Shown here piece by piece: positions 1-64,000 of a stretch of DNA of 64,000 bases. The DNA is from Nocardia uniformis NBRC 13702. GTDB taxonomy: Bacteria > Actinomycetota > Actinomycetes > Mycobacteriales > Mycobacteriaceae. The position numbers were made by a program, and so were the translations under genes. The stretch is from NCBI RefSeq assembly GCF_001613345.1, contig NZ_BDCE01000091.1:1-64000 (forward strand). The letters are read 5' to 3'. The notes beneath the pieces are model-generated. The model saw only the letters and a list, made by a program, of their open reading frames with translations, searched no databases and was not told where the DNA came from. Each line of letters opens with the position of its first letter. Positions within the stretch are counted from its first letter, which is position 1.

Positions 1-15
1 GCCGCGGTATGAGCC

Positions 16-915
16 TCAGTGCGAGAAGTGGTAGCGCACATCGGTGAGTTTCTCCGACTGCTCCCACAAGCGTTGCGCCAGTTCGCGATTGTGGGAGGCG
101 GGGCTGGACCTCGCTCGGGTCGGATAGCCACGCAAACCCAGTAGACCGTCCGGACCGTAGTACGTGCCCGGCTCGACGGCGGCGGTGGCGGCGTAAAGCA
201 GAGGCAGCGCACCCATTTCGGCGGTTTGCCCCGGATTGAGCATGGGGAGCGCGGTCGTCACGTAGTGCAGTGGCACCGTAATGAACCGCAGGATGCTCCC
301 GCCGCGCGTCAGATCGGTATCCGCGAACCCGGGGTGGCCGGCCACCGAGAGCAAGGGGGAGCCCGACTCGGTCAAGCGCCGCTGAAATTCGTAGGTGAAC
401 AGGAGATTCGCGAGCTTGGACTGCGCGTACGCGCCGTACCGCACATAGCCGCGGTGCTGCCAATCCAGATCGTCCACATCGAGATCGCCGATGAAGTGGG
501 TGTGGCTGCTCATGGAGACAACGCGGTCCCGCAGCCGATCCAGTAGCAGGCCGGTGAGCGCGTAGTGACCGAGATAGTTTGTACCGAACTGCGTTTCGAA
601 GCCATCGGCGGTGCGGCCGAAGGGTACTGCCATGACACCGGCGTTATTGATCAGTACGTCCACGGCCTCGATCGATTCGGCGAAGGCGCGGATCGAGGAG
701 AGGTCGGCGAGGTCCAGGGGGCGGGCCTGGGCGCGTGGGCCGAGTTCGCGGGCAAACGCTTCGGCCTTGGCCGCATTGCGGCAGGCCAGAATGACGTGGG
801 CCCCGGCGTCATACAGGGCGCGGGTGATGGCGGCGCCGAGACCGCCGTTCGCGCCGGTGACAATGTGCACGCGGCCGTGCTGATCGGGAATATCGCTGGT
901 GGTCCAGTGGGTCAT
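16..915 (-). CDS. SDR-family NAD(P)-dependent oxidoreductase
   Basis: This 299-residue protein is a short-chain dehydrogenase/reductase of the retinol-dehydrogenase/WW-oxidoreductase-like branch. The nucleotide-binding glycine motif TGANGGLG sits near residue 20, followed by an NNAG motif near residue 90. The catalytic YAQSK (YxxxK) is near residue 163, preceded by a serine-rich strand (VVSMSSH). It should reduce or oxidise a carbonyl/alcohol in the cytoplasm with NAD(P)H; the substrate cannot be read from sequence. The ATG start lies just after a purine-rich stretch and the length is normal for the family. It is divergent from the MaoC gene at 1167, with 251 bp between them that probably holds both promoters. 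Confidence 0.9.
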   Translation of the reverse strand: MTHWTTSDIPDQHGRVHIVTGANGGLGAAITRALYDAGAHVILACRNAAKAEAFARELGPRAQARPLDLADLSSIRAFAESIEAVDVLINNAGVMAVPFGRTADGFETQFGTNYLGHYALTGLLLDRLRDRVVSMSSHTHFIGDLDVDDLDWQHRGYVRYGAYAQSKLANLLFTYEFQRRLTESGSPLLSVAGHPGFADTDLTRGGSILRFITVPLHYVTTALPMLNPGQTAEMGALPLLYAATAAVEPGTYYGPDGLLGLRGYPTRARSSPASHNRELAQRLWEQSEKLTDVRYHFSH

Positions 916-1166
916 GGCGGCTCCCGGGAGACGGGGAGGCTCGCGAACGCGTCATTGCAGTTCGACGAAGAACTCGGAACTATTCAGGGCGTCAGCCCAA
1001 CGCTACCGACAAACCGCTTGGTTTGCCTGCCTGCCCGAGGTCTCGTCCGTGAAGATCCGCTCGCACCCGGCTACGGTGAGGGCGTCGTATTGGGCTGCAC
1101 TCGTGAATTCGGCTCTGCCGATCACGATTACGAGCCCTGAAGGAATCTGGAGCGAGGAGCGGCCTG

Positions 1167-2201
1167 GTGGAAGCAACGTTCGATGCGGCGGGGCTGGTGG
1201 GGCATGGTTATCGTGCCGACGACTACTACGAAGTGGGCCGGGAGAAGATCCGCGAATACGCGCGCGCTGTCCAGGATTTCCACCCGGCACACTGGAGCGA
1301 GGACCCCGCCGGTGAACTCGGATACGCCGGTTTGGTCGCACCGACCACGTTCATCTCGATTGCCGCCATGCTGGCCAACCGCAAGCTCATGGAAACGCTC
1401 GTCACCGGCTACGACGTGTTCGTGCAGACCGATCAGATCTTCGAGATGTACAAGCCGGTGCTCGCCGGTGACCGACTGGTCAGCGATGTCGAACTCACGT
1501 CGGTTCGCCGGATAGCGGGCAAGGATCTGCTCACCATCACCAATACCTTCATCGACCACACCGGCGAGATTGTCCAGAAAATGCACACGACGATCGTCGG
1601 CATCACCGGCGAGGACGTCGACGCCGGCATCGGTGCGGCGATCGAGAAGGTGATGATGCACGGTATCGACGTATCGCCTCGACCCGCAGCTTCGCCCCTG
1701 GCCGGACAGGTTACGGCGAACCCGGATGCCGAGACCGGCCCACGCCTATCTCAGATCTCGCGAACGCGGGTGCCGCGCACCGCAATACGATTCGACGACA
1801 TTGCCGTCGGTGACGAGCTTCCGATTCGGAGTGTGCGGCTGACCCGGGGTGATCTGGTGAACTACGCGGGAGTCTCCGGCGACGCGAACCCCATCCACTG
1901 GCACGACGAGGTCGCAGCGCTGGCAGGTCTTCCCGATGTGATCGCGCACGGCATGCTCACCATGGGCCTCGGGGCCGGATTCGTCACCGGCTGGCTCGGA
2001 GACCCCGGCGCCATCACACGATTCGGGGTCCGGCTCTCGAACTACACGGTCGTCGAAGCCGCCTCCTCCGGGAACGTCGAGTTCACCGGGCGCGTCAAAT
2101 CGATCGATCCCGAGACCAGGTCCGCGGTCGTTGTCATCGTCGCGAAGTCCGCGGGTCGTAAAATCTTCGGTCTCGCTACCGCGGATGTCCGCCTCGCGTA
2201 G
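1167..2201 (+). CDS. Fused HadA/HadB-type (3R)-hydroxyacyl-ACP dehydratase (MaoC family)
   Basis: The 344-residue protein carries two hot-dog halves. Residues about 10-150 match the FAS1-like N-terminal dehydratase (HadA-like) domain. Residues about 205-340 are a MaoC domain with the hydratase motif GDANPIHWHDE, whose Asp and His are the expected catalytic pair, followed by IAHGMLTMG. In mycobacteria HadA and HadB are separate subunits that dehydrate 3-hydroxyacyl-ACP during mycolic-acid elongation by FAS-II; here both halves are one chain. Translation starts at GTG 1167, after the purine-rich stretch GGAGCGAGGAGC. The gene converges on the GH1 gene at 2210 with an 8-bp gap. Its precise substrate (FAS-II or another acyl chain) is inferred. 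Confidence 0.85.
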   Translation: MEATFDAAGLVGHGYRADDYYEVGREKIREYARAVQDFHPAHWSEDPAGELGYAGLVAPTTFISIAAMLANRKLMETLVTGYDVFVQTDQIFEMYKPVLAGDRLVSDVELTSVRRIAGKDLLTITNTFIDHTGEIVQKMHTTIVGITGEDVDAGIGAAIEKVMMHGIDVSPRPAASPLAGQVTANPDAETGPRLSQISRTRVPRTAIRFDDIAVGDELPIRSVRLTRGDLVNYAGVSGDANPIHWHDEVAALAGLPDVIAHGMLTMGLGAGFVTGWLGDPGAITRFGVRLSNYTVVEAASSGNVEFTGRVKSIDPETRSAVVVIVAKSAGRKIFGLATADVRLA

Positions 2202-2209
2202 TCTCCGGC

Positions 2210-3562
2210 TCAAGCCGTCGAGTTCGACCTCTCGAGCACGTCGACCGGCGTTTCACAGCTGGCGGGTGGGTCGACCAGGGCGCAATCCGATAGCTCACGG
2301 ACCGGGAGATAGCTGGTCGGTACACCGTTGGCGGCGATGATTCGGCGGTAGGCGTCGACCGCGTCGGTGGGCTGGCGGGTCAGGGTCGGGTCGTCGAGTA
2401 CGTCGACGGTGTAGAGGCCGAAACGGGGTGCGTAGGAACCCCATTCGTAGTTGTCGGTGATGCTCCAGTAGTTGTAGCCGATGAGGTTCATACCATCGGC
2501 CTTGGCGCGCTCGAGCCAATACACGGTGTCGCGCACGTGGTCGGCGCGGGTGTAGCCATCGGGGCGGGCGTTGCCGTTCTCGGTGGGCATACCGTTCTCG
2601 ACTATGTAGAGGGGCTTATCCGGGAAACGCTTGGAATAGTGTTGCAGCGCATAGTAAATACCCTCTGGACGGATGGGGAGGTCCCACATGCCCACCGGTG
2701 CGGGCAGCGAACCGTCCGGGCGTGTGGCCGCCTTCACCTCCGGCGACTCGAGGCCGAAATAGTAGTCGACGCCGATGAAGTCCAGCTTTTCGCCGATGCG
2801 GTCCATCAGGGGGCCATTGACCTCGGGCTCGGCTCCGGCGACGTAGCCGACATTGCTGGTGACCTGCGCGCCGGGCTGCACGCGGTGAATGTAGTCGTAG
2901 ATATTGTTGTGCGCCTCGGCGATTCGATCCAGCATGACGGCGGCGTCGGTGCCGTTGTGGCGCACCTCGTGCATGATGTAGGCGACCGGTTCGTTCACGG
3001 TGACCCACACCGGATTCCAGTCGGCGTATCGATCGACCACGTGGCGGGCATTGTCGAGCCAGTCGGTCACCATGGCCGGATCCATCCAGCCGCCGCGGTC
3101 GGCGGCCCAGCCGGGGTACACCCAGTGGTCGAGGGTGAGCATCGGCTGCATCCCGGCATCGAGGATGGCCGCGACGACCGCGTCGTAGAACCGGAAGGCC
3201 TGCTCGTCCCATCCCGCCGGTTGTGGCTGTAGCCGCGCCCATTCGATACCGACGCGGAAGACCTTCGCGCCCAGGTGCGCGGCGAGCGCGATATCGGAGG
3301 CGTAGCGGCTGTAGAAGTCCCCGGCGTTCTCGTAGGGGTCGTAACCCTTTTCCCCGATGTAGCGGGTCCAATTGCTGTCGGGCGCATTGCCCTCGGACTG
3401 GAATCCGGACGCAGCCACACCCCAGAGGAAGTCGTCGCCGAGCACGCTGCGCACCGCGGCGGCCGCCGGTGGCGGTGTCGCCGAGGCGAGGTCGGTCACC
3501 AGCAGGAATGCCGCGGTCGCGGCGAATCCCGTGAGGGCGGTGCGGCGTAGCCGTGATCGCAT
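2210..3562 (-). CDS. Secreted glycoside hydrolase family 1 protein (beta-glucosidase-like)
   Basis: This 450-residue GH1 (beta/alpha)8-barrel enzyme has an N-terminal signal peptide of about 36 residues: an arginine-rich start, a hydrophobic core, then an Ala/Pro-rich cleavage region. The barrel begins at FLWGVAASGFQSEG. The acid/base glutamate is E191 in VTVNEP and the nucleophile is E322 in YIVENG, so both catalytic residues are present. The substrate should be a beta-linked sugar or aryl glycoside outside the membrane. It is followed downstream on the same strand by nothing (convergent MaoC gene), and preceded by a close paralogue at 3694-5016, 131 bp away, which points to tandem duplication. 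GH1 enzymes are usually cytosolic in bacteria, so export is notable. Confidence 0.88.
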   Translation of the reverse strand: MRSRLRRTALTGFAATAAFLLVTDLASATPPPAAAAVRSVLGDDFLWGVAASGFQSEGNAPDSNWTRYIGEKGYDPYENAGDFYSRYASDIALAAHLGAKVFRVGIEWARLQPQPAGWDEQAFRFYDAVVAAILDAGMQPMLTLDHWVYPGWAADRGGWMDPAMVTDWLDNARHVVDRYADWNPVWVTVNEPVAYIMHEVRHNGTDAAVMLDRIAEAHNNIYDYIHRVQPGAQVTSNVGYVAGAEPEVNGPLMDRIGEKLDFIGVDYYFGLESPEVKAATRPDGSLPAPVGMWDLPIRPEGIYYALQHYSKRFPDKPLYIVENGMPTENGNARPDGYTRADHVRDTVYWLERAKADGMNLIGYNYWSITDNYEWGSYAPRFGLYTVDVLDDPTLTRQPTDAVDAYRRIIAANGVPTSYLPVRELSDCALVDPPASCETPVDVLERSNSTA

Positions 3563-3693
3563 CGGGACTCCTGTTTTCGGAACAACACTCAGCTGCCGGC
3601 CAAACCGTCGGACCGCTTGGTTTGGAGTTGCCTGGCAAAAGAGTAGCTGTCAGATAGCTGAGTCCCGGTGCAGATGGGCGCGTGTCGCCGAAC

Positions 3694-5016
3694 TCACCCC
3701 TGTGGCAGGGTTACCGGATCGGTGCAGCTGGCGGGAGGGTCGACCAGGGAGCAGGTCACCGGGGTGCGGGTCGGCAGATACCGGGGCGGTACGCCGCCGT
3801 CGCGGATGATGTTCCGGTAGACCTCCACCGCGTCGGTGGGGCGACGGGTCAGGCTCGGATCGTTGAGCACATCCACCGTGTAGATGCCGAAACGTGGTGT
3901 GTAGGAGCCCCATTCATAGTTGTCGGTGAGGCTCCAATAGTTGTAGCCCATAATGTTCATGCCATCGGCCTTGGCGCGCTGGATCCAGTAGATGGTGTCG
4001 CGCAGGTGGTCGCCGCGGGTGTAACCGTCGGCGCGCGGCAGGCCGTTCTCGGTGGGCATGCCGTTCTCGACGATGTAGAGCGGTTTGCCCGGGAACATCC
4101 GGCTGAAATGACGCAGCGTGTAGTAGATTCCGTCGGCCTGTAGCGGCAGCTTCCACAGCGCTTCCGCGGCGTAGGCCGTGTACTCGGTGAGGACGCCGGG
4201 CGACATGCCGTAGTAGTAGTCGATGCCGAGGTAGTCGAGCCTGGATCCGATGAGCTCGAGCATCGCACCGTTCACCGCGGGGTCCACGGCCGGAATGTAG
4301 GCCACATTGCTGGTGACCATCGACCCCGGTCGCACCCGGTGGATGTAGTCGTAGATGGTGTTGTGCGCGCTCGCGAGCCGGTCCTGCATGACGGGAATCT
4401 CGGTCACCGGCAACGCCCCATTGCGGACCTCGTTCAACATGTACGCGGCCGGTTCATTGATGGTGACCCACAGCGGATCGCGAGAGGCGTAGCGGTCCAC
4501 GACTTTTCGCATATTGGACAGCCAGTCGTCGACCATGCCGGGATTGCGCCACCCGCCCAGGTCGGCCGCCCACCCCGGGTACACCCAGTGATCGAGGGTG
4601 AGCATGGGCCGCATCCCCGCCGCTTCGATGGCGTCGATCACCGCGTCGTAGAACTGGAATCCGGCCTCGTCCCAGCCACCCGGCTGCGGCTGTACCCGCG
4701 CCCACTCGATGCCGACCCGGTACACATTGACGCCCATATTCGCGGCCAGCGCGATATCGGAGAGGTAGCGGCTGTGGAAGTCGACCGAGTTCTGGTAGCG
4801 GTCGTAATGGGGGTGGCTGTCGATATAGCGCGTCCAATTGCTGTCGGGCGCGTGCCCCTCGGACTGGAACCCGGAAGCCGCTACGCCCCAATAGAAATCG
4901 CCACTGAAGGCGGGCACGGTCGAGGGGGCGGGAACCGCGCCCGCCGGTGCCGTGACGGCAAGTAGGGCTGCCCCGGTGAGGGCGGCGAGAACCTGACGAC
5001 GGGTGTGCGGGCGCAA
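3694..5016 (-). CDS. Secreted glycoside hydrolase family 1 protein, paralogue of the next gene
   Basis: This 440-residue GH1 protein is strongly similar along its whole length to the protein encoded at 2210-3562. Shared blocks include YWGVAASGFQSEG, VGIEWAR, TLDHWVYPGWAAD, the acid/base E188 in VTINEP and the nucleophile E317 in YIVENG. Its signal peptide begins with TRRQVLAAL, a twin-arginine-like motif before a hydrophobic stretch, so export through the Tat pathway is likely. The two genes probably arose by duplication and may be co-transcribed, this one first. Divergent from the diiron oxygenase gene at 5315. Substrate preference cannot be told from sequence. Confidence 0.88.
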   Translation of the reverse strand: MRPHTRRQVLAALTGAALLAVTAPAGAVPAPSTVPAFSGDFYWGVAASGFQSEGHAPDSNWTRYIDSHPHYDRYQNSVDFHSRYLSDIALAANMGVNVYRVGIEWARVQPQPGGWDEAGFQFYDAVIDAIEAAGMRPMLTLDHWVYPGWAADLGGWRNPGMVDDWLSNMRKVVDRYASRDPLWVTINEPAAYMLNEVRNGALPVTEIPVMQDRLASAHNTIYDYIHRVRPGSMVTSNVAYIPAVDPAVNGAMLELIGSRLDYLGIDYYYGMSPGVLTEYTAYAAEALWKLPLQADGIYYTLRHFSRMFPGKPLYIVENGMPTENGLPRADGYTRGDHLRDTIYWIQRAKADGMNIMGYNYWSLTDNYEWGSYTPRFGIYTVDVLNDPSLTRRPTDAVEVYRNIIRDGGVPPRYLPTRTPVTCSLVDPPASCTDPVTLPQG

Positions 5017-5227
5017 TGGAACTCCTCATCCGAGCGGGAATCTGGCAGGGCCAAGCTAGCCGGTCGTCGTGGCCCACACCGCTACGGCCGATCCGGCGTG
5101 TCGGCCCGCCTCGCAGGATACTGGGCGGACGTCCAGAAGCGTGGTGGATTGCCGCCGAGATCGCGTGCGAATCGCCGCATACGGCGTCCGGAGGGGCTCC
5201 GATTGCGTGGATTGAGACCCGGAAGAG

Positions 5228-5268
5228 GTTGTGTGGGACTCTGGGTCCCATATATTGTGGATCACAAC
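5228..5268. promoter_or_regulatory. Nested inverted repeats in a divergent promoter region
   Basis: The 298-bp gap between the GH1 gene (leftward) and the diiron oxygenase gene (rightward) contains GTTGTG at 5228-5233 paired with CACAAC at 5263-5268, and inside it a tight repeat TTGTG-GAT-CACAA (5255-5267) and GGGAC-N5-GTCCC. The TetR regulator at 6350 is a possible ligand. This is an inference from symmetry only. Confidence 0.35.
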
Positions 5269-5314
5269 GTGCCGAGGGCTCCTATTGCCGGTCGGCCCGA
5301 ACGAGGAGACATCG

Positions 5315-6310
5315 ATGACGCTGTCACAATCGGTTGGCGACCTGTTCGATCAGGACTACCGAGAGACGCTGGCGACCCTGTCCGACGGGTCGGTTCACCG
5401 CCGCTTCGACCCGTACCTGGATATCGACTGGGACGCACCGGAATTCGCGATCGACCCGAACGACCCCCGCTGGGTGCTGTCGCCGGAGTACGACCCACTG
5501 GGCGCGACGCGCTGGTATCAGGAGCTGCCGCTCGACCGGCAGATCGAGATCGGCAAATGGCGGATCGCCAATGTCATCAAGGTCGGCGCGGCCTTCGAGA
5601 GCGTCCTGATTCGCGGAATGATGCAGTACATCATGAAGCTGCCCAATGGGTCGCCGGAGTTCAGGTACTGCCTGCACGAGATGACCGAAGAGTGCAACCA
5701 CATCCAGATGTTCCAGGAGTTGGTCAACCGTATCGGCGTGGATGTGCCGGGAATGCGGCGGCCGTTCCGGATGCTGTCGCCGTACATCGGGGTGGCCGGC
5801 GGATACGCGCACGTGATCCTGTTCATCGGCATCCTCGGTGGAGAGGAGCCGATCGACCACTATCAGAAGGCATTGATTCGCGACAGTGACGCGGTACCAC
5901 CTGCGGTCTTGCGCACCATGCAGATTCATATTGCCGAGGAGGCTCGGCATATCTCCTTCGCCGGGGAATTCCTCGCGGCGCATCTGGCACGGATGAATCC
6001 GGCGTCGAAGGCGGTATGCGCGGTGGCTTTCCCGCTGGCTATGCGCTGGCTGGCCGGGGAGATCATGGCTCCGCCGAAGTCCTTCGGGCGGCAGTTCGAT
6101 ATTCCCGACGAGGTCATGCGGGAGGCATTCTGGAGTGCGCCGCAATCGCGTCGCATTCTGGCGGGGTACTTCGGTGACATGCGCAAGCTCGCGGGCGATC
6201 TGGGGTTGATGAACGCGGCTACCAAGCCGCTGTGGTCGCTACTGCGTATCGGTGGTGAGCCGTCGCGCTACCGCAGTGAACCCGAACGTGGAACTCGGCG
6301 CACCGCTTGA
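5315..6310 (+). CDS. AurF-like diiron oxygenase
   Basis: The 331-residue protein matches the AurF (p-aminobenzoate N-oxygenase) type diiron oxygenases. Iron-ligand motifs appear in order: an early helix glutamate (GAAFESVL), HEMTEECNHIQMF (E and H), a third-helix glutamate in GGEEPIDHY, and MQIHIAEEARHISF (H, E and H). These make a seven-ligand diiron site like that of AurF. Members oxidise arylamines to nitro compounds or hydroxylate other substrates; the substrate here is unknown. I start it at ATG 5315 because GAGGAGA lies 6 bp upstream; an in-frame start 28 codons earlier has no ribosome site. It converges on a TetR gene with a hairpin between. Confidence 0.8.
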   Translation: MTLSQSVGDLFDQDYRETLATLSDGSVHRRFDPYLDIDWDAPEFAIDPNDPRWVLSPEYDPLGATRWYQELPLDRQIEIGKWRIANVIKVGAAFESVLIRGMMQYIMKLPNGSPEFRYCLHEMTEECNHIQMFQELVNRIGVDVPGMRRPFRMLSPYIGVAGGYAHVILFIGILGGEEPIDHYQKALIRDSDAVPPAVLRTMQIHIAEEARHISFAGEFLAAHLARMNPASKAVCAVAFPLAMRWLAGEIMAPPKSFGRQFDIPDEVMREAFWSAPQSRRILAGYFGDMRKLAGDLGLMNAATKPLWSLLRIGGEPSRYRSEPERGTRRTA

Positions 6311-6315
6311 GGTTT

Positions 6316-6347
6316 CGTCGTCACCGTGACGTTTCGCGGTGACGAAC
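6316..6347. terminator. Bidirectional hairpin terminator
   Basis: TCGTCACCG (6318-6326) pairs perfectly with CGGTGACGA (6337-6345) over a 10-nt loop. It lies between the convergent diiron oxygenase and TetR genes. There is no T-run, as is common in actinomycetes. Confidence 0.55.
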
Positions 6348-6349
6348 AC

Positions 6350-7072
6350 TCACGGGGTGTCGTCGGCGAGTTCGCTGAGCACCTCGAGCAGGGGGCGGTC
6401 CGGATCGAGGGTGAGGGCATGGTCGCGCGCTACTGCGTCGAGCACGCTCCACGCGTATCCGGTGACGGTGGTGACCAGCGTGGCTCGGTCCATGGCCGGA
6501 TCCGGATCGCGCGCCCACCGGGTTACCGTCGCCTCGGTCATGGAGACGATGGCGAAACACATGGTGTCGACAGCCGGTTCGTCGACCACACCCACCACAC
6601 CGGCGAGACCTGACACCAATCCGCGGGTGCGGGCCGAGATGGTCGTCGCCAGGCTCGTCACGGCGTCGACATCGTCGGGATCGCCGACAGCCGGGCCTTT
6701 GCGTAGGAAATCGTGCAGCCGCGGATGCGTCTCGAACCACTCCACGACGGCCGAGACCGCGCGGGTGAGGATCTCGCGAATCGAGCCGAACGAGACATTC
6801 AGTGCCGTGTCGAGAGTGTCGGTGAACTGTAGGCAGATCGCCGTCCGCACCCGCCGATCGAGCTCGTCGCGGCCGGAGAACTGCCGGTAGACCACCGATT
6901 TCGCCAACCCGGCATGTTCGGCGATCTGCTGCATGGACGCATCGACCTGCCCCTGCTCGAGCAATTCGATGGTCGCCGCGATAATGCGTTCCTGCCGCCG
7001 GTCGTTATGCGGCTGCCAGCGCGCCTGACGTCCACCGGGAGTGGTCTGCGCGGGTGACTCGGCGGTCGGCAC
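6350..7072 (-). CDS. TetR-family transcriptional regulator
   Basis: A 240-residue TetR regulator. The N-terminal helix-turn-helix spans about residues 28-75 (RIIAATIELLEQG, then MQQIAEHAGLAKSVVYRQFSGRDEL). The C-terminal part is a helical ligand-binding domain that I cannot assign to a subfamily. It starts at GTG 7072. It is the last gene of a leftward group with the methyltransferase-like gene (24 bp upstream) and the HTH protein at 7629-8048, so it may share their operator at 8061-8085. It converges on the diiron oxygenase gene. Confidence 0.85.
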   Translation of the reverse strand: MPTAESPAQTTPGGRQARWQPHNDRRQERIIAATIELLEQGQVDASMQQIAEHAGLAKSVVYRQFSGRDELDRRVRTAICLQFTDTLDTALNVSFGSIREILTRAVSAVVEWFETHPRLHDFLRKGPAVGDPDDVDAVTSLATTISARTRGLVSGLAGVVGVVDEPAVDTMCFAIVSMTEATVTRWARDPDPAMDRATLVTTVTGYAWSVLDAVARDHALTLDPDRPLLEVLSELADDTP

Positions 7073-7096
7073 GGCTCGAGTCTAGCCGTGCAGGAG

Positions 7097-7606
7097 TCAG
7101 CGCCGAGCCGCGCGGACCACACCGGGGCCGGGTTCGGCGGGTGTGCGGGGGAGTTCGAGATATCGGGACGCGATGGTGTCGGAGTCGAGGTGATCCAGGA
7201 GTTCGAGGCCCAGATCGTCGAGAGTTTCTACGAGGTTCGAGACAGGGGAGGTGTGGTCGAATACGACCTGTGTCCCGGTGGCCAGACCACTGATATGGCG
7301 CAGTGTCGCCGCCAGCGTCCCAGGGGCTTCCAGCCAGATGATGAACGACGGTTGCCTCGGGTCGAAATCCATGGGGGCCAAGGCTTGCTCGATGTCGCCG
7401 TGCGGGTGCTGAATATCGAACACCCGAACATGCGGATAGGGGTTGTGGCGGGCAAAGGTGTCCAGGCAGCGGCCGTGCAGTACGAGCTGCCGGATTCCGG
7501 TCGAGACGGCATCGGCGAGACAGTCCTCGGCGTAACGGCAGCGGGCCGTGGTGAACAGGCGCTGACGTGCGCGGTCGCTACGGTCGGGGACTGCGATCGT
7601 CGTCAT
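7097..7606 (-). CDS. Shortened LCM-type methyltransferase-like protein
   Basis: This 169-residue protein looks like a compressed member of the leucine-carboxyl-methyltransferase-like SAM methyltransferases (common in mycobacteria and Nocardia, usually about 270-300 residues). Recognisable pieces are the opening FTTARCRYAEDCL, the strand GIRQLVLHGRCLDTFA, RVFDIQHP, and FDPRQPSFIIWLEAPGTL. The SAM-binding glycine motif is degraded (HGRCLDT instead of a GAGxDT-type loop) and the C-terminal third is missing, so catalysis is doubtful. The ATG at 7606 is chosen because upstream residues are low-complexity antisense-like. It lies between the HTH gene (22 bp upstream) and the TetR gene (24 bp downstream), suggesting a regulatory or binding role. 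Confidence 0.55.
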   Translation of the reverse strand: MTTIAVPDRSDRARQRLFTTARCRYAEDCLADAVSTGIRQLVLHGRCLDTFARHNPYPHVRVFDIQHPHGDIEQALAPMDFDPRQPSFIIWLEAPGTLAATLRHISGLATGTQVVFDHTSPVSNLVETLDDLGLELLDHLDSDTIASRYLELPRTPAEPGPGVVRAARR

Positions 7607-7628
7607 CGGTCGAACCTTCGAGATCGGA

Positions 7629-8048
7629 TCAGGCACCGGGCGGCTTCGGCCAGCCCGGCATCCCGGGCGGTGTGGGCATATGCGAGAAGTCCGGCATCGG
7701 AGGCATTTTCGGCATGGGTGGGAGGTCCGGCATGGGTGGCATAGGCGGCATCGGGAAGGCGTTCCCGCCCCCGAACCGCTGGAACGCCGCCTGACGAGAC
7801 GTACCGAACAGTTCGCCGACCTCGGCCCAGGTATGCCCCTCGGCACGAGCCTGCTGCACCAGTGTGCGCAGCACATCATCGACGACACCGTCCAAACTGC
7901 GGGCCGCCCGCAGCGCGGCCATTACAGAGGTGGCGGGCTTCCCATCGGCCGGGTGCAGCACTTCGGCGACGAGTTCGGCATTGGCGGACAATAGTTTTGC
8001 GAGGATCGCCCGCTCTTCGGCGGGGTCTCGGCGCTGGGGCTCTTCCAT
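7629..8048 (-). CDS. Small HTH protein with a Met-Pro-rich tail
   Basis: A 139-residue protein. Residues about 15-75 are helical. Residues about 80-105 form a helix-turn-helix of the type GHTWAEVGELFGTSRQAAFQRFG, seen in small actinobacterial DNA-binding proteins. The last 35 residues are a repeat built from MPPMP/PMPD units that ends in PKPPGA, likely an extended, non-globular tail. The start is ATG 8048; a 25-bp palindrome lies 13 bp upstream, so the protein probably represses itself. First gene of a leftward operon with 7097-7606 and 6350-7072. The role is unknown beyond likely DNA binding. Confidence 0.6.
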   Translation of the reverse strand: MEEPQRRDPAEERAILAKLLSANAELVAEVLHPADGKPATSVMAALRAARSLDGVVDDVLRTLVQQARAEGHTWAEVGELFGTSRQAAFQRFGGGNAFPMPPMPPMPDLPPMPKMPPMPDFSHMPTPPGMPGWPKPPGA

Positions 8049-8060
8049 ATGTAAATGCTG

Positions 8061-8085
8061 CCTTGACAACCTCCGGGTGTCAAGG
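8061..8085. promoter_or_regulatory. Palindromic operator upstream of the HTH operon
   Basis: CCTTGACA (8061-8068) and TGTCAAGG (8078-8085) form a perfect 8-bp inverted repeat with a 9-bp spacer. On the minus strand each arm contains a TTGACA-like -35 element or its complement, so a protein bound here would block the promoter of the gene starting at 8048. Resembles but does not equal the HspR-type CTTGAG repeat. Confidence 0.55.
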
Positions 8086-8244
8086 CCAGCTTTACGGATG
8101 GACGCGGTGTGACGGTGTGCGTCGGCCGGGTCGTCTACCGCGCGGTCGGGGCAGTTCGGACGCGGGTGAGGGCATGATGTCGTCGAGGATGCCCCAGGCC
8201 CTCTGGATCCGCGCTGAGTACTCGCCGACGTGCCGTCCTCGAAC

Positions 8245-9279
8245 TCATGCGCCCAGCGCACTGAGAATGTGCGGGCGTGCATTCCATAGCTGCGCCTCCC
8301 AGTACTTCCACGAATGTGTGCCCGAAGCTGGGAGGTCGTACACCGCAGGGATATTCAACTGGTTGAGCCGCGCTTGTAGGGCGCGTGTTCCCACCATGGC
8401 GAGGGCCTCGATCCAGATGGCGTTCGCTGTGTCGAAGACCGCCATCGCGGAATTCGGCCGATCGAACTGGCCGGGTGCCCCGGTGGCCGCCGAAATATAC
8501 ATCGGCACCCCGCGCAGCTGCGGCGCAAAGACGAATGGGTCCATGCGCAACCACTGCGGACTCGAGGGTGCGGCCAGCGAATCCTTATTGAATCGTCCTG
8601 CCGAGAGCATCATCATCCGAACCGCCTCCGGCATACCGGGGGCGGTCAGATTCAGCGGACCCGAGAACGAGGACGCGTGCCGGAACTGGTGGGGGTAGAA
8701 GGCGGCCAGCCGTAGCGCGGCCGGACCACTCATCGACAGGCCGACCACCGCATTGTCAGTGCGTGAAACACCGTAACCGGCAAGGAAATCCGGAAGTTCC
8801 TCGGTCAGGAATGTCTCCCACTTGTAGGTAAACTTCTGACCGTTGGTATTGCTTGCCGACATCCAGTCCGCATACCAGCTCGACTCGCCGCCGACCGGCA
8901 TCACCAGGGTGACATCATCATTCTCGAACTGCTGCTTGGTATTCGTTTCGAACGCCCACGCATTATTGTCGTCACGGGCGCGCAGACCATCCAGCAGATA
9001 TACCGCTCTACTCCCACCATTCCTGGCCCACTGAACCTGCACCTTGATCGGCCCCATGCTCGACGGAACCATCAACTCCTCGTATCCTCCCGCGGGGGTC
9101 CGATACGCTGGACCGGATACTGGGGCCGCGACCGCGGCATGCGGGGCGGTTACCGTCGCGGCGAACGGAATAGCCAGTGCGGCCACACCCGCCGTGAATA
9201 AACGAGCCCCCCAACCGCGACGAGTGCTACCTTGTAGCGCCGATACCGCTTCGGACATGCCGGGTCTGCCGAAAGGCAT
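8245..9279 (-). CDS. Antigen-85-type mycolyltransferase / esterase
   Basis: A 344-residue secreted alpha/beta hydrolase of the mycobacterial antigen 85 family, which moves mycolic acids between trehalose monomycolate molecules and onto arabinogalactan in the cell wall. Residues 1-50 hold an Arg-rich start, a hydrophobic segment and an Ala-rich cleavage site. The mature part begins with a YEELMVPS strand; YLLDGLRARDDNNAW, the nucleophile motif GLSMSG and the C-terminal GTHSWKYWEAQL (catalytic His, then the Trp-rich end) are all typical. The start at 9279 follows GAGGGGAAG. This gene argues strongly for a mycolate-bearing organism. Which acceptor it prefers cannot be read. Confidence 0.92.
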   Translation of the reverse strand: MPFGRPGMSEAVSALQGSTRRGWGARLFTAGVAALAIPFAATVTAPHAAVAAPVSGPAYRTPAGGYEELMVPSSMGPIKVQVQWARNGGSRAVYLLDGLRARDDNNAWAFETNTKQQFENDDVTLVMPVGGESSWYADWMSASNTNGQKFTYKWETFLTEELPDFLAGYGVSRTDNAVVGLSMSGPAALRLAAFYPHQFRHASSFSGPLNLTAPGMPEAVRMMMLSAGRFNKDSLAAPSSPQWLRMDPFVFAPQLRGVPMYISAATGAPGQFDRPNSAMAVFDTANAIWIEALAMVGTRALQARLNQLNIPAVYDLPASGTHSWKYWEAQLWNARPHILSALGA

Positions 9280-9296
9280 GAGAACTTCCCCTCTTC

Positions 9297-9308
9297 GTTC
9301 CGCGGAAC
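9297..9308. promoter_or_regulatory. 12-bp perfect palindrome upstream of the mycolyltransferase
   Basis: GTTCCGCGGAAC lies 17 bp upstream of the start codon, and a second half TTCCGCGG follows at 9313-9320. It may be an operator. Seen directly; function inferred. Confidence 0.3.
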
Positions 9309-9600
9309 GCCCTTCCGCGGATACGGTTGCTCATCGAACTGCGCTCGCTCGGACCCCCGACTGACCGATGCAAGTGAAGTGCGCTGTTGTCAAACAGGCG
9401 CTGGCGGAAGCGTATTCGAGTCCGGGGCGGCTGACAAGCTGAGGGCTTTGGTTGCCCGCGCTTGCGGTAGAACTCGACTATCGCTACTGGGCGACGACCG
9501 TCAGGGGGCGGTGGTGTGGGATGTGAGTGGCGGGTGGTTTCTGGCTTTGGTTGTCTCCAAATTTTGACGGCCACTGTGCGGTGGTTGCGTTGGGGAACGA

Positions 9601-9709
9601 AGAGGAAGCAGTGTGGTGGCGTGAGGATTCTTTCCTGACCTGACTCCGCGGTTGGGAGCGTCTTCTTGCGTTCCAGCCGGGTCCACTGGCCGTGGTGCCG
9701 ATTTCGAGA
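9601..9709 (-). repeat. Left imperfect inverted repeat flanking the DUF222/HNH gene
   Basis: Read on the minus strand this segment begins TCTCGAAATC, contains CCCGGCTGGAACGCAAGA and GGTCAGGAAAGA, and ends near CTCTTC. The same order of blocks occurs on the plus strand at 11426-11538. An 18-bp and a 12-bp block are identical. A further CCCAACGCAACCAC block lies just outside, at about 9580-9597, and is matched inside the right copy. Confidence 0.7.
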
Positions 9710-9790
9710 CATAAACGACAAAGGCAAAAGACAAAAGATTAGAGAGAGAAAACAGAGAAGAATCTGAAGATTCGCAGATCAGATACCATT

Positions 9791-9828
9791 TTCCATTCTG
9801 TCGCAACACCATTCGCGATAGAATGGAA
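9791..9828. promoter_or_regulatory. Long inverted repeat just upstream of the DUF222/HNH start codon
   Basis: TTCCATTCTGTCGC (9791-9804) and GCGATAGAATGGAA (9815-9828) form 14-bp arms with one mismatch and a 10-bp spacer, ending 2 bp before the ATG at 9831. It lies in an A/G-rich tract (about 9716-9790) that is unusually A+T-rich for this genome. It could be an operator, or a hairpin that hides the ribosome site. Confidence 0.5.
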
Positions 9829-9830
9829 GT

Positions 9831-11318
9831 ATGACTATCGGGGAGCATTTCGGGGAGGATCGCACTCGACGCAGTGTCGCGGAATTGCTCGCGGTACTCA
9901 CCGAAGTGCTCGCGCAACCGTTGACCCCGTTGTCGGAGGATGCGTTCGTCACCGAATTGCGGGACCTGGAAACAGTGCACCGGTTGTTGGCGGTGCTCGA
10001 TCACCGCATGATCAACGAAACGACCGACCGCTCCCTCAGCAAACGCGCTGGGCTCCGCAATACCCCGCATTATCTGATGGAGACGTTGCGGCTCTCGCGG
10101 GCGGAGGCGTGGGCGCGGTTTCGTGCCGCGGAACGGCTCGGGGATCTGTCTCACCGTGTCGACGGCCACCCGGAGCCGGTGTTGCCGCACACCGCGACCG
10201 TGCAAGCTGGCGGGGAGATCTCCGCCGACCATGCCCGCGCGGTATGGAACGTGATGAAACGGATCCCGGAGAAAGTGGAGGCGGACAAGAAGACCGAGGC
10301 CGAACAGATGATGGCCGAATACGCCCGCTCGCACTCCCCGGACGATCTGAAGAAGATCGGCGACCGCATCCTCGGATTCCTCGACCCCGACGGCACCCTC
10401 AGCAACGACGCCGATCGCCAACGCATGCGCGAGGTCGTGGTGTGCGCGCAACGCCCGGACGGTATGTCGGAGATCAAGGGCTTCCTCGACCCCACCCTGC
10501 GCGCGGTCCTGGACATGATCCTCGCCAAATGGGCACGACCGGGCATGTGCAACCCCGACGACACCGAAAGCCCCACCGCCACAGACGAGTCCGTCGATAC
10601 CACCCGCTTGGAGGCCGCCGCCGCGCGTGATGCCCGCACAGTCGGGCAACGCAACCACGACGCGTTGCTGGCATTCCTGTCCGCCGGTGGCGGGCCGGAA
10701 TCCCTCGGCACCCACCGGGGGTTGCCGGTGAGCGTCATCCTCACCATGAGCGTCACCGACCTGGAAGCCAAGACCGGCGTCGTGACCACCGCCTCCGGCG
10801 GCACCCTCTCAGTCCCGGAAGCCCTCGCCCTGGCGCAGAAGACCCATGCCGCACCCCTGTTGGCGATCTTCGATCCCCACGGCATGCCACTGCATTTGGG
10901 CAAGGCCCGCCTGGCCAACAAATGGATCCGCTACAGCCTCACCGCCGCCGAACGCGGGTGCTCGCGGCCCGGCTGTGACGCGCCCGCGACCATGTGCGCG
11001 GTCCACCACGTCGTCGACTGGTCCAAGGACGGACCGACCGACATCGAGAACCTCACCTTCGCCTGCGACGCCTGCCACGCACTGATCAACGACACCGACG
11101 GCGGCTGGTCGACAGTGAAACTCGGTGCTGGTTCGGCTCATCCGGGCCGCACCGGCTGGCAACCTCCTCGCACGATCGACCGGACACGGCGACCACGCGT
11201 GAACCTGCGCCACCACCCCGAACGAGTCCTGTCGGGCATGCTCGCCCGCCACCGCACCGACCGCACCCGACAGTCCGCCCGCACCCGCGACCGCGCAGCG
11301 GAGCACCCCCGCGCGTAA
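9831..11318 (+). CDS. DUF222 domain / HNH endonuclease signature protein (13E12-type)
   Basis: A 495-residue protein with an N-terminal DUF222 region (about 15-330, all-helical) and a C-terminal HNH nuclease signature at about 375-425. The signature has a zinc-binding pair in CSRPGCDAP, then CAVHHVVDWSKDGPT, ENLTFACDACHALIND. The zinc cysteines and the HH pair of the ββα-metal fold are all present, so it may cut DNA. The tail is Arg/Pro-rich. This family is multicopy in mycobacteria and relatives. The long inverted repeat directly upstream and the flanking inverted repeats suggest it is or was mobile or self-regulated. Biological role is not established. Confidence 0.85.
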   Translation: MTIGEHFGEDRTRRSVAELLAVLTEVLAQPLTPLSEDAFVTELRDLETVHRLLAVLDHRMINETTDRSLSKRAGLRNTPHYLMETLRLSRAEAWARFRAAERLGDLSHRVDGHPEPVLPHTATVQAGGEISADHARAVWNVMKRIPEKVEADKKTEAEQMMAEYARSHSPDDLKKIGDRILGFLDPDGTLSNDADRQRMREVVVCAQRPDGMSEIKGFLDPTLRAVLDMILAKWARPGMCNPDDTESPTATDESVDTTRLEAAAARDARTVGQRNHDALLAFLSAGGGPESLGTHRGLPVSVILTMSVTDLEAKTGVVTTASGGTLSVPEALALAQKTHAAPLLAIFDPHGMPLHLGKARLANKWIRYSLTAAERGCSRPGCDAPATMCAVHHVVDWSKDGPTDIENLTFACDACHALINDTDGGWSTVKLGAGSAHPGRTGWQPPRTIDRTRRPRVNLRHHPERVLSGMLARHRTDRTRQSARTRDRAAEHPRA

Positions 11319-11425
11319 CCGCGCCTCCCACCCACACTCCGATCAGTCAGCACTCGGCGCTGACCGAAACAGCCGAACCACCCCCCAGCACGACAACAGT
11401 TTCCGCACAGGGCTCTTCATCAAAA

Positions 11426-11538
11426 TCTCGAAATCAGCATCCGTGCAGTCCCCCGGCTGGAACGCAAGACCACGGCTCCCAAGTCGCGTCAGCGAAGGTC
11501 AGGAAAGACACCCAACGCAACCACACTTCATGCTCTTC
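11426..11538 (+). repeat. Right imperfect inverted repeat flanking the DUF222/HNH gene
   Basis: Partner of 9601-9709. Shared blocks in order: TCTCGAAATC, CCCGGCTGGAACGCAAGA, GGTCAGGAAAGA, CCACACT and CTCTTC. The copy is bracketed by the 10-bp direct repeat GCTCTTCATC at 11412-11421 and 11532-11541. Confidence 0.7.
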
Positions 11539-11811
11539 ATCTTTTAATCTTGCCAGCGAACCGCGACCCCCGAACGGATCTGGTTTCCAACACAGGAGCC
11601 GACTCTTTAACCGTTCCAGCGCCCCAACAGCGCTTCCATCAGTGTCTCGAAATCGGAAGCCCCTCCGCTGGGACATGAGGTAGCGGTTCTCCGACCCGAG
11701 CCGCGCGATGCAACGGCGACCTGCGCACAACCCGACCACGATTCGAACTCGACGCGCTGACGACCCATCGGACAGGGATGTTCCTGGAATCCCCCTCCCC
11801 GCACCCCCCCG

Positions 11812-12009
11812 ATGCGAGCATGGAACCAGGTCTGCGTCGCCGTCATCTGGGGTGCATACGTGACCGCGTCATACCTATTCGAATCAGGGCGCGGCATGAG
11901 TCCGGTTGGGTACCTCGTCTCCATCGCGGTTGTACTACTGCTCGGATGGTTCTCGAGGCGTGCCTGGCAAGGATCTAACGGCACCCCGCACGCTTCCGCG
12001 ACGCAATGA
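11812..12009 (+). CDS. Possible small two-segment membrane protein
   Basis: A 65-residue reading frame with two hydrophobic stretches, about residues 5-22 (CVAVIWGAYVTASYLF) and 31-47 (PVGYLVSIAVVLLLGWF), the second followed by Arg-Arg. The order and positive-inside pattern fit a small membrane hairpin. There is no clear ribosome site and no family I recognise. It lies alone in a gap between the HNH gene and the recombinase. It may be a real gene or a chance frame. Confidence 0.35.
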   Translation: MRAWNQVCVAVIWGAYVTASYLFESGRGMSPVGYLVSIAVVLLLGWFSRRAWQGSNGTPHASATQ

Positions 12010-12114
12010 ATGCATAATTCGCGTTACTCAGGTCAGTTGTCGCCAATTTCATTTCGAGCTGAACTGGACGGCGGTTGACAAAATTCGAATTCGTGTGGGT
12101 TTCCACTACGGCAC

Positions 12115-13383
12115 TTATAGGCCCAGTTTTGTAACGGCGTTGTCTTCCAGGGGATTCGCGGTTCGAATGTAGCCGTGGACCGTGCGGGGGTTGGACCAGC
12201 GGCCCTGGCGCATGATTTCGCGGTCGCTGGCGCCGCCGAGGGCCGCCTGGGTGGCGAAGCCGGCTCGTAGGGAGTGGCCGGAGAAGAGGTCTGGGTCGAG
12301 GCCCGCGCGGGCGGCGTAGCGCTTTACCAATTCGGCTACTGCTCGGCCGGACATGGGTTGGTCGCTGATGCCGCCGTGTCGGGTGATGGTGGGGAAGAGA
12401 GGGAGGTCGGGGGAGTCGGTCAGCGGGGTGCCGGTGAAACCGTGGCAGCGGTGGATAGAGCTGTCGGCCGCGAGGTGGCTGCCCAGCCAGGCGCGGACTC
12501 CGAGAGTTCCTCCGGTGGTGTGGATTTCAAGGAGGCGGACCCAGTCGGCGAATGCGCACACGGGGCAGGTGTGCGGGCGTTGTCCGCGCGGGAGGGCCAC
12601 TCGTTGCTCCGCGACGCCGGTCGGGTCCGTCTTGGTGGTCGGGAGGTGGACGAGTAGTACCGGTTCGCCGGTGGTGTGGTCGAGTTGTACGCGGATATCC
12701 GATACCCGCAATCCGGCCAGTTCACTGCGTCGGAGCGCACCGGCGAATCCGATCAGTAGCGCGAGGCCGTCTCGGCGGCGTGCGGGTTCGGTCGGCCAGC
12801 CGGGTGCGGGTAGCTGTGCGAGAAGTTGATCGAGAGTGTGCAGTAGGACCGGACGCTTCCGGGTGGGCGGGGTCCGGCGTGTTCGGCGGATACCGCGCAA
12901 TGTCAGGCGGACCACATCCGAGCGGGTGGGCGAGGGCAGTCCGTTGGCGGCGTGGACGGCCGCGATCGCGGCGGCTTTCCGCTCCAAAGTGGCTGGACTG
13001 AAAGCCCATTCGCCGCTGTCACGCCTTGCGTCGGCGGCCGCCGCCAGATACACGGCGACGTCGAGCGCATCGGCGGGTAACGCCTGCCGCCCTTCCGCCG
13101 CACACCATCCCGCCCAGCCGATCCAATCGGACCGGTACGCCCGCAGGGTATTCGCCGACTGCGACGCCTCCAGGTAGCGCCGCAGCGACCCTGCCTGCTC
13201 ATCATCGAACCGCTCCCGCACCAATCGCAGGGCGGCGGCATCGACCAATACGCTGCCCACCCCGCGCCGCAGCTCGGTCCGCACCGACTCCGGCACCGCG
13301 ACAACAGCCTTCATCTCACCACTGGCCGCTGATGCGGGCAGGGCGTCGATACTGATTGCCGTTGGATCGGTCACGATGGTCAA
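12115..13383 (-). CDS. Tyrosine recombinase / site-specific integrase
   Basis: A 422-residue phage-type integrase. An N-terminal SAM-like core-binding domain spans about residues 60-170 (YLEASQSANTLRAYRSDWIGW). The catalytic domain holds the first arginine in GALRRSELAGL, the box HSLRAGFATQ (His and second Arg), the GRWSNPRTVHGYI end with the histidine/tryptophan position and the tyrosine nucleophile. All catalytic residues are present. The start is uncertain: TTG 13383 is the furthest, with GTG 13374 also in frame and no good ribosome site for either. No tRNA or phage genes lie next to it, so it is either a domesticated recombinase or the remnant of an integrated element beside the HNH repeat. 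Confidence 0.82.
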   Translation of the reverse strand: MTIVTDPTAISIDALPASAASGEMKAVVAVPESVRTELRRGVGSVLVDAAALRLVRERFDDEQAGSLRRYLEASQSANTLRAYRSDWIGWAGWCAAEGRQALPADALDVAVYLAAAADARRDSGEWAFSPATLERKAAAIAAVHAANGLPSPTRSDVVRLTLRGIRRTRRTPPTRKRPVLLHTLDQLLAQLPAPGWPTEPARRRDGLALLIGFAGALRRSELAGLRVSDIRVQLDHTTGEPVLLVHLPTTKTDPTGVAEQRVALPRGQRPHTCPVCAFADWVRLLEIHTTGGTLGVRAWLGSHLAADSSIHRCHGFTGTPLTDSPDLPLFPTITRHGGISDQPMSGRAVAELVKRYAARAGLDPDLFSGHSLRAGFATQAALGGASDREIMRQGRWSNPRTVHGYIRTANPLEDNAVTKLGL

Positions 13384-13446
13384 GCCTAGGTGCTGTGGGG
13401 TGGTTGACGGTGTCAGCGACTCGGTTTCGGTGGAGGAACGGGGGCG

Positions 13447-14235
13447 TCAGTCCTTGGTCCGTTTCCGGAACAGCCAGGCGGACAGGAGGAAGCCGATGAT
13501 CGCGATACCTGACCACCAGGCCACGGCGAGTGTGGCGTTGTGCCCGATCGGTGTTCCCAACAGCAGCCCGCGCACCGTTTCGATCACCGGCGTCACCGGC
13601 TGATTGTGTGCGAACCAGCGCAGTCCGGCGGGCATGGTGTTCGGTGGTACGAACGCGCTGCTGACATAGGGCAGGAACATGAAGGTGAACGAGAATCCGT
13701 TCGCTGCTTCGGGATTCGGGGCGAGTAGTCCAATGGTGACCGCGAGCCACGAGAGTGCGATGACGAACAGTCCGATGACGGCCAGTACACCGAGCCAGCT
13801 CAGCGGATCGGCGGTCGGGCGGAATCCCAGCCCGATCGCGACCAGCACCACCAGTCCGGTGGTGAGCAGATTCCGGAGCACGCTCTCCGCGACATGCGCG
13901 GTGAGGACCGCCGAGTGGCTCAGCGGCATGGCGCGGAAGCGGTCGATAATCCCGTCGCGCATATCGGTCGCGACGCTCACCGCCGTGGTGGCCGATCCGA
14001 AACCCGCGCACAGCAGGATGATTCCGGGTACGACGTAGTCGATGTAGTGATCGCTCGCCTGCATCGCGCCGCCGAATACGTAGACGAACATCAGCAGGAT
14101 GACGATCGGAATCGCGATCGTCATGATCATGGTGTCGGGACTGCGCATGGTGTGGCGGAGGTTGCGGCCGAGCATGGTCGCAGCGTCCTGCGCGGCCCGG
14201 ATCGGACGGTACGAGGGTGCGGATGTGGTGTTCAT
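13447..14235 (-). CDS. ABC-2 type permease, DrrB family
   Basis: A 262-residue inner-membrane permease with six predicted segments (for example IMTIAIPIVILLMFVYVFGG and LFVIALSWLAVTIGLL) and the ABC-2 signature region between them. It resembles the daunorubicin exporter subunit DrrB. It overlaps the ATPase gene upstream by 4 bp (ATGA), so the two are translationally coupled and form one exporter. Substrate unknown: a hydrophobic drug or lipid is likely for the family. Confidence 0.88.
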   Translation of the reverse strand: MNTTSAPSYRPIRAAQDAATMLGRNLRHTMRSPDTMIMTIAIPIVILLMFVYVFGGAMQASDHYIDYVVPGIILLCAGFGSATTAVSVATDMRDGIIDRFRAMPLSHSAVLTAHVAESVLRNLLTTGLVVLVAIGLGFRPTADPLSWLGVLAVIGLFVIALSWLAVTIGLLAPNPEAANGFSFTFMFLPYVSSAFVPPNTMPAGLRWFAHNQPVTPVIETVRGLLLGTPIGHNATLAVAWWSGIAIIGFLLSAWLFRKRTKD

Positions 14236-15185
14236 CGCTGGGTGGCCTTCCGGGCGGTGCTACCGGTCAGAGCGAAGAAGACATCGTCGAGATCCGGTGT
14301 GTGAATGGAGAGTTGGCCGATGGTGACGGCCTCGTCGTCGAATCGGTCGAGTAGTTGCCGGAGGTCGCGCACACTGCCGTCGGACGGCACCGTCAGGGTC
14401 AGCAGGTCGATGTCGGCTTCGCTGCCCGGCACCGCCCGGGCGGCGGCTCGCAGGTCGTGCTGTTCGGTGAAGGCCACCTGGATGTGGCCGCCGGGTACCA
14501 GTTGCTTCAGCTCGCCGGGAGTGCCTTCGGCGACGATCTTGCCGCCGTCGAGAACCGCGATACGGTCGGCGAGCTGATCGGCCTCCTCGAGGTACTGAGT
14601 GGTGAGGAAGATCGTGACGCCGGTAGCGACCAGCCCGCGGATGACATCCCACAGATCGCGGCGACTGCGGGGGTCGAGCCCCGTGGTCGGTTCGTCGAGG
14701 AAGATGATTCGCGGCTCACCCATGAGACTCATGGCCAGATCGAGTCGGCGCCGCATACCGCCCGAATAGGAACCGGCACGTTTGTCGGCGGCAGCGACCA
14801 GATCGAATCGTTCGAGCAGTTCGCTCGCGCGACGGCCTGTTTCGGCCGCACCCAGATGCAGTAGCCGCCCGACCAGCCGGAGGTTCTCCGCGCCGGTCAG
14901 TATCTCGTCGACCGCGGCGAACTGCCCGGTGACGCCGATAATGCCCCGCACCGCATCGGCCTCCCGCACCGGGTCGTAGCCGCCGATCCGTACCTCGCCG
15001 ATATCGGCATTGCTGAGGGTGGTCATGATCCGCACCATCGTGGTTTTGCCCGCGCCGTTGGGGCCGAGTAGCGAAAATGTTGTTCCCGCAGCGACTTCCA
15101 GATCGATACCGCCCAGGACGGACTGGCGGCCGAATGATTTGGACAGTCCTCGGACGCTGATCGCTGGAGAGGGATGGGTGTGCAT
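14232..15185 (-). CDS. DrrA-type ABC transporter ATP-binding protein
   Basis: A 317-residue ATPase of the daunorubicin-resistance DrrA family. Walker [10 protein letters not shown], the Q-loop, signature [12 protein letters not shown], Walker [16 protein letters not shown] and the switch histidine equivalent ([14 protein letters not shown]) are all seen, followed by the C-terminal DrrA domain. ATG 15185 is chosen, with GGAG 8 bp upstream. It works with the permease at 13447-14235. Divergent from the TetR gene at 15286, with a palindrome between them, so TetR repression with release by the exported drug is the likely control. Confidence 0.9.
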   Translation of the reverse strand: MHTHPSPAISVRGLSKSFGRQSVLGGIDLEVAAGTTFSLLGPNGAGKTTMVRIMTTLSNADIGEVRIGGYDPVREADAVRGIIGVTGQFAAVDEILTGAENLRLVGRLLHLGAAETGRRASELLERFDLVAAADKRAGSYSGGMRRRLDLAMSLMGEPRIIFLDEPTTGLDPRSRRDLWDVIRGLVATGVTIFLTTQYLEEADQLADRIAVLDGGKIVAEGTPGELKQLVPGGHIQVAFTEQHDLRAAARAVPGSEADIDLLTLTVPSDGSVRDLRQLLDRFDDEAVTIGQLSIHTPDLDDVFFALTGSTARKATQR

Positions 15186-15200
15186 GAAGGCTCCACTTCG

Positions 15201-15246
15201 CAAACTGTGTATGAGATATACGATAGTGTGGATGGTACACAGTTTG
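15201..15246. promoter_or_regulatory. TetR operator between exporter and regulator
   Basis: CAAACTGTGTA (15201-15211) and TACACAGTTTG (15236-15246) are perfect 11-bp inverted arms with a 24-bp A+T-richer spacer containing TATACGATAGTG. It lies 15 bp upstream of the exporter start and 39 bp upstream of the TetR start, so binding would block both promoters. Confidence 0.65.
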
Positions 15247-15260
15247 TGAAAGGAGGCAAG

Positions 15261-15299
15261 ATGGCGGCAGACGATTGGAGGATGTATGGCCGCGCGTGA
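15261..15299 (+). CDS. Possible 12-codon leader peptide overlapping the TetR start
   Basis: ATG 15261 sits 5 bp after AGGAGG (15251-15256), the best ribosome site in the region. It opens a frame of 12 codons ending at TGA 15297-15299, which overlaps the TetR ATG at 15286 in another frame. TetR itself has GGAGG at 15277-15281, within this mini-frame. Termination here could re-load ribosomes onto the regulator. Confidence 0.35.
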   Translation: MAADDWRMYGRA

Positions 15300-16017
15300 C
15301 GGCAAGGAAGCACCACTGCCCAAGTCGGTGGCACTGCTGTGGGGTCTGGGCGGCTCGGGTGCCCGCGGTCCCAAACGTGGTCTCAGCCTCGATCAAATCG
15401 TCGAGGCCGCCATTGCCGTCGCCGATGAGGAGGGGTTCGGCGCGCTGTCCATGAGTCGAGTCGCCGAACGACTCGGCTTCACCACGATGTCGCTGTACCG
15501 GTACGTGGACAATAAGGACTCGCTGCTCGAATTGCTGTCCGATCGCGCCGTCGGCCTACCCCCGGATATAGCGGCCGGTACGCCCTGGCGGACGGCGTTG
15601 GAGACGTGGGCATGGGCGGAGTTTCACGCGATCCGCCGCCATCCGTGGTGGCTCGACATCCCGATGCAGCGCCCCCCGGTGGGGCCGAACAGCATGGCAT
15701 GGCTCGAAAACGCGCTGGTCGGCCTCGCCGAGACCCGCATCCCTGATTCGCTCAAACTCCAACTGGTGCTGAATCTTTCGCTCTACGTCGTCGGACGCGT
15801 CCGGTTCCTCAAAGACCTCACCGGTGGCGGCGAGGGGGAGGAGTACTCGACGGTCCTCGAACGCGTACTCGATCCCGAGCAATATCCGGAGCTGACGAAG
15901 GCGATTGGGCAGCAGGTGTTCGGCAATGAAATAAACTGGGAGGAAATGGACTTCAGCTTTGCTCTGGACCGACTCCTCGACGGTTACGCCCAGTTTCTCG
16001 ATACTCAGTCCGGCTAG
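15286..16017 (+). CDS. TetR-family regulator of the divergent DrrAB exporter
   Basis: A 243-residue TetR/AcrR regulator with an N-terminal extension of about 30 residues, then the HTH (IVEAAIAVADEEGFGALSMSRVAERLGFTTM is split over residues about 38-70, followed by SLYRYVDNKDSL). The C-terminal ligand domain is of the TetR_C type found beside drug exporters. GGAGG stands 4 bp before its ATG. It faces the DrrAB pair across a perfect 11-bp inverted repeat and probably represses it. It converges on arsR. Confidence 0.88.
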   Translation: MAARDGKEAPLPKSVALLWGLGGSGARGPKRGLSLDQIVEAAIAVADEEGFGALSMSRVAERLGFTTMSLYRYVDNKDSLLELLSDRAVGLPPDIAAGTPWRTALETWAWAEFHAIRRHPWWLDIPMQRPPVGPNSMAWLENALVGLAETRIPDSLKLQLVLNLSLYVVGRVRFLKDLTGGGEGEEYSTVLERVLDPEQYPELTKAIGQQVFGNEINWEEMDFSFALDRLLDGYAQFLDTQSG

Positions 16018-16088
16018 CCGGTCAGTCGAACCACTCGGGAACACCGGCTTCGATGAGTTCCCGCAGTGCCGACAAGACCGGACGCGAT

Positions 16089-16448
16089 TCAGGTGCAGCA
16101 GTTGGGATCCAGAACGAGGCACAGTGCGGCGAGAGCATCGCGCCGCGCGCGGTGATAGATATTCATGCCACGCCGCTCGGACTCGATCAGTCCGGCCTTC
16201 TTGAGTTGGCCGAGATGGTGACTGACCGTGGATTCGGCCAATCCGACCGTGCGGGCGAGGTCGCCGGTGGTCAGCTCACCGGCCGGATCGGTGAGTAGTA
16301 GCGACATCAGTTTCACCCGCGCCGGATCGGCAATCGCCTTGAGTCGCAGGGCAACTTCGAGCGCGGCGGCATCATCGATCGGCCCGGTCGCCACGGGTGG
16401 GCAGCAGACGGGTGTGGACATATCGATCACGGGCAGGGTCTTGGGCAC
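16089..16448 (-). CDS. arsR: ArsR-family arsenic-responsive repressor
   Basis: A 119-residue ArsR/SmtB winged-helix repressor. The DNA-recognition region is TVGLAESTVSHHLGQLKKAGL. If translated from GTG 16448 the vicinal pair falls at C15 and C16 (TPVCCPP), the same place as two of the three As(III) ligands of the Corynebacterium-type ArsR. The third ligand of that type (near residue 55) is absent; instead the C-terminus has C110 and a C117-C118 pair (PNCCT). An internal ATG at codon 10 is the alternative start. It is divergent from arsM, with two operator-like sites in the gap, so it should repress both until As(III) binds. Confidence 0.85.
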   Translation of the reverse strand: MPKTLPVIDMSTPVCCPPVATGPIDDAAALEVALRLKAIADPARVKLMSLLLTDPAGELTTGDLARTVGLAESTVSHHLGQLKKAGLIESERRGMNIYHRARRDALAALCLVLDPNCCT

Positions 16449-16471
16449 GAGATCGACACTACGGAATGCGT

Positions 16472-16529
16472 TGACATATGTCGAAAAGGTGGGTGAGACT
16501 CATGGGTGAAAGAAATTCGATATATGTCG
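16472..16529. promoter_or_regulatory. Two ArsR-type operator sites
   Basis: TGACATATGTCGA (16472-16484) and TTCGATATATGTCG (16516-16529) share a CGAYATATRTCG-like palindromic core, about four helical turns apart in the arsR-arsM gap. The first has TTGACA and may overlap the arsM promoter. Confidence 0.6.
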
Positions 16530-16554
16530 CAAGACTAAGTGTTTGGAGTTGGTC

Positions 16555-17325
16555 ATGAGTGCTGACAGTGAGCGGTTGCGGGAAGCGGTACGCAACCGCT
16601 ACGCCTCGGCCGCGACGCGATTCATCCAGACCTCGGAGATCTCCGACAGTGGATGCTGTGATCCGTCGGGGTGCGGTTCGGGAACCGCCGAGGCTGTCTT
16701 CGGTGGACGTCTCTACCCGGACGAGGAACGGGAGATCATTTCCGCGGATGTGGTGGCCGCGAGCCTGGGCTGCGGCAATCCACTCGCTGTCGCCGAGCTG
16801 CACGAGGGCGAGGTGGTATTGGATCTGGGCTCCGGCGCGGGTCTGGATGTGCTGCTCTCGGCGCGCCGGGTCGGACCGTCCGGCACGGCGTACGGATTGG
16901 ATATGACCGACGAGATGCTGGCCCTCGCTGAGAGCAATGCACGCGAGGCAGGCGTTGAGAACGTCGAATTCCTCAGGGGCGTCATTGAATCCATCCCACT
17001 CCCGGATGCCTCGATCGACGTCGTAATCTCCAACTGCGTGATCAACCTATCGGTCGACAAGCCCGCAGTCTTCGCCGAAACCTTCCGGGTACTGCGCCCC
17101 GGCGGACGCATCGGCGTCACCGACGTGGTCGCCGAAGACCAGCTGTCACCACAGGACCGCGCGGCGCGCGGCGACTACGTCGGCTGTATCGCGGGCGCGC
17201 TGACCCTCGCCGAATTCCGTTCGGAACTAACGGCAGCGGGCTTCACCGACATCGACGTCACACCTACCCACGAAGTCGCCGCCGGTATGCACTCGGCGAT
17301 GATCAAAGCAACCAGGCCGCGCTGA
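16555..17325 (+). CDS. arsM: Arsenite S-adenosylmethionine methyltransferase
   Basis: A 256-residue ArsM, which methylates As(III) with SAM in the cytoplasm and yields volatile or exportable methylarsenicals. The SAM loop is VLDLGSGAGLD (residues 88-98). The arsenic-binding cysteines are in place: the C34-C35 pair and C40, C73 in LGCGNP, C161 in ISNCVINLS and C211 in GDYVGCIAG. ATG 16555 is preceded by GGAG; a TTG four codons earlier is unlikely. It is divergent from arsR. No arsenite pump or arsenate reductase lies beside it, so resistance here seems to rest on methylation alone. Confidence 0.92.
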   Translation: MSADSERLREAVRNRYASAATRFIQTSEISDSGCCDPSGCGSGTAEAVFGGRLYPDEEREIISADVVAASLGCGNPLAVAELHEGEVVLDLGSGAGLDVLLSARRVGPSGTAYGLDMTDEMLALAESNAREAGVENVEFLRGVIESIPLPDASIDVVISNCVINLSVDKPAVFAETFRVLRPGGRIGVTDVVAEDQLSPQDRAARGDYVGCIAGALTLAEFRSELTAAGFTDIDVTPTHEVAAGMHSAMIKATRPR

Positions 17326-17361
17326 ACCGGCAGACCTAGGGCCTCGTGTCGAGTCAGTGTG

Positions 17362-18171
17362 TCACCGGCAGCCGGGGGCTCGGGCCCATGCGCGGACCGT
17401 CGGTGGGGCATAGAACCATCGCCGCTCGTCGGCCAACTCGGCCTGCGCGGTGGCAATGACCGCGTCTGAGGCCCCGAGCACGACCAAGTTCTCGTGGGCC
17501 TGCGCCCAGGTGAGGTTCCACATGCGCGCCATCGGCGAACCACCGCGAAACATCGGGATCTCCGCCTCGGCTCGGACGTCGACGAGCCCGAGCGCCTCCA
17601 GCTGTGTGGGCAGGTTTCGGGCCCAGGCTTGATTCGCACCCGCGGACTCGGTGGACCGCGCGAAGGCTCGCCAGACTTCGCCGAACGCGCCCGGCATTTC
17701 CTTGCCGACGCCGAGCCCGTCGCCCTCCTCGAGCACGAGCACCCCGCCCGGCGCCAGCGCCCGGATCAGTCGCTCCAGCACAATGTTTCGTCGGGCAATG
17801 TGCAGGAGGACGAATCGTGTGTGCACGAAATCGAATGCGCCTTCGGGGAGTTCGTCCTCGACGAGGTCGAGCTGGGCTACTTCGCCGCCACGGTCGGGCA
17901 GATCCGTCAAGTGGCGTGGGTCAGCGTCTACCGCGAGTACTTGACCACCCGGCAATGTGGCACTGCACAGCCAGCGCGCGAACGACCCGCCGCCGGCTCC
18001 CGCTTCCAGGCACCGCCATCCCACACCCACACCCAGTCGCCGAGCAAGCGCGATGCTCTCCGGATCGTAGGCCGCGCCCAGCAATGCGAGGCGCTCGTCA
18101 GCGAAACCCCATTCGTTGGGAAGCGTGTAGTGCGGATCCCGTGGTGCAGGGGTTGGTGAAGGCCCGGTCAT
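17362..18171 (-). CDS. Class I SAM-dependent methyltransferase
   Basis: A 269-residue methyltransferase with the SAM motif CLEAGAGGGSFARWL (about residue 55), the acidic second strand VLAVDADPRHL, and motif DFVHTRFVLLHI. The C-terminal half is helical and probably makes the substrate pocket. It resembles ubiquinone/menaquinone-type and small-molecule methyltransferases of actinomycetes; the substrate is unknown. The ATG at 18171 follows the usual spacing. It converges on arsM with a 36-bp gap but has no evident tie to arsenic. Confidence 0.8.
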   Translation of the reverse strand: MTGPSPTPAPRDPHYTLPNEWGFADERLALLGAAYDPESIALARRLGVGVGWRCLEAGAGGGSFARWLCSATLPGGQVLAVDADPRHLTDLPDRGGEVAQLDLVEDELPEGAFDFVHTRFVLLHIARRNIVLERLIRALAPGGVLVLEEGDGLGVGKEMPGAFGEVWRAFARSTESAGANQAWARNLPTQLEALGLVDVRAEAEIPMFRGGSPMARMWNLTWAQAHENLVVLGASDAVIATAQAELADERRWFYAPPTVRAWARAPGCR

Positions 18172-18238
18172 GACAAGACGCTAAGCCGAGGGACCGGGGC
18201 CGCACTGGGGTCGAGTCGTTTCACGAGGCCATGTGGTT

Positions 18239-18300
18239 GAAGTCTCGTCCGGCCGTCGCGGCGACGCAGCGGAGCCGGGCGACAGCCCGGACGAGACTTC
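18239..18300. repeat. Perfect 14-bp inverted repeat in a 348-bp gap
   Basis: GAAGTCTCGTCCGG (18239-18252) pairs exactly with CCGGACGAGACTTC (18287-18300) over a 34-nt G+C-rich loop that itself has short self-complementary pieces. It lies downstream of the small secreted-protein gene (leftward), where it could end transcription. The rest of 18172-18519 shows no supported gene. Confidence 0.5.
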
Positions 18301-18519
18301 CCCACCTCGTCGGATACCTCCCTACCTCCGTACCCAACTCCATTGACAATACGGGGGCGAACTCCTGGAGAACCATGACTCAGCGTGCCGAATACCGCGA
18401 CATCCCATGCCAATCCAAACAAAGGCAGTGGTGATCGGGATGTCGAAGTGACGGTGGGTCGCTGCATCAGCTCGGGTACTGATTCGTTGGCCGATCGAAT
18501 GGCGAGTTTCCGCAACTAG

Positions 18520-18807
18520 TCAGCACTCCTTGTCGTTCATTACCCCGAAGGGTGACTCGACCGGACCCTGATCCAGCCGGATGCTCCAGCCGGGAGTGGT
18601 GTGAAGCGGAACGGGATCCCCGGGTGGACAGGGGTCGTGCCATACCCTCGTCGCGGGTGGCGGCGACTCGCACAGCATCACACAGGTATCGGCGGTCAAG
18701 CCGGACCCCGGCTGCGGATACTGCGGATCCTGATATCCGGCGACGGCCACCGCCGGCACCGCGAACGCCGTTGCCACCCCGGCTCCGATAGCCATACAGA
18801 GCGCCAT
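18520..18807 (-). CDS. Small secreted protein of unknown function
   Basis: A 95-residue protein with a clear signal peptide (MALCMAIGAGVATAFAV followed by PAVAVAG), then a short mature part rich in Pro, Gly and Tyr with four cysteines (TCVMLCE, a DPCPPGD turn and a C-terminal Cys), which could form two disulfides outside the cell. GGGAG stands 9 bp before the ATG. I recognise no family. It is divergent from the serine hydrolase gene. Confidence 0.6.
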   Translation of the reverse strand: MALCMAIGAGVATAFAVPAVAVAGYQDPQYPQPGSGLTADTCVMLCESPPPATRVWHDPCPPGDPVPLHTTPGWSIRLDQGPVESPFGVMNDKEC

Positions 18808-18925
18808 CGACTCAACTCCCTTCGACTACGTGCTCTCACGAGCGCCATAGCCGGAGTGGAGGTCGATAAACGTCCCGGTCGGGTGACTTCGGTCGCGCTG
18901 GACGGGTCTACCGGGCGGTCGTCTC

Positions 18926-18931
18926 TATCCT
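18926..18931 (+). promoter_or_regulatory. -10 element implying a leaderless transcript
   Basis: TATCCT lies 6 bp before the ATG at 18938 and no ribosome site precedes that ATG. In actinomycetes this spacing puts transcription start on the A of ATG. Inference from spacing. Confidence 0.45.
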
Positions 18932-18937
18932 GGTCGA

Positions 18938-20167
18938 ATGAGCCCAGACGCGACAACGTTGGTGCTGGTCGGACCGGATCTGGATGCGGTGACGTCGATC
19001 GGGCACGAGGATGACCCGGCGGACGCCGGGGTGAATCCGCGCGATATCGAGGCAATATGGGAGTCGGTGCGGGCCTGGTATCGGATGGGCACCACACCCG
19101 CGATCCAGGTGTGTCTGCGGCGTGACGGCAAGATCGTCCTGAACCGGGCGATCGGTCACGGGTGGGGGAATGCGCCCAAGGACGGGCCCGAGGTCCCGAA
19201 GCGGCTCGTATCGACGGAGACACCGTTCTGCGGATTCTCTACCGCCAAAGGTGTGTCCGCGGCTCTGATGTTCCTGCTGATCGAACGGGGCGCGTTCGCA
19301 CTGGATGATCCCGTATACCAGTACATTCCGGAGTTCGCGGCCCATGGCAAGGAGCGGATCACCGTTGGTCATGTGCTCTCGCATTCGGCGGGCGTGCCCT
19401 TCATTACGCCCCCGTACCGAGGTGCGGAACTCGTTGTGGACGAGGAGTTGGCGGCGCGGGCACTGGCCGATCTGGTTCCGAGTTGGCGGCCGGGTCGGTT
19501 TCGGGTCTATCACGCGCTGACCAGCGGGTTGATCCAGCGCCTGCTGGTGCAGCGGGCGACGGGCAAACCGATGCGTCAGCACTTGCGCGAGCAGGTGCTG
19601 GACCCGCTCGATTTCCGCTGGACCAATTTCGGGGTCCGGCCCGAAGATGTCGACCAGGTTGTGCCGAGCATGAAGGTCGGACCGGGGCCGTCGCGTATCT
19701 GGCGACACCTGGCGGGCAGGGCCCTCGGCGGTGGACTGTCCGGACCCACTTCCGCGGCCGACGAGCGCGCATTCCTCACCGCGGAACTACCGTCGGGCAA
19801 CCTTGTCACCACCGCCTACGAGCTGTCGCGGTTCTATGAAATTCTCACGCGCGGCGGCGAATTGGATGGGGTCCGCATCATGCGCCCGGAAACCTTGCGG
19901 ACGGCGGTACGGCCGGCCAGGTGGATACCGGGTGCGGCGGGTCGAGTCTCCACGGCGGGATATGAGCTCGGCGGGCGACGGTCGAAATTCGGGCGGAACA
20001 CCGAAACTCATTTCGGCCGCAGTGGATTGACGACGCAGTACGGCTGGGCGGATCCGGCTCGCGGGCTGTCGGGTGCGATTCTCACCAGCGGTAAGGCCGT
20101 GGCTGATACCGGACGTCCGTGGCAGCTGGTCGCGCAGATCTCCGGGGCGCTCACGCCATTGCGATGA
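18938..20167 (+). CDS. Serine hydrolase of the beta-lactamase class C / esterase family
   Basis: A 409-residue protein of the beta-lactamase/transpeptidase-like fold used by many actinobacterial lipolytic esterases. The nucleophile motif SxxK is STAK in CGFSTAKGVS (about residue 92). The second-motif tyrosine is in RVYHALTSG (YxA instead of YxN), and a late glycine-rich strand (HFGRSGLTTQYGW) replaces the KTG box. No signal peptide is visible, so a cytosolic esterase is likely rather than a secreted beta-lactamase. Probably leaderless (TATCCT 6 bp upstream). Its last 17 bp overlap the convergent CPBP gene. Confidence 0.85.
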   Translation: MSPDATTLVLVGPDLDAVTSIGHEDDPADAGVNPRDIEAIWESVRAWYRMGTTPAIQVCLRRDGKIVLNRAIGHGWGNAPKDGPEVPKRLVSTETPFCGFSTAKGVSAALMFLLIERGAFALDDPVYQYIPEFAAHGKERITVGHVLSHSAGVPFITPPYRGAELVVDEELAARALADLVPSWRPGRFRVYHALTSGLIQRLLVQRATGKPMRQHLREQVLDPLDFRWTNFGVRPEDVDQVVPSMKVGPGPSRIWRHLAGRALGGGLSGPTSAADERAFLTAELPSGNLVTTAYELSRFYEILTRGGELDGVRIMRPETLRTAVRPARWIPGAAGRVSTAGYELGGRRSKFGRNTETHFGRSGLTTQYGWADPARGLSGAILTSGKAVADTGRPWQLVAQISGALTPLR

Positions 20168-21011
20168 ACATCGCGATCGGCGCGTTGATGAATCCGTGCA
20201 CCACGATATTCAGCCAGGGATTCCGGTGGCGCGACCACAGATAGCCCAGGAACAGGCCTGTGACACCGATATTCAGTACGACGGCGGCGAGATCGACAGC
20301 GAGCCCCTCGCCGCCGTGGATGGCCGCATGCCAGGATGCCCACAGCAGGCTGGTGACCAGAATCGCGGGCCACCGGCCGTATCGGGATTCGAGCCGGGTC
20401 TGCAGCCAGAACCGGTAGAACACCTCTTCGAGGACGGCATTGATCAGGAACACCACCACAATGGTGAGCACATCCGGTGTGGCGACCTCCGATCCCGGCC
20501 TGAGCACAGAGGCCACCAGGACGAACGCGATCACCGCGGGCAGGGGTCGCAGCCACCGTCCGCGCACATCCAACCTCGCCCACTCCCGCCACGTGACGAT
20601 TCGCAGCGCGAGTGGTATCGCCAATAGCAGCAGGGCTTTGAGCGCGAGAAACCAGATGTCCGTGGCCGGAGAGAGGTACAGTGCCACTGTGAACGCCACG
20701 GCGGCACCGGCGAGCAGCCACGTCCGGATTGTGAGGGCACGAGTGCCGGTGTCCGCGAAGGGATCCGCAGCGGATTCCCGGGGCGGCACCATCCACGCGA
20801 GGCACAGTCCGGCGATCGCGGGAATCCACAGCAGCCAGATCGGTTGCGTATCGGAATCGTCCGCGGAGAAGCGTACTTCCGTATGTCCGGTGCCGACCAA
20901 CACCGCCAGCGCCGCGAGGTAGATGGCCCCTCCGCCGAGCAGCAGTGCCGTATCTGTTCGAGGTGTGCGCACTCCGACCACGGTAGCTGGCGGTTGGCGA
21001 CTGTCCCGCAC
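20151..21011 (-). CDS. CPBP-family intramembrane metalloprotease
   Basis: A 286-residue membrane protein with about eight hydrophobic segments. The CPBP (Abi) motifs are present: EEVFYRFWLQ (EExxxR), a central helix, WASWHAAIHGG with the metal histidine, and the late HGFINAP histidine. These are thought to form a zinc site inside the membrane. Functions include prenyl-CAAX-like cleavage and bacteriocin self-protection; which applies here is unknown. The start is not certain: GTG 21011 is the furthest, with a GTG 13 codons in also possible. It overlaps the convergent serine hydrolase by 17 bp. Confidence 0.85.
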   Translation of the reverse strand: MRDSRQPPATVVGVRTPRTDTALLLGGGAIYLAALAVLVGTGHTEVRFSADDSDTQPIWLLWIPAIAGLCLAWMVPPRESAADPFADTGTRALTIRTWLLAGAAVAFTVALYLSPATDIWFLALKALLLLAIPLALRIVTWREWARLDVRGRWLRPLPAVIAFVLVASVLRPGSEVATPDVLTIVVVFLINAVLEEVFYRFWLQTRLESRYGRWPAILVTSLLWASWHAAIHGGEGLAVDLAAVVLNIGVTGLFLGYLWSRHRNPWLNIVVHGFINAPIAMFIAMA

Positions 21012-21029
21012 AGGATTACGGGTGGTGTC

Positions 21030-22253
21030 TCAATCGGGAAGCATCGGGACCGACAATCCCTCGCCGCGGCCGAGGAGAGCGGCACGTGTCACGGCCCCGG
21101 CGCCGAAGCGGTCGTGTAGCGCGTCCAGGGTCGAATCGAGCGTCGATTCCGGGCGAGGTTCGAAGGGCAGCGACAGTTGCATGCAGTCGGCATCATCGAG
21201 GTTGGTCAGCGACAGTCCGATGAGGGTCAGCCCGCGCTCGTGAATGGTGGGCAGCGCGGCGGCCAGCAGTGCGCGGGCCGCCTGGAGGATCACGGCACCG
21301 CTGTCGGTCGCCTGTGGCACGGTATGCGATCGGGTCGCACGGCTGAAATCATCGAATCGCAAGCGCAGCACCACTGTTCGGCACAGTCGGTCGGCCGCGC
21401 GCAGGCGGCGGCCGAGCCGGTCGGCCAAACCGTGCAGGTATGCCTCGAGTTCCGCATCAGTACGGGCGTGACGTCCGAGGGCGCGTTGCGCGCCAATGGA
21501 TCTACGCCGTCGTCCGGTATCGACGCGCCGCGGGTCACGCGCCCAGGACAATGCGTGTAGATGCCGACCGGCGGCAGGTCCGAGCACCGCCGCGAGGGGG
21601 CCTTCGCCGAGCTCGGCCAATTGCCCGACCCTGGTGATACCGCGTTCGCGCAGCTCCCGGGCGGTTACCTCCCCGACACCCCACAACCGTTCCACCGGCA
21701 GCGGATGCAGGAACTCCAACTCCCTCTCAGGCGGAACCTCCAGCAGCCCATCGGGTTTCGACACCGCACTGGCCACCTTGGCGAGGAACTTGGTCCGCGC
21801 CACCCCGACCGAGATCGGCAGCCCGACCTCATCTCGCACCCGCGCCCGCAGCCCGCGCGCGATATCGACCGGCGCCCCGGCAATGCGCCAGAGCCCGCCC
21901 ACATCCAGAAACGCCTCGTCGATCGAGATCCCCTCCACCTCCGGCGTGGTATCCCGGAAGATCTCGAATACCGCCTTGCTCGCCCGCGCGTACGCCGACA
22001 TACGCGGTGGCACGACGATCGCGTGCGGACACAACCGCAGCGCCTGTCCAGCGTTCATGGGCGTACGTACCCCGAGCCGCTTCGCCTCATAACTGGCCGC
22101 CAGCACCACGCCACCGCCGACGAGCACCGGCTTACCCCGCAATCGTGGATTGTCGCGCTGCTCGACGGAGGCGTAGAAGGAGTCCAGATCCGCATGCAGA
22201 ATCACCGCTCGCTCGGAGCGCGCACCGCGCGTCTCGGATCCTGACACGAACAT
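21030..22253 (-). CDS. dinB: DNA polymerase IV (Y-family, DinB)
   Basis: A 407-residue translesion DNA polymerase. The catalytic metal ligands are in HADLDSFYASVEQ and SIDEAFLDVGG. The steric-gate region, thumb HhH motifs (VERLWGVGEVTARELRERG) and the little-finger domain follow, ending with the beta-clamp motif QLSLPF. I choose ATG 22253 because mycobacterial homologues, as I recall them, begin with MFVS before ILHADLDSFYASVEQ. A LexA box (22247-22260) covers this start codon, which implies SOS induction and a leaderless or very short leader. The next gene downstream is the CPBP gene, 18 bp away. Confidence 0.93.
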   Translation of the reverse strand: MFVSGSETRGARSERAVILHADLDSFYASVEQRDNPRLRGKPVLVGGGVVLAASYEAKRLGVRTPMNAGQALRLCPHAIVVPPRMSAYARASKAVFEIFRDTTPEVEGISIDEAFLDVGGLWRIAGAPVDIARGLRARVRDEVGLPISVGVARTKFLAKVASAVSKPDGLLEVPPERELEFLHPLPVERLWGVGEVTARELRERGITRVGQLAELGEGPLAAVLGPAAGRHLHALSWARDPRRVDTGRRRRSIGAQRALGRHARTDAELEAYLHGLADRLGRRLRAADRLCRTVVLRLRFDDFSRATRSHTVPQATDSGAVILQAARALLAAALPTIHERGLTLIGLSLTNLDDADCMQLSLPFEPRPESTLDSTLDALHDRFGAGAVTRAALLGRGEGLSVPMLPD

Positions 22254-22260
22254 ATGTTCG
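22247..22260. promoter_or_regulatory. LexA (SOS) box on the dinB start codon
   Basis: CGAACATATGTTCG is a perfect 14-bp palindrome and matches the actinobacterial LexA consensus GAAC-N4-GTTC. The ATG of dinB is inside it. LexA binding would block the promoter directly. Confidence 0.8.
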
Positions 22261-22356
22261 CATACCGTCACAACGGGGCTGCTCAGCGCGGTGGGGTCGG
22301 GGCAGGTTCGGGGATGTCGAGCACGGTGAGAAAGGCGGTCGCAGCGGGGGGCGCCG

Positions 22357-25300
22357 CTATACGCGACCGTCCGCGTCCGCCAGCCGGACGGTCTGGCCCG
22401 GGAACAACTGCGCCGTCTTTCCCCGACACTCGATCTCGATCGGGGGGACCTTGCCGGGATCGGCCCGGACCACCACGCCGACGGCGCTTACCTCGACGGT
22501 GAGTCGGTGGCCGCGATAGTCGATCGGGAAGGTCATGGCACCCAGTGCTTCCGGCCAGCAGGGGTTGAAGATAATGCGGTCGGCGCGCATTTCGAGGCCG
22601 GTGAGACAGCGTTGGACCAGATCGATGCTGCCTGCCATGGCACCGAGATGGATACCCTCCTCGGTGGTGCCGCCCTGAATATCGGCGATATCGGAGTCCA
22701 GGACGCTGCCGAAGAATTCCATCGCACGATCGCGGTTCGCCCGGGCCAGCACCCAGGCGTGTACCAGTGCGCTGAGCGTGGAACCGTGTGAGGTGCGGGC
22801 GAGATAGTAGTCGACGGTGCGCGGGATGAGATCAGGTGGCAGGTCATATCCCAACCGGGTCAACAGATTTCGCAGTTCATCGGCGGACAGCAGATAGAAC
22901 AGCATGAGGACATCGGCCTGTTTGCCCGCGCGGTAGCGGTTGATATCGTCGTCCTCGGCTTCGAGGATGCGGTCCAGACGTGCGACGGAGTCGTATCGCT
23001 GCCGGTATTTCTCCCAATCCAATTCGGCCAGTTGCTCGTATCCGGCGAACTGGCTGATGACACCGTCGTGGAACGGGATGGCCATCCTGCGGCTGACATG
23101 CTCCCAGCGTTGCGGCTCGGACGGATTCACGCCGAGCGATTCCAGCAGTTGCGCGCGGGTGCGCGGCGCCAGCCGTTCCAGGGCGTCGAGGGCGCGCAAG
23201 ATCACCCAGACCGCCATGGCATTGGTGTAGGCGTTGTCGTCGATTCCGCGGCCGGGGGCGTCGGGGTAGCCGGAGTGGAATTCGTCGGGCCCGATGACGC
23301 CGCGCAGATGATACCGGTCGGCGTCCGGGTCGTATTCGGCTTGGCTCACCCAGCAGCGGGCGATCTCCACCAGTATTTCCGCGCCGCGATCGGCCAGGAA
23401 TTCGAGATCGCCGGTGGCCTGGTAGTACTGCCACACGGAGTAGGCGACGGCGCTGCCGCCATGGCGGGCACGGCTGCTCGGATCCGGATTCCAGCGTCCC
23501 GACAGGGGATTGAGGTGCATGCGCTGACTCTCCTCGCGCCCGTCGCTACCGGACTGCCAGGGGAACAGCGCACCCCGCAGCCCCGCTTCGGCGGCGGCGC
23601 GGCGGGCCTCGGGGAGACGGCGGTAGCGGTAGTGCAGTAGGGCGCGGGTCAAGGCGGGGAAGCGCGGAGTGAGGACCGGGAAGACGAAGAGCTCATCCCA
23701 GAACACATGGCCGCGATATGCCTCGCCGTGCAGGCCGCGCGCGGGAATACCGACATCGAGATCGGCGGTGTGCGGGGACAGCGTCTGTACGAGGTGCAGC
23801 AGATGCAGTCGCAGGACTCGGCGCGCGTTCTCCTGGTCATCGAGGTCTATGCGCAAACGTGCCCATAGATGCTCCCAGGCCGCGGTGTGGCCGGTCAGCA
23901 GATCGGTGAAATCACCGGTAGCCGTGAGCCAGCGCGCGGCCTCCTCATCGGGGGTCGAGATCGCCGGGTCGCGGCCGGTGAAGACGGTGACGATCTTCTC
24001 TACCGTCACCGTGTCGCCCTCGGCTACCTCGAGGCCCAGATGGTGCCCGACGAGGCCGTCGGCGTCGATGAATTCGGTTGCCGCCTCCACACTCTCCCCG
24101 TTGTTGCGCAAGCTCGTGCGCGCCGCCATGGCGACCGCGATGCGGGATTGGTTGGTGCGCACACCGAGTAGCACCGCTCCGGGGCCGAGCTCGGCCGTGC
24201 TCTCGTGGTCGAGATGTCGGTTGGACAGACCGTGGTAGCGGGCGACGCCGGAATTGCGCACCGCGGCGTCGAGAACTGAACGCACAATGAGTGTCCCGGA
24301 CCAGTTTTCGGCGGTATACGTGGTTTCCAACGCGCACTGGTGCGGCTGATGCATGGCGACGAGGCGGCGCTGACACACCGTGGTGATGCGCCCGGCGGTG
24401 TCACGGATCCGGAACCGGCGCAGTAGGACCGCGCGGCGCAGATCCAATTGCTGGCGATAGGACAGGATTTCGGTGCCGTCGATATCGAACCAGTCGCCGT
24501 CATCGATGCGGAAGGTGAGTGGCAGCCAGTTCGGCAGGTTCACCATGCTCTCGTTATCGATGGTGTGCCCGGCGACCTCATCGAAGAGGCGATTATAGAT
24601 ACCGGCGAGATAGGTACCCGGATAGTGGTTCTCACCGGCCTTCGACTCCGGTGCCGCGCCGCGGGTGGCGAAGTAGCCGTTGCCGACGGTGCACAGGGCT
24701 TCGCGCAGCCGCTCCCGGGTCGGGTCGTAGCCGTCGTAGGTGAGCATCCAGGAATCGGAGGCGGCCGCGGATTCGCCGTCGCGCAGCAGGGCGGCGAGCC
24801 GGTCGAGGAAGTCGCGGACATGATGGGGGTCGGCCAGGGCGAAGCGGGCGGCGGTGCGGCGGTCACCGGTCTCGGCGTGCCGCACCACAATGGCGAGACC
24901 ATCGGATTCCACGGCATCGAAGGCGTCCTCGTCGGTGAAATCATCGCCGATGTAGATGGGCAGGGCCGGGACGGTCAGGTGATCGAGGATCCAGCGCAGG
25001 GCGGTGCCCTTGTCCCAGTCCACATCCGGGCGCAACTCGACGACCTTGCGGCCGCCGGTGGCACGCAGGCCACGCTGGCGCGCCATATCGTTGACGGCGG
25101 TGATCACCGTGCCGACATGTGCGGCGGCGACATTGCGGTAGTGGACCGCGACGGCGAATCGTTTGTGCTCCACCATGACTCCGGTGATACCGGAGAGCTG
25201 CCCGCGCAGTTCGTCAGCCGACTCGGCGAGGGCACGCTCGGCGCCGGGCACGGCATCGTGCACATGCCGGGTGCCGTCCGGGGCGAGGAGTTCGAATCCG

Positions 25301-26334
25301 TGACTGCCGGCGTACCAGAGGCCGGGCAGGTCGACGTGTTCGCGCAATTCCTCCAGATCGCGGCCACTGACCATGGCGACCTGGCACCGGGTGGCCAGGT
25401 CGGTCAGCGCCTCGGCGGCGCCCTCCACCAGCCGAGCATCCGCCGGGTTCGGCACGATATCGGCGAGGGTCCCGTCGAAATCGAGGAGTATCGCGGTTTT
25501 TTCGGTATCGAGCAGATCGCCGATGTGGGACCAGGAGTCCAGTGCGTCAGGGATCTCCGACATTCGACGGAAGCTGTTGTGCACCCGCGTGCCCGCCAGA
25601 TCGGCGACCACGATATTCGCGCCTCGCACTCGCAACCGTTCCCCGTCACCCGCGCGGTCGATCCCGATCACCATGTCGAAACCGCCGCGTCGCCCGGCTT
25701 CGACCCCCGCTTCGGCGTCCTCCACCACGACCGTGCGATCCGGTGTCGCGCCGAGACGGCGGGTCGCCTCCAGCAGCATGGCCGGGTCGGGTTTACCGGG
25801 CAGGCCGAGGTTTTCGGCCTCGACCCCGTCTACCCGGACCGGGAACAGGTCACCGACCCCGGCCGCCTCGAGCACCTGGGCGCAATTGCGGCTGGCGGAG
25901 AAGACGGCGACGCCGATATCGGCGGCTCGCAGTATGCGGACCAGTGCGACGGTGGACTCGAAAACTGGAACGCCGTCACGGGTGAGACGTTCGAGGAACA
26001 TGCGGTCCTTGCGATTGCCCAGCGCGCATACGGTTTCCGCGTGCGGCGGGTCGAAGGGGTCACCCCACGGCAGTGAGATTCCGCGCGTCGCGAGGAAATC
26101 CGAGACACCGTCATAGCGCGGCTTGCCGTCCACACTGTGCAGATAGTCGGTATGGGTGAACGGCGAATGATCCTCTCCCGCCGCGGGTTCGCGTTCGGAG
26201 AGGTAGTCGTCGAATAGTTCTGTCCACGCCGCCGCGTGCAGGGACGCGCTGTCGGTGACGACCCCGTCCATATCGAAGATCACCGCATCGTGTCGGCGTG
26301 CGTCGATCAGCGCCACCGTCTGTTCATCCACCAT
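22357..26334 (-). CDS. otsB1: OtsB1-type three-domain protein: HAD phosphatase, trehalose-6-phosphate phosphatase, GH65
   Basis: A 1325-residue protein with the same length and order as M. tuberculosis OtsB1 (Rv2006). Residues about 15-250 are a beta-phosphoglucomutase-like HAD domain (FDMDGVVTD, nucleophile Asp). Residues about 280-515 are a trehalose-6-phosphate phosphatase (LLDFDGTLAD, SGRDLEEL, YIGDDFTDEDAF). Residues about 530-1325 are a GH65 (trehalose/kojibiose phosphorylase) domain with the general acid E1018 in GPDEFHSG followed by DDNAYTN. It may couple trehalose breakdown to glucose-phosphate isomerisation. In mycobacteria OtsB2 is the main phosphatase for trehalose synthesis, so this protein's physiological reaction is unsettled. 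It ends 50 bp after the TetR gene upstream begins its own leftward frame. Confidence 0.9.
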   Translation of the reverse strand: MVDEQTVALIDARRHDAVIFDMDGVVTDSASLHAAAWTELFDDYLSEREPAAGEDHSPFTHTDYLHSVDGKPRYDGVSDFLATRGISLPWGDPFDPPHAETVCALGNRKDRMFLERLTRDGVPVFESTVALVRILRAADIGVAVFSASRNCAQVLEAAGVGDLFPVRVDGVEAENLGLPGKPDPAMLLEATRRLGATPDRTVVVEDAEAGVEAGRRGGFDMVIGIDRAGDGERLRVRGANIVVADLAGTRVHNSFRRMSEIPDALDSWSHIGDLLDTEKTAILLDFDGTLADIVPNPADARLVEGAAEALTDLATRCQVAMVSGRDLEELREHVDLPGLWYAGSHGFELLAPDGTRHVHDAVPGAERALAESADELRGQLSGITGVMVEHKRFAVAVHYRNVAAAHVGTVITAVNDMARQRGLRATGGRKVVELRPDVDWDKGTALRWILDHLTVPALPIYIGDDFTDEDAFDAVESDGLAIVVRHAETGDRRTAARFALADPHHVRDFLDRLAALLRDGESAAASDSWMLTYDGYDPTRERLREALCTVGNGYFATRGAAPESKAGENHYPGTYLAGIYNRLFDEVAGHTIDNESMVNLPNWLPLTFRIDDGDWFDIDGTEILSYRQQLDLRRAVLLRRFRIRDTAGRITTVCQRRLVAMHQPHQCALETTYTAENWSGTLIVRSVLDAAVRNSGVARYHGLSNRHLDHESTAELGPGAVLLGVRTNQSRIAVAMAARTSLRNNGESVEAATEFIDADGLVGHHLGLEVAEGDTVTVEKIVTVFTGRDPAISTPDEEAARWLTATGDFTDLLTGHTAAWEHLWARLRIDLDDQENARRVLRLHLLHLVQTLSPHTADLDVGIPARGLHGEAYRGHVFWDELFVFPVLTPRFPALTRALLHYRYRRLPEARRAAAEAGLRGALFPWQSGSDGREESQRMHLNPLSGRWNPDPSSRARHGGSAVAYSVWQYYQATGDLEFLADRGAEILVEIARCWVSQAEYDPDADRYHLRGVIGPDEFHSGYPDAPGRGIDDNAYTNAMAVWVILRALDALERLAPRTRAQLLESLGVNPSEPQRWEHVSRRMAIPFHDGVISQFAGYEQLAELDWEKYRQRYDSVARLDRILEAEDDDINRYRAGKQADVLMLFYLLSADELRNLLTRLGYDLPPDLIPRTVDYYLARTSHGSTLSALVHAWVLARANRDRAMEFFGSVLDSDIADIQGGTTEEGIHLGAMAGSIDLVQRCLTGLEMRADRIIFNPCWPEALGAMTFPIDYRGHRLTVEVSAVGVVVRADPGKVPPIEIECRGKTAQLFPGQTVRLADADGRV

Positions 26335-26384
26335 ATTCTCCAGGTTCGCCTCGGTATCGCGATCATTGAAGGAGTGGACAGCGG

Positions 26385-27086
26385 TCAGCTATCCGAAACG
26401 TCGGAGTGGGCGCGCAACCCGTCGAGGCCGTCGAGGATCAGGTCGAGCCCGAACTCGAACTCGCTCTGATCGTCACACCAACCCAGGGTCGTATCGGCGG
26501 CGTCGGCGTGGTTCGCATCGTTGGCGATCATGCCCGCGATATTCGGGAATCGGTCGGCCATGGCTGCGAGCATGGCGGTTCCCTCCTCGTCGCTCTGCTC
26601 TCCGGCGGATTGGAACAGTTCCTGTGTGAAGCCCAGTGCTCGGCTGCCGAGGGCATGCATGGCGTGATGGGCCAGGTCGTAGGAGAAGCCACCGAGCCGT
26701 AGGATCCCGATCACCGCGTCGAAATAGGTGATGAGCGAGAGCATCATCGGGGACCGCGTCCCGATCAGCGCCGGGGCCCACGGGTGCCGGAGGAGGATGG
26801 TGCGGGCGGTGAGAATGCGCTTGCGCAGCACCGGTTTCCACTCGGCGGGTGAGTCCGCGACCAGGGGTTCGACCGCCTGGTTGATCGTGTCCAGCACGAC
26901 CTCGACCATGCCGTCGAGCAGTTCGGCCTTATTGGCTACGTGGTGATAGAGCGACATCGCCTCGACCTCGAGGTCGGTGGCGACATTGCGCATGGTGACC
27001 GCCTCGACTCCGTCGCGGTCGGCCCGGGCAACCGCGGCATGGAATATCTGCTCTCGGCTCAGGCGGCGTCGTTGATCGGTGACCAT
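26385..27086 (-). CDS. TetR-family regulator of the second DrrAB exporter
   Basis: A 233-residue TetR regulator: HTH at residues about 12-55 (IFHAAVARADRDGVEAVTM then LEVEAMSLYHHVANKAEL) and a TetR_C-type ligand domain. It is divergent from the oxidoreductase/exporter operon that starts at 27194. The 107-bp gap contains a 31-bp near-perfect palindrome and two extra half-sites, so it very likely represses both directions. It is followed 50 bp downstream by otsB1, perhaps in one transcript. Confidence 0.87.
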   Translation of the reverse strand: MVTDQRRRLSREQIFHAAVARADRDGVEAVTMRNVATDLEVEAMSLYHHVANKAELLDGMVEVVLDTINQAVEPLVADSPAEWKPVLRKRILTARTILLRHPWAPALIGTRSPMMLSLITYFDAVIGILRLGGFSYDLAHHAMHALGSRALGFTQELFQSAGEQSDEEGTAMLAAMADRFPNIAGMIANDANHADAADTTLGWCDDQSEFEFGLDLILDGLDGLRAHSDVSDS

Positions 27087-27149
27087 AGCAACCCAATTTA
27101 CCGTACGCCGTAAGTTTCCAGCTCTTGACAGCCTTACGTTGTAATGCTT

Positions 27150-27180
27150 CCCTTACGTCATAAGACTTACGACGTAAGGG
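27150..27180. promoter_or_regulatory. 31-bp palindromic operator
   Basis: CCCTTACGTCATAAG (27150-27164) and CTTACGACGTAAGGG (27166-27180) are 15-bp arms with one mismatch around a central A. Related half-sites CCTTACGTTGTAA (27132-27144) and CGCCGTAAG (27107-27115) follow toward the TetR gene. The symmetry suits cooperative binding of two TetR dimers. Confidence 0.75.
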
Positions 27181-27193
27181 AAAGTGACGTGAC

Positions 27194-27682
27194 ATGTGGA
27201 TATGGATTGCGATCGGCCTCGGCGCGCCGGCGGGATTGGTCCTGGGCTGGTTCTTATTCCTGGTGGTGGTGATGCGTACCGGCTCCGCTCGTGGGCTCGG
27301 GGTCGTCCGCCGCTTCAACCGGCGCGTCACGAACCGGCGCGTCATGAAGACCGCCGGTCGGCCCGGCGCCACTGCCTCGGTGATCCGCCACGTCGGCAGA
27401 TCCAGCGGTAAGGCCTACGAGACACCGGTCGGCATTACCGAAGCCGGAGACAGCTTCTTGATTTCACTGCCCTATGGCACCAACCCCGACTGGCTGCGCA
27501 ATGTGCTGGCGGCCGGAGCCGCCGAGGCGGTCCACGAGGGCAGGTCCTACCGGGTCACCGAACCCGAACTGGTCGCCGCCGCATCCGTTGCCCGGCAGCA
27601 GTCCCGTTCGGAACGTCTCGGGCAGTGGCTCTTCGGCGTGGATACGGTCCTGCGCCTGCGGCAGGCGGCGCTCGAACAGTGA
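27194..27682 (+). CDS. Deazaflavin (F420)-dependent nitroreductase-family oxidoreductase
   Basis: A 162-residue protein of the Ddn-like deazaflavin-dependent nitroreductase family. Residues 1-25 are a hydrophobic helix that would anchor it to the membrane. The family strand region follows ([22 protein letters not shown]) and then [18 protein letters not shown], part of the F420 pocket. Ddn-type enzymes reduce quinones with F420H2 and can activate nitro drugs. First gene of an operon with the DrrAB exporter (31 bp downstream), so it may modify the compound that is exported or protect against the same stress. Confidence 0.82.
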
Positions 27683-27713
27683 ACGCAAAACTTTCTACCT
27701 GGAAGGAAAGACC

Positions 27714-28682
27714 ATGACCCAGTTAGCAATTCGCGCCGAAGGACTGCGCAAGCAGTTCGGTGACACCATCGCCGTCGACGGTGTCGACCTGACCGTGCCG
27801 GAGGGTGGTGTCTACGGGTTCCTCGGCCCGAACGGAGCGGGGAAGACCACCACCATCCGAATGCTCGCGACCCTGGTCCGGCCCACCGGCGGGCGGGCGT
27901 GGATCTTCGGTCACGATGTCGTCGCCGACGCTGACGCTGTACGCGGCCGGATCAGCCTGACCGGCCAGTACGCCTCGGTGGACGAGGATCTCACCGGTAT
28001 GGAGAACCTGGTGCTGATGGGCCGACTGCTCGGCTATCGGCGCCGCGCCGCCGCCGAGCGGGCCCGCGAGTTGCTGGCCGCCTTCGGGCTCGAAGCAGCT
28101 GCAGACCGACAGGCCAAGCGCTATTCGGGAGGTATGCGTCGCCGGTTGGATATCGCCGCGAGCATCGTGGTCACGCCCGCGCTGCTGTTCCTCGACGAAC
28201 CGACCACCGGACTCGACCCGCGCAGCCGCTCGCAGGTATGGGACGTCGTGCGGGCACTGACCGCCGATGGCACCACCGTCCTGCTCACCACGCAATACCT
28301 CGAAGAGGCCGATCAGCTCGCCGATCGGCTGGCGGTCATCGACCACGGCCGGGTGATCGCCGAGGGCACCACCGTCGAACTCAAGGAGTCCGTCGGCGCC
28401 GGGGCGGTCCATGTCCGGTTGCGGGATCCCGCTCGACGAGCGGACGCGGTGCGGGTGCTGGGTGCGGTGCTGGCCGTACCGGTCCACTGCGAGGAGGACC
28501 CGATGGTTCTGTCGGCCCGCCTGACCGACCCCGAGCGCGCCGGTGCCGCCCTCAGCGAGCTCGCACGCGCCGATATCGAGGTCAGCGATTTCAGTATCGG
28601 CCAGCGCAGCCTAGACGAAGTATTTCTGGCCTTGACCAGCGAGAACGCCAAATCCGCAGTCCCCGAGGAGATTCCGGCATGA
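27714..28682 (+). CDS. DrrA-type ABC transporter ATP-binding protein (second copy)
   Basis: A 322-residue DrrA-family ATPase with Walker [11 protein letters not shown], signature [12 protein letters not shown], Walker [16 protein letters not shown] and [14 protein letters not shown], then the DrrA C-terminal domain. ATG 27714 follows GGAAGGAAAG. It is the energy subunit for the permease at 28679-29515, with which it overlaps by 4 bp. It parallels the exporter at 13447-15185; both have their own TetR regulator. Confidence 0.92.
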
Positions 28683-29515
28683 ATACGGTAGCCACCATAG
28701 CGACCGCCGATGCCGACCCGCTGCGGTCGGCGCAGTCGACCCGGGCACGTCCGGCCCGGCCCAGTGCCGGGGCGACCGCCCTGGCCTTCGTGTGGCGGGC
28801 GGTACTGCGGATCAAGCATGTACCCGATCAACTGTCCGATGTGACCGTGTTCCCGCTGATGATGCTGGTGATGTTCACCTACCTGTTCGGCGGTGCGCTG
28901 GCTGGCTCCACCGACGAATACCTGCAATCGGTCCTGCCCGGAATCCTCGTCCTGACCCTCACGATGACCACCCAGTCGACAGCGGTCGCGCTCAATGGCG
29001 ATATCACCAAGGGGGTGTTCGACCGGTTTCGCTCGCTCCCGATCTGGCAGCCCGCTCCGCTGGTCGGGGCATTACTGGCGGATCTGGCCCGCTACACGAT
29101 CGCGGCCGCGGTGATCGTGGGCGTCGGTGTGCTGCTGGGATTTCGTCCGGATGCCGGTGTGTCCGGCCTCCTCGCCGGGGTGGGACTGGTACTGCTGTTC
29201 GCCTGGAGCCTCTCGTGGATCTGGACGACGCTGGGCCTGCTGGCGCGCACCCCGGAATCGGTGATGTTCCTGGCCATCCTGGTGACCTTCCCGATGACCT
29301 TCGTCAGCAATGTCTTCGTCGACCCCGCCACCCTGCCCGGTTGGCTGCAGGCGTTTGTCGACGTCAATCCGATCACCCACCTGGTCACCGCCGTGCGCGG
29401 CCTGATGCACGGGCAGACCGCGACCACCGAGATCGGGTGGGTACTGCTGACCTGCGCCGTCCTCGTCGCGATCTTCGCTCCCGTGACCATGCGGCTCTAC
29501 CACCGCGAACGGTGA
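28679..29515 (+). CDS. ABC-2 type permease, DrrB family (second copy)
   Basis: A 278-residue membrane permease with about six segments; typical blocks are [35 protein letters not shown] and the C-terminal [15 protein letters not shown]. It starts at ATG 28679 inside the stop of the ATPase gene (ATGA). It forms the channel of the second DrrAB exporter. Its last 19 bp overlap the convergent gene at 29497. Confidence 0.9.
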
Positions 29516-30228
29516 GGGTTCAGCGGCCAGCCGCGTGCGCTGTGCTCGGCCGCCTCCGCGAGCGCGGCGAGTTCATCAGGTTCCCAATTCCCGTGCACAC
29601 CGGGGAGTCCGGCCAGGTAGTCGAAGATCTGCCCGGCTCCCCACCGATGCGACTCCCGTAAGCCTCCGGCCAGCATCCCGAGGTATCGCGCTGCGGGCTT
29701 CCGCAGCGCGACAGTCGCGGTATCCCAGGGTGAAGTGAAGGTCAGCACGGGACATCCGTCGAGATCATCGACGTGGACCAGGGTTTCGTATCGCCCCGGC
29801 CCGAACTGCACCCGGCCCGCATGCAGCACCTCGTCGATATCGAACTCCGGTGCCTCGCCCGGGATTCGATACATCTCCTGCGTCAGGAGGTCGCTGAACT
29901 GCTGCCGGGTCAGCAGATACCCGCGGGCCGCCGTCCCCGTCGGCCATCCGTTATTCGGCTTGTCGGCGTAGAAGGCCACACCGCCCGTCCAGACCTGGCT
30001 CTGCCATGCGAAATAGACGGTCCCGGGCAGGGTGAGCGGTGTGGTCCGCACGGGTGGTGTGCGATCCCGAAAGCCGGGATAGGTGTGACCGGTTCCCGGC
30101 GGCGTCCCGCCCTCGAGGTAGTAGGCCAGCCTGCGGGCGTAGAGGTTGGAGCCGTAAGCGGCATACCAAACGTGAGTCAACGCGATTCCTCGAGCGATCT
30201 CGGGGGCGGACGGAAAACGCGAATCCAT
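29497..30228 (-). CDS. Gamma-glutamylcyclotransferase-like protein
   Basis: A 243-residue protein that opens with VWYAAYGSNLYARRL, the YGSN motif of gamma-glutamylcyclotransferase/AIG2-like folds. The next blocks (LPGTVYFAWQSQVWTGGVAFY, RGYLLTRQQFSDLLTQE) match an actinobacterial branch that is sometimes mislabelled as histone deacetylase. The real chain may begin at a TTG just before VWYAAYGSN rather than at 30228. Substrate unknown; the fold suits a gamma-glutamyl or related amide. It converges on the exporter operon with a 19-bp overlap. Confidence 0.65.
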   Translation of the reverse strand: MDSRFPSAPEIARGIALTHVWYAAYGSNLYARRLAYYLEGGTPPGTGHTYPGFRDRTPPVRTTPLTLPGTVYFAWQSQVWTGGVAFYADKPNNGWPTGTAARGYLLTRQQFSDLLTQEMYRIPGEAPEFDIDEVLHAGRVQFGPGRYETLVHVDDLDGCPVLTFTSPWDTATVALRKPAARYLGMLAGGLRESHRWGAGQIFDYLAGLPGVHGNWEPDELAALAEAAEHSARGWPLNPHRSRW

Positions 30229-30334
30229 CCTCGCATGAGCGCACCGTTTCCGATCGCGGCGGGCCCGTCACCGATCGTGGAACACCCGGCGGAAATGCTT
30301 TGCGCCGCCGCCGTGGCGCTGGCAGGCTCGCCGG

Positions 30335-30859
30335 GTGTCCGTGAACCGATGTGAGCTGCTGCGTTGGCAATTCGACCTGACCTGGTCGCTCTTCGAGATC
30401 CACCTGGAGGCGTTACAGCCGGAGGATCACCTGTGGGAGCCCGTCCCGCTGGTGTGGACCGTCCGGCCGGACGCGCGGGGACAGTGGATTCCGGACTGGG
30501 CCGACACCGAGACCGACCCGATTCCGGTACCGACCATTGCCTGGATCACCTGGCACATCGGCTGGTGGTGGTCGGTCACGCTCGATCATCTGGAGGGGCG
30601 GAAACCACGGGAGCGCACCGAGATTCGGTGGCCGGGGGAGCGGAACGCGGTTGCCTGGCTCCGGGGGCTGCGCGCGCAGTGGTTGCGGCTGCTCGAAGGG
30701 CTCACCGAACCCGACCTGGACCGCCCCGCGCCCTTCCCATGGCCCGAGGATGCCGGTCTGACCGTCGCCCATACCCTCGCCTGGGTCGATGCCGAACTCA
30801 TGAAGAACGTCAGCGAGATAGGTCAATTGCGGTTGTTGCGCGCGGCGAGTGACCGATGA
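30335..30859 (+). CDS. DinB-superfamily (DfsB) metal-dependent protein
   Basis: A 174-residue protein of the DinB four-helix-bundle superfamily, unrelated to DNA polymerase IV. Blocks include LRWQFDLTWSLFEIHLEAL, TIAWITWHIGWWWSVTLDH with a metal-site histidine, and HTLAWVDAELMKNVSEIGQ. Some relatives are mycothiol-dependent enzymes in actinomycetes, but this one cannot be assigned. Starts are GTG 30335 or 30341. A hairpin follows immediately. Confidence 0.75.
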   Translation: MSVNRCELLRWQFDLTWSLFEIHLEALQPEDHLWEPVPLVWTVRPDARGQWIPDWADTETDPIPVPTIAWITWHIGWWWSVTLDHLEGRKPRERTEIRWPGERNAVAWLRGLRAQWLRLLEGLTEPDLDRPAPFPWPEDAGLTVAHTLAWVDAELMKNVSEIGQLRLLRAASDR

Positions 30860-30861
30860 AG

Positions 30862-30903
30862 CCTCGCCCCACTCCACCGTGCAGGCGGGCCGTCGGGGCG
30901 AGG
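30862..30903 (+). terminator. Hairpin terminator after the DinB-superfamily gene
   Basis: CCTCGCCCC (30862-30870) pairs perfectly with GGGGCGAGG (30895-30903), 3 bp after the stop codon. Confidence 0.5.
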
Positions 30904-31457
30904 ACTTCCATCCGGATCGGGAACGGTGAGCAGCTGCACGAGCCCACCGCCCCGACCTCGCCACCCTAACCACACCCATCCGTCCGGTCGGTAGCTTCAG
31001 GCAAACCTCCTTCTGGCTATGACCTCCTGTGCCATAAACCGGTGACATCGCATGCCATACGGCCTGGTGACTCCCTGTCTCCCATCAGCATTCGTTACCG
31101 TTTGCGCGGGCGTCACGATCTCCGAGGCGCGGTGCACCGGCTCTCCCGGCTCGCCACCGCAACCGAACAGCAGCCGAGGGACACCATCGAGAAGGCCCGC
31201 ACCCCCGGGAGACGCCGGGGTGAAGTCCCGCCCCGGTGGCGTTGTCGCACATCACGGGGCGGGACTCGCTCCGCATCGAATTTCTCCGCCACCGCAATCG
31301 GATTCAGTGGGCGGGCCGCGCATTGTGTCCGTCTGCTGCGGTGGCGACGGCGTTGTGCCGGTGCCACTTCGGTGTCTCACGGCGCTATGCGGCTCGAGGT
31401 CCCGCATAATCGGTCCCTTGGGTACTATTCTGCCGCAACCGATCTCAAGGAGACTAC
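30904..31457. other. Gene-free stretch before the P450 gene
   Basis: No frame here looks coding on either strand. A TACTAT (31423-31428) could be the -10 of the P450 promoter, and CCCCGGGAG/CGGGG repeats near 31205 are short and not clearly functional. Confidence 0.4.
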
Positions 31458-32711
31458 GTGTATCCGCAGCACGCGTATCAGGGTGCTACTTCCAGCTCGC
31501 AGTCCCCGATCGAGGAAATAGTTCCTCGAATCCCTATTTACAGTGCAGAGTTCGCAGCCGATCCCCATGGGGCCTACCGTCGGATGCGCAGCGAGTACGG
31601 ATCGCTGGTGCCGGTCGAGATCTGGCCCGGAGTGCCCGCGACCCTCGTCATCAACTACGCGACCGCGGTGCGAATCCTCGGCGACCCCAACCATTTTCCG
31701 GCCGATCCGAGCACCTGGCAGAAATCCGTGCCTGCCGGCTGTCCGATCATGCCGATGGTCGAGGCCCGACCCAACGCCATTCGCACCAGCGGCGCGGCGC
31801 ACACCCGCTACCGCACGGCGCTCAACGACGCCTTGGCCGGGATCGACCTGTACACGGTGCGATCCATGGTGGACCGCTCCGCTATCCCGCTGGTCAATAC
31901 GTTCTGTGCGGACGGAAAAGCCGACGTGTTGAGCCAATACGCTCTCCCGCTTGTCTTCTCGGTCTTCTGCCAGATGCTCGGCTGCCCGCCGGATATCGGG
32001 GAGCGGGTCGCGGCGGCTTCGGCCGCGATGTTCGACGGCGTGGACACGGCCACGGTGAACGCGCAGATGGGCGAGGCATTGCTCGACCTCACGGCGCTGA
32101 AGCGGGCCGAGCCGGGCGATGACGTCACCACGAGACTGATCCAGCATCCCGTCGCATTGTCCGACGAGGAGATGGTGCATCAACTGGTCCTGTTGTTCGC
32201 CGCGGGTGTCGAACCGCCACTGAACCTCATCGCCAACACCCTGCTGTTGATGATGACCGACGGCCGGTTCACCAGCACCGTTCAAGAGGCCCCGCTGACA
32301 ACGCGAACCGCGATCGACGAGCGGCTGGCAACGGATCCGCCCATGGCGAACTACTGCATCACCTACCCTCGACAGCCGACCCTGGTCGACGGAGTGTGGC
32401 TGCCGGCACATCAGCCGGTGGTGATCAGCATGGCCGCGTGCAATACCGATCCGCAGTTGAATACCGGTGTGTTCGTGAACAATGGCTGGAACTTGGCGTT
32501 CAGCACCGGCGATCACGCCTGCCCCGAGCACGCCCGGCCATACGGGGTTCTGCTCGCGCAGGACATCATTGATCAGCTCCTCGACCTCCTCCCCGACCTC
32601 ACACTGGCGGTCGCCGAGGAGGACCTGGTGTGGCGTCCCGGGCCGTTCCACCGAGCATTGACAGAGCTGCCCGTGGTGTTCCCACCCGCTAGCCCGTTCG
32701 CGACCCTGTAG
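31458..32711 (+). CDS. CYP157-like cytochrome P450 lacking the ExxR arginine
   Basis: A 417-residue soluble P450. The haem loop is FSTGDHACPEHA, with thiolate C355 but an altered F-x-x-G pattern. The I-helix has AGVEPPLN in place of the usual AGxxTT. The K-helix reads DERLATDPPMANY, so the conserved ExxR becomes E288-R-L-A291 and its arginine is lost. These traits and the opening (PIYSAEFAADPHGAYRRMR) match the Streptomyces CYP157 family, whose members lack ExxR and lie in conservon operons. No conservon genes (sensor kinase, roadblock, DUF742, GTPase) are near it here. GTG 31458 follows AAGGAG. Redox partner and substrate are unknown. Confidence 0.82.
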   Translation: MYPQHAYQGATSSSQSPIEEIVPRIPIYSAEFAADPHGAYRRMRSEYGSLVPVEIWPGVPATLVINYATAVRILGDPNHFPADPSTWQKSVPAGCPIMPMVEARPNAIRTSGAAHTRYRTALNDALAGIDLYTVRSMVDRSAIPLVNTFCADGKADVLSQYALPLVFSVFCQMLGCPPDIGERVAAASAAMFDGVDTATVNAQMGEALLDLTALKRAEPGDDVTTRLIQHPVALSDEEMVHQLVLLFAAGVEPPLNLIANTLLLMMTDGRFTSTVQEAPLTTRTAIDERLATDPPMANYCITYPRQPTLVDGVWLPAHQPVVISMAACNTDPQLNTGVFVNNGWNLAFSTGDHACPEHARPYGVLLAQDIIDQLLDLLPDLTLAVAEEDLVWRPGPFHRALTELPVVFPPASPFATL

Positions 32712-33179
32712 CTTCCTCAGTGCATCCGCGGTCCTGCGGGGCGACCACCGCACGGCTTGTAATCGTTCACCATTCGCCGTGAGTCGAATTGTGTAACAAT
32801 ACAATGCGTGACTGGGTCGATGGCGATTCTGCGGCAACACCGTTGCCGTGGAGTCGCGCGGCCGCAACGTCGGCTCGGCAGCAGCTGTCCGCCGCTGCAC
32901 CGTCTGCGCGAACACACGGCCCGCATCGCCGACCGGACCGGATCGGGCGACCGTGGTTCGGAGGCACCGTCTCCGGTGTTCCCGCAGAACGGCATTGACG
33001 TGAAGGTGCGTGGTGCGTCGAGCTCTTGACAGGTGATCCCCGGCGTCCTGCTGCCGGTCCCCTCCAGTGTCCGCGAGCATGCGGCGTCGGCGGGTGCCGG
33101 TGTTTCGGATGTCGGCTGCGATGACCTTGCCCAACGGCGGAGGAGTCGCCGGTGGGATTTGAGTGAGTAGGAGGCGGTT
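32712..33179. other. Gene-free stretch between P450 and acyl-CoA dehydrogenase homologue
   Basis: Nothing coding is supported. A small repeat ATTGT-GTA-ACAAT (32788-32800) followed by ACAAT is the only symmetric element and lies in a locally A+T-rich spot that may be a promoter or operator. The downstream gene has AGGAGG before its ATG. Confidence 0.35.
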
Positions 33180-34940
33180 ATGGATACGCGCGGGTACACC
33201 GAAGGGACATCGCTGGCCGGGCTTCTCCGGCACGGCGGCCGGGAATTCCACCAGCAACTCCAGCAGGTTCTGAGCAACCCGGACTACTTCGTCACCGAGG
33301 AGATGGGCCAGAAACTGCGGCGGGAGAACGCCTATGACCAGCTGCGGTACCTGGTCAAGGAGATCGGCAGCACGCAGGCGGTCGCCACCGACCTCCCCAA
33401 GCTGTTCGCGGTATTCGACTGGTCGGCCGTGCTGGCGACGGACCTGATCCCGCTGATCTCAGGGCACTACAACCTGGCCTCCGGCAGCCTGGCCACCCTG
33501 ACCGACTCCGACTCCGCCGCACCGTATCTGGAGGATCTCGACGACGCCTCCAGCATCGGAGTAATGCTGCTGACCGAATACGGGTGCGGTTCGAACATCC
33601 AATTCATGCAGACGACCGCCACCTGGGACGGCGAGGACGGGTTCGTGATCAACACCCCGACCCCCCGGGCGCGAAAGTTCATGCCCAGCGTCGGTATTCC
33701 GGTCTCCCGAGTCTGCGTCGTCGGTGCCCGCTATATAGATGCGGCGGGCGTGGATCAGGGTGTGCACCTGTTCGCTGCCCGGCTGCGCGGCGCCGACGGC
33801 GCACCGGCCCCCGGTGTGCGTATTACTCAGCTGGACCATCAACCGCTGGTCATCATGGACAACTCGGTTATCAGCTTCGACAATCTGCGGGTCGAGCGCA
33901 GTGCCTGGCTGAGCAACGACCTGGCCACCATCGACGACCAGGGTGTGCTGACCTGGCAGGACGACAGCAGCCGAAAGCGGTCCTTCGCGTCGGCGATCAG
34001 CCAGCTGACCGTCGGGCGGTTGGCGCTCTCGTCGTGCCTGAACGCCACTGCCCGTGCCTCGCTCTACCTCGCGCTGCGCTACGCCGCCAACCGGGTAGTG
34101 CCGCTGACACCCACCGACAGCCCGCTCATGCTCGATCTACCGCACGTTCGCGACACCCTGCTCACCGACCTGGCCGGCACCGTGGCGCGCACGATCTACG
34201 GGAACGCCATCAAAACCTCCCTCGCCAACAGTGACCTCACCGACCGCGACACCGTCGTATCGGTGATGCTCGCCAAGCACTTCATCCAGCTGCACGCACT
34301 CGACACGGTGACCCACTGCCGCATCAAGATGGGCGCCCAGGGCATGTTCAGTGCCAACCGAGTCGCCGACTACCTCGGCGTCTGTCACGCGGCCATCACC
34401 GGCGAGGGCGACTGCCACGTACTCGGGTCCGTCGCCGGCCGCGTCCTGGCCAAACATCTCGCAGGCAAACCGACACCCGAACCCGGCCTGCACGACCCCG
34501 CCGACCGCTTGGGCCTGCTCAACGCACGCACCCTGACGATCGTGCACGAGGCACAGCAGTACCTGACCACACCCGATCTCACCGACCGGTTGGCGGTCAT
34601 TCCGGACGCACTGAGCCTCGCCGAGGCATATTGCGCCGAAGAGGCATTGCAGTTGCTCCACCTACATGCCGATCACGCCGAAATCGCCGCCGTGCGTGAT
34701 GTTTTCGCACTCCACCACCTCGACCAGCATGCCGCCTGGTACCTCACACGCGGTCTGCTCGACATCGCCGGCGCCCAATCGATCAAACAGCAACTGCGCC
34801 TCGCCATCGACACCCTCGCTCACCACCTACCCCGACTACTGGACGCCTTCGAGTTCGACGATGAAATTCTCGGTGCACCAGTGCTTTCCGAGGATCTACC
34901 GGCCGCGTGGGACTCCCGCTGCACATCTACGGGGGAGTGA
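33180..34940 (+). CDS. Acyl-CoA dehydrogenase / oxidase-family protein
   Basis: A 586-residue flavoprotein homologue, longer than ordinary acyl-CoA dehydrogenases (about 380-400) and close to acyl-CoA oxidases. The FAD/acyl region is seen in GVMLLTEYGCGSNIQFMQTTA; a central beta domain follows (VCVVGARYIDAAGVDQGVHLF), then the helical domain with GRLALSSCLNATARASLYLAL and HCRIKMGAQGMFSANRVADY. The usual catalytic glutamate position near ITGEGDCHVL is plausible. It should oxidise an acyl thioester, possibly for the P450 product or lipid turnover. AGGAGG precedes the ATG. A strong hairpin follows the stop. Confidence 0.75.
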   Translation: MDTRGYTEGTSLAGLLRHGGREFHQQLQQVLSNPDYFVTEEMGQKLRRENAYDQLRYLVKEIGSTQAVATDLPKLFAVFDWSAVLATDLIPLISGHYNLASGSLATLTDSDSAAPYLEDLDDASSIGVMLLTEYGCGSNIQFMQTTATWDGEDGFVINTPTPRARKFMPSVGIPVSRVCVVGARYIDAAGVDQGVHLFAARLRGADGAPAPGVRITQLDHQPLVIMDNSVISFDNLRVERSAWLSNDLATIDDQGVLTWQDDSSRKRSFASAISQLTVGRLALSSCLNATARASLYLALRYAANRVVPLTPTDSPLMLDLPHVRDTLLTDLAGTVARTIYGNAIKTSLANSDLTDRDTVVSVMLAKHFIQLHALDTVTHCRIKMGAQGMFSANRVADYLGVCHAAITGEGDCHVLGSVAGRVLAKHLAGKPTPEPGLHDPADRLGLLNARTLTIVHEAQQYLTTPDLTDRLAVIPDALSLAEAYCAEEALQLLHLHADHAEIAAVRDVFALHHLDQHAAWYLTRGLLDIAGAQSIKQQLRLAIDTLAHHLPRLLDAFEFDDEILGAPVLSEDLPAAWDSRCTSTGE

Positions 34941-34958
34941 TCCCGGCACCGTAGCGCT

Positions 34959-34987
34959 GGTTGGGGCACCCGACGGGTGCCCCAACC
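34959..34987 (+). terminator. Strong hairpin terminator
   Basis: GGTTGGGGCACCCG (34959-34972) and CGGGTGCCCCAACC (34974-34987) are perfect 14-bp arms around one base, 18 bp after the stop of the acyl-CoA dehydrogenase homologue. Confidence 0.75.
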
Positions 34988-35096
34988 AATGCTTGGCCGA
35001 GCGCATGCCTCGGGCCCATCGTGCAGGCCGACCCCCGAGACGCATACTGCGATGGTGGTTGCGGACCCCCGCACCCATCACGCGGTGGTTTCTCGG

Positions 35097-35243
35097 CGTT
35101 CCGGCTTGGGCGAGCGCGAAGGCGATGCGGGATGCCGACCATTTGTGCTCGCGCCGCATCAGCTCGATCTGTTCCACGAGCCGCCCCGGCGGAGCAGATG
35201 GTTGCCGGAGCGGAGACGATGAGCGATCTCTCACCGGCCTCAA
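35097..35243 (-). pseudogene. Internal fragment of an IS481-family transposase
   Basis: About 49 codons match the stretch of IS481 transposases that joins the HTH to the DDE domain: DRSSSPLRQPSAPPG, then MRREHKWSASRIAF and ALAQAGT. The HTH start and the whole catalytic domain are gone; the reading after AQAGT no longer fits the family in any frame. This is a dead remnant. It lies directly beyond a 53-codon frame that ends at 35240. Confidence 0.6.
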
Positions 35244-35401
35244 ATCAGTTCCGTCACCGGTCCTTCGTGCACGGCCCGGTAGATCCTGTTGCGGATCGCG
35301 TTGGCCTGGTCCGAGGTGAGAGTGCGGTCGATGGGGCGCAGCACGATAGCCACCGTGGATGGACTCCGTTCACCTCGTTGGCCCTGCCCACCCTGCGACA
35401 T
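35240..35401 (-). CDS. 53-residue FDX-ACB-like fragment or small protein
   Basis: The frame gives a Gln/Gly/Arg-rich start, then STVAIVLRPIDRTLTSDQAN and an amphipathic helix RNRIYRAVHEG. The RTLT-D-AN pattern with the following helix resembles the end of the ferredoxin-fold anticodon-binding domain of phenylalanyl-tRNA synthetase beta chains. A full domain would need about 40 more residues, so it is either a relic or a short stand-alone protein. It overlaps the IS481 fragment by a few bases. The segment 35402-35496 shows nothing. Confidence 0.35.
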   Translation of the reverse strand: MSQGGQGQRGERSPSTVAIVLRPIDRTLTSDQANAIRNRIYRAVHEGPVTELI

Positions 35402-35496
35402 CACGACATATCTACTGGCGAAGCGGAACTCGCCGCCATCCCATCGCTTCGTTCAGGTGTCCGCACCGGCTTCGCCGTACGGATCCAGTCGTACGT

Positions 35497-35799
35497 TTAG
35501 AGCTGATCCTCCCAGAGGGTTGTCTGCTGGTGAGTGTTGCGTCGGCGAGCGGGTCTGTCGAGGGTGAGCTCGTTGGGGGAGAACGCGAGTGTGTCGGTCG
35601 ATCCGCTAGGCCGTACCCGCAGGAAATCGGGCTCGGCGCGATCGGCGACCGCGACGACTTTGCCGGATCGGCCTTCGTCGATACCGACCGCGGCGGCGGT
35701 GAACCAGACGGTCGGTGCGCCACCTGCGTCTATCTCAGCGGAGAGTCGCTCGATCTCCGCGTCGGACAACGAGTTCGGTGCGGGACGCGGCGAGGACAT
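35497..35799 (-). CDS. Conserved actinobacterial protein of unknown function
   Basis: A 100-residue protein. The core PTVWFTAAAVGIDEGRSGKV and DFLRVRPSGSTDTLAFSPNEL is a pattern I recall from short, uncharacterised actinobacterial proteins. It looks beta-rich with an acidic first half and a basic tail ending in TTLWEDQL. GGAG stands 9 bp before ATG 35799. No membrane segment or signal peptide. Function unknown. Confidence 0.65.
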   Translation of the reverse strand: MSSPRPAPNSLSDAEIERLSAEIDAGGAPTVWFTAAAVGIDEGRSGKVVAVADRAEPDFLRVRPSGSTDTLAFSPNELTLDRPARRRNTHQQTTLWEDQL

Positions 35800-35986
35800 G
35801 GTGCGCTCCAAGCGGGGGAGAGAGATGAGTGGATACTTCCGAGCGTGCGGGGGATCGAAACCGCACATCCTATTGCCGGTCGATGTGAGGCGCACAGCGA
35901 CCGGCGCTTATAGGTTAGGCCCAAGCGTCGCAATGCGTTTGCCCTCGGGAAGGTGCGGGTGACCCCCGTTGTCGGGTTGCGTTGCC

Positions 35987-36448
35987 TCACACTCTGTTTC
36001 GAAACCATCGCCTGCCAGCGAGGACAGCGACCGTCACGAGCAGCGCCACCGCTACCCAACCAACGATGAAGTACACCAGCCAGCCCGGACTGTCGGTGAC
36101 CGCGACATCGCCGCGGACGCGCATGGCGACAACCGACCCGGCAGGGCGGGGTCCTTTGACGCCGTCGAGCAGTCCGGATCCCTGCCGACCATCGTTGAGG
36201 GTCCACGTCCCTGCGCACGTATACCCGTATTTCGGTCGTTCAGGGTTGCGCATCCAACAGTCGCGGACACTCACGGCGACCGGTTCGCCGGTGAGGTAGA
36301 CCGTGACATTTCGGTAGGAGCCGGGAACCATCGCAGCCAGGACGATCAGGACGGCCACGGCGGCCACCGCCAGCTTCTCCGGCCAACTCCGCCGTCGCCA
36401 CCAGGGATCCTCGGCGCGAAGTTCTGCCCGCGTGTGCCGCACTCTCAC
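35987..36448 (-). CDS. Small membrane protein, partner of the next gene
   Basis: A 153-residue protein with two membrane segments, about residues 26-45 (LAVAAVAVLIVLAAMVP) and 121-145 (WLVYFIVGWVAVALLVTVAVL). The loop between them lies outside and has two cysteines (DCWMRNPE, YTCAGTW) that could form a disulfide. It starts at 36448, overlapping the upstream gene by 4 bp, so the two are coupled. Family unknown. Confidence 0.65.
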   Translation of the reverse strand: MRVRHTRAELRAEDPWWRRRSWPEKLAVAAVAVLIVLAAMVPGSYRNVTVYLTGEPVAVSVRDCWMRNPERPKYGYTCAGTWTLNDGRQGSGLLDGVKGPRPAGSVVAMRVRGDVAVTDSPGWLVYFIVGWVAVALLVTVAVLAGRRWFRNRV

Positions 36449-37281
36449 GACGGCGTCGCGACGCAGTCGTCGCGGTGTCGATCAAACAGCTCGTAGGCAC
36501 CGGCGCGGGCGACCGCGCGGCCGTCACCGAGTTCGGGGCGGCACTCGGGATGGTCGTAGTAGAAGCGCAGCAACCAGTACATGGCGGGCGCTCCGGCGGC
36601 GATGAACCGGGCATCGACGCACACCGTTCGTGGTTCGTACTGCCGCGCCGAACGCGCCTTCAGTTTCACCAGGCCTCCACCGCGGGAGGCGATGGCCTCG
36701 ATCGCTGTGATGTCCTTCCACGCGACAGTGGTAGAGAACGGGAGCGCGCCGCGCGGGAACGTGATCGCACGAGGTGTCAGCGTGATGCGCCGTACCGACC
36801 TGTTGACCAGGAATACCGGCAGATACAGCACCGACCACACCACGATGCCCGCGATAATGAACGGAGCCGGTGCTCCCTGACTAGTATCCGCGGGGAGATC
36901 GCCGAGGACGTCGCCGACCAACAGCGTCAACCCTGACACAATCAGGCAGCCATAGAGGCCCGCAGTGGTTGCCGTCGCCGCGTGGGTATGACCCACCACG
37001 GTGCGGCCGGGCGCGGACTCCATCCGGTCGGTGTCGATGTGTAGGTTGTCGCGAGTGAGCTGCCGGACCGGAACGAATGCGCAGAAGCACAGGAACAGGA
37101 TTCCGGAGGAAATCAGGAACACGGTGGTGGGCAGACGGTATTGCTCGGTCGATCGTAGGCCGTGAACGATCAGGAACAACCCGATGGGACAAATCGTCAC
37201 CAGGGCAAGCCATTCCGTGCCGGACACCTCTTCGCGCCACCCCTCCGGTATCGGGTAGTACGTTCTCTTCGACTGCGGCAT
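36445..37281 (-). CDS. Multi-pass membrane protein of unknown function
   Basis: A 278-residue protein with four hydrophobic segments in its first two thirds (LALVTICPIGLFLIVHGL, TTVFLISSGILFLCFCAF, GCLIVSGLTLLVGDVLG, FIIAGIVVWSVLYLPVFLV). A cytosolic C-terminal part with a PH-like strand pattern follows (RRITLTPRAITFPRGALPF, WKDITAIEAI). ATG 37281 follows GGGAGGGG. It overlaps the next gene by 4 bp and probably works with it. Confidence 0.65.
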   Translation of the reverse strand: MPQSKRTYYPIPEGWREEVSGTEWLALVTICPIGLFLIVHGLRSTEQYRLPTTVFLISSGILFLCFCAFVPVRQLTRDNLHIDTDRMESAPGRTVVGHTHAATATTAGLYGCLIVSGLTLLVGDVLGDLPADTSQGAPAPFIIAGIVVWSVLYLPVFLVNRSVRRITLTPRAITFPRGALPFSTTVAWKDITAIEAIASRGGGLVKLKARSARQYEPRTVCVDARFIAAGAPAMYWLLRFYYDHPECRPELGDGRAVARAGAYELFDRHRDDCVATPS

Positions 37282-37744
37282 CGCCGCCCCTCCCTGCCCC
37301 GCATGATCATTCGATGTGGCGCACTCATTGTCGTGCACCCACCCCTCGCCAACGATGCCGGGCACACCGGCCGTGGGACCCGCAGTGGTGCAACGGGTTT
37401 CTCTGGGTAGCTTCTGGCGCTGACTGCGTGTGCCCAGCATCGGTGACCTTGCGCGGGTGACTCACTCCGGCGCGATCACTTCCACCTTTCGGGCTGAACA
37501 ATGTGTCGGATAGATCTTGTGGGTCGTCATGTCCACGGCGATCCCCCTGTGCAATTGCCGGTGCTGGTTCAGTCGGACAGACGTGAGGCGGTGATCTCGC
37601 GGGTTCGTGCGTCGATCATCGTGACGCTTAGCGAAGCTCCCGCCACACGGCAGACGACTCCCGCATCCGCGTCAGCTCACATCGCACAGCCTCCGTCACC
37701 GACCGCAAACCCGGGGCGTGCGTACCGGCGGGTACCGTTGGGCG
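37282..37744. other. Gene-free stretch between membrane-protein pair and HEAT gene
   Basis: No convincing gene. On the minus strand two short in-frame pieces near 37460-37630 look faintly coding but are broken by stops, so this may be old debris. Promoters for the two divergent genes must lie here. Confidence 0.35.
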
Positions 37745-38548
37745 GTGAATCCAGCTGATGCGCGACGCCTCAAAGACGGCGATCTCGAGACCCGCGAGGA
37801 AAATCTGCGACTCCTGCTCGTACGGGCCGGTGAGGGCGACGCATCCGCCAAGGAAGCACTGTGCGCGGTCGTCCGCGACTATCCCGAGTATCACCGGTCG
37901 CTGTACAGCCGGGCGTTGAACCGGGCGGCGGTCTTCGGCGACGACACTCTGAAGCAACCGCTGCTCGCGTCACTCGCCGACACTCGGTACAACTGTCAGG
38001 CGTGGGCGGCGATGGGCTGCGCGGCGCTCGGCTTCCGCGATGCGGTTCCCGGCTTGGTCGCCATGCTGGACCACTCACAGGAGATGGCCCGAGAACAAGC
38101 GGTGATCGCGCTGGGCACGCTCGGTGACGAATCGGTTGTCCCGGCGCTCACGCCTCTGCTGCGGGACTCGATCGCGGGAATGCGCGAACGTACGGCCGAG
38201 GCTCTCGGCATGATCGGCGGCGATGCGGCACTGGCTGCACTCTGGAACGAATTCGAGCACCGCCAGTACTTCCGCATCGGCTATATCGCCAGCGCGCTGG
38301 CCAAATTCGCCCCGGACGTCATTCCGAGGCTTTGTGAGGCGGCGAACAGCGACGACCCAGATCAGCGGTACTGGGCGGCCGTCGCGCTCGGTTCGACCGG
38401 CGACGATCGTGCGGTGCCGACGCTGGAACGGTTGATGGCCCACGACCGGGGTTCGACAGTCTTCGACGGGATGGTGAGCGTCGCCGCGAAGAAGGGCTTG
38501 CGTACGCTACGGCGAATCCAAGCCGCCATCGCGGCCCGCGAATCCTGA
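37745..38548 (+). CDS. HEAT-repeat protein
   Basis: A 267-residue all-helical protein with about five HEAT/PBS-lyase-like repeats. Examples are WAAMGCAALGFRDAVPGLVA, AVIALGTLGDESVVPALTPL, AEALGMIGGDAALAALW and WAAVALGSTGDDRAVPTLERL. Such scaffolds bind other proteins. I take GTG 37745 because the sequence from there (NPADARRLKDGD) fits relatives; GTG 37718 is nine codons earlier. It converges on a broken gene at 38625. Partner unknown. Confidence 0.75.
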   Translation: MNPADARRLKDGDLETREENLRLLLVRAGEGDASAKEALCAVVRDYPEYHRSLYSRALNRAAVFGDDTLKQPLLASLADTRYNCQAWAAMGCAALGFRDAVPGLVAMLDHSQEMAREQAVIALGTLGDESVVPALTPLLRDSIAGMRERTAEALGMIGGDAALAALWNEFEHRQYFRIGYIASALAKFAPDVIPRLCEAANSDDPDQRYWAAVALGSTGDDRAVPTLERLMAHDRGSTVFDGMVSVAAKKGLRTLRRIQAAIAARES

Positions 38549-38624
38549 AAGTGCGGCTGGCGCAAGCCAACTCCGTCGGGTTCGGGGCGCTCCACGCATG
38601 GTATCGCGTGGTCAATCCGAGCGC

Positions 38625-39059
38625 TTATCGCTGCCTACCGCGCGGTATATTGTCGTGGCCGTTCACTGTGACGTTCCCGTTGTCGTGCGCCCGCCCTTGC
38701 GGGCAGGGCTCCCTCAACTGATCATTGCGCACATTCCTCCGTTGCTCGTCTTCCTCGCGGAGAAAGGCCACGTTGCCGCACAGTGCAGCATTGGCATCCT
38801 CGGTGTCGATCCACCGGGCAAAGGTGTTCTCGCCGTCGACGGTGTTCACATCGGCTATCCGAACCAGCTCAGCCGGGACACGGCCGCCGAGGAAATGTGC
38901 TTCACTCGGTACGAACACCGCCTCGGCATCCGTACGGCGGACACTGTCGATCAATCGGGCGATCCGGTCCTCGGTCCCGTAACCGAGCACAATGGTTTTG
39001 GCGTAGCCATAGCCGAATCTGGCGGCGAGACTTCTGATGTAGGGGTCGGCCCTGGGCGC
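38625..39059 (-). pseudogene. 5'-truncated recombinase-like gene
   Basis: The readable frame continues without a stop from about 39074 to 38625: DPYIRSLAARFGYGYAKTIV, then LIDSVRRTDAEAVFVPSEAHF and VPAELVRIADVNTV. This resembles small actinobacterial proteins with a resolvase-like fold (site where users expect 'recombinase-family' labels). No start codon stands at its beginning (the first candidate is GTG 38990) and its 5' end abuts that of a plus-strand fragment, so I read it as truncated. The C-terminal third loses similarity. Confidence 0.5.
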
Positions 39060-39071
39060 GGTGCCCGAGCC

Positions 39072-39341
39072 ATGTCACTGCCACGCGTCGTACTCGGAAT
39101 CGTCCCCACCCAGTCCGACTACCTTGTGCCGCAATCAAACTTCTGCATGTTCGACCGCAAGAAGGTGCTGGTGGAAACAATCACCGCCGAACTCACCATC
39201 ACTCAGCCACGCGAACTCGCTTTGTATGAGAAGACATTTCGCACCCTTGCGGACCAAGCCGCGATCGGTAAAGCGGCCCGCGGCTTGGTCCGCAAATCCA
39301 TCGAAGCTCGATGTGAGAAATCCGAGAAGCATGACGCGTGA
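39072..39341 (+). pseudogene. C-terminal fragment of an XRE/DUF5753 (Scr1-type) regulator
   Basis: The 89-codon piece reads LPRVVLGIVPTQSDYLVPQ, FCMFDRKKVLVETITAEL, then TITQPRELALYEKTF and a final basic helix. This matches the end of DUF5753 domains from HTH regulators of actinomycetes. The N-terminal XRE helix-turn-helix (about 180 residues) is missing, so it should not bind DNA. Upstream sequence in the same frame is the antisense of the minus-strand fragment, which shows where the break lies (about 39045-39072). Confidence 0.6.
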
Positions 39342-39426
39342 TAGCCAACTCCTGGTGTACGGCTGAACCGCTGTCGCGTGGGCTGCGACCTTGACGTGCG
39401 GCAGCATTGTCGGAGGACCATTGTCC

Positions 39427-40023
39427 ATGATTCGCGCTCTGTCGACGCCCGCCGCTATCGCCCCCGGAACCGTGTCCGGCTCCCCTCAACCCAGACTGCC
39501 CGCCACCGGGAACCTGCTGCTTCGTCCCTGGGAGTCGGCCGACATACCATCATTCCTCTCCGCGTACCAGGATGGCGAGACTCGTCGCTGGCACACGCGA
39601 CGGCCCTCCACCGAGACCCAAGTCCGGGAATGGTTCGACGCCTACCGCCAGGACTGGCAACAAGAGAGGGGCGGCCACTGGGCTATTGCCGGCGATGGCG
39701 ACGAGACGCTCGGACGGATCGCGCTGTGCGGGCTGAATTTCGACGACGGTGTCGCCGGCGTCAGCTACTGGGTACTCCCGGCTGCTCGTGGCGCAGGTGT
39801 CGCCTCGCGCGCCCTGTCTGCGCTCACTGCCTGGGCACTGGACGAGATCGGCTTCCACCGCCTGCAACTCGACCACTCTACGCGCAACCATGCTTCGTGT
39901 CGGGTCGCCATGAAATCCGGCTATCTCCTGGAGGGCGTCATGCGCAGCGCCGCTGTGCATGACGACGGCCGCCATGACATGCACCTACACGCCCGCATCC
40001 GTGGCGACTGCGCCGATAGATAG
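39427..40023 (+). CDS. GNAT-family N-acetyltransferase (RimJ/RimL-like)
   Basis: A 198-residue acetyltransferase. The start of the fold is NLLLRPWESADIPSFLSAY; the acetyl-CoA loop is in YWVLPAARGAGVASRALSAL (the R/Q-x-x-G-x-G/A motif), and the RimJ-type end is HASCRVAMKSGYLLEGVMR. It would acetylate a protein N-terminus, aminoglycoside-like amine or other small amine. ATG 39427 is used with GGAGG 10 bp upstream. It stands next to the DUF5753 remnant and converges on a methyltransferase gene. Confidence 0.85.
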   Translation: MIRALSTPAAIAPGTVSGSPQPRLPATGNLLLRPWESADIPSFLSAYQDGETRRWHTRRPSTETQVREWFDAYRQDWQQERGGHWAIAGDGDETLGRIALCGLNFDDGVAGVSYWVLPAARGAGVASRALSALTAWALDEIGFHRLQLDHSTRNHASCRVAMKSGYLLEGVMRSAAVHDDGRHDMHLHARIRGDCADR

Positions 40024-40032
40024 TTGCTGCGC

Positions 40033-40803
40033 TCAGTTGACGACAGCGCGAATAACCTTGGTGCGCAGTGGCATTTCGAACTCGCCGGTGCCGGTTTCGG
40101 GACGGCCTCGCAGAAATGATCTGATCCGTTCGAGCACTTCGGTGCGCTCTGCGGCCGAGATGACCAGCGTGTGTGAGTGGGTTCCGATCGTAGCGGTGAG
40201 GCTTTCGACCGTTCGGCGATGCGAGTGGGGGAAACCGTTCCGCTCGAAGGGGCGAAACAGCGGGTGTGCTGGCAGCTCATGCTCTGGTCGGTGTTCGAAC
40301 GACACCCGAGTGCGCGATATCCGGTCCAGTTCGGCAACCCACTCAATCGAAATGTCATTGGCGTTCCAGAGAGCCGCGACTACCCCTCCAGGGCGCAGGA
40401 CCCGGGCGATCTCCGGAAACGCCAGTGACAAATTGAACCAGTGGAGGGCCTGCCCCACCACGACCGCATCCACTGAATCATCCGGCAGTGGAATAGATTC
40501 CGCTGTGCCCACCAACGTCGGCACCTCCGGGTACCGCTGCCGAAGCGTGGCCCGCATCGCCGCATCGGGCTCCACCGCCCGCACCCGCACCCCCGCCGCG
40601 AGCACCACACCCGTCAACTTGCCCGTGCCCGCACCGAGATCGAGAACCTCCGGCCCGGTCCTGTCGACCACCGGCTCCAGCGCCCAGCGCACGGCCGTAA
40701 TGGGATAGTCCGGTCGGTGCTCGTCGTAGGTCTCAGACTCGGCGCCGAACGAACTCGCCCGGCGTGCCCGCAGGTCGGAATCGTCGCCTCCCCATTCAGT
40801 CAC
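40033..40803 (-). CDS. Class I SAM-dependent methyltransferase
   Basis: A 256-residue methyltransferase of the UbiE/'methyltransferase 11' kind. Motif I is VLDLGAGTGKLT, the acidic strand RVRAVEPDAAM, motif II IPLPDDSVDAVVVGQALHWF and motif III RVLRPGGVVAALW. The substrate is unknown. It converges on the acetyltransferase gene with a 9-bp gap. The region upstream (40804-41418) is a patch of gene fragments. Confidence 0.85.
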   Translation of the reverse strand: MTEWGGDDSDLRARRASSFGAESETYDEHRPDYPITAVRWALEPVVDRTGPEVLDLGAGTGKLTGVVLAAGVRVRAVEPDAAMRATLRQRYPEVPTLVGTAESIPLPDDSVDAVVVGQALHWFNLSLAFPEIARVLRPGGVVAALWNANDISIEWVAELDRISRTRVSFEHRPEHELPAHPLFRPFERNGFPHSHRRTVESLTATIGTHSHTLVISAAERTEVLERIRSFLRGRPETGTGEFEMPLRTKVIRAVVN

Positions 40804-40837
40804 TCGGCCATGCTAGGCCGCCGGAGCGAAGCAGGCG

Positions 40838-40918
40838 TCAGCGCTCGGGTTCGGTCAATTGTTGGAATGCCGCGGCAATGTGGTCCATTCGCGCATCCTC
40901 GAGTTCGGGACGGGGGTA
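40838..40918 (-). pseudogene. 3'-end copy of the TetR gene at 47474-48088
   Basis: Twenty-six codons and a stop read YPRPELEDARMDHIAAAFQQ then LTEPER. The intact regulator ends YPRPELEDARIDHIAAAFQQ then LTQPEP. DNA identity is high over about 80 bp and then ends sharply. A fragment left by recombination. Confidence 0.75.
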
Positions 40919-41030
40919 AGGCCCACACCTTCGCTCACCCGCGAACCATGTCGGCGCAGAGCAGAGCCGGAAGGCGAGATCCGAGGCTTATAGCGGGTTC
41001 TCCGAGATAGGCCGACGCAGTCTGTACGGG

Positions 41031-41111
41031 GCGGCACGCATTTTTCACACAGCCTTCCTGGAGGCAGGACTGGCCGACGAGCTGCGCTACGCAATCGCAC
41101 CGCCGCTGATC
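41031..41111 (+). pseudogene. Fragment of a dihydrofolate reductase/RibD-C-like protein
   Basis: The frame reads ARIFHTAFLEAGLADELRYA then IAPPLI, which fits the late 'GG-x-x-x-T-x-FL-x-AGL-x-DEL' strand-helix of RibD C-terminal-domain reductases. Nothing else of the gene is left. It joins directly to the PadR 3'-end copy that follows. Confidence 0.45.
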
Positions 41112-41112
41112 G

Positions 41113-41221
41113 ATTGGCGCTGGCCGGGGTCGAGGCGCGCGGCGACCTGTGCGAGCCATTCTCGGTCCCAGGTGGGGCGGCCGGTCCGCAGGTCGTTCAA
41201 CAGGTTCTCGGTGCAGCGCAG
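41113..41221 (-). pseudogene. 3'-end copy of the PadR gene at 45048-45662
   Basis: About 108 bp match 45043-45150 with about 8 mismatches. The minus-strand frame reads ENLLNDLRTGRPTWDREWLA and QVAARLDPG, as in the intact PadR protein, but the stop codon is changed to Gln and the 5' side is unrelated. With the intact gene it makes a direct repeat on both sides of the ABC exporter genes. Confidence 0.8.
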
Positions 41222-41418
41222 TCGACCGCCGCGCAAAGACTGGTGGCGAGACATATTCAGACCCTGTGGTATTCGGGAGCAGCGAAAGTACGGAACATCG
41301 ACTTGGGAGAAGGCCGCAGCGCCGGCATTACTTCCCCGGTGCCGGGTGCCCAGTGCTATCGCCGCATCGATGATCAGCAAGATCATGGGGTTACCCGGTA
41401 GATGCTTACAGTGAAGGG

Positions 41419-43134
41419 GTGGCTGACGCTTTCCTCGCGCCAGGTCCGCGAGATGTAGCCGGGCCGGGGCGGTTTCTGTGGTGGCTGGTCATCAGCCAGA
41501 AGTGGCGGATCGCACTGGGGGCGACCTTGGGCACGATATGGATGGTGTCGCTCGCGGTCCCGCCCTATGTGCTGTCCCGTGCGATCGACGATGGACTGGT
41601 GGCCGGTGATCCGGACGCACTCGCCCGTTGGACCGCAACGGGTTTCGCTGTCGCCGTCGCGATCGCCGGTTCCGGCATCGCCCGACATCGGACCATGACC
41701 AAGGTCCGCATGGACGCCGCCGACCGCACTACTCGGGCGACGGTGCACCGCAGCGTATATCTCGGCAACTCGCTAGCACGCACGCTGGGTGCGGGCGAGG
41801 TCACCACCATCGGCACGGCCGATGTGCAGATCATCGCGCAGTCGCTGACGATCACCGGGCCGGGTGTCGGCGCGGTGATCGCCTATCTCGTGGTGGCCTT
41901 TGTGCTGCTGTCGATCTCGCCGCTACTCGCACTGGTCGTGCTGTCTGGGGTGCCGTTGATCATCGGGATCATCACGCCGTTGCTGCGCCGGATCCAGCAT
42001 CACGGTCGGGGATATCGGGAACATCAGGGTGCTTTGACCGAGCGGCTCGCCGACGTGCTCAACGGGTTGCGGGTTCTCAACGGGCTGGGCGGCAAGGGGC
42101 GGTACGCGGCTCGCTTCCACCGTGAGTCGCAGGAACTCATCTCCAAAGGTGAGCGCGTCGGCGTCGTGGCCAGCTGGGTCGACGCCCTCGCCACGGGCTT
42201 GCCGATGCTGTTTCTGGCGCTCGTCACCTGGCTGGCCGCCCGGATGACGGCCAGCGAGGCGATCAGCGTCGGTGATCTGGTCGCCATCTACGGCTACACC
42301 GCCATGCTGGTCGTGCCGGTCGGATTCCTCATCGAGGGTGGCAACGGCATCGCCCGCGCCAGGGTAGCGGCAGACCGGGTGGTCCTCCTGCTGCGGCTGA
42401 GCAACGAACACGACAATGACGGGATCACCGATATCGCGCCGGAATCTCCTGCGGTGCTGCGGGATCCGGATTCCGGCATGATTGTACTTCCGGGACTGTT
42501 CACCGCACTCGCGTGCGCCGCACCGGCGGACGGCGTCGGGATCGTCGACCGGCTCGGCCGGTTCGCACTCTCGGATACGATCTGGGGCAGCGCCCGGATC
42601 GACACGGTGGCGCTGGACTCGGTCCGCTCACGAATCCTGGTCGCCGACAACGACGCCCACCTGTTCACCGGATCGGTCCGCGAGATTGTCGCGGGCCGCT
42701 ACGACTCGAGCGACGAGCGGATCCGTGCGGCGATCCATACTGCGGCCGCCGACGATATCGTCGATGCGCTGCCGCAGGGTCTGGACGCGGTGGTCGGACC
42801 GAAAGGCCACAACCTGTCCGGTGGGCAGCGGCAACGACTCCGGCTCGCCCGCGCCCTGTATGCCGCGCCCGAGGTGCTGCTCGCGGTCGAACCCACCTCC
42901 GCGGTGGACGCACACACCGAGGCGCGGATGGTGGCCAGGCTGGCTACCGCCCGCCACGGCACAACTACCGTTCTCGCCACCACGTCACCGATCGTGCTGC
43001 ATCGCGCCGACCTGGTGTGCTACGTGGTCGACGGCCGGGTCGCCGCGACCGGCACGCATCAACACTTACTCGATACCGAGCCGGGCTACCACCGTCTGGT
43101 CACGCGCGGCACCGAGGCACCGGCGCTGCGATGA
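41419..43134 (+). CDS. ABC exporter half-transporter without a Walker A motif
   Basis: A 571-residue fused membrane/ATPase protein of the ABC exporter type. Six membrane segments fill residues about 25-310. The ATPase domain has an intact signature (LSGGQRQRL, about 465) but no Walker A (the region around residues 345-390 has no GxxGxGKS), and Walker B is altered (VLLAVEPTSAVD, with Ala-Val-Glu in place of Leu-Asp-Glu). It therefore cannot bind ATP normally by itself. It overlaps the next gene by 4 bp; together they form a heterodimer in which this subunit donates the signature to the one working ATP site. Starts at GTG 41419. Confidence 0.85.
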   Translation: MADAFLAPGPRDVAGPGRFLWWLVISQKWRIALGATLGTIWMVSLAVPPYVLSRAIDDGLVAGDPDALARWTATGFAVAVAIAGSGIARHRTMTKVRMDAADRTTRATVHRSVYLGNSLARTLGAGEVTTIGTADVQIIAQSLTITGPGVGAVIAYLVVAFVLLSISPLLALVVLSGVPLIIGIITPLLRRIQHHGRGYREHQGALTERLADVLNGLRVLNGLGGKGRYAARFHRESQELISKGERVGVVASWVDALATGLPMLFLALVTWLAARMTASEAISVGDLVAIYGYTAMLVVPVGFLIEGGNGIARARVAADRVVLLLRLSNEHDNDGITDIAPESPAVLRDPDSGMIVLPGLFTALACAAPADGVGIVDRLGRFALSDTIWGSARIDTVALDSVRSRILVADNDAHLFTGSVREIVAGRYDSSDERIRAAIHTAAADDIVDALPQGLDAVVGPKGHNLSGGQRQRLRLARALYAAPEVLLAVEPTSAVDAHTEARMVARLATARHGTTTVLATTSPIVLHRADLVCYVVDGRVAATGTHQHLLDTEPGYHRLVTRGTEAPALR

Positions 43135-44879
43135 CTACCCAGCTTCCGGTCGCCGCCGCCGCCCGTGTCCGGCGGGCCGCCTGGCGGGAAATACGCTCTG
43201 ACCGCGCACTTTTCAGCACCGCCATGGTTACGACCATGCTCGCCGCCGGGGCCGGGCTGCTGATGCCGCTGCTGCTCGGGCGCATTGTCGACGCGGTCAG
43301 CAACACGCCGGGGCGTGCGGTGATTGCGGCAGTGGATCGACTCGCCGTGGCAATCCTGGTTGTAACAGTGGCTCAGATGGTGCTGCTACGTTACGCGCAG
43401 CTGCTCTGTTATCGCTTCGGCGAGCGGGCGGCCGCACGGATCCGCGAGCGGTTCCTCGATCGCACGCTCGCGCTGCCCGGCGCTCTGGTCGAGCATGCGG
43501 CCACCGGAGATCTGATCACGCGTGGGACCGCAGACGTGAACGCGGTCGCCCTCATGCTGCGCAGCATGGCACCCCAGATCTTCCTGGCGACCATTCAGTT
43601 GGTGTTCCTTATGGCCGCGGTGTTGCTGCTCGATCCGATGCTCGGCGCTTTCGGGCTGGGCGCGTTGGTCATCGCCGTCTTCGCATTGCGTTCCTACCTG
43701 CGCCGGGCCGAGGCCGCCTATCTGCGGCAGGCGACGGCCGCCGGGGACGTCAATGAGGTGGTCACGACCACCGCGCAGGGAGCGCGGACCGTCGAGGCAT
43801 TCGGGATGGCGCGACTCCGCATCCGGGCGGCGGATGCCGCGATCGCGGAGAGCAGGCAGGCGCGGCTGTCGACCCTGAGGCTGCGCACCCGGCTGTTCCC
43901 GGTGGTGGAGATCGCTTGTGCGCTACCGGTGGTCGGCGTGCTGCTGCTCGGCGGCTGGTTGCACCGCAACGACATGATCGCCCTGGGTACCGTCGTCGCT
44001 GCCACGCTCTACCTGCAGCGACTGATCGATCCGCTGAACTTGTTCATGATGTGGCTGGACCAGATCCAAAGCGCCATGGCCGCATTCGCCAGAATCGAGG
44101 GAATCGGCGCGGCGCGAACGACGCGAGCCGATCTGGGCCCCTCGGCGACCGCCGAGCCTGCCGATGACCGAATCGTCTGCGCCGACGTGCATTTCGCCTA
44201 CGGCAACAGCCGTGTCCTGCACGGCATTGACCTCGACATCCGGCCCGGCGAACGGCTCGCTATTGTCGGGCCCTCCGGTGCGGGCAAATCCACCCTGGGC
44301 CGACTGCTCGCGGGGATCGAGGCACCCGACCGCGGTGCGATCACCGTCGGCGGCGTGCCGATCGCCAAGCTCGCCCCGGATCGGCTACGCCGTCAGGTCA
44401 TCCTGATCACCCAGGAACACCACGTCTTCAACGACACCCTGCGCGAGAACCTGCGCCTGGCCGCCCCCACCGTCACCGACGCCGAGCTGACGACAGCCCT
44501 CGCGGCAGTCGGTGCGAGCTGGGCCACGGAGCTGCCGGACGGTCCCGATACCCTGCTCGACGGCCAGCATCGGCTCGATAATGCTCAGGCACAGCAACTT
44601 TCGCTAGCTCGCGTGCTGTTGGCCGATCCGCACACGCTGATCCTGGACGAGGCCACTGCGATGCTCGATCCGACCACTGCCCGCGATACCGAACGCAGCC
44701 TGGCCGCCATCCTGTCCGGCCGGACAGTCATCGCCATCGCCCACCGTCTGCAGACCGCCCACGACGCCGACCGCATCGCAGTCATGGAGGACGGCCGCAT
44801 CATCGAGCTCGGCACCCACACCGAACTGCTCGCCCGGCGCGGGAGTTACGCCTCCCTCTGGCGCGCCTGGCACGGCTGA
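43131..44879 (+). CDS. ABC exporter half-transporter with intact Walker A, degenerate signature
   Basis: A 582-residue partner of the previous gene. Membrane domain residues about 25-320; the ATPase domain has Walker A GPSGAGKSTLG (about 380), Q-loop LITQEHHVF and Walker B TLILDEATAMLDP (about 504), and the switch IAHRLQT. The signature is degraded (LDNAQAQQLSLAR where LSGGQ is expected). Walker A/B here pairs with LSGGQ of the other subunit to make one active site; the other site has neither part. Substrate unknown. The start ATG lies in the stop of the upstream gene. Confidence 0.88.
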   Translation: MTTQLPVAAAARVRRAAWREIRSDRALFSTAMVTTMLAAGAGLLMPLLLGRIVDAVSNTPGRAVIAAVDRLAVAILVVTVAQMVLLRYAQLLCYRFGERAAARIRERFLDRTLALPGALVEHAATGDLITRGTADVNAVALMLRSMAPQIFLATIQLVFLMAAVLLLDPMLGAFGLGALVIAVFALRSYLRRAEAAYLRQATAAGDVNEVVTTTAQGARTVEAFGMARLRIRAADAAIAESRQARLSTLRLRTRLFPVVEIACALPVVGVLLLGGWLHRNDMIALGTVVAATLYLQRLIDPLNLFMMWLDQIQSAMAAFARIEGIGAARTTRADLGPSATAEPADDRIVCADVHFAYGNSRVLHGIDLDIRPGERLAIVGPSGAGKSTLGRLLAGIEAPDRGAITVGGVPIAKLAPDRLRRQVILITQEHHVFNDTLRENLRLAAPTVTDAELTTALAAVGASWATELPDGPDTLLDGQHRLDNAQAQQLSLARVLLADPHTLILDEATAMLDPTTARDTERSLAAILSGRTVIAIAHRLQTAHDADRIAVMEDGRIIELGTHTELLARRGSYASLWRAWHG

Positions 44880-45047
44880 CCATGGGCGTCGCCAATCGGG
44901 GAACCATGCGCTACCGATCTGAGAGGACGAGCGCTACGACTGCCGGTTCGTAGCGCAGGCGAGGCTTAGCTTCGCGGCGATCCGGGTGTGGTGATCTGCC
45001 ACGACATCACCGTCGAATCCACCCAGCGGCTTCGCGCGGCATTGGCT

Positions 45048-45662
45048 CTAGCCGGGGTCGAGGCGCGCGGCGACCTGTGCGAGCCATTCTCGGTCCCAGC
45101 TGAGGCGGCCGGTCCGCAAGTCGTTCAACAGGTTCTCGACCCAGCGCAGTTCGGTTTCGGTCATCGCGCGCAGGTACTCCTCCTCTAAGAAGAGCAGCCG
45201 TGGTAGCCCGATGCGGGAGGCTTCCGCGGCATCGGCGTCGGCATCGGCCAGGTGTCGTCGAAGTGCTGCCGCGCGATCTTCGAGCAGTTCCACAGCCAGT
45301 TCGGGAGTGATGCTCGGCAGGGCGGCGATCGCGACGGGGAACTCGGGGAAATCTTGGGCAGGTGTGGACAGCATGCCGCGCAGCCAGGTATCCAGTGCGG
45401 CTCGTCCAGCGTCGGTCAGCCGGTAGACCGTGCGTTCGGGTCGTCCTGTTGCGCGTTCGGTGCCGTGCACTTCGATCAGTTCTGCGCGCTGGAGCCGGTC
45501 CAGGGTCTGGTACACGCTGTTGCGCTGGGCAATGTTGACGATGCGGTCCTTCTGCCGCTCGGTGATCAGGCGCTGCATGCGATACGCGTGCATCGGCTGC
45601 TCATCGAGCAGAAGCAACAGTTGCAGCGCGAGTGGGGAGCGGCGCTGACGGCGGTCGGCCAT
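45048..45662 (-). CDS. PadR-family transcriptional regulator
   Basis: A 204-residue PadR-type winged-helix regulator. The N-terminal HTH (ALQLLLLLDEQPMHAYRMQR, NSVYQTLDRLQRAELIEV) is followed by the wing TERATGRPERTVYRLTDAG, then a coiled-coil C-terminal domain for dimerisation. It is divergent from the FAD monooxygenase gene, with A+T-rich repeats between them, so it likely represses that gene and itself. A decayed copy of its 3' end lies on the far side of the ABC exporter genes. Confidence 0.88.
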   Translation of the reverse strand: MADRRQRRSPLALQLLLLLDEQPMHAYRMQRLITERQKDRIVNIAQRNSVYQTLDRLQRAELIEVHGTERATGRPERTVYRLTDAGRAALDTWLRGMLSTPAQDFPEFPVAIAALPSITPELAVELLEDRAAALRRHLADADADAAEASRIGLPRLLFLEEEYLRAMTETELRWVENLLNDLRTGRLSWDREWLAQVAARLDPG

Positions 45663-45711
45663 CGGTCACCTCCGTTCTTCGAATCGGGAACACCACCGAG
45701 CCTCATAGTCA

Positions 45712-45738
45712 TAATATGTATAGTCATAGTATGACTTA
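45712..45738. promoter_or_regulatory. PadR operator / divergent promoter
   Basis: An A+T-rich island has the direct repeat ATAGTCATA (45714-45722 and again 45720-45728 region) and the palindrome GTCATAGTATGAC (45723-45735), which overlaps the likely -10 of the monooxygenase promoter. PadR proteins commonly bind ATGT-N8-ACAT-like symmetric A+T-rich sites. Confidence 0.5.
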
Positions 45739-45750
45739 TAAGGAGGAATC

Positions 45751-46953
45751 GTGACCAAGGTACTCGTTGTAGGTGGTGGTGTCGGCGGTCCGGTAGCGGC
45801 GGCCGCCCTGCATCGGGCCGGTCTGGAACCCGTGATCTATGAGGCGCACTCCGGACCCGGAGACGGGCTCGGCGCCTTCCTGACCCTGGCTCCCAATGGA
45901 CTGGCAGCACTGAAGACGGTTGGCCTGCTGGAGCGGGTCCGTGCGGCGGCCAGCTTCGCCACCACGCGCATCGAGTTCGTGAATGGCAGCGGCCGCCGTC
46001 TCGGCCTGCTCGGTGGTGAGGAGAAGGTGCCTGCGGAGCTGCGCAGTGTGACCGTCAACCGCGCGGCACTGCAGCGCGCGGTCACCGAGGGCGCTGCCGA
46101 GCAAGGCGTGCGCCTCGAGTACGGCAAGCGCTTCACGAGCTACGCCGAATCCGATTCGGCGGTTATCGCCGAGTTCGCCGATGGAACCACAGCGTCAGGC
46201 CAGGTGCTGGTGGGCGCTGACGGAATCCACTCCGCGGTAAGGGGAGTCATGAGCCCTGATGCGCCGGACCCCCGATACATCGGGCTGCTGGGAATCGGCG
46301 GCTACAGCCCTGCGCTGGACCTACCTCCTACACCCGAGGAGACGACACGCATGGTCTTCGGCAAGCGGGCGTTCTTCGGCTACCAGACCGCGCCCTCCGG
46401 GGAGGTCTTCTGGTTCGCGAACCTCGGGAACAGCGAACTGAGCCGCGAAGAGATCGCGTCCTACGGGGATGCCGCGTGGAAAGAGCGTGCGCTCGAACTG
46501 TTCCGCGACGACCTGCCCGAGATCACCACGATCATGGAAGCTGCGGACCCCAGCGATTTCCGACCACAGGGCATCCATGATCTCGCGTCGCTGCCGCGCT
46601 GGCACCGAGGCCGAGTTGCGCTGCTCGGCGATGCCGCCCACGCCGTCTCACCGTCGAGCGGCCAGGGTGCCTCCATGGCGTTCGAGGACGCACTGGAACT
46701 TGCACGCGGACTGCGCGACACCGACAAGGTCCCGACCGCGCTGGCGGCCTACGAGAACGCGCGACGAGACCGGGTCGAACGGATCGTGGCTGTGGGCCGT
46801 AAACGCGGCGCTCAGAAGGCCGGGTCGTCCAACCCCGCGGCGCTGAAATTGCGCGACCTCTCGATGCGTGTCGCGTTCTCCCTCATACGGCGCTTCGGAT
46901 CCCAGAGGTGGATCACCGAGTACCGCGTGGAGTTCGAAAACAGTCTGGTCTAA
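45751..46953 (+). CDS. FAD-dependent aromatic-type monooxygenase
   Basis: A 400-residue class A flavoprotein monooxygenase. The dinucleotide fold VLVVGGGVGGPVAAAALHRAG, the DG motif VLVGADGIHSAVRG and the GD motif LLGDAAHAVSPSSGQGASMA are all present. It uses NAD(P)H and O2 to hydroxylate a substrate, often aromatic or an antibiotic such as tetracycline/rifampicin. AAGGAGG precedes GTG 45751. Regulated by the divergent PadR protein. The last 41 bp overlap the convergent zinc-ribbon gene. Confidence 0.88.
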   Translation: MTKVLVVGGGVGGPVAAAALHRAGLEPVIYEAHSGPGDGLGAFLTLAPNGLAALKTVGLLERVRAAASFATTRIEFVNGSGRRLGLLGGEEKVPAELRSVTVNRAALQRAVTEGAAEQGVRLEYGKRFTSYAESDSAVIAEFADGTTASGQVLVGADGIHSAVRGVMSPDAPDPRYIGLLGIGGYSPALDLPPTPEETTRMVFGKRAFFGYQTAPSGEVFWFANLGNSELSREEIASYGDAAWKERALELFRDDLPEITTIMEAADPSDFRPQGIHDLASLPRWHRGRVALLGDAAHAVSPSSGQGASMAFEDALELARGLRDTDKVPTALAAYENARRDRVERIVAVGRKRGAQKAGSSNPAALKLRDLSMRVAFSLIRRFGSQRWITEYRVEFENSLV

Positions 46954-47422
46954 GCAGCTGGTCGATTTCGCGAAGGATCTCGGTTCGGTGTTTGGCCGAT
47001 TTAATCCACTTCGGTAGTCGCGCGACCGCTGTGTGCCTGATCCCACCGTCGTCCCACGGTGCGTGTTCGCGCAGGGATGCTTGGACATAGCGCCTGATCA
47101 GGGCCAGATGTTCGAAGTTGTAGGCCCACAGCCACCCGTGCCGGGTCTCGGCCCGCAGGTACAGCGGCAATTCGAAATACGGGTCGGTCGCGGTCGAGCC
47201 CGCACCGGTGATGAGGTGGTCGCCGCGGCCGGGTTGGGTCCGCACCAGCCCGCAATGACCACACACCAGCCGATGGGCGAACCGCTCACGACCTGGGCGA
47301 CCGGCGTGTTCTGGCGCCGGTGTCACATGCGCGGTCCTGCCGCATCGCGGGCACTGCACCAGAATGTCGTCCGCGAAGTCCACCAGATTGCGGCGGTCGT
47401 CGAAGAACCGTTCCGAATGCAT
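46913..47422 (-). CDS. Zinc-ribbon protein of unknown function
   Basis: A 169-residue protein that opens MHSERFFDDRRNLVDFADDI, then has a zinc ribbon with two CxxC knuckles (QCPRCGR and CGHCG). The following part is aromatic and helical (LPLYLRAETRHGWLWAYNFEH, VARLPKWIKSAKHR). This arrangement is common in actinomycetes but uncharacterised. I choose ATG 47422. The 41-bp overlap with the monooxygenase gene means the end of one lies in the other's coding strand. Confidence 0.65.
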   Translation of the reverse strand: MHSERFFDDRRNLVDFADDILVQCPRCGRTAHVTPAPEHAGRPGRERFAHRLVCGHCGLVRTQPGRGDHLITGAGSTATDPYFELPLYLRAETRHGWLWAYNFEHLALIRRYVQASLREHAPWDDGGIRHTAVARLPKWIKSAKHRTEILREIDQLLRPDCFRTPRGTR

Positions 47423-47473
47423 GCACCGAGTATGCGGTACACACCGCCTGGCCAATCCTCCCAACAGCAGGTT

Positions 47474-48088
47474 TCAGGGTTCGGGCTGGGTCAGTTGTTG
47501 GAATGCCGCGGCGATGTGGTCTATTCGCGCGTCCTCGAGTTCGGGGCGGGGGTAGGTGGATCGGAATATTGCCTCGCCGTCGAACATGTGGATGAGGGAG
47601 GTGGCGAGGATTCGGGCAATGTCGGGGGCGAGGGTGGGGGATAGGGCCGCGACGGCTAGGTCTTCTACCTCGGTGAGGAGGGCGCGGGCCACAGGCTCCA
47701 GGCGGTCGCGCAGTTCTGGCTCGGTGCGTGCGGCGACCATCAGTTCGAACCACACCGTATTGGTCTGGTCGCGGATCTGGGTGCGGGCGCGGTGCATGAG
47801 GGCGGCGAGATCGATTGGTTCGGTGCTGTTTTCGGGGCGGCGGAGGTTCGCTACCGCGCGGATGTGGCGGTGGCGGACCTCGTTTGCCGCCGCTACTACG
47901 AGATCGGTGCGGGAGTCGAAGTGGCGGAAGATGGCGGCCTTGGAGATGCCGGCGCGGCGGCTGATTTCGCCGAGCGAGGCACTGTGGTAGCCGATTTCGG
48001 CGATGGTCTCGATGGTGGCGTCGATGAGTGCGGCGATGGTGGTCGCACTGCGTTCGGCTTGGGTGCGCCGACCGGTGTCTGTCGTCAT
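47474..48088 (-). CDS. TetR-family regulator coupled to an amidohydrolase gene
   Basis: A 204-residue TetR regulator with HTH residues about 18-60 (ALIDATIETIAEIGYHSA, EISRRAGISKAAIFRHF). Its ATG overlaps the stop of the amidohydrolase gene upstream by 4 bp, so the two are co-translated, and it probably governs that gene. A copy of its last 26 codons remains at 40838-40918. Confidence 0.87.
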   Translation of the reverse strand: MTTDTGRRTQAERSATTIAALIDATIETIAEIGYHSASLGEISRRAGISKAAIFRHFDSRTDLVVAAANEVRHRHIRAVANLRRPENSTEPIDLAALMHRARTQIRDQTNTVWFELMVAARTEPELRDRLEPVARALLTEVEDLAVAALSPTLAPDIARILATSLIHMFDGEAIFRSTYPRPELEDARIDHIAAAFQQLTQPEP

Positions 48089-49827
48089 CGGGCTTCCGCC
48101 CGGAGGAATCGTCCGGTGCGCCTGGTTCCCAGGGCCGGGGCGGCAATGCCGTCGCCGAATACGTACTCGCCGTTAATGAAGACGGCGGAGACGGCCGCGT
48201 CATTGCGATTGACCATGCGGGGGAGGTTGTCGTAGACGGGGACAGGATCTTCGGCGTATGCGTCGAGGGAATCATCGAGCCGCTCGGGGTCGATGATCAC
48301 CAGGTCGGCGCGATCGCCCTCGCGCAGGTGTCCGGCGTCGATGCGGTACCAGTCGGCGAGCTCACCGGTCATGCGGTGTACCGCGTGCTCGAGTGACAGG
48401 AACGGGTGTCCCGCCTGCTCGGCGCGGTGTACTCGGCGCAGGAACCGCAGCCCGAAGTTGTAGAACGCCATATTCCGAAGGTGCGCGCCCGCATCCGAAA
48501 AGCCCAGCTGCACTCCAGAATTCGCACTGAGCCTGTCCAAGAACTCCACCCGGTGATTGGAGATGGTGGTGCGCCAGCGCAGTTTGGTGCCGTGTGCGAC
48601 CACCAGGTCGAGGAAGGCGTCGACCGGATGTATGCCCTCGCGATCCACGCCCACCTGACCGAATGTCTTGCCGACCACACTCTCGTCCGGACAGGCGACG
48701 ATCTCGGCATCGAAGAAATCGCGATGCCAGACGCGCATACCGAACCGTGCGTCGTAGTCCTTGCGGAATCGCCTGCGATAGGACTCGTCCTGCATCAAAG
48801 CATTCCGCTCCACCTGATCGGCCAGATGCAGGGCGGCCGCGCCGGATCCGAATTCCTCGAAGATGACCAGATCGATTCCGTCGGCGTACACCTCGAACGG
48901 CACCGGCAGATGCTGCCAGCGGAAATCGCCGCCCAGTGCGTTCACCAGGCGGGCGATCGGCCCCATGATGTACACCAGGTACGGATTGGCCTTGAGATCG
49001 GCCGCCGACAGCAGCGTGGTCTTCAGCCGCCGCCGAAACAGTCCCACACTGCTCAGCGTCATCGCGGCGATACTGCGCGGTGAGGCGACATCGGGACCCG
49101 CCTGCAAAACCCGATCCCGCTGCCGCAGAATCGCATTGAGTCGACGTCGTTCCCGCGCCTTGGCGTAGGTCGAGGGCAGCGTGCGCGACCGGCACACCTC
49201 CCCGTCGAGCTTGTCGAACAGCAGTTGCTGCGCCGACATCCCCATGAAACCCGCGTCGAGCGCTTCGTGCAGCGCTGTTTCCATCGCCTCCTGCTCGGCC
49301 GCCGTCGGTCGCACCTCCTTGCGGGTGGCGCGATCCAACCCCATCAGCGCGGCCCGCACATCCGAATGACCGAGCATCGCGGCGATATTCGGCCCCAGCG
49401 GCAGAGCTTCCAGCGCGGTCACATATTCGCGAGCCGAGCCCCAGGTCTTCTCCGCGACGGCCTCGATGACATGTCGCCGCGGAATCGCCTCCACCCGCCC
49501 GAACAGGTCGCCCGCATCCGTCGCCCCCACATGCACGGTCGACAGCGAGCACGATCCCAGCAGCACCGTCGTAATGCCATGCCGCACCGATTCGGTCAGC
49601 GCCGGAGCCTTCAGCACCTCGACGTCGTAGTGGGTATGGATATCGATCATGCCGGGCAGGACCCACTTGCCCTGAGCGTCAATGACATTCGAGCAGCCGG
49701 ACTCGTCGAGTGGTTCCGCCGAGACGGTGACGACGCGATCGCCGCGCAGCCCGAGATGACGGAGGGCGGAGGGCGCACCGGTGCCGTCGAACCAGCGGCC
49801 GCCTTTGATGATCGTGTCGTAGCTCAC
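48085..49827 (-). CDS. Amidohydrolase, N-acyl-D-amino-acid deacylase-like
   Basis: A 580-residue metal-dependent amidohydrolase. The first metal motif is LPGMIDIHTHYD (HxH), near residue 62; later metal ligands are expected in ISNHRVE and GFSDAGAH. The C-terminal beta-domain (DLVIIDPERLDD, VNRNDAAVSAVFINGEYVF) closes the fold seen in D-aminoacylases and dihydropyrimidinases. A long helical insert at residues 205-280 is unusual. Substrate unknown. First gene of a leftward operon with the TetR gene. Divergent from the AAA ATPase gene. Confidence 0.82.
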   Translation of the reverse strand: MSYDTIIKGGRWFDGTGAPSALRHLGLRGDRVVTVSAEPLDESGCSNVIDAQGKWVLPGMIDIHTHYDVEVLKAPALTESVRHGITTVLLGSCSLSTVHVGATDAGDLFGRVEAIPRRHVIEAVAEKTWGSAREYVTALEALPLGPNIAAMLGHSDVRAALMGLDRATRKEVRPTAAEQEAMETALHEALDAGFMGMSAQQLLFDKLDGEVCRSRTLPSTYAKARERRRLNAILRQRDRVLQAGPDVASPRSIAAMTLSSVGLFRRRLKTTLLSAADLKANPYLVYIMGPIARLVNALGGDFRWQHLPVPFEVYADGIDLVIFEEFGSGAAALHLADQVERNALMQDESYRRRFRKDYDARFGMRVWHRDFFDAEIVACPDESVVGKTFGQVGVDREGIHPVDAFLDLVVAHGTKLRWRTTISNHRVEFLDRLSANSGVQLGFSDAGAHLRNMAFYNFGLRFLRRVHRAEQAGHPFLSLEHAVHRMTGELADWYRIDAGHLREGDRADLVIIDPERLDDSLDAYAEDPVPVYDNLPRMVNRNDAAVSAVFINGEYVFGDGIAAPALGTRRTGRFLRAEAR

Positions 49828-50019
49828 ACCTACATTGCAACCGATCGGTCACTAACAGTCAATGTGCAAATACACCAGGCGACTTGGTCACAACGCCAGT
49901 ATTCAACTGCCACGTGACGATTCGCGGGGGTGGGTGGAATGCGTGAGCGCAACGGCATTTCGAGCGAATCGGGTGGGTTCGTCCTTAATATTGGCTGGAC
50001 CCGGGCCCGAATTCTCCGG

Positions 50020-51186
50020 ATGATCATGGGAATGACTTCGACACCTCAGGAACGCCTTCGACTGGTCGGCCGCGAGGAGCCAACCGCCACCGCGCTCTCG
50101 TGGGTGATGAACCTCGATGACGCGGATACGCCACGTGACGTCATCGATGCGCTCGGGCTCGCGCCCTATGTGAGTGGTGAACAGCCGCATGCGGTTGCGG
50201 TAGAGCTGGAGCGAGTGAAGCCGGATGCGCCACTGTGCCCCGAAGCGGCGCGGACAGTGCGTTCCAGCGACGACGAGGGCACTCGGACCACGCTGTACGT
50301 CGGCGAGGGGTGGACACTGCGCGTGGCGCGCCGTACCAATGGCAGCGCCATGTTGAACGTCTGCGCGGTCACCGAAGAGCTGGCTCGCACCGTGGTCGAG
50401 ACGTGCGGCGCCGATGCCACGGTGGAACCCGAAACCGATGACAGTCAGGTGTCGATGGGCTTCTGGCACAGCGGAACCCATGGTCCGCAGCGACGTGAGC
50501 GCTCCATCAGCGCCGCGACCTGGGAGCAGATCGAAGGCAACTACGGTACCGATATCGGTGCGGCGATGGGCCAGCTGATGCGATTGCGCCCCGACGAGGT
50601 GAATGGACGACTACTGCTGTTACACGGTCCGCCGGGTACCGGCAAGACGTCGGCTCTGCGCGCACTCGCCCGTGAGTGGTCCGAGTGGTGCCAGGTCGAC
50701 TGTGTGCTCGATCCGGAGGTGTTGTTCTCCAACCCGGGCTATCTCATGGAGGGCGCGATCGGTGTCGACACCTATGACGAGAGCAAACGTCGGTGGCGTC
50801 TGCTGGTGCTCGAGGACTGCGATGAATTGATTCGCGGATCAGCGAAAGAATCTACCGGCCAAGGCCTTTCGCGGTTGCTGAATCTCACCGACGGCATGCT
50901 GGGGCAGGGCCGCGACGTGCTGGTCGCCATCACCACCAATGAGAATCTGTCCCGATTGCATCCGGCGGTAGTACGCCCCGGCCGCTGCCTGGCGCAGCTC
51001 GAGGTCGGCCCGCTGTCGCCCGCGGAGGCAACCGCTTGGCTGGACCGCGAGCTCGGTGACCGTCCCAAGCCGACCGTGGGACCGGACGGGATGACGCTCG
51101 CGGAGCTGATCGAATCGCGCGATGACCGCGCCCGCATCCAGTCGACGCCTGCGGAGTCCGCCTCCGCCACCGCGGGCTACCTGTAG
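50020..51186 (+). CDS. DUF5925-type AAA ATPase
   Basis: A 388-residue ATPase with a DUF5925-like N-terminal domain (LDDADTPRDVIDALGLAPY, SGEQPHAVAVELERVKPDAP) and an AAA domain. Walker A is LLHGPPGTGKTS, Walker B LLVLEDCDELIRG, sensor 1 LVAITTNEN, arginine finger in HPAVVRPGRCLA. Such proteins are widespread in actinomycetes; their target is unknown. Three in-frame ATGs (50020, 50026, 50032) could start it; a frame extends to GTG 49930 but reads less like the family. It converges on a small gene. Confidence 0.82.
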   Translation: MIMGMTSTPQERLRLVGREEPTATALSWVMNLDDADTPRDVIDALGLAPYVSGEQPHAVAVELERVKPDAPLCPEAARTVRSSDDEGTRTTLYVGEGWTLRVARRTNGSAMLNVCAVTEELARTVVETCGADATVEPETDDSQVSMGFWHSGTHGPQRRERSISAATWEQIEGNYGTDIGAAMGQLMRLRPDEVNGRLLLLHGPPGTGKTSALRALAREWSEWCQVDCVLDPEVLFSNPGYLMEGAIGVDTYDESKRRWRLLVLEDCDELIRGSAKESTGQGLSRLLNLTDGMLGQGRDVLVAITTNENLSRLHPAVVRPGRCLAQLEVGPLSPAEATAWLDRELGDRPKPTVGPDGMTLAELIESRDDRARIQSTPAESASATAGYL

Positions 51187-51222
51187 AGCTGTGACCGCCG
51201 CACGGGTGTGATGGACGACCGG

Positions 51223-51630
51223 CTATCGGCCGGTGCCAGAACTGCGGGCGGCCAATTCCGCGCGGGCGGCGGCGAGCCACTCCTGGGTGCCAACCAGTCC
51301 GGCGGCAATGTCCTTGCGAGCACCGTTGAATCCGTACAGATTTCCGGCGAATCGGGTCAGTACCGACCCCTCGTGCTCCTCGAGCTCCTCCAGCAGTGCG
51401 ACATCGTGCAGCAGGTAGGCGACGTCGGCGACTTCGCCGCTGGACCACGCCGTGCGGTAGTCGTCCCATCCGTGCTGCTTTACCGCGAGGGCGCGCTCGA
51501 CCAGGTCTGCCCGCAAAGCTGCTCGGTCGGCGTCGGTGGGCTGCCGCGATTTGAGATGTTCCCAGCTGATCGGTCCTGCGTCGGCCACGTCGAACTCCAG
51601 TCTTCCGGGGCAGTTGATAGTTGCGGTCAT
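51223..51630 (-). CDS. Small protein of unknown function
   Basis: A 135-residue soluble protein with an even acidic/basic composition. It starts with a beta-strand (ATINCPGRLEFDVADAG), then helices (ADRAALRADLVERALAVKQHG, VAYLLHDVALLEELEEHEG). ATG 51630 is chosen over a TTG two codons earlier. I recognise no family. It converges on the AAA ATPase gene with 36 bp between. The next 297 bp to the amidase show no gene. Confidence 0.5.
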   Translation of the reverse strand: MTATINCPGRLEFDVADAGPISWEHLKSRQPTDADRAALRADLVERALAVKQHGWDDYRTAWSSGEVADVAYLLHDVALLEELEEHEGSVLTRFAGNLYGFNGARKDIAAGLVGTQEWLAAARAELAARSSGTGR

Positions 51631-51927
51631 GCGCAATCTATCTCGTCTGGGTCGAGCCGACTGGTGTCCGGGTTCTGTTCGGCAATGCGGCGGGCGGAGA
51701 CACCGAGGTCATGGGGCAGGATTGAGATATCCATCCCGTTGCACGAAGCGGAATCTCATGTCCCGATCAATTGCGGCTAGACCGCTGCTGACACTGTCAC
51801 CTGCGGTAGAGCATCTTCGATGGCGGAACGAGTGCGTAGCTCGGCTGATCAAGGCGAGCGATTCGAATTCCTTGTTGTGCGAAGCGGTATTTTATGACCT
51901 CCGTGGCAGGTCGATAGCGTCGAATTC

Positions 51928-53412
51928 ATGAATTGGAACTTTCGGTCGGCCGAAGAACTTTCGGTTGCGTTGCGTGTCGGAGAAGTGACCTCGGTGGAAC
52001 TGACCGATTGGGCAATTGCTCGTATCGAGCGGGACGACAAGGCGATCAACGCGATCTGTGTGCCGGATTTCGATCGGGCACGGACCGCCGCGCGGGCTGC
52101 CGACGAGGCGCGTGCCCGTGGCGAAGACCGGCCGCTGCTCGGTATTCCGGTGTCGGTCAAGGAGTCCTACAACATTGCCGGGCTGCCCACGACCTGGGGC
52201 ATGCCGCAGCACGCGAAGTATCTACCGGCCGAGGACGCGGTACAGGTATCGCGGCTGCAGGCGGCCGGCGCGGTGATACTCGGCAAGACCAATGTCCCGT
52301 TGGGGCTGAAAGATGTCCAGAGCTTCAACGAGATTCACGGCGCCACCAACAATCCGTGGGATCACGATCGCACGTCGGGTGGATCCTCCGGCGGATCGGC
52401 GGCGGCCCTGTCGGCCGGATTCGGCGCGCTGTCCATCGGTTCCGATATCGGCGGTTCACTGCGCACCCCCGCACACTTCTGCGGCGTCTACGCACACAAA
52501 CCGACACTCGGTTTGGCGGCGTCCCGCGGTATGGTCGCGCCGCCGGCACCGGCATTGCCGACCGAACTCGACCTCGCCGTCGTCGGTCCGATGGCACGCA
52601 CCGCCCGTGACCTCACACTGCTGCTGGATGTGATGGCCGGACCCGACCCGCTGACGCTCGGCGTCGCCCACGATCTGCGGCTGCCGCCTGCGCGCCACGA
52701 GCGGCTCCGCGACTTCCGGGCCCTGGTCCTCGACGACCATCCGCTGATTCCGACCGGATCCGCGGTGCGGGCGGGACTGAAGCGGGTGGCCGATGCGCTG
52801 ATCGACGGCGGTGCTCGCGTCGAACGCCACAGCCCGCTGCTGCCCGATCTGACCGAAGCCGCGATCGTCTACACGCAGTTGCTGTTTTCGGGCTCCGTCG
52901 CACGTTTTCCCGTCGACGCGTACGAGCAGCTGCGGAACCGCGCCGCCGAACTGAGTGCGGACGACCAGAGTCTCGGCGCGGCGCGGCTGCGCGCCATGGT
53001 GTGCAGCCACCGCGACTGGGTCGAGGCGAACAATCTTCGCGAGCTCCACCGCCATGGCTGGCGGCGGCTTTTCGCCGAATTCGATGCCGTGGTCTGCCCG
53101 ATTACCCCGACTCCCGCGTTTCCGCACGACCACGACCCCGATCTGCTGGGCCGCCGGATCGACATCGACGGCGTCGAGTACCCGTACCTGGACCAGCTCG
53201 TCTGGGCCGGTCTGGCCACCATGCCCGGCCTGCCCGCCACCGCCATTCCCACCGGCCACACCCCCGACGGTCTGCCGGTGGGAGTGCAACTCATCGGTCC
53301 GATGTTCGAGGACCGAACCCCCCTGTGGCTCGCCGAACTGCTCGAGCAGACGATCGGTGGCTTCCGGCCCCCGAAGGACGCTACGAGTTCTAGCCAGCCG
53401 CTGCGGGTCTGA
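51928..53412 (+). CDS. Amidase-signature-family amidase
   Basis: A 494-residue amidase with the full Ser-cisSer-Lys triad: Lys in IPVSVKESYNIAG (about 78), cis-Ser in TSGGSSGGSAAALS (about 153) and the nucleophile Ser in IGSDIGGSLRTPA (about 177). These cut amides such as aryl-amides or acyl-amino compounds; substrate unknown. The final third lowers similarity but includes CPITPTPAFPHD and GLPVGVQLIGP. It is the last gene before the polyketide region. Confidence 0.88.
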   Translation: MNWNFRSAEELSVALRVGEVTSVELTDWAIARIERDDKAINAICVPDFDRARTAARAADEARARGEDRPLLGIPVSVKESYNIAGLPTTWGMPQHAKYLPAEDAVQVSRLQAAGAVILGKTNVPLGLKDVQSFNEIHGATNNPWDHDRTSGGSSGGSAAALSAGFGALSIGSDIGGSLRTPAHFCGVYAHKPTLGLAASRGMVAPPAPALPTELDLAVVGPMARTARDLTLLLDVMAGPDPLTLGVAHDLRLPPARHERLRDFRALVLDDHPLIPTGSAVRAGLKRVADALIDGGARVERHSPLLPDLTEAAIVYTQLLFSGSVARFPVDAYEQLRNRAAELSADDQSLGAARLRAMVCSHRDWVEANNLRELHRHGWRRLFAEFDAVVCPITPTPAFPHDHDPDLLGRRIDIDGVEYPYLDQLVWAGLATMPGLPATAIPTGHTPDGLPVGVQLIGPMFEDRTPLWLAELLEQTIGGFRPPKDATSSSQPLRV

Positions 53413-53535
53413 GTGGGTTCTAAGCGGGATATGTGTCACCGCTGTCCACGCCGGGGCCTACGAGCAGGCCCAGCCCGACCAGCGGGTGCCGGTACGTTTT
53501 GCGGCCATGTGCGGGCGCGCACGTCAGGATGCGGG

Positions 53536-54294
53536 TCAGGCGATTTCCAGGGCGACGGTGTGTTCGTGGGAGTGTCCTCGGGATTCCTGCTCGGGCGGGC
53601 GGGTGGTCGGACGGCCGGGGACCGTGAGGCGGACCTGCGGTCGTGGGCCGACGTCACTCGACCGGGAATGCGCTCGTTCGAGCAAGGCGTAACCGGGATT
53701 GGAGCCGTCGTCATCGACGCGGGATGCCAGGCGTGCGGTGCCACCCACAGCGAGCACGCCGAGGACGCAGACCAGGTGTGCGCAGCCGAAGGGCAGTGGG
53801 ACCGGGAGGGGGTCGCCAGGGCAGGTGAACAAGCGGTCGAAGCAGATCACGGTCGACCAGAGGCTGCTGCGCTGAGTGGCGATCAAGCGGGTGGAACCCG
53901 TGCCGACGAGCCAGGCCGGGTCGTCGATGCCGAGATCGTCGCGGGGTGGGGTGCGCGGTGGGGTGCGCGCAAGCTCCTCGAGATTCGCGAGTCGGCGGTA
54001 TCCGTGTGGCGATTCCGCGGGGGGACCGAGTATTCCGATTCCGCCCGCCCGGGCGACGGTGAGGAGCGCCTCGACCGTTTCCACACGGTTTCCGGGTGGG
54101 ATGGGGACCGGCTCACCGGGGCGCAGGCCGGCGTCGGCCAGGTGGCCCGCCATTCGTCCGGTGCGTTCTGATAGGGCGCGAAAGCTGATGGAGCGCTGTG
54201 TGTCTCGGAATGCGATCGCGTCACCCAATTGTGCGGCACGTCTGGCCAGGAGTCGCGGGAGTGGTTGCAATAGTTGGGTACGCAGCATGTCCAC
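53536..54294 (-). CDS. Shortened AMP-binding (acyl/aryl-ligase-like) protein
   Basis: A 252-residue protein that matches only the first half of the adenylate-forming ligases (normally about 500 residues). N-terminal blocks are intact: LLARRAAQLGDAIAFRD, SERTGRMAGHLADAGLRPG. The AMP-binding P-loop, normally TSGTTGRPKG, is reduced to GTGSTRLIATQRS. Later blocks FDRLFTCPGDPLPVPLPFG and VLGVLAVGGTARL survive, then homology stops. It cannot activate an acid alone. It follows the chorismate-lyase gene by 16 bp, so the pair recalls the mycobacterial p-hydroxybenzoate genes Rv2949c/FadD22. It may be a decayed ligase or a partner protein. Confidence 0.6.
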   Translation of the reverse strand: MDMLRTQLLQPLPRLLARRAAQLGDAIAFRDTQRSISFRALSERTGRMAGHLADAGLRPGEPVPIPPGNRVETVEALLTVARAGGIGILGPPAESPHGYRRLANLEELARTPPRTPPRDDLGIDDPAWLVGTGSTRLIATQRSSLWSTVICFDRLFTCPGDPLPVPLPFGCAHLVCVLGVLAVGGTARLASRVDDDGSNPGYALLERAHSRSSDVGPRPQVRLTVPGRPTTRPPEQESRGHSHEHTVALEIA

Positions 54295-54310
54295 TCCAGA
54301 AGCACGGGGG

Positions 54311-54847
54311 TCAGCGCAGAAACCATTCCCGGATTACGAATGCGGGTTTGTGGGCTATGAAGATGCGATAGCAACGGGCGCAGACGGCGTCGTCGGGTCT
54401 GCCGTAGAAGAGTAGTTCTCGATACGATTCCGCGGCGGCGGCCTGCAGGGCCGCGCCGATTCCCTCCGGCTCGGTGGTCAGGGCGGCGGTGAAGGCGGGT
54501 GGGAGGCGGTCGAGTGCGATCAGCGATTCCGCTCGCGCGTAGCGGGTTTCGCTGCGGGATCCGATCAGATCGACATGCCGGACGAGGATTCTTTCGGCGG
54601 GCGCTACGTCCAGCCAACCGTCCTCGACAGCACCGGCCGGTTGCTCGTATTGGCGGATGCAGCGGGCGTCGACCTGTTCCAGGACGAAAGCTTCCAGGGT
54701 GCGGGTCACCGTGCCGTCGGTGAGGAGCATGCTGCGGTGATATGGGGTCAGCGTGGTGACCGACAGGTCACGCCAGCTCGGTGGCCGCGCATACGTGGCG
54801 TGAAAATGTTTATGTACCAAAGCCTCTGCTGATACTTCGGTCAACAT
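54311..54847 (-). CDS. Chorismate pyruvate-lyase-family protein (UbiC/DUF98-like)
   Basis: A 178-residue protein like M. tuberculosis Rv2949c, which splits chorismate into 4-hydroxybenzoate and pyruvate. Family blocks are RSMLLTDGTVTRTLEAF, ERILVRHVDLIGSRSETRYA (the basic residues that bind carboxylates) and ESLIALDRLPPAF. The C-terminal CARCYRIFIAHKPAFVIREW is also shared. It sits just upstream of the AMP-binding gene on the same strand and near a polyketide operon, so it probably supplies an aromatic starter or building block. Whether it makes 4-hydroxybenzoate needs testing. ATG 54847. Confidence 0.72.
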   Translation of the reverse strand: MLTEVSAEALVHKHFHATYARPPSWRDLSVTTLTPYHRSMLLTDGTVTRTLEAFVLEQVDARCIRQYEQPAGAVEDGWLDVAPAERILVRHVDLIGSRSETRYARAESLIALDRLPPAFTAALTTEPEGIGAALQAAAAESYRELLFYGRPDDAVCARCYRIFIAHKPAFVIREWFLR

Positions 54848-55169
54848 GGCGCAACCTCGATCAGCTCGTCGCCGGGCCGGCGGGGGCCGCGGCAGTCGTC
54901 TCTCATGACGCGAGTCTGGACCCGGACTCCGGGCGCGCAAACCCCTACGTACAGCGACCCCTACGTCACCGTCCGCGAGGGCTTTCGACCTTGACAAGCC
55001 TTCCGGACTTGATGTTTCCTGACTTCTGCACCAACGCACACGACAGTGCAGTTCCACCCGTATCAAACCGTGGATCGGTTGTGGCAGCGCTGCCCGCAGT
55101 TCCGCACGCGAGAATGTCGTGCAATCTAGCCGAACCTGTTGCGGTACAGCGAGATTCTGGGGCACACGT
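54848..55169. promoter_or_regulatory. Divergent promoter region of the polyketide genes
   Basis: The 322 bp between the chorismate-lyase gene (leftward) and the LuxR gene (rightward) hold no supported gene. Weak CCTACGTACAGCGACCC/CCTACGTCACC repeats stand at about 54943-54970. Both start regions are likely here. Confidence 0.4.
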
Positions 55170-57314
55170 ATGGCGCACCGAATTACCATCAAGCAGCGAA
55201 GATCGAGGACGGTCGTCTCGGGGGCGACGGATCCGGCGTCCACCTGTCTGGCCGGTGCGATGGGACGCGAGCTGGCTCCTACGGGAACATCCGCGGCGCT
55301 GCAACGGATTCCGGCACGACCGGACGTCTCCGATATCGATGTGGCGATCGTGCTCCGCCTGCGCCGCGGATCCGTCGAGCATCTGCGGGTCGCCGAGGCG
55401 GTGACGGTGCTCGGTGAGTCGAGTGCGGTCAAAATGATCGCCGAACTCTTACAAGCGGATTCGAACGCCGTGCGCCGGGTGCTGGCGCATTTGGCCGGTG
55501 CCGGGATACTCGATGGCTGCCGCTTCCGCAACCGGGAGGCCGGGGCACTGCTGTTGCGCGGCATGCGGGTCGACCAGCGCCGCCGACTGCATCGGCGGGC
55601 TGCCGAACTGCTCTACGACCACGGTGCTCCCGTCTCCGAGGTCGCCGAACATCTGGTGCGGGCAGGTGGATCTCGATGCTCCTGGGCCAGTGTGGTTTTG
55701 CGCGCCGCCGCCGAAACCGCACTCGTGCTGGACCAACTGAGCCGGGCGCTGGACTTCCTCGAGCTCTCCTATCGAACGACCACCGACAGCCGGGATCGCG
55801 CCGAAATCGCCAGTACGCTGGCAGCGATCGAGTGGCGGGTGAATCCCTCCACGACCACGCGGAATTTCGCGCGCCTGCACGCGGCCCTCCGGGGCGGCGC
55901 GGCGTCGGTTCCGGCGCTGCGCGAGGCGGTGCGCTACCTGCTGTGGTACGGCAGGGTCGACGATGTGCGAACGGCATTGATTGTGCTGGACCGGAATTCG
56001 TCCATAGCAGTGACGGACGAGTATGCGTTCCAGCGCGTGTGGATCGGGTACATATATCCGGAACTAGCCGGCGACGGCAAGATCGACGCGGCTGCCGAAT
56101 CGGAGCAGATCGGCGGCGAGGTCTCCGCCTATCGGCTGGCAAAGGGTCTGCTGGCCGCCATGTCCGCCGACGGCGCGGGCGAGTCGACGGTGACTGCCGC
56201 GCACCGGATTCTGTCGAGGCATCGCCTCGACGCCTCCACCGTCGAGATACTGACGACCGCCCTGGAAGGTCTCATCCATGCCGACAAACTGGATGCGGCC
56301 GCGGCGTGGTGCAGTGCTCTCCTGGCGGAGGCATCGGCACGGTCGTCGCCCACCTGGCAGGCAATCTTCGCCGGTCTGAACGCCGAAATCGCCCTGCGGC
56401 AGGGCAGATTGGACGACGTCTCGCAGCACGCGGTGCTGGCCCTGAATCAGGTGCCCGCCGAAAATCTCGGCATAGTCATCGCCCGGCCGCTGGCATGCCA
56501 CGTGCGCGCGCTCACCGCGTCCGGTCGATTCGATGAGGCGCGCGCACAACTGGCGCGGGATGTGCCACTCGGACTGTTCGATTCGCGTCAGGTGCTGCTG
56601 TACCTGAATGCCCGCGGTCATCTCGCACTCGCCACGGGTCATGTGGCCGACGCGCTGGTGGACTTCCAGCTGTGCGGTGCGCTCATGCGGCACTGGAACC
56701 TGGATCTGTCCGGCCTGCTGGCCTGGCGCAATGATGTGGCGCAGGTGTACCTGGCGGTGGGCGACCTGCCTCGGGCCCGCGCCTACGCCCAGCGACACCT
56801 CGATCTGCTGGGCGATCCCGAGCGACACGGCAGCGGAGGGGAATCGTTACGCCTGATCGCCGCCACCGCCGACCCCGCCGACCGCGTGGTCCTGCTGCAC
56901 CGCGCCGAGGCGATCGCCCGCCGTGGCGAAGACAGGCTCGAATTGGCGCGGGTACTGGGCGATCTCGGCCGCGCCTACGGCCTGCTCGGTCAGGAGAGCC
57001 GCTCCCGCTCGCTGCGCCGCTCGGCCATGCGCCTGGCCCGCTACTGCGGCGCCGAGGTGCTGTACCGGCAATTGACCGGCGACCCGGCCGCCGAACCCCC
57101 GAGCCCACCCGCCGACGCCGCGGCCGCCGGCCTGCTGACGGCGGCCGAACAACGCGTGGCGGAACTAGCAGCGCGCGGCCTGCGCAATCGCGATATCGCG
57201 GGGGAACTCGCAATCACCACCAGTACCGTCGAACAGCACCTGACCCGCGTCTACCGAAAACTGAAGGTGCGCAGGCGAGGTGAGCTGCGGTTCATCCTGA
57301 GCACCCGGTGCTGA
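55170..57314 (+). CDS. LuxR-family regulator with TPR-like body, no ATPase domain
   Basis: A 714-residue regulator. The last 70 residues are a LuxR-type HTH (LTAAEQRVAELAARGLRNRD, TTSTVEQHLTRVYRKL). The rest is a series of helical, TPR-like repeats (for example DAALVDFQLCGALMRHW and RAYAQRHLDLLGDP). It resembles the C-terminal three quarters of large ATP-binding LuxR (LAL) regulators that govern polyketide clusters in actinomycetes, but the N-terminal P-loop ATPase domain (about 250 residues) is missing. Start ATG 55170 or a GTG at 55119. It probably activates the nearby polyketide genes. Confidence 0.78.
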   Translation: MAHRITIKQRRSRTVVSGATDPASTCLAGAMGRELAPTGTSAALQRIPARPDVSDIDVAIVLRLRRGSVEHLRVAEAVTVLGESSAVKMIAELLQADSNAVRRVLAHLAGAGILDGCRFRNREAGALLLRGMRVDQRRRLHRRAAELLYDHGAPVSEVAEHLVRAGGSRCSWASVVLRAAAETALVLDQLSRALDFLELSYRTTTDSRDRAEIASTLAAIEWRVNPSTTTRNFARLHAALRGGAASVPALREAVRYLLWYGRVDDVRTALIVLDRNSSIAVTDEYAFQRVWIGYIYPELAGDGKIDAAAESEQIGGEVSAYRLAKGLLAAMSADGAGESTVTAAHRILSRHRLDASTVEILTTALEGLIHADKLDAAAAWCSALLAEASARSSPTWQAIFAGLNAEIALRQGRLDDVSQHAVLALNQVPAENLGIVIARPLACHVRALTASGRFDEARAQLARDVPLGLFDSRQVLLYLNARGHLALATGHVADALVDFQLCGALMRHWNLDLSGLLAWRNDVAQVYLAVGDLPRARAYAQRHLDLLGDPERHGSGGESLRLIAATADPADRVVLLHRAEAIARRGEDRLELARVLGDLGRAYGLLGQESRSRSLRRSAMRLARYCGAEVLYRQLTGDPAAEPPSPPADAAAAGLLTAAEQRVAELAARGLRNRDIAGELAITTSTVEQHLTRVYRKLKVRRRGELRFILSTRC

Positions 57315-57408
57315 CGCGGGCGGCGCCTGGCGCGCGGCCGGAATGACGGGTGCCGCCCGGCCAGCCAGCAGGGCGGCCATGCGGGTCGGCACCTGCCCAG
57401 TTGCTCCG

Positions 57409-58503
57409 CTAGGCCGGAATGGCCTCGATGATCGACAGCGGCGCGGCGGTCGGCGTCACGCGGATATCGCGGAAACCGGCCTTGCCCAGGAGAGCTCGAT
57501 ACTCGGTCGCGGTGCGTTCACGGCCCCCTATCGTCAGCAGGACATGCAGGTCCAGCCATAGGCTGAGGTGGAATCTGTTGCGCTGCTCCGGAATCAGGCA
57601 CTCGATGAGTTGCAGGCGCCCGGTGGCGGGGATTGCCTCGCGGACTGCGCGCAGGATTTGGAGCGCAGGTTCGTCCTGCCAGTCGTGCAGGATGTTCTTC
57701 AGGACGTAGACGTCGGCTCCGGCGGGTACCGCTTCGAAGAACGAACCGTTCTCGATGGTGCAGCGCTGCGCGACGCCCGCATTGCGCAGGACGTCAGGGG
57801 CGGTAGCGGTGGCGGGGGTGAGATCGTAGAGGATTCCGCTGCTGTGGGAAGCGAGGCCGAGGATGGCGGCGAGGAGATACCCGGAGCCGCCACCGATATC
57901 GGCTATGCGGGGGAAGCGGGAATAGTCACCGGCGGCGAGGATCGACGCCGCGGCCAGTTGCGAGGTCACCCGCATGGCGTCGTGGAAGGCGGCCGCCAAC
58001 TCAGGATCTTCGGACAGATGGGCGAAACCTGTGATGTGGTGCGCGAGTTCGTGCCCGGAGCGTCCGGTCTCGACACTGCGCTTCAGCTGCGCGCCGGTGG
58101 CCCACATGACCGGATGTCCGGCGGCGGCCAGCAGGGGGCGCACCGAGTGGGGGGAGTCGGAGCGCAAGGGCTCGGCCACGGCATTGAGGGCGAATCGCCG
58201 ACCGCGCAGCTCGCGGAATACCCCGTGACCGGCGAGCATACGAAGCAGCCGGTAGGTGGTATCGGGATCGGTACCTACCCGCTCGGCCAACTCGTCGGCC
58301 GTGCGCGGCCCGTCGGACAGTACGTCGGCGATGCCGAGCTGCGCCGCGGTGTAGAGGGCCTGTGACAGCAACCAGCCATCGGCGAGGCTGAGCAGGCCGA
58401 GTGGGGCGGGCATCGTGCGTAGCAATAGCCGGCGCACCCGGGCGTGGACGGATTCGCCGATACGGGCTAGACGCGGGGGTGGTAGGAATCGAGGCGCGTT
58501 CAA
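57409..58503 (-). CDS. O-methyltransferase (plant-type, acetylserotonin OMT-like)
   Basis: A 364-residue methyltransferase with an N-terminal dimerisation winged helix (GWLLSQALYTAAQLGIADVL, TDPDTTYRLLRMLAGHGVF) and a SAM domain (RIADIGGGSGYLLAAIL, DVYVLKNILHDWQDE, which holds the catalytic His). Such enzymes O-methylate phenols and polyketide hydroxyls. It is 24 bp downstream of the DarA-like gene on the same strand, so it probably methylates that pathway's product. Confidence 0.87.
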   Translation of the reverse strand: MNAPRFLPPPRLARIGESVHARVRRLLLRTMPAPLGLLSLADGWLLSQALYTAAQLGIADVLSDGPRTADELAERVGTDPDTTYRLLRMLAGHGVFRELRGRRFALNAVAEPLRSDSPHSVRPLLAAAGHPVMWATGAQLKRSVETGRSGHELAHHITGFAHLSEDPELAAAFHDAMRVTSQLAAASILAAGDYSRFPRIADIGGGSGYLLAAILGLASHSSGILYDLTPATATAPDVLRNAGVAQRCTIENGSFFEAVPAGADVYVLKNILHDWQDEPALQILRAVREAIPATGRLQLIECLIPEQRNRFHLSLWLDLHVLLTIGGRERTATEYRALLGKAGFRDIRVTPTAAPLSIIEAIPA

Positions 58504-58527
58504 GCGAATTGCCTTCCGAATCGTCGG

Positions 58528-59979
58528 TTACCGGGCAAGTCCGGTGGTCATGGCGCGGATGAGCTCCTGATGGGGGTCGGCGCCGCGCAGCACCGCCGCC
58601 ACCACACCGCCCGGACCGACCAGCACCGCACGGCCGTCGTGCAGACCGTACCCGTCCAGTGCGCTCCCGGAGGGGTCGTACAGGCGCTGCCCGTCGAACG
58701 CGCCACCGACGGGCGCATTCGGTCCGTACCCCTGCGGCGCATCGTCGGCGCGGTCGTGCACGTCGAGCCGTCCGCCGTTCGGGTGTTCCCCGTTGGTGTC
58801 GGCGGCCTCGTGCGGCCTCGCGTCGGGCGTGGCGGTGCGGGAAATGGTCAGTGCGGCAATCGGTGTCGTGTCCATAATGCGCACGTATCCGATGGCGTCC
58901 CGCCACCGTGGTTCGGCTTCCTCGCCGCAGAGCAGCAGGAATCCCTCGTCGCGCGGATCCGGGACGGTGATCTCTTCGCCACTGTGACGGCGTAGGCGAT
59001 AGCGGGGCGCCGGGCGTCCGAGATCCACAGCGGTCGAGGCGATGTCGGCTGCCGCCGGCCGTGCGAGGCGGGGAATATCGCCGAGACGGCGGTCGATCGC
59101 CCGGTCGATACGCCGGTGCAGCGGCAGTGCCAGCAGTACGGCGAGCGGCAGTATCGCCAGCGACAGGCCCAGCCAGACGACGAAGGCGCTGACCGCGACG
59201 GCTCCGAGAGCCGGGCTGCGCCGTGTCGCCGCCCTGATCATGCTGCCCCACCGCCGGAATAGCCTGCCGGCCATCAGGTCCGCACCCGCGACCGGATACT
59301 TGACCGGCGCACCGATGACCGTCCGTTCCGTCTCGGTGGGAGAGAGATCGGACCAGGCTCTACCACACTCGCGCAGCCGGTCGAGCTCGCGATCGTCGAT
59401 ACCCGCTCGCCCCAGTGGTCCTCGGGTCCGCCGACGTCCGCCGAACATCCAGCGCAGCGTGGTGATCAGTGTGATCAGCTGCGGCCGGGTATCGGTCGCC
59501 ACCGCGGCACCCAGATGGCGGGCGCCCAGCTCGGTGAGCCGCTGTTCGACCTCGAGGACCGCCGAATACCACATCTTTCGGCAGGCGACGACCGACACCA
59601 CCGCACGATCGGCGAACATCTCCGGATGTGTGTTCAGAACCGTCCGCATGGGCAACGACGGCGACAGATACCAGACCTGATAGGCCAGCACGATCAATTC
59701 GTCCGGGGCGATATGGAATTCGGAATCCGGCGTCGCCAACTCGATTTCCGCCCGGTCATCGACACAGGTGGGAAAGACACCGAAGAACTTGCGAATCGAC
59801 CACGGGAACGGATACGGCTGCGCCGGTGTGACGGCGACCTGACGAATATGCCAGCCAGCCGCGGCGAGTGGCGCGATGAACGCCTCCATCGCCTCGGTCA
59901 GTTGACCTGTCTGGGAATAGTGGAAAACAACGGCGCGCCGCGTCGGAACGCCGTCGTCGCAAAAACTTTCGGAGGCCAT
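58528..59979 (-). CDS. DarA-like dialkylresorcinol-condensing protein with extra C-terminal domain
   Basis: A 483-residue protein. Residues 14-300 resemble DarA, which acts with the KAS III DarB in making 2,5-dialkylcyclohexane-1,3-diones and dialkylresorcinols: a flavodoxin-like start (VVFHYSQTGQLTEAMEAFIA), TPAQPYPFPWSIRKFFGVFP, and VWYLSPSLPM. A membrane segment follows at about 262-287 (VAVSAFVVWLGLSLAILP). Residues about 320-483 are extra: GRPAPRYRLRRHSGE, LDGYGLHDGRAVLVGPGG, resembling the thioredoxin-like C-terminal domain of phenol-hydroxylase-type monooxygenases. The DarA assignment rests on remembered family features. It is divergent from the ACP gene. ATG 59979. Confidence 0.6.
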   Translation of the reverse strand: MASESFCDDGVPTRRAVVFHYSQTGQLTEAMEAFIAPLAAAGWHIRQVAVTPAQPYPFPWSIRKFFGVFPTCVDDRAEIELATPDSEFHIAPDELIVLAYQVWYLSPSLPMRTVLNTHPEMFADRAVVSVVACRKMWYSAVLEVEQRLTELGARHLGAAVATDTRPQLITLITTLRWMFGGRRRTRGPLGRAGIDDRELDRLRECGRAWSDLSPTETERTVIGAPVKYPVAGADLMAGRLFRRWGSMIRAATRRSPALGAVAVSAFVVWLGLSLAILPLAVLLALPLHRRIDRAIDRRLGDIPRLARPAAADIASTAVDLGRPAPRYRLRRHSGEEITVPDPRDEGFLLLCGEEAEPRWRDAIGYVRIMDTTPIAALTISRTATPDARPHEAADTNGEHPNGGRLDVHDRADDAPQGYGPNAPVGGAFDGQRLYDPSGSALDGYGLHDGRAVLVGPGGVVAAVLRGADPHQELIRAMTTGLAR

Positions 59980-60207
59980 GGACCATGCCCGCTTTCCTGA
60001 CGTGCGACGGAAGAACTGTAGCGACGGTCATCGCAATGGCGCAAGGCCCGTACGGCGCGAACAGGGGTGTGTCGCATAGGGGTTGACACGAACCAATCGA
60101 CCATCGACCTGCGCGATTCATTGACGTCACCGTTGCTGAAAATGCAGACTTGGGCTGCACGCGGGCGCCGAATCAGCGAGTCCCCGAGCCGAAGAACGAG
60201 GTGCGGA

Positions 60208-60474
60208 ATGTCGATCGTAGTAGAAATACAAAAGGACATCTTCGACTATCTCGATTCCCATTACGGGATAGAACCGGAGGAAATCAAAAGCCATTCCAAG
60301 CTCAACGAACTGGGCGTGGACTCGCTGGGCCTGCTCGCGATCGTGGATATGGTGAAGAAGAAGTACGGTATAGAACTCGACGACGAGCGAATCGCGTCGG
60401 TACGGACCTTCCAGGATTTCACCGAACTGCTGGAGCGCAAATGCGCGGCCGCCGAGCGAGCGGGCAGAGCGTGA
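60208..60474 (+). CDS. Free acyl carrier protein
   Basis: An 88-residue ACP. The phosphopantetheine serine is S39 in ELGVDSLGLLAIVDM; the acidic helix following and the KKKYGIELDDERIA region are standard. It starts at ATG 60208 after GAGG. Its stop overlaps a GTG that could begin the ketosynthase gene, so they are coupled. It most likely carries the acyl chain for the DarB-like enzyme. Confidence 0.85.
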   Translation: MSIVVEIQKDIFDYLDSHYGIEPEEIKSHSKLNELGVDSLGLLAIVDMVKKKYGIELDDERIASVRTFQDFTELLERKCAAAERAGRA

Positions 60475-60479
60475 CTCCG

Positions 60480-61616
60480 ATGCCCGTCTACATCACCTCG
60501 ACCGGCCGATTTCTGCCCGGCGCACCGGTTTCCAATGACGAGATCGAGGACTACATCGGCCGCGCCGGCCTGGCCTCGGCCGATCTGCGCGACATGATCC
60601 TCACCAATAGCGGTATCAAGACCAGGCATTACGCCATCGACAAGCGGCAGGAGACGGTCTACTCGAATACGCAGATGGCCGCCGAGGCCGTGCGCGAGGC
60701 CGTCGCCCGCTCCGGTCTGGGGCAGGACGAGGTCGAAATGCTCGCTGCCGCAACCACAATGCCGGACCTGCTCGGTCCCGGCCACGCCAGCATGATCCAC
60801 GGCGAGGTCGGTTTCGCGCCGCTGGAGGTGATGACCGCGCACGGTATCTGCAGCTCGGGCATGATGGCGCTCAAAGACGCCTACCTGCAGATCGCGGTGG
60901 GGGAGAAACGCAATGCCGTGGTCGTGGCCAGCGAATTCGCCTCCCGCGGTTTCAAGAGCTCCCGCTACGCGCAGCTGGAATCGGTCGTCGAGGACGGCAC
61001 CCTGCCCATGGAGACCGCCTTCCTGCGCTACATGCTCTCCGACGGTGCGGGAGCCGCTGTGTTGCAGAACGAACCGGCGGCCGAGGGCATCAGCCTGCGC
61101 ATCGACTGGATCACCCTGACCTCCTACGCCAATACCGAACAGGCGTGCATGTTCTTCGGTAGCAAGTCCAATGACTGCGCCAAGACCTGGGGCGACTACC
61201 CGGACGCGACCGCCGCCGCCGTGGACGGTGCCATGGCCCCGCGTCAAAAGCTCTCCCTGTTACCACATTTGGTGGAGGTGGGCATAGAGGAGTATCAGAA
61301 GCTGGTCGCCACGGGACGTTTCGATCCGGAGAAGGTCACCTGGTTCCCGGTGCACTATTCCAGCGAGCGCATGAAGCACCTGATGATCGGTGAGTTCAAG
61401 CGTCGCCAGATCGGCGGCGGCAGGCTGGAGAGCTGGTACAGCAATCTGACCCGGGTCGGCAATGTCGGCTCGGCCAGTGTGTATCTCATTCTCGACGAGA
61501 TGTTGAACGAGGGGATTGTTCGCGAGGGCGACACGCTGCTGTGCATGGTTCCCGAATCGGGCCGTTTCATTATCTCCTTCATGCATTTGACCGCGGTCGC
61601 CGGAAACCAGTCGTAG
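60480..61616 (+). CDS. DarB-like beta-ketoacyl-ACP synthase III
   Basis: A 378-residue KAS III-family condensing enzyme. The triad is C124 (GICSSGMMA), H292 ([11 protein letters not shown]) and N328 (RVGNVGSAS). The opening [21 protein letters not shown] and the [13 protein letters not shown] block match the DarB type, which joins two acyl thioesters to form a cyclohexanedione that becomes a dialkylresorcinol. ATG 60480, or GTG 60471 overlapping the ACP stop. Lies between the ACP and the PKS genes, 26 bp upstream of the latter. Whether it uses the PKS product is inference. Confidence 0.68.
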
Positions 61617-61642
61617 GGCGCATCGGTACCGGAGGTGGGCCA

Positions 61643-64000
61643 ATGGCGGAGGAAGAACTGCGCGCGTATCTGCGCACGGCGGTACGTGAGCTGCAGCAGA
61701 GCCGGGAACGATTGCGGCAGTGGGAATCGCGTGCGAGCGAGCCGATCGCCATTGTATCGATGGGCTGCCGTTTCCCCGGCGGTGTCACCGGCCCGGCGGA
61801 CCTGTGGCGCATGCTCGTCGAGGCCCGAGACGTGGTGTCCGGGTTCCCGGATGACCGCGGCTGGCAGCTGGAGCACCTCGACGATCCGGACCCCACACGC
61901 GGGAATCTCGTACAACGCGGCGGATTCCTCGATGCGGCAGGCGATTTCGATTCTCGATTCTTCGGAATCAGTCCGCGCGAGGCATTGGCAATGGATCCGC
62001 AACAGCGGCAGTTGCTGGAGGTCACCTGGGAGACCCTGGAGCGCGCGGGTATCGATCCGACCACCCTGCGGGGCAGCCGCACCGGGGTATTCGTCGGAAT
62101 GATCGGCAATTCCTATGGCTTTCTCGATGGGTCGTACCGGGCGTTGACCGCCGCGCAGCTCACCGAGGTGAGTGGGTTCCTCATGACGGGTGTGGCCGCG
62201 GCCGCCGCCTCGGGCCGAATTTCCTACGTATTCGGGCTCGGCGGTCCCGCCGTCACCGTGGATACGGCGTGCTCGTCGTCGCTGGTGGCACTGCATCAGG
62301 CCGTGATATCGCTGCGCAGCGGGGAATCGGAGCTGGCGCTGGCCGGTGGGGCCACGGTTATGACGACACCCGATATGTTCGTCAGCAGCAGTGAGCGCGG
62401 TATGGCTCCCGACGGGCGATGTAAGTCCTATGCCGCCGGCGCGGACGGGACAGTCTGGGCCGAGGGCGTGGGAATGTTGCTGCTGGAGCGACTTTCGGAT
62501 GCGCAACGCAATGGGCATCCGATCCTGGCCACTGTGCGCGGTTCGGCCCTCAATTCCGATGGGGAATCCAACGGGCTCACCGCGCCGAACGGTTCAGCGC
62601 AGCGGGGCGTGATTCGCGATGCGCTGGCGAATGCCGGACTGTCGGCTCCGGAGGTGGATGTCGTGGAGGGCCACGGCACCGGCACCATTCTGGGTGATCC
62701 GATCGAATTGCAGGCGCTGCTGGGCACTTACGGGCGGAACCGGGAGCGGCCGGCGCTGCTGGGATCGATAAAGTCGAATATGGGGCACAGCCTCGCCGCG
62801 GCCGGTATGGCGGGCGTGATCAAGCTGGTGCAGGCGTTACGCGATGGGATCGTCCCGCCCACGCTGCATGTCGATGCGCCGACGCCGCACGTGGATTGGT
62901 CGGCCGGGCAGGTGCGGCTGGCGACTACCGCACAGCCATGGCCGGAGACCGGACGGCCGCGGCGGGCGGCGGTGTCATCGTTCGGCATTACCGGAACCAA
63001 TGCACATGTGATCCTGGAACAGGCACCAGTACAGGACGATTCGTTCGACCCGGCGCCGCGATCGGCGCCACCATGCCACATATGGCTGTTGTCGGCGCGC
63101 TCAGCGCGCGCATTGCCGGTGCAGGCCGCCCGGCTGACGGCATTTCTGGCCGTACATGACGACGTTGATCCGTGCGATATCGGGCATGCGCTACTGGTGT
63201 CACGGGCCCGGATGCCCTTCCGCGCGCTCATGATCGGCCGGACGTACGGCGATCTGGTCGAGGCGACGGAAGCGCTGGCGGCCGGCCATGAGTCGGAGGC
63301 GGTGGTGCGCGGGCAGTCCTCGCCGACGGCCAAGACGGTGCTGCTGTTTCCCGACACCTGCCCCACCCCTGCCGCCGGGCGCGGGCTCTACCGTGATTTC
63401 GCGATCTTCCGTAGAGCTTTTGACCAAGTGGCACAAGGAAGTTCTGATCCAGCAGCGCTGTCGGGTGTTGTGCGCGGTGACAGTGCCGCGGCGGATCGTC
63501 TATGCAACACCCCCAATCTCACCGATTCCTATCGCCATGCGGTCCAGATCGGCTTGTATCGGCTGATGGTGTCGTTCGGGCTGAGAGTGGACCACCTTAT
63601 CGGCCGGGGTGCGGGGGAGGCGGTGGCCGCGTATGCGGTCGACACCCTCGGTCCGCCCACACCCCCGGTACCGGTTCAATGCGAAGCTGGGCTCGAAGCC
63701 TCCTTGAAATCGGTGGCGCAGGACAATGGTTCGATTCTGATCGAGCTGGGCGACGCCACGGCCATCGACTGGCTACGGGATACCGTGCACGCCGCTGTCG
63801 CACCCGATACCGACGTGGTGGCGGTCGCCGCCCTCGGCGATACGGGTACCGACGACCCGGATCAGGCTGGTGTCTCGGTACTGAGGGCCCTGGCCGCGGC
63901 ACACGCGGCCGGTGCGCCGGTGGACTGGACGAGGCTGTACGCCCACTCGGGTGCGCGGCGAACAGAGTTGCCCACCTACGCATTCCAGCACCGCGGATAC
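61643..64000 (+). CDS. Type I modular polyketide synthase, 5' part (KS plus vestigial AT); runs off the window
   Basis: The open frame (about 786 codons so far) starts at ATG 61643 after GGAGGTGGG. Residues 1-30 are a docking coiled coil ([20 protein letters not shown]). Residues 33-460 are a ketosynthase with C210 (DTACSSSL), H344 (EGHGTGT) and H382 (NMGHS), so condensation is possible. Residues about 564-720 take the AT place: the start KTVLLFPD and FDQVAQ fit, but the GHSxGE motif is GRGAGE (Ser to Ala, His to Arg). The middle of the domain is then missing: only about 45 residues remain before the IELGDA strand instead of the usual 190-200. The linker end [11 protein letters not shown] is normal. 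The next domain (probably DH) is past the edge. Confidence 0.85.

Follow-up and report, generated by a model that had tools for sequence, protein, structure and literature searches.

The window analysed here comprises 64,000 nucleotides, bases 1-64000 of contig NZ_BDCE01000091.1 (C91) in the 8.77-Mb genome of Nocardia uniformis NBRC 13702; other genomes carry G-numbers, and the loci read in them L-numbers. A polyketide synthase (PKS) protein, KS-AT0, lies at the 3' end of the window, with a ketosynthase (KS) followed by the remnant of an acyltransferase (AT). It is preceded by a discrete acyl carrier protein (ACP) and a ketosynthase III (KSIII), and the cluster continues beyond the window. Features are as follows.

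53536..54294, minus strand: AMP-ligase remnant, 252 aa (Pfam match to residues 17-86 only)
54311..54847, minus strand: chorismate pyruvate-lyase, Rv2949c-like (PF01947, 35.1 bits, cut-off 22)
55119..57314, plus strand: LuxR-type regulator, start not settled (annotation by family)
57409..58503, minus strand: O-methyltransferase (annotation by family)
58528..59979, minus strand: 483-aa protein with no family match, beside the cassette in 5/5 species (comparison of five loci)
60208..60474, plus strand: discrete ACP, 88 aa, GVDSLG (Pfam; adjoins KSIII in 5/5)
60480..61616, plus strand: KSIII related to StlD/DarB (best PDB match StlD, 3e-76; NCBIfam NF005293, 373.9 bits)
61643..64000, plus strand: KS-AT0, 790 aa, with its stop at C91:64015, 15 bases past the window (open reading frame, Pfam)
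61643..61726, plus strand: N-terminal docking helix, PF08990 (Pfam, 20.7 bits, just below the 20.9 cut-off)
61739..63019, plus strand: ketosynthase with Cys210 (TACSSS, 62264-62281), His344 (EGHGTGT) and His382 (KSNMGH) (Pfam, motifs)
63074..63328, plus strand: conserved KS-AT linker domain (Pfam, alignment)
63329..63619, plus strand: N part of the AT remnant, where ten residues replace LFPGQGxQ and GRGAGE (63602-63619) replaces GHSxGE (alignment)
63620..63724, plus strand: short variable spacer where the AT core was deleted (alignment)
63725..63871, plus strand: AT remnant from the late strand ILIELG onward (alignment)
63872..64000, plus strand: last AT helix and post-AT linker (a 15-residue segment), with 12 coding bases beyond the window (alignment)
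C91:67039-73830: PKS2, ACP-KS-AT-DH-ER-KR-ACP, 2263 aa (Pfam)

Pfam recognizes the docking helix, both ketosynthase halves, the KS C-terminal extension and the linker domains of KS-AT0; the AT-derived pieces keep their proper order after the linker, and the stop codon comes right behind the post-AT linker. Pfam and reading to the stop codon found no ACP in the chain, and because none is encoded KS-AT0 is a stand-alone protein and not a complete extension module. The KS had been called intact in a first-pass annotation of this DNA, and the catalytic C210/H344/H382 are indeed invariant across all five orthologues described below, the Cys-His-His set predicted for a functional ketosynthase. The active site of the G044 protein (L056:15930) reads YTACSSS. 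A KSQ loading module was rejected for KS-AT0, given that TACSSS retains the active Cys with no Gln replacement.

The AT is a stump. PF00698 was not detected in the KS-AT0 protein (Pfam, E <= 1e-3), and a whole-genome PF00698 search of N. uniformis returned 18 places, none within KS-AT0. As first reported, GRGAGE stands where GHSxGE is expected and the frame is open, here from 61643 to C91:64015. The GHSxG nucleophile elbow is gone in 5/5 species (GRGAGE, GRGGGA, GEATGE, GAGAGR and GQGIGE), and the GQGxQ motif of KS-AT0 is lost as well. The GHSxGE position and the late E[LIV]G strand lie 46 residues apart in N. uniformis, 42 in G044, 53 in G136, 90 in G013 and 92 in G010, as against 179 in the intact AT of N. 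uniformis PKS2 and 177 in those of PKS3 from N. uniformis, G044 and G013; these four intact ATs served as controls, the PKS2 of G010, G013 and G044 being left out. The N. uniformis protein thus lacks ~130 AT core residues (46 versus 177-179), so the core loss originally described stands, although the figure of ~150 residues was somewhat high. Because the Ser-His nucleophile elbow and the core are gone, acyltransferase activity is ruled out for the AT as recorded; to judge from its sequence it is almost certainly dead, with the stump conserved across species. The statement that the module could not load malonyl-CoA is accordingly sound as regards the AT but misplaced as regards the module, since KS-AT0 stands alone with no ACP.

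Four orthologues of KS-AT0 were located through the adjoining KSIII gene in a set of 150 Nocardia genomes (G044, G010, G013 and G136), and all four also lack the Ser and the AT core, to differing depths. Profile A1, built from the five remnants, so that its search gives extent rather than independent support, matched at full length (483-524 bits) in 5/150 Nocardia genomes, with no sixth full-length match found in that set; the other 12 genomes with A1 matches at E <= 1e-56 scored no higher than 207.7 bits, and their matching frames are 1044-6798 aa long. When the AT0 profile was run across the order (397 genomes, 163 matching at E <= 1e-20), N. uniformis alone gave a full-length match among the matches listed, the next best of these being the AT of its own PKS2 (192.6 bits). 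A single-protein search returned one close relative, in N. crassostreae (L051, which is probably G044 and was counted once), and four Streptomyces loci. Of the latter, the three examined (L052, L054 and L055) were rejected as look-alikes on account of their intact ATs, as was a 795-aa frame in G292 that is interrupted by a stretch of Ns and has an intact GHSIGE inside. Among the publications listed by a literature search, and in the accessible parts of the Nocardia cluster surveys PMC7413640 and PMC4035055, none on this cluster was found, which is not proof of absence from print.

Phylogenetic placement used 26 KSs picked by regular expression (the PKS2 of G044 was among those missed). The KS-AT0 ketosynthases fall into a single clade (100/100) on the docking-type KS side of the tree, with N. 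uniformis and G044 (99/97) and G010 and G136 (100/98) as pairs. Given these pairings and the motif spacings, a loss of ~85 residues is best placed in the common ancestor, and a second loss of ~40 residues would have happened at least twice, a history we infer from five sequences.

Constraint is unevenly distributed along the protein. The KS aligns with no gap between N. uniformis and the other four species at 70-83% identity (355/427 with G044, 327/427 with G013), with an NG86 dN/dS of ~0.15 against G044, a rough value because synonymous sites are far diverged. Against G044 and G013, respectively, identity in the KS-AT linker is 52/85 and 43/85 for KS-AT0 (PKS2, 53/85 and 48/85), and in the post-AT linker 40/47 and 30/47 (PKS2, 30/47 and 26/47; PKS3, 37/46 and 31/46). 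In the N part of the AT the corresponding values are 57/97 and 41/95, compared with 74/104 and 78/104 in PKS2 and 76/95 and 70/93 in PKS3. Judged by these identities, the KS, the linker and the post-AT linker are conserved about as in the intact modules of the same clusters, with constraint relaxed in the AT core. Some selection at the protein level probably still acts on the stump: changes between N. uniformis and G044 at codon positions 1/2/3 number 25/25/54 in the AT N part (chi-square p 3e-4), and the C part shows 11/10/21 (p 0.07); the test is noisy, as the AT N part of the intact PKS2 control gives only 21/16/28. Rough NG86 ratios for the AT N part give no consistent picture (stump 0.22, intact PKS2 0.46, intact PKS3 0.15). 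When modelled by itself (310 aa, pLDDT 69.5, pTM 0.74), the stump superposes on intact PKS ATs, for example over 286 residues at 2.5 A (Z 25.9), and intact AT rows in the alignment behind the model may have helped this superposition; the full-length AlphaFold2 model of KS-AT0, built from 6 alignment rows, reached a pLDDT of only 38.1.

The order ACP, KSIII, KS-AT0, FAD1 is kept in 5/5 species. The KSIII gene ranks among the most strongly conserved (81-86%); at 373.9 bits over residues 3-373 of 378, against a curated NF005293 cut-off of 450, it falls outside the StlD/DarB family as that model delimits it. FAD1, an FAD amine-oxidase-like gene of the amine-oxidase/HpnE kind that scores under the HpnE cut-off, follows KS-AT0 in N. 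uniformis, and is itself followed by an aldehyde dehydrogenase on the opposite strand, PKS2, PKS3, an AfsA-type gene and a second FAD gene. KS-AT0 and PKS2 are separated by FAD1 alone in G010, by FAD1 and the aldehyde dehydrogenase in N. uniformis and G013, and by ~12 kb in G044. PKS3 and AfsA come after PKS2 in N. uniformis, G044 and G013, and were not matched within the 5.5 kb read past PKS2 in G010. G136 has a minimal cluster on its contig C74 (L058, L104 and L116) made up of the regulator, the O-methyltransferase, the 483-aa protein, ACP, KSIII, KS-AT0 and FAD1; no match to PKS2, PKS3 or AfsA was found in C74:24000-62000, nor any to the lyase or the AMP-ligase stump in the three loci (for the AMP-ligase, C74:24000-79000).

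Several further observations concern the surrounding genes. The protein at 58528-59979, for which Pfam and NCBIfam gave no match, shows 46-63% identity across most of its length in 5/5 species. In G044 (probably N. crassostreae), FAD1 is split over two frames (L056:12421-13668) with KS-AT0 open, and PKS2 (L103:10465-17280) has one in-frame TAG within its KS. G038 and G057 (L105 and L106) have a PKS2-PKS3-AfsA-FAD2 block with no KS-AT0 cassette in the stretches read. The chorismate pyruvate-lyase is also matched in G044, G010 and G013; the NCBIfam chorismate lyase model gives the N. uniformis protein merely 19.4 bits (cut-off 175), and its Rv2949c-like character suggests a 4-hydroxybenzoate starter.

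A second loading domain in the cluster is reduced in a similar way. Homologues of the AMP-ligase remnant are in frame in G044, G010 and G013 (266, 296 and 292 aa, counted from where the match begins to the stop codon), with extra losses in N. uniformis and G044 that are deepest in N. uniformis. With the G010 remnant as query, matches at E <= 1e-30 came from 22/298 genomes of the order, and among the 26 matches listed 20 lie in frames >2,000 aa; these longer relatives we take to be loading domains at the front of large PKSs. Ten plasmid matches listed comprise four type I PKSs, three SDR-family oxidoreductases and three in unannotated records. Between N. uniformis and G044, codon changes at positions 1/2/3 of the stump are 73/54/134 in 245 codons. 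Two loading domains of one cluster are thus eroded in parallel, and more deeply in the sister pair N. uniformis and G044.

The first-pass annotation had called for a separate AT gene in the cluster to be looked for, and a PF00698 search of C91 found none; two of the 18 PF00698 places in the genome lie on C91, and these are the intact cis-ATs of PKS2 and of PKS3 (docking-KS-AT-ACP, 1061 aa). The only one of the 18 in a frame <1000 aa is a FabD-like gene of 367 aa on contig C117, whose neighbours are presumably a KasA-type KS and aceE. The PKS2 AT has the motifs GHSIGE and HAFHS, and the PKS3 AT has RAFHS; HAFHS is described as malonyl-specific in the accessible part of PMC4035055. The KS of PKS3 (L019:13965) reads DTACSGA in all three KS-AT0 clusters with PKS3, and that of G057 reads DTACSSS.

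PKS2 opens with an orphan ACP in all four KS-AT0 clusters that have it (N. uniformis, G044, G010 and G013), and three similar PKSs with no adjoining KS-AT0 (G038, G057 and G136 contig C12; 3/3 read) open with a docking helix and KS; those of G038 and G057 are not plain orthologues of PKS2, because their KSs sit across the KS tree from its KS. A whole-genome search with the 545-aa N terminus of PKS2 gave a best match of 58% in G136, inside a 6336-aa frame, versus 72-84% in G044, G010 and G013, and listed nothing on G136 C74 except KS-AT0 itself. An orphan N-terminal ACP on the next PKS is thus found in 4/5 species with KS-AT0 and not in G136.

Since the loading half of KS-AT0 is a dead stump that four related species keep, the building blocks are probably supplied by a partner protein. 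Mainly because PKS2 starts with an ACP in 4/4 clusters and similar PKSs with no adjoining KS-AT0 do not, we favour, at close to even chances, a split first module formed by KS-AT0 and the N-terminal ACP of PKS2, in which the AT would be kept for structure. The KS-AT linker, the shaved AT core and the post-AT linker would still fold against the KS, which would accept a starter acyl group and condense it with an extender carried on the orphan ACP. Another AT would load this ACP, most simply that of the same PKS2 polypeptide, with the AT of PKS3 or a housekeeping FabD as alternatives. With the ACP carried by PKS2, the KS-AT half would no longer have needed its AT, which would then have eroded. 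An AT would then act in trans on the KS-AT0 assembly, as had been proposed, and this partner ACP, the loading AT and the scaffold role of the stump are what we infer. The earlier proposal of a shrunken AT serving as scaffold fits the kept frame and the conserved linker and post-AT linker, but had wrongly placed that scaffold within a module. We suggest, still more tentatively, that a cis-AT assembly line has been caught converting to in-trans loading: the AMP-ligase and the first AT would have become separate genes and eroded to in-frame scaffold stumps, with the KS and ACP fully constrained.

Several points weigh against a split module. FAD1, with or without the aldehyde dehydrogenase, or ~12 kb separates KS-AT0 from PKS2, the codon test is weak, and the comparison PKSs of G038 and G057 are not plain orthologues. 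KS-AT0 always adjoins the discrete ACP and KSIII, which suggests another partner, and G136 has KS-AT0 with no N-ACP PKS2 found, which favours the discrete ACP. Mainly because of G136 and of nine further Nocardia loci (L060-L068), KS-AT0 may alternatively have become a type-II-like ketosynthase, acting together with the adjoining discrete ACP and StlD/DarB-like KSIII to make a beta-ketoacyl partner for a head-to-head condensation, a possible if somewhat doubtful arrangement. Modification of the resulting ring would fall to FAD1 and the O-methyltransferase, and the AT would be superfluous, the discrete ACP being loaded by a FabD or another AT. In each of the nine loci a related ACP adjoins a KSIII of 68-73% identity, and ~2.5-3.1 kb further downstream the same strand encodes a separate KS (30-35% identity); Pfam, run on L060, finds KS domains and no AT in that KS. 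The adjacency of the four cassette genes in 5/5 species, their retention in G136 and the strong conservation of KSIII agree with such a system. However, KS-AT0 retains a docking helix such as modular PKSs have, the front ACP of PKS2 in 4/4 clusters is left unexplained, and the ring role of FAD1, being of the amine-oxidase/HpnE kind, is putative. An aromatic-ring-hydroxylase-like FAD gene is also present in L060 and L064, the two loci read more closely.

It is unlikely that the start of the assembly line is simply decaying, with KS-AT0 and the AMP-ligase stump as pseudogenes. Two eroded loading domains, the in-frame stop in PKS2 and the two-frame FAD1 of G044, and the KS branch of G136, the longest of the five (0.31), are consistent with decay; they are countered by the ungapped KS with its 70-83% identity and low dN/dS, by frames that remain open despite several deletions and by the codon-position bias of the AMP-ligase stump. 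It is very improbable that KS-AT0 is an ordinary docking-domain protein of a trans-AT PKS. The architecture of KS, linker and short remnant resembles one, CurL-like and RhiE-like linker models match (the RhiE-like model under its cut-off), and chain 7zma also has a piece resembling the post-AT linker; yet in three solved chains labelled as AT-less PKS the alignment to the KS-AT0 profile ends at position 549-551, whereas in cis-AT KS-AT didomains it runs on to 794, so AT-type sequence extends well past an ordinary docking domain. Moreover, the KS of KS-AT0 falls, on the tree, among those of cis-AT-bearing Nocardia PKSs, and intact cis-ATs lie in the same cluster, where PF00698 on C91 yielded no dedicated trans-AT gene. 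Mis-assembly or sequencing error, conceivable in a draft of 144 contigs, can in practice be set aside, given comparable losses in five separate genomes. Neither of the two refuting cases raised in the first-pass annotation, an ordinary docking domain and a mis-assembled deletion, is therefore borne out.

To our knowledge, the route from cis-AT modules to trans-AT-like loading is mostly seen at its end points. The five species form a graded series of AT loss around a conserved KS, with 90-92, 53 or 42-46 residues left versus 177-179 in four intact ATs, which allows one to ask which AT parts a KS needs once catalysis is gone. The series also bears on the question of whether an orphan ACP can be loaded by an AT nearby, and on the engineering of AT-free condensing units. 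Inactive and truncated ATs are already known, as the accessible parts of PMC11672594 and PMC12081711 describe; the graded series over several species is the point of interest here.

Among known systems, cis-AT KS-AT didomains (DEBS modules, Lsd14 and the GfsA KSQ-AT) align end to end with the KS, linker and post-AT linker of KS-AT0, and its modelled stump superposes on AT structures; unlike them, KS-AT0 lacks the nucleophile Ser-His, ~130 core residues and an ACP in the chain. With trans-AT KSs that have an AT docking domain it shares a retained linker, a predicted absence of AT activity and loading that would come from elsewhere, but it keeps more AT sequence and a cis-AT-like KS, with no dedicated trans-AT found in the cluster. 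By description, PepC of the Streptomyces pepstatin cluster is similarly a separate PKS gene with a truncated AT domain, differing in its NRPS context and in a cluster type elsewhere called cis-AT in the same paper (accessible part of PMC12081711). Also by description, the AT of irumamycin module 12 has lost the GHS serine in a type I PKS (replaced by Gly and judged inactive), in that case inside a module (accessible part of PMC11672594). The neighbouring KSIII is closest to the StlD/DarB ketosynthases and adjoins a discrete ACP; it differs from them in scoring under the curated cut-off and in that its partner KS would be the type I KS-AT0.
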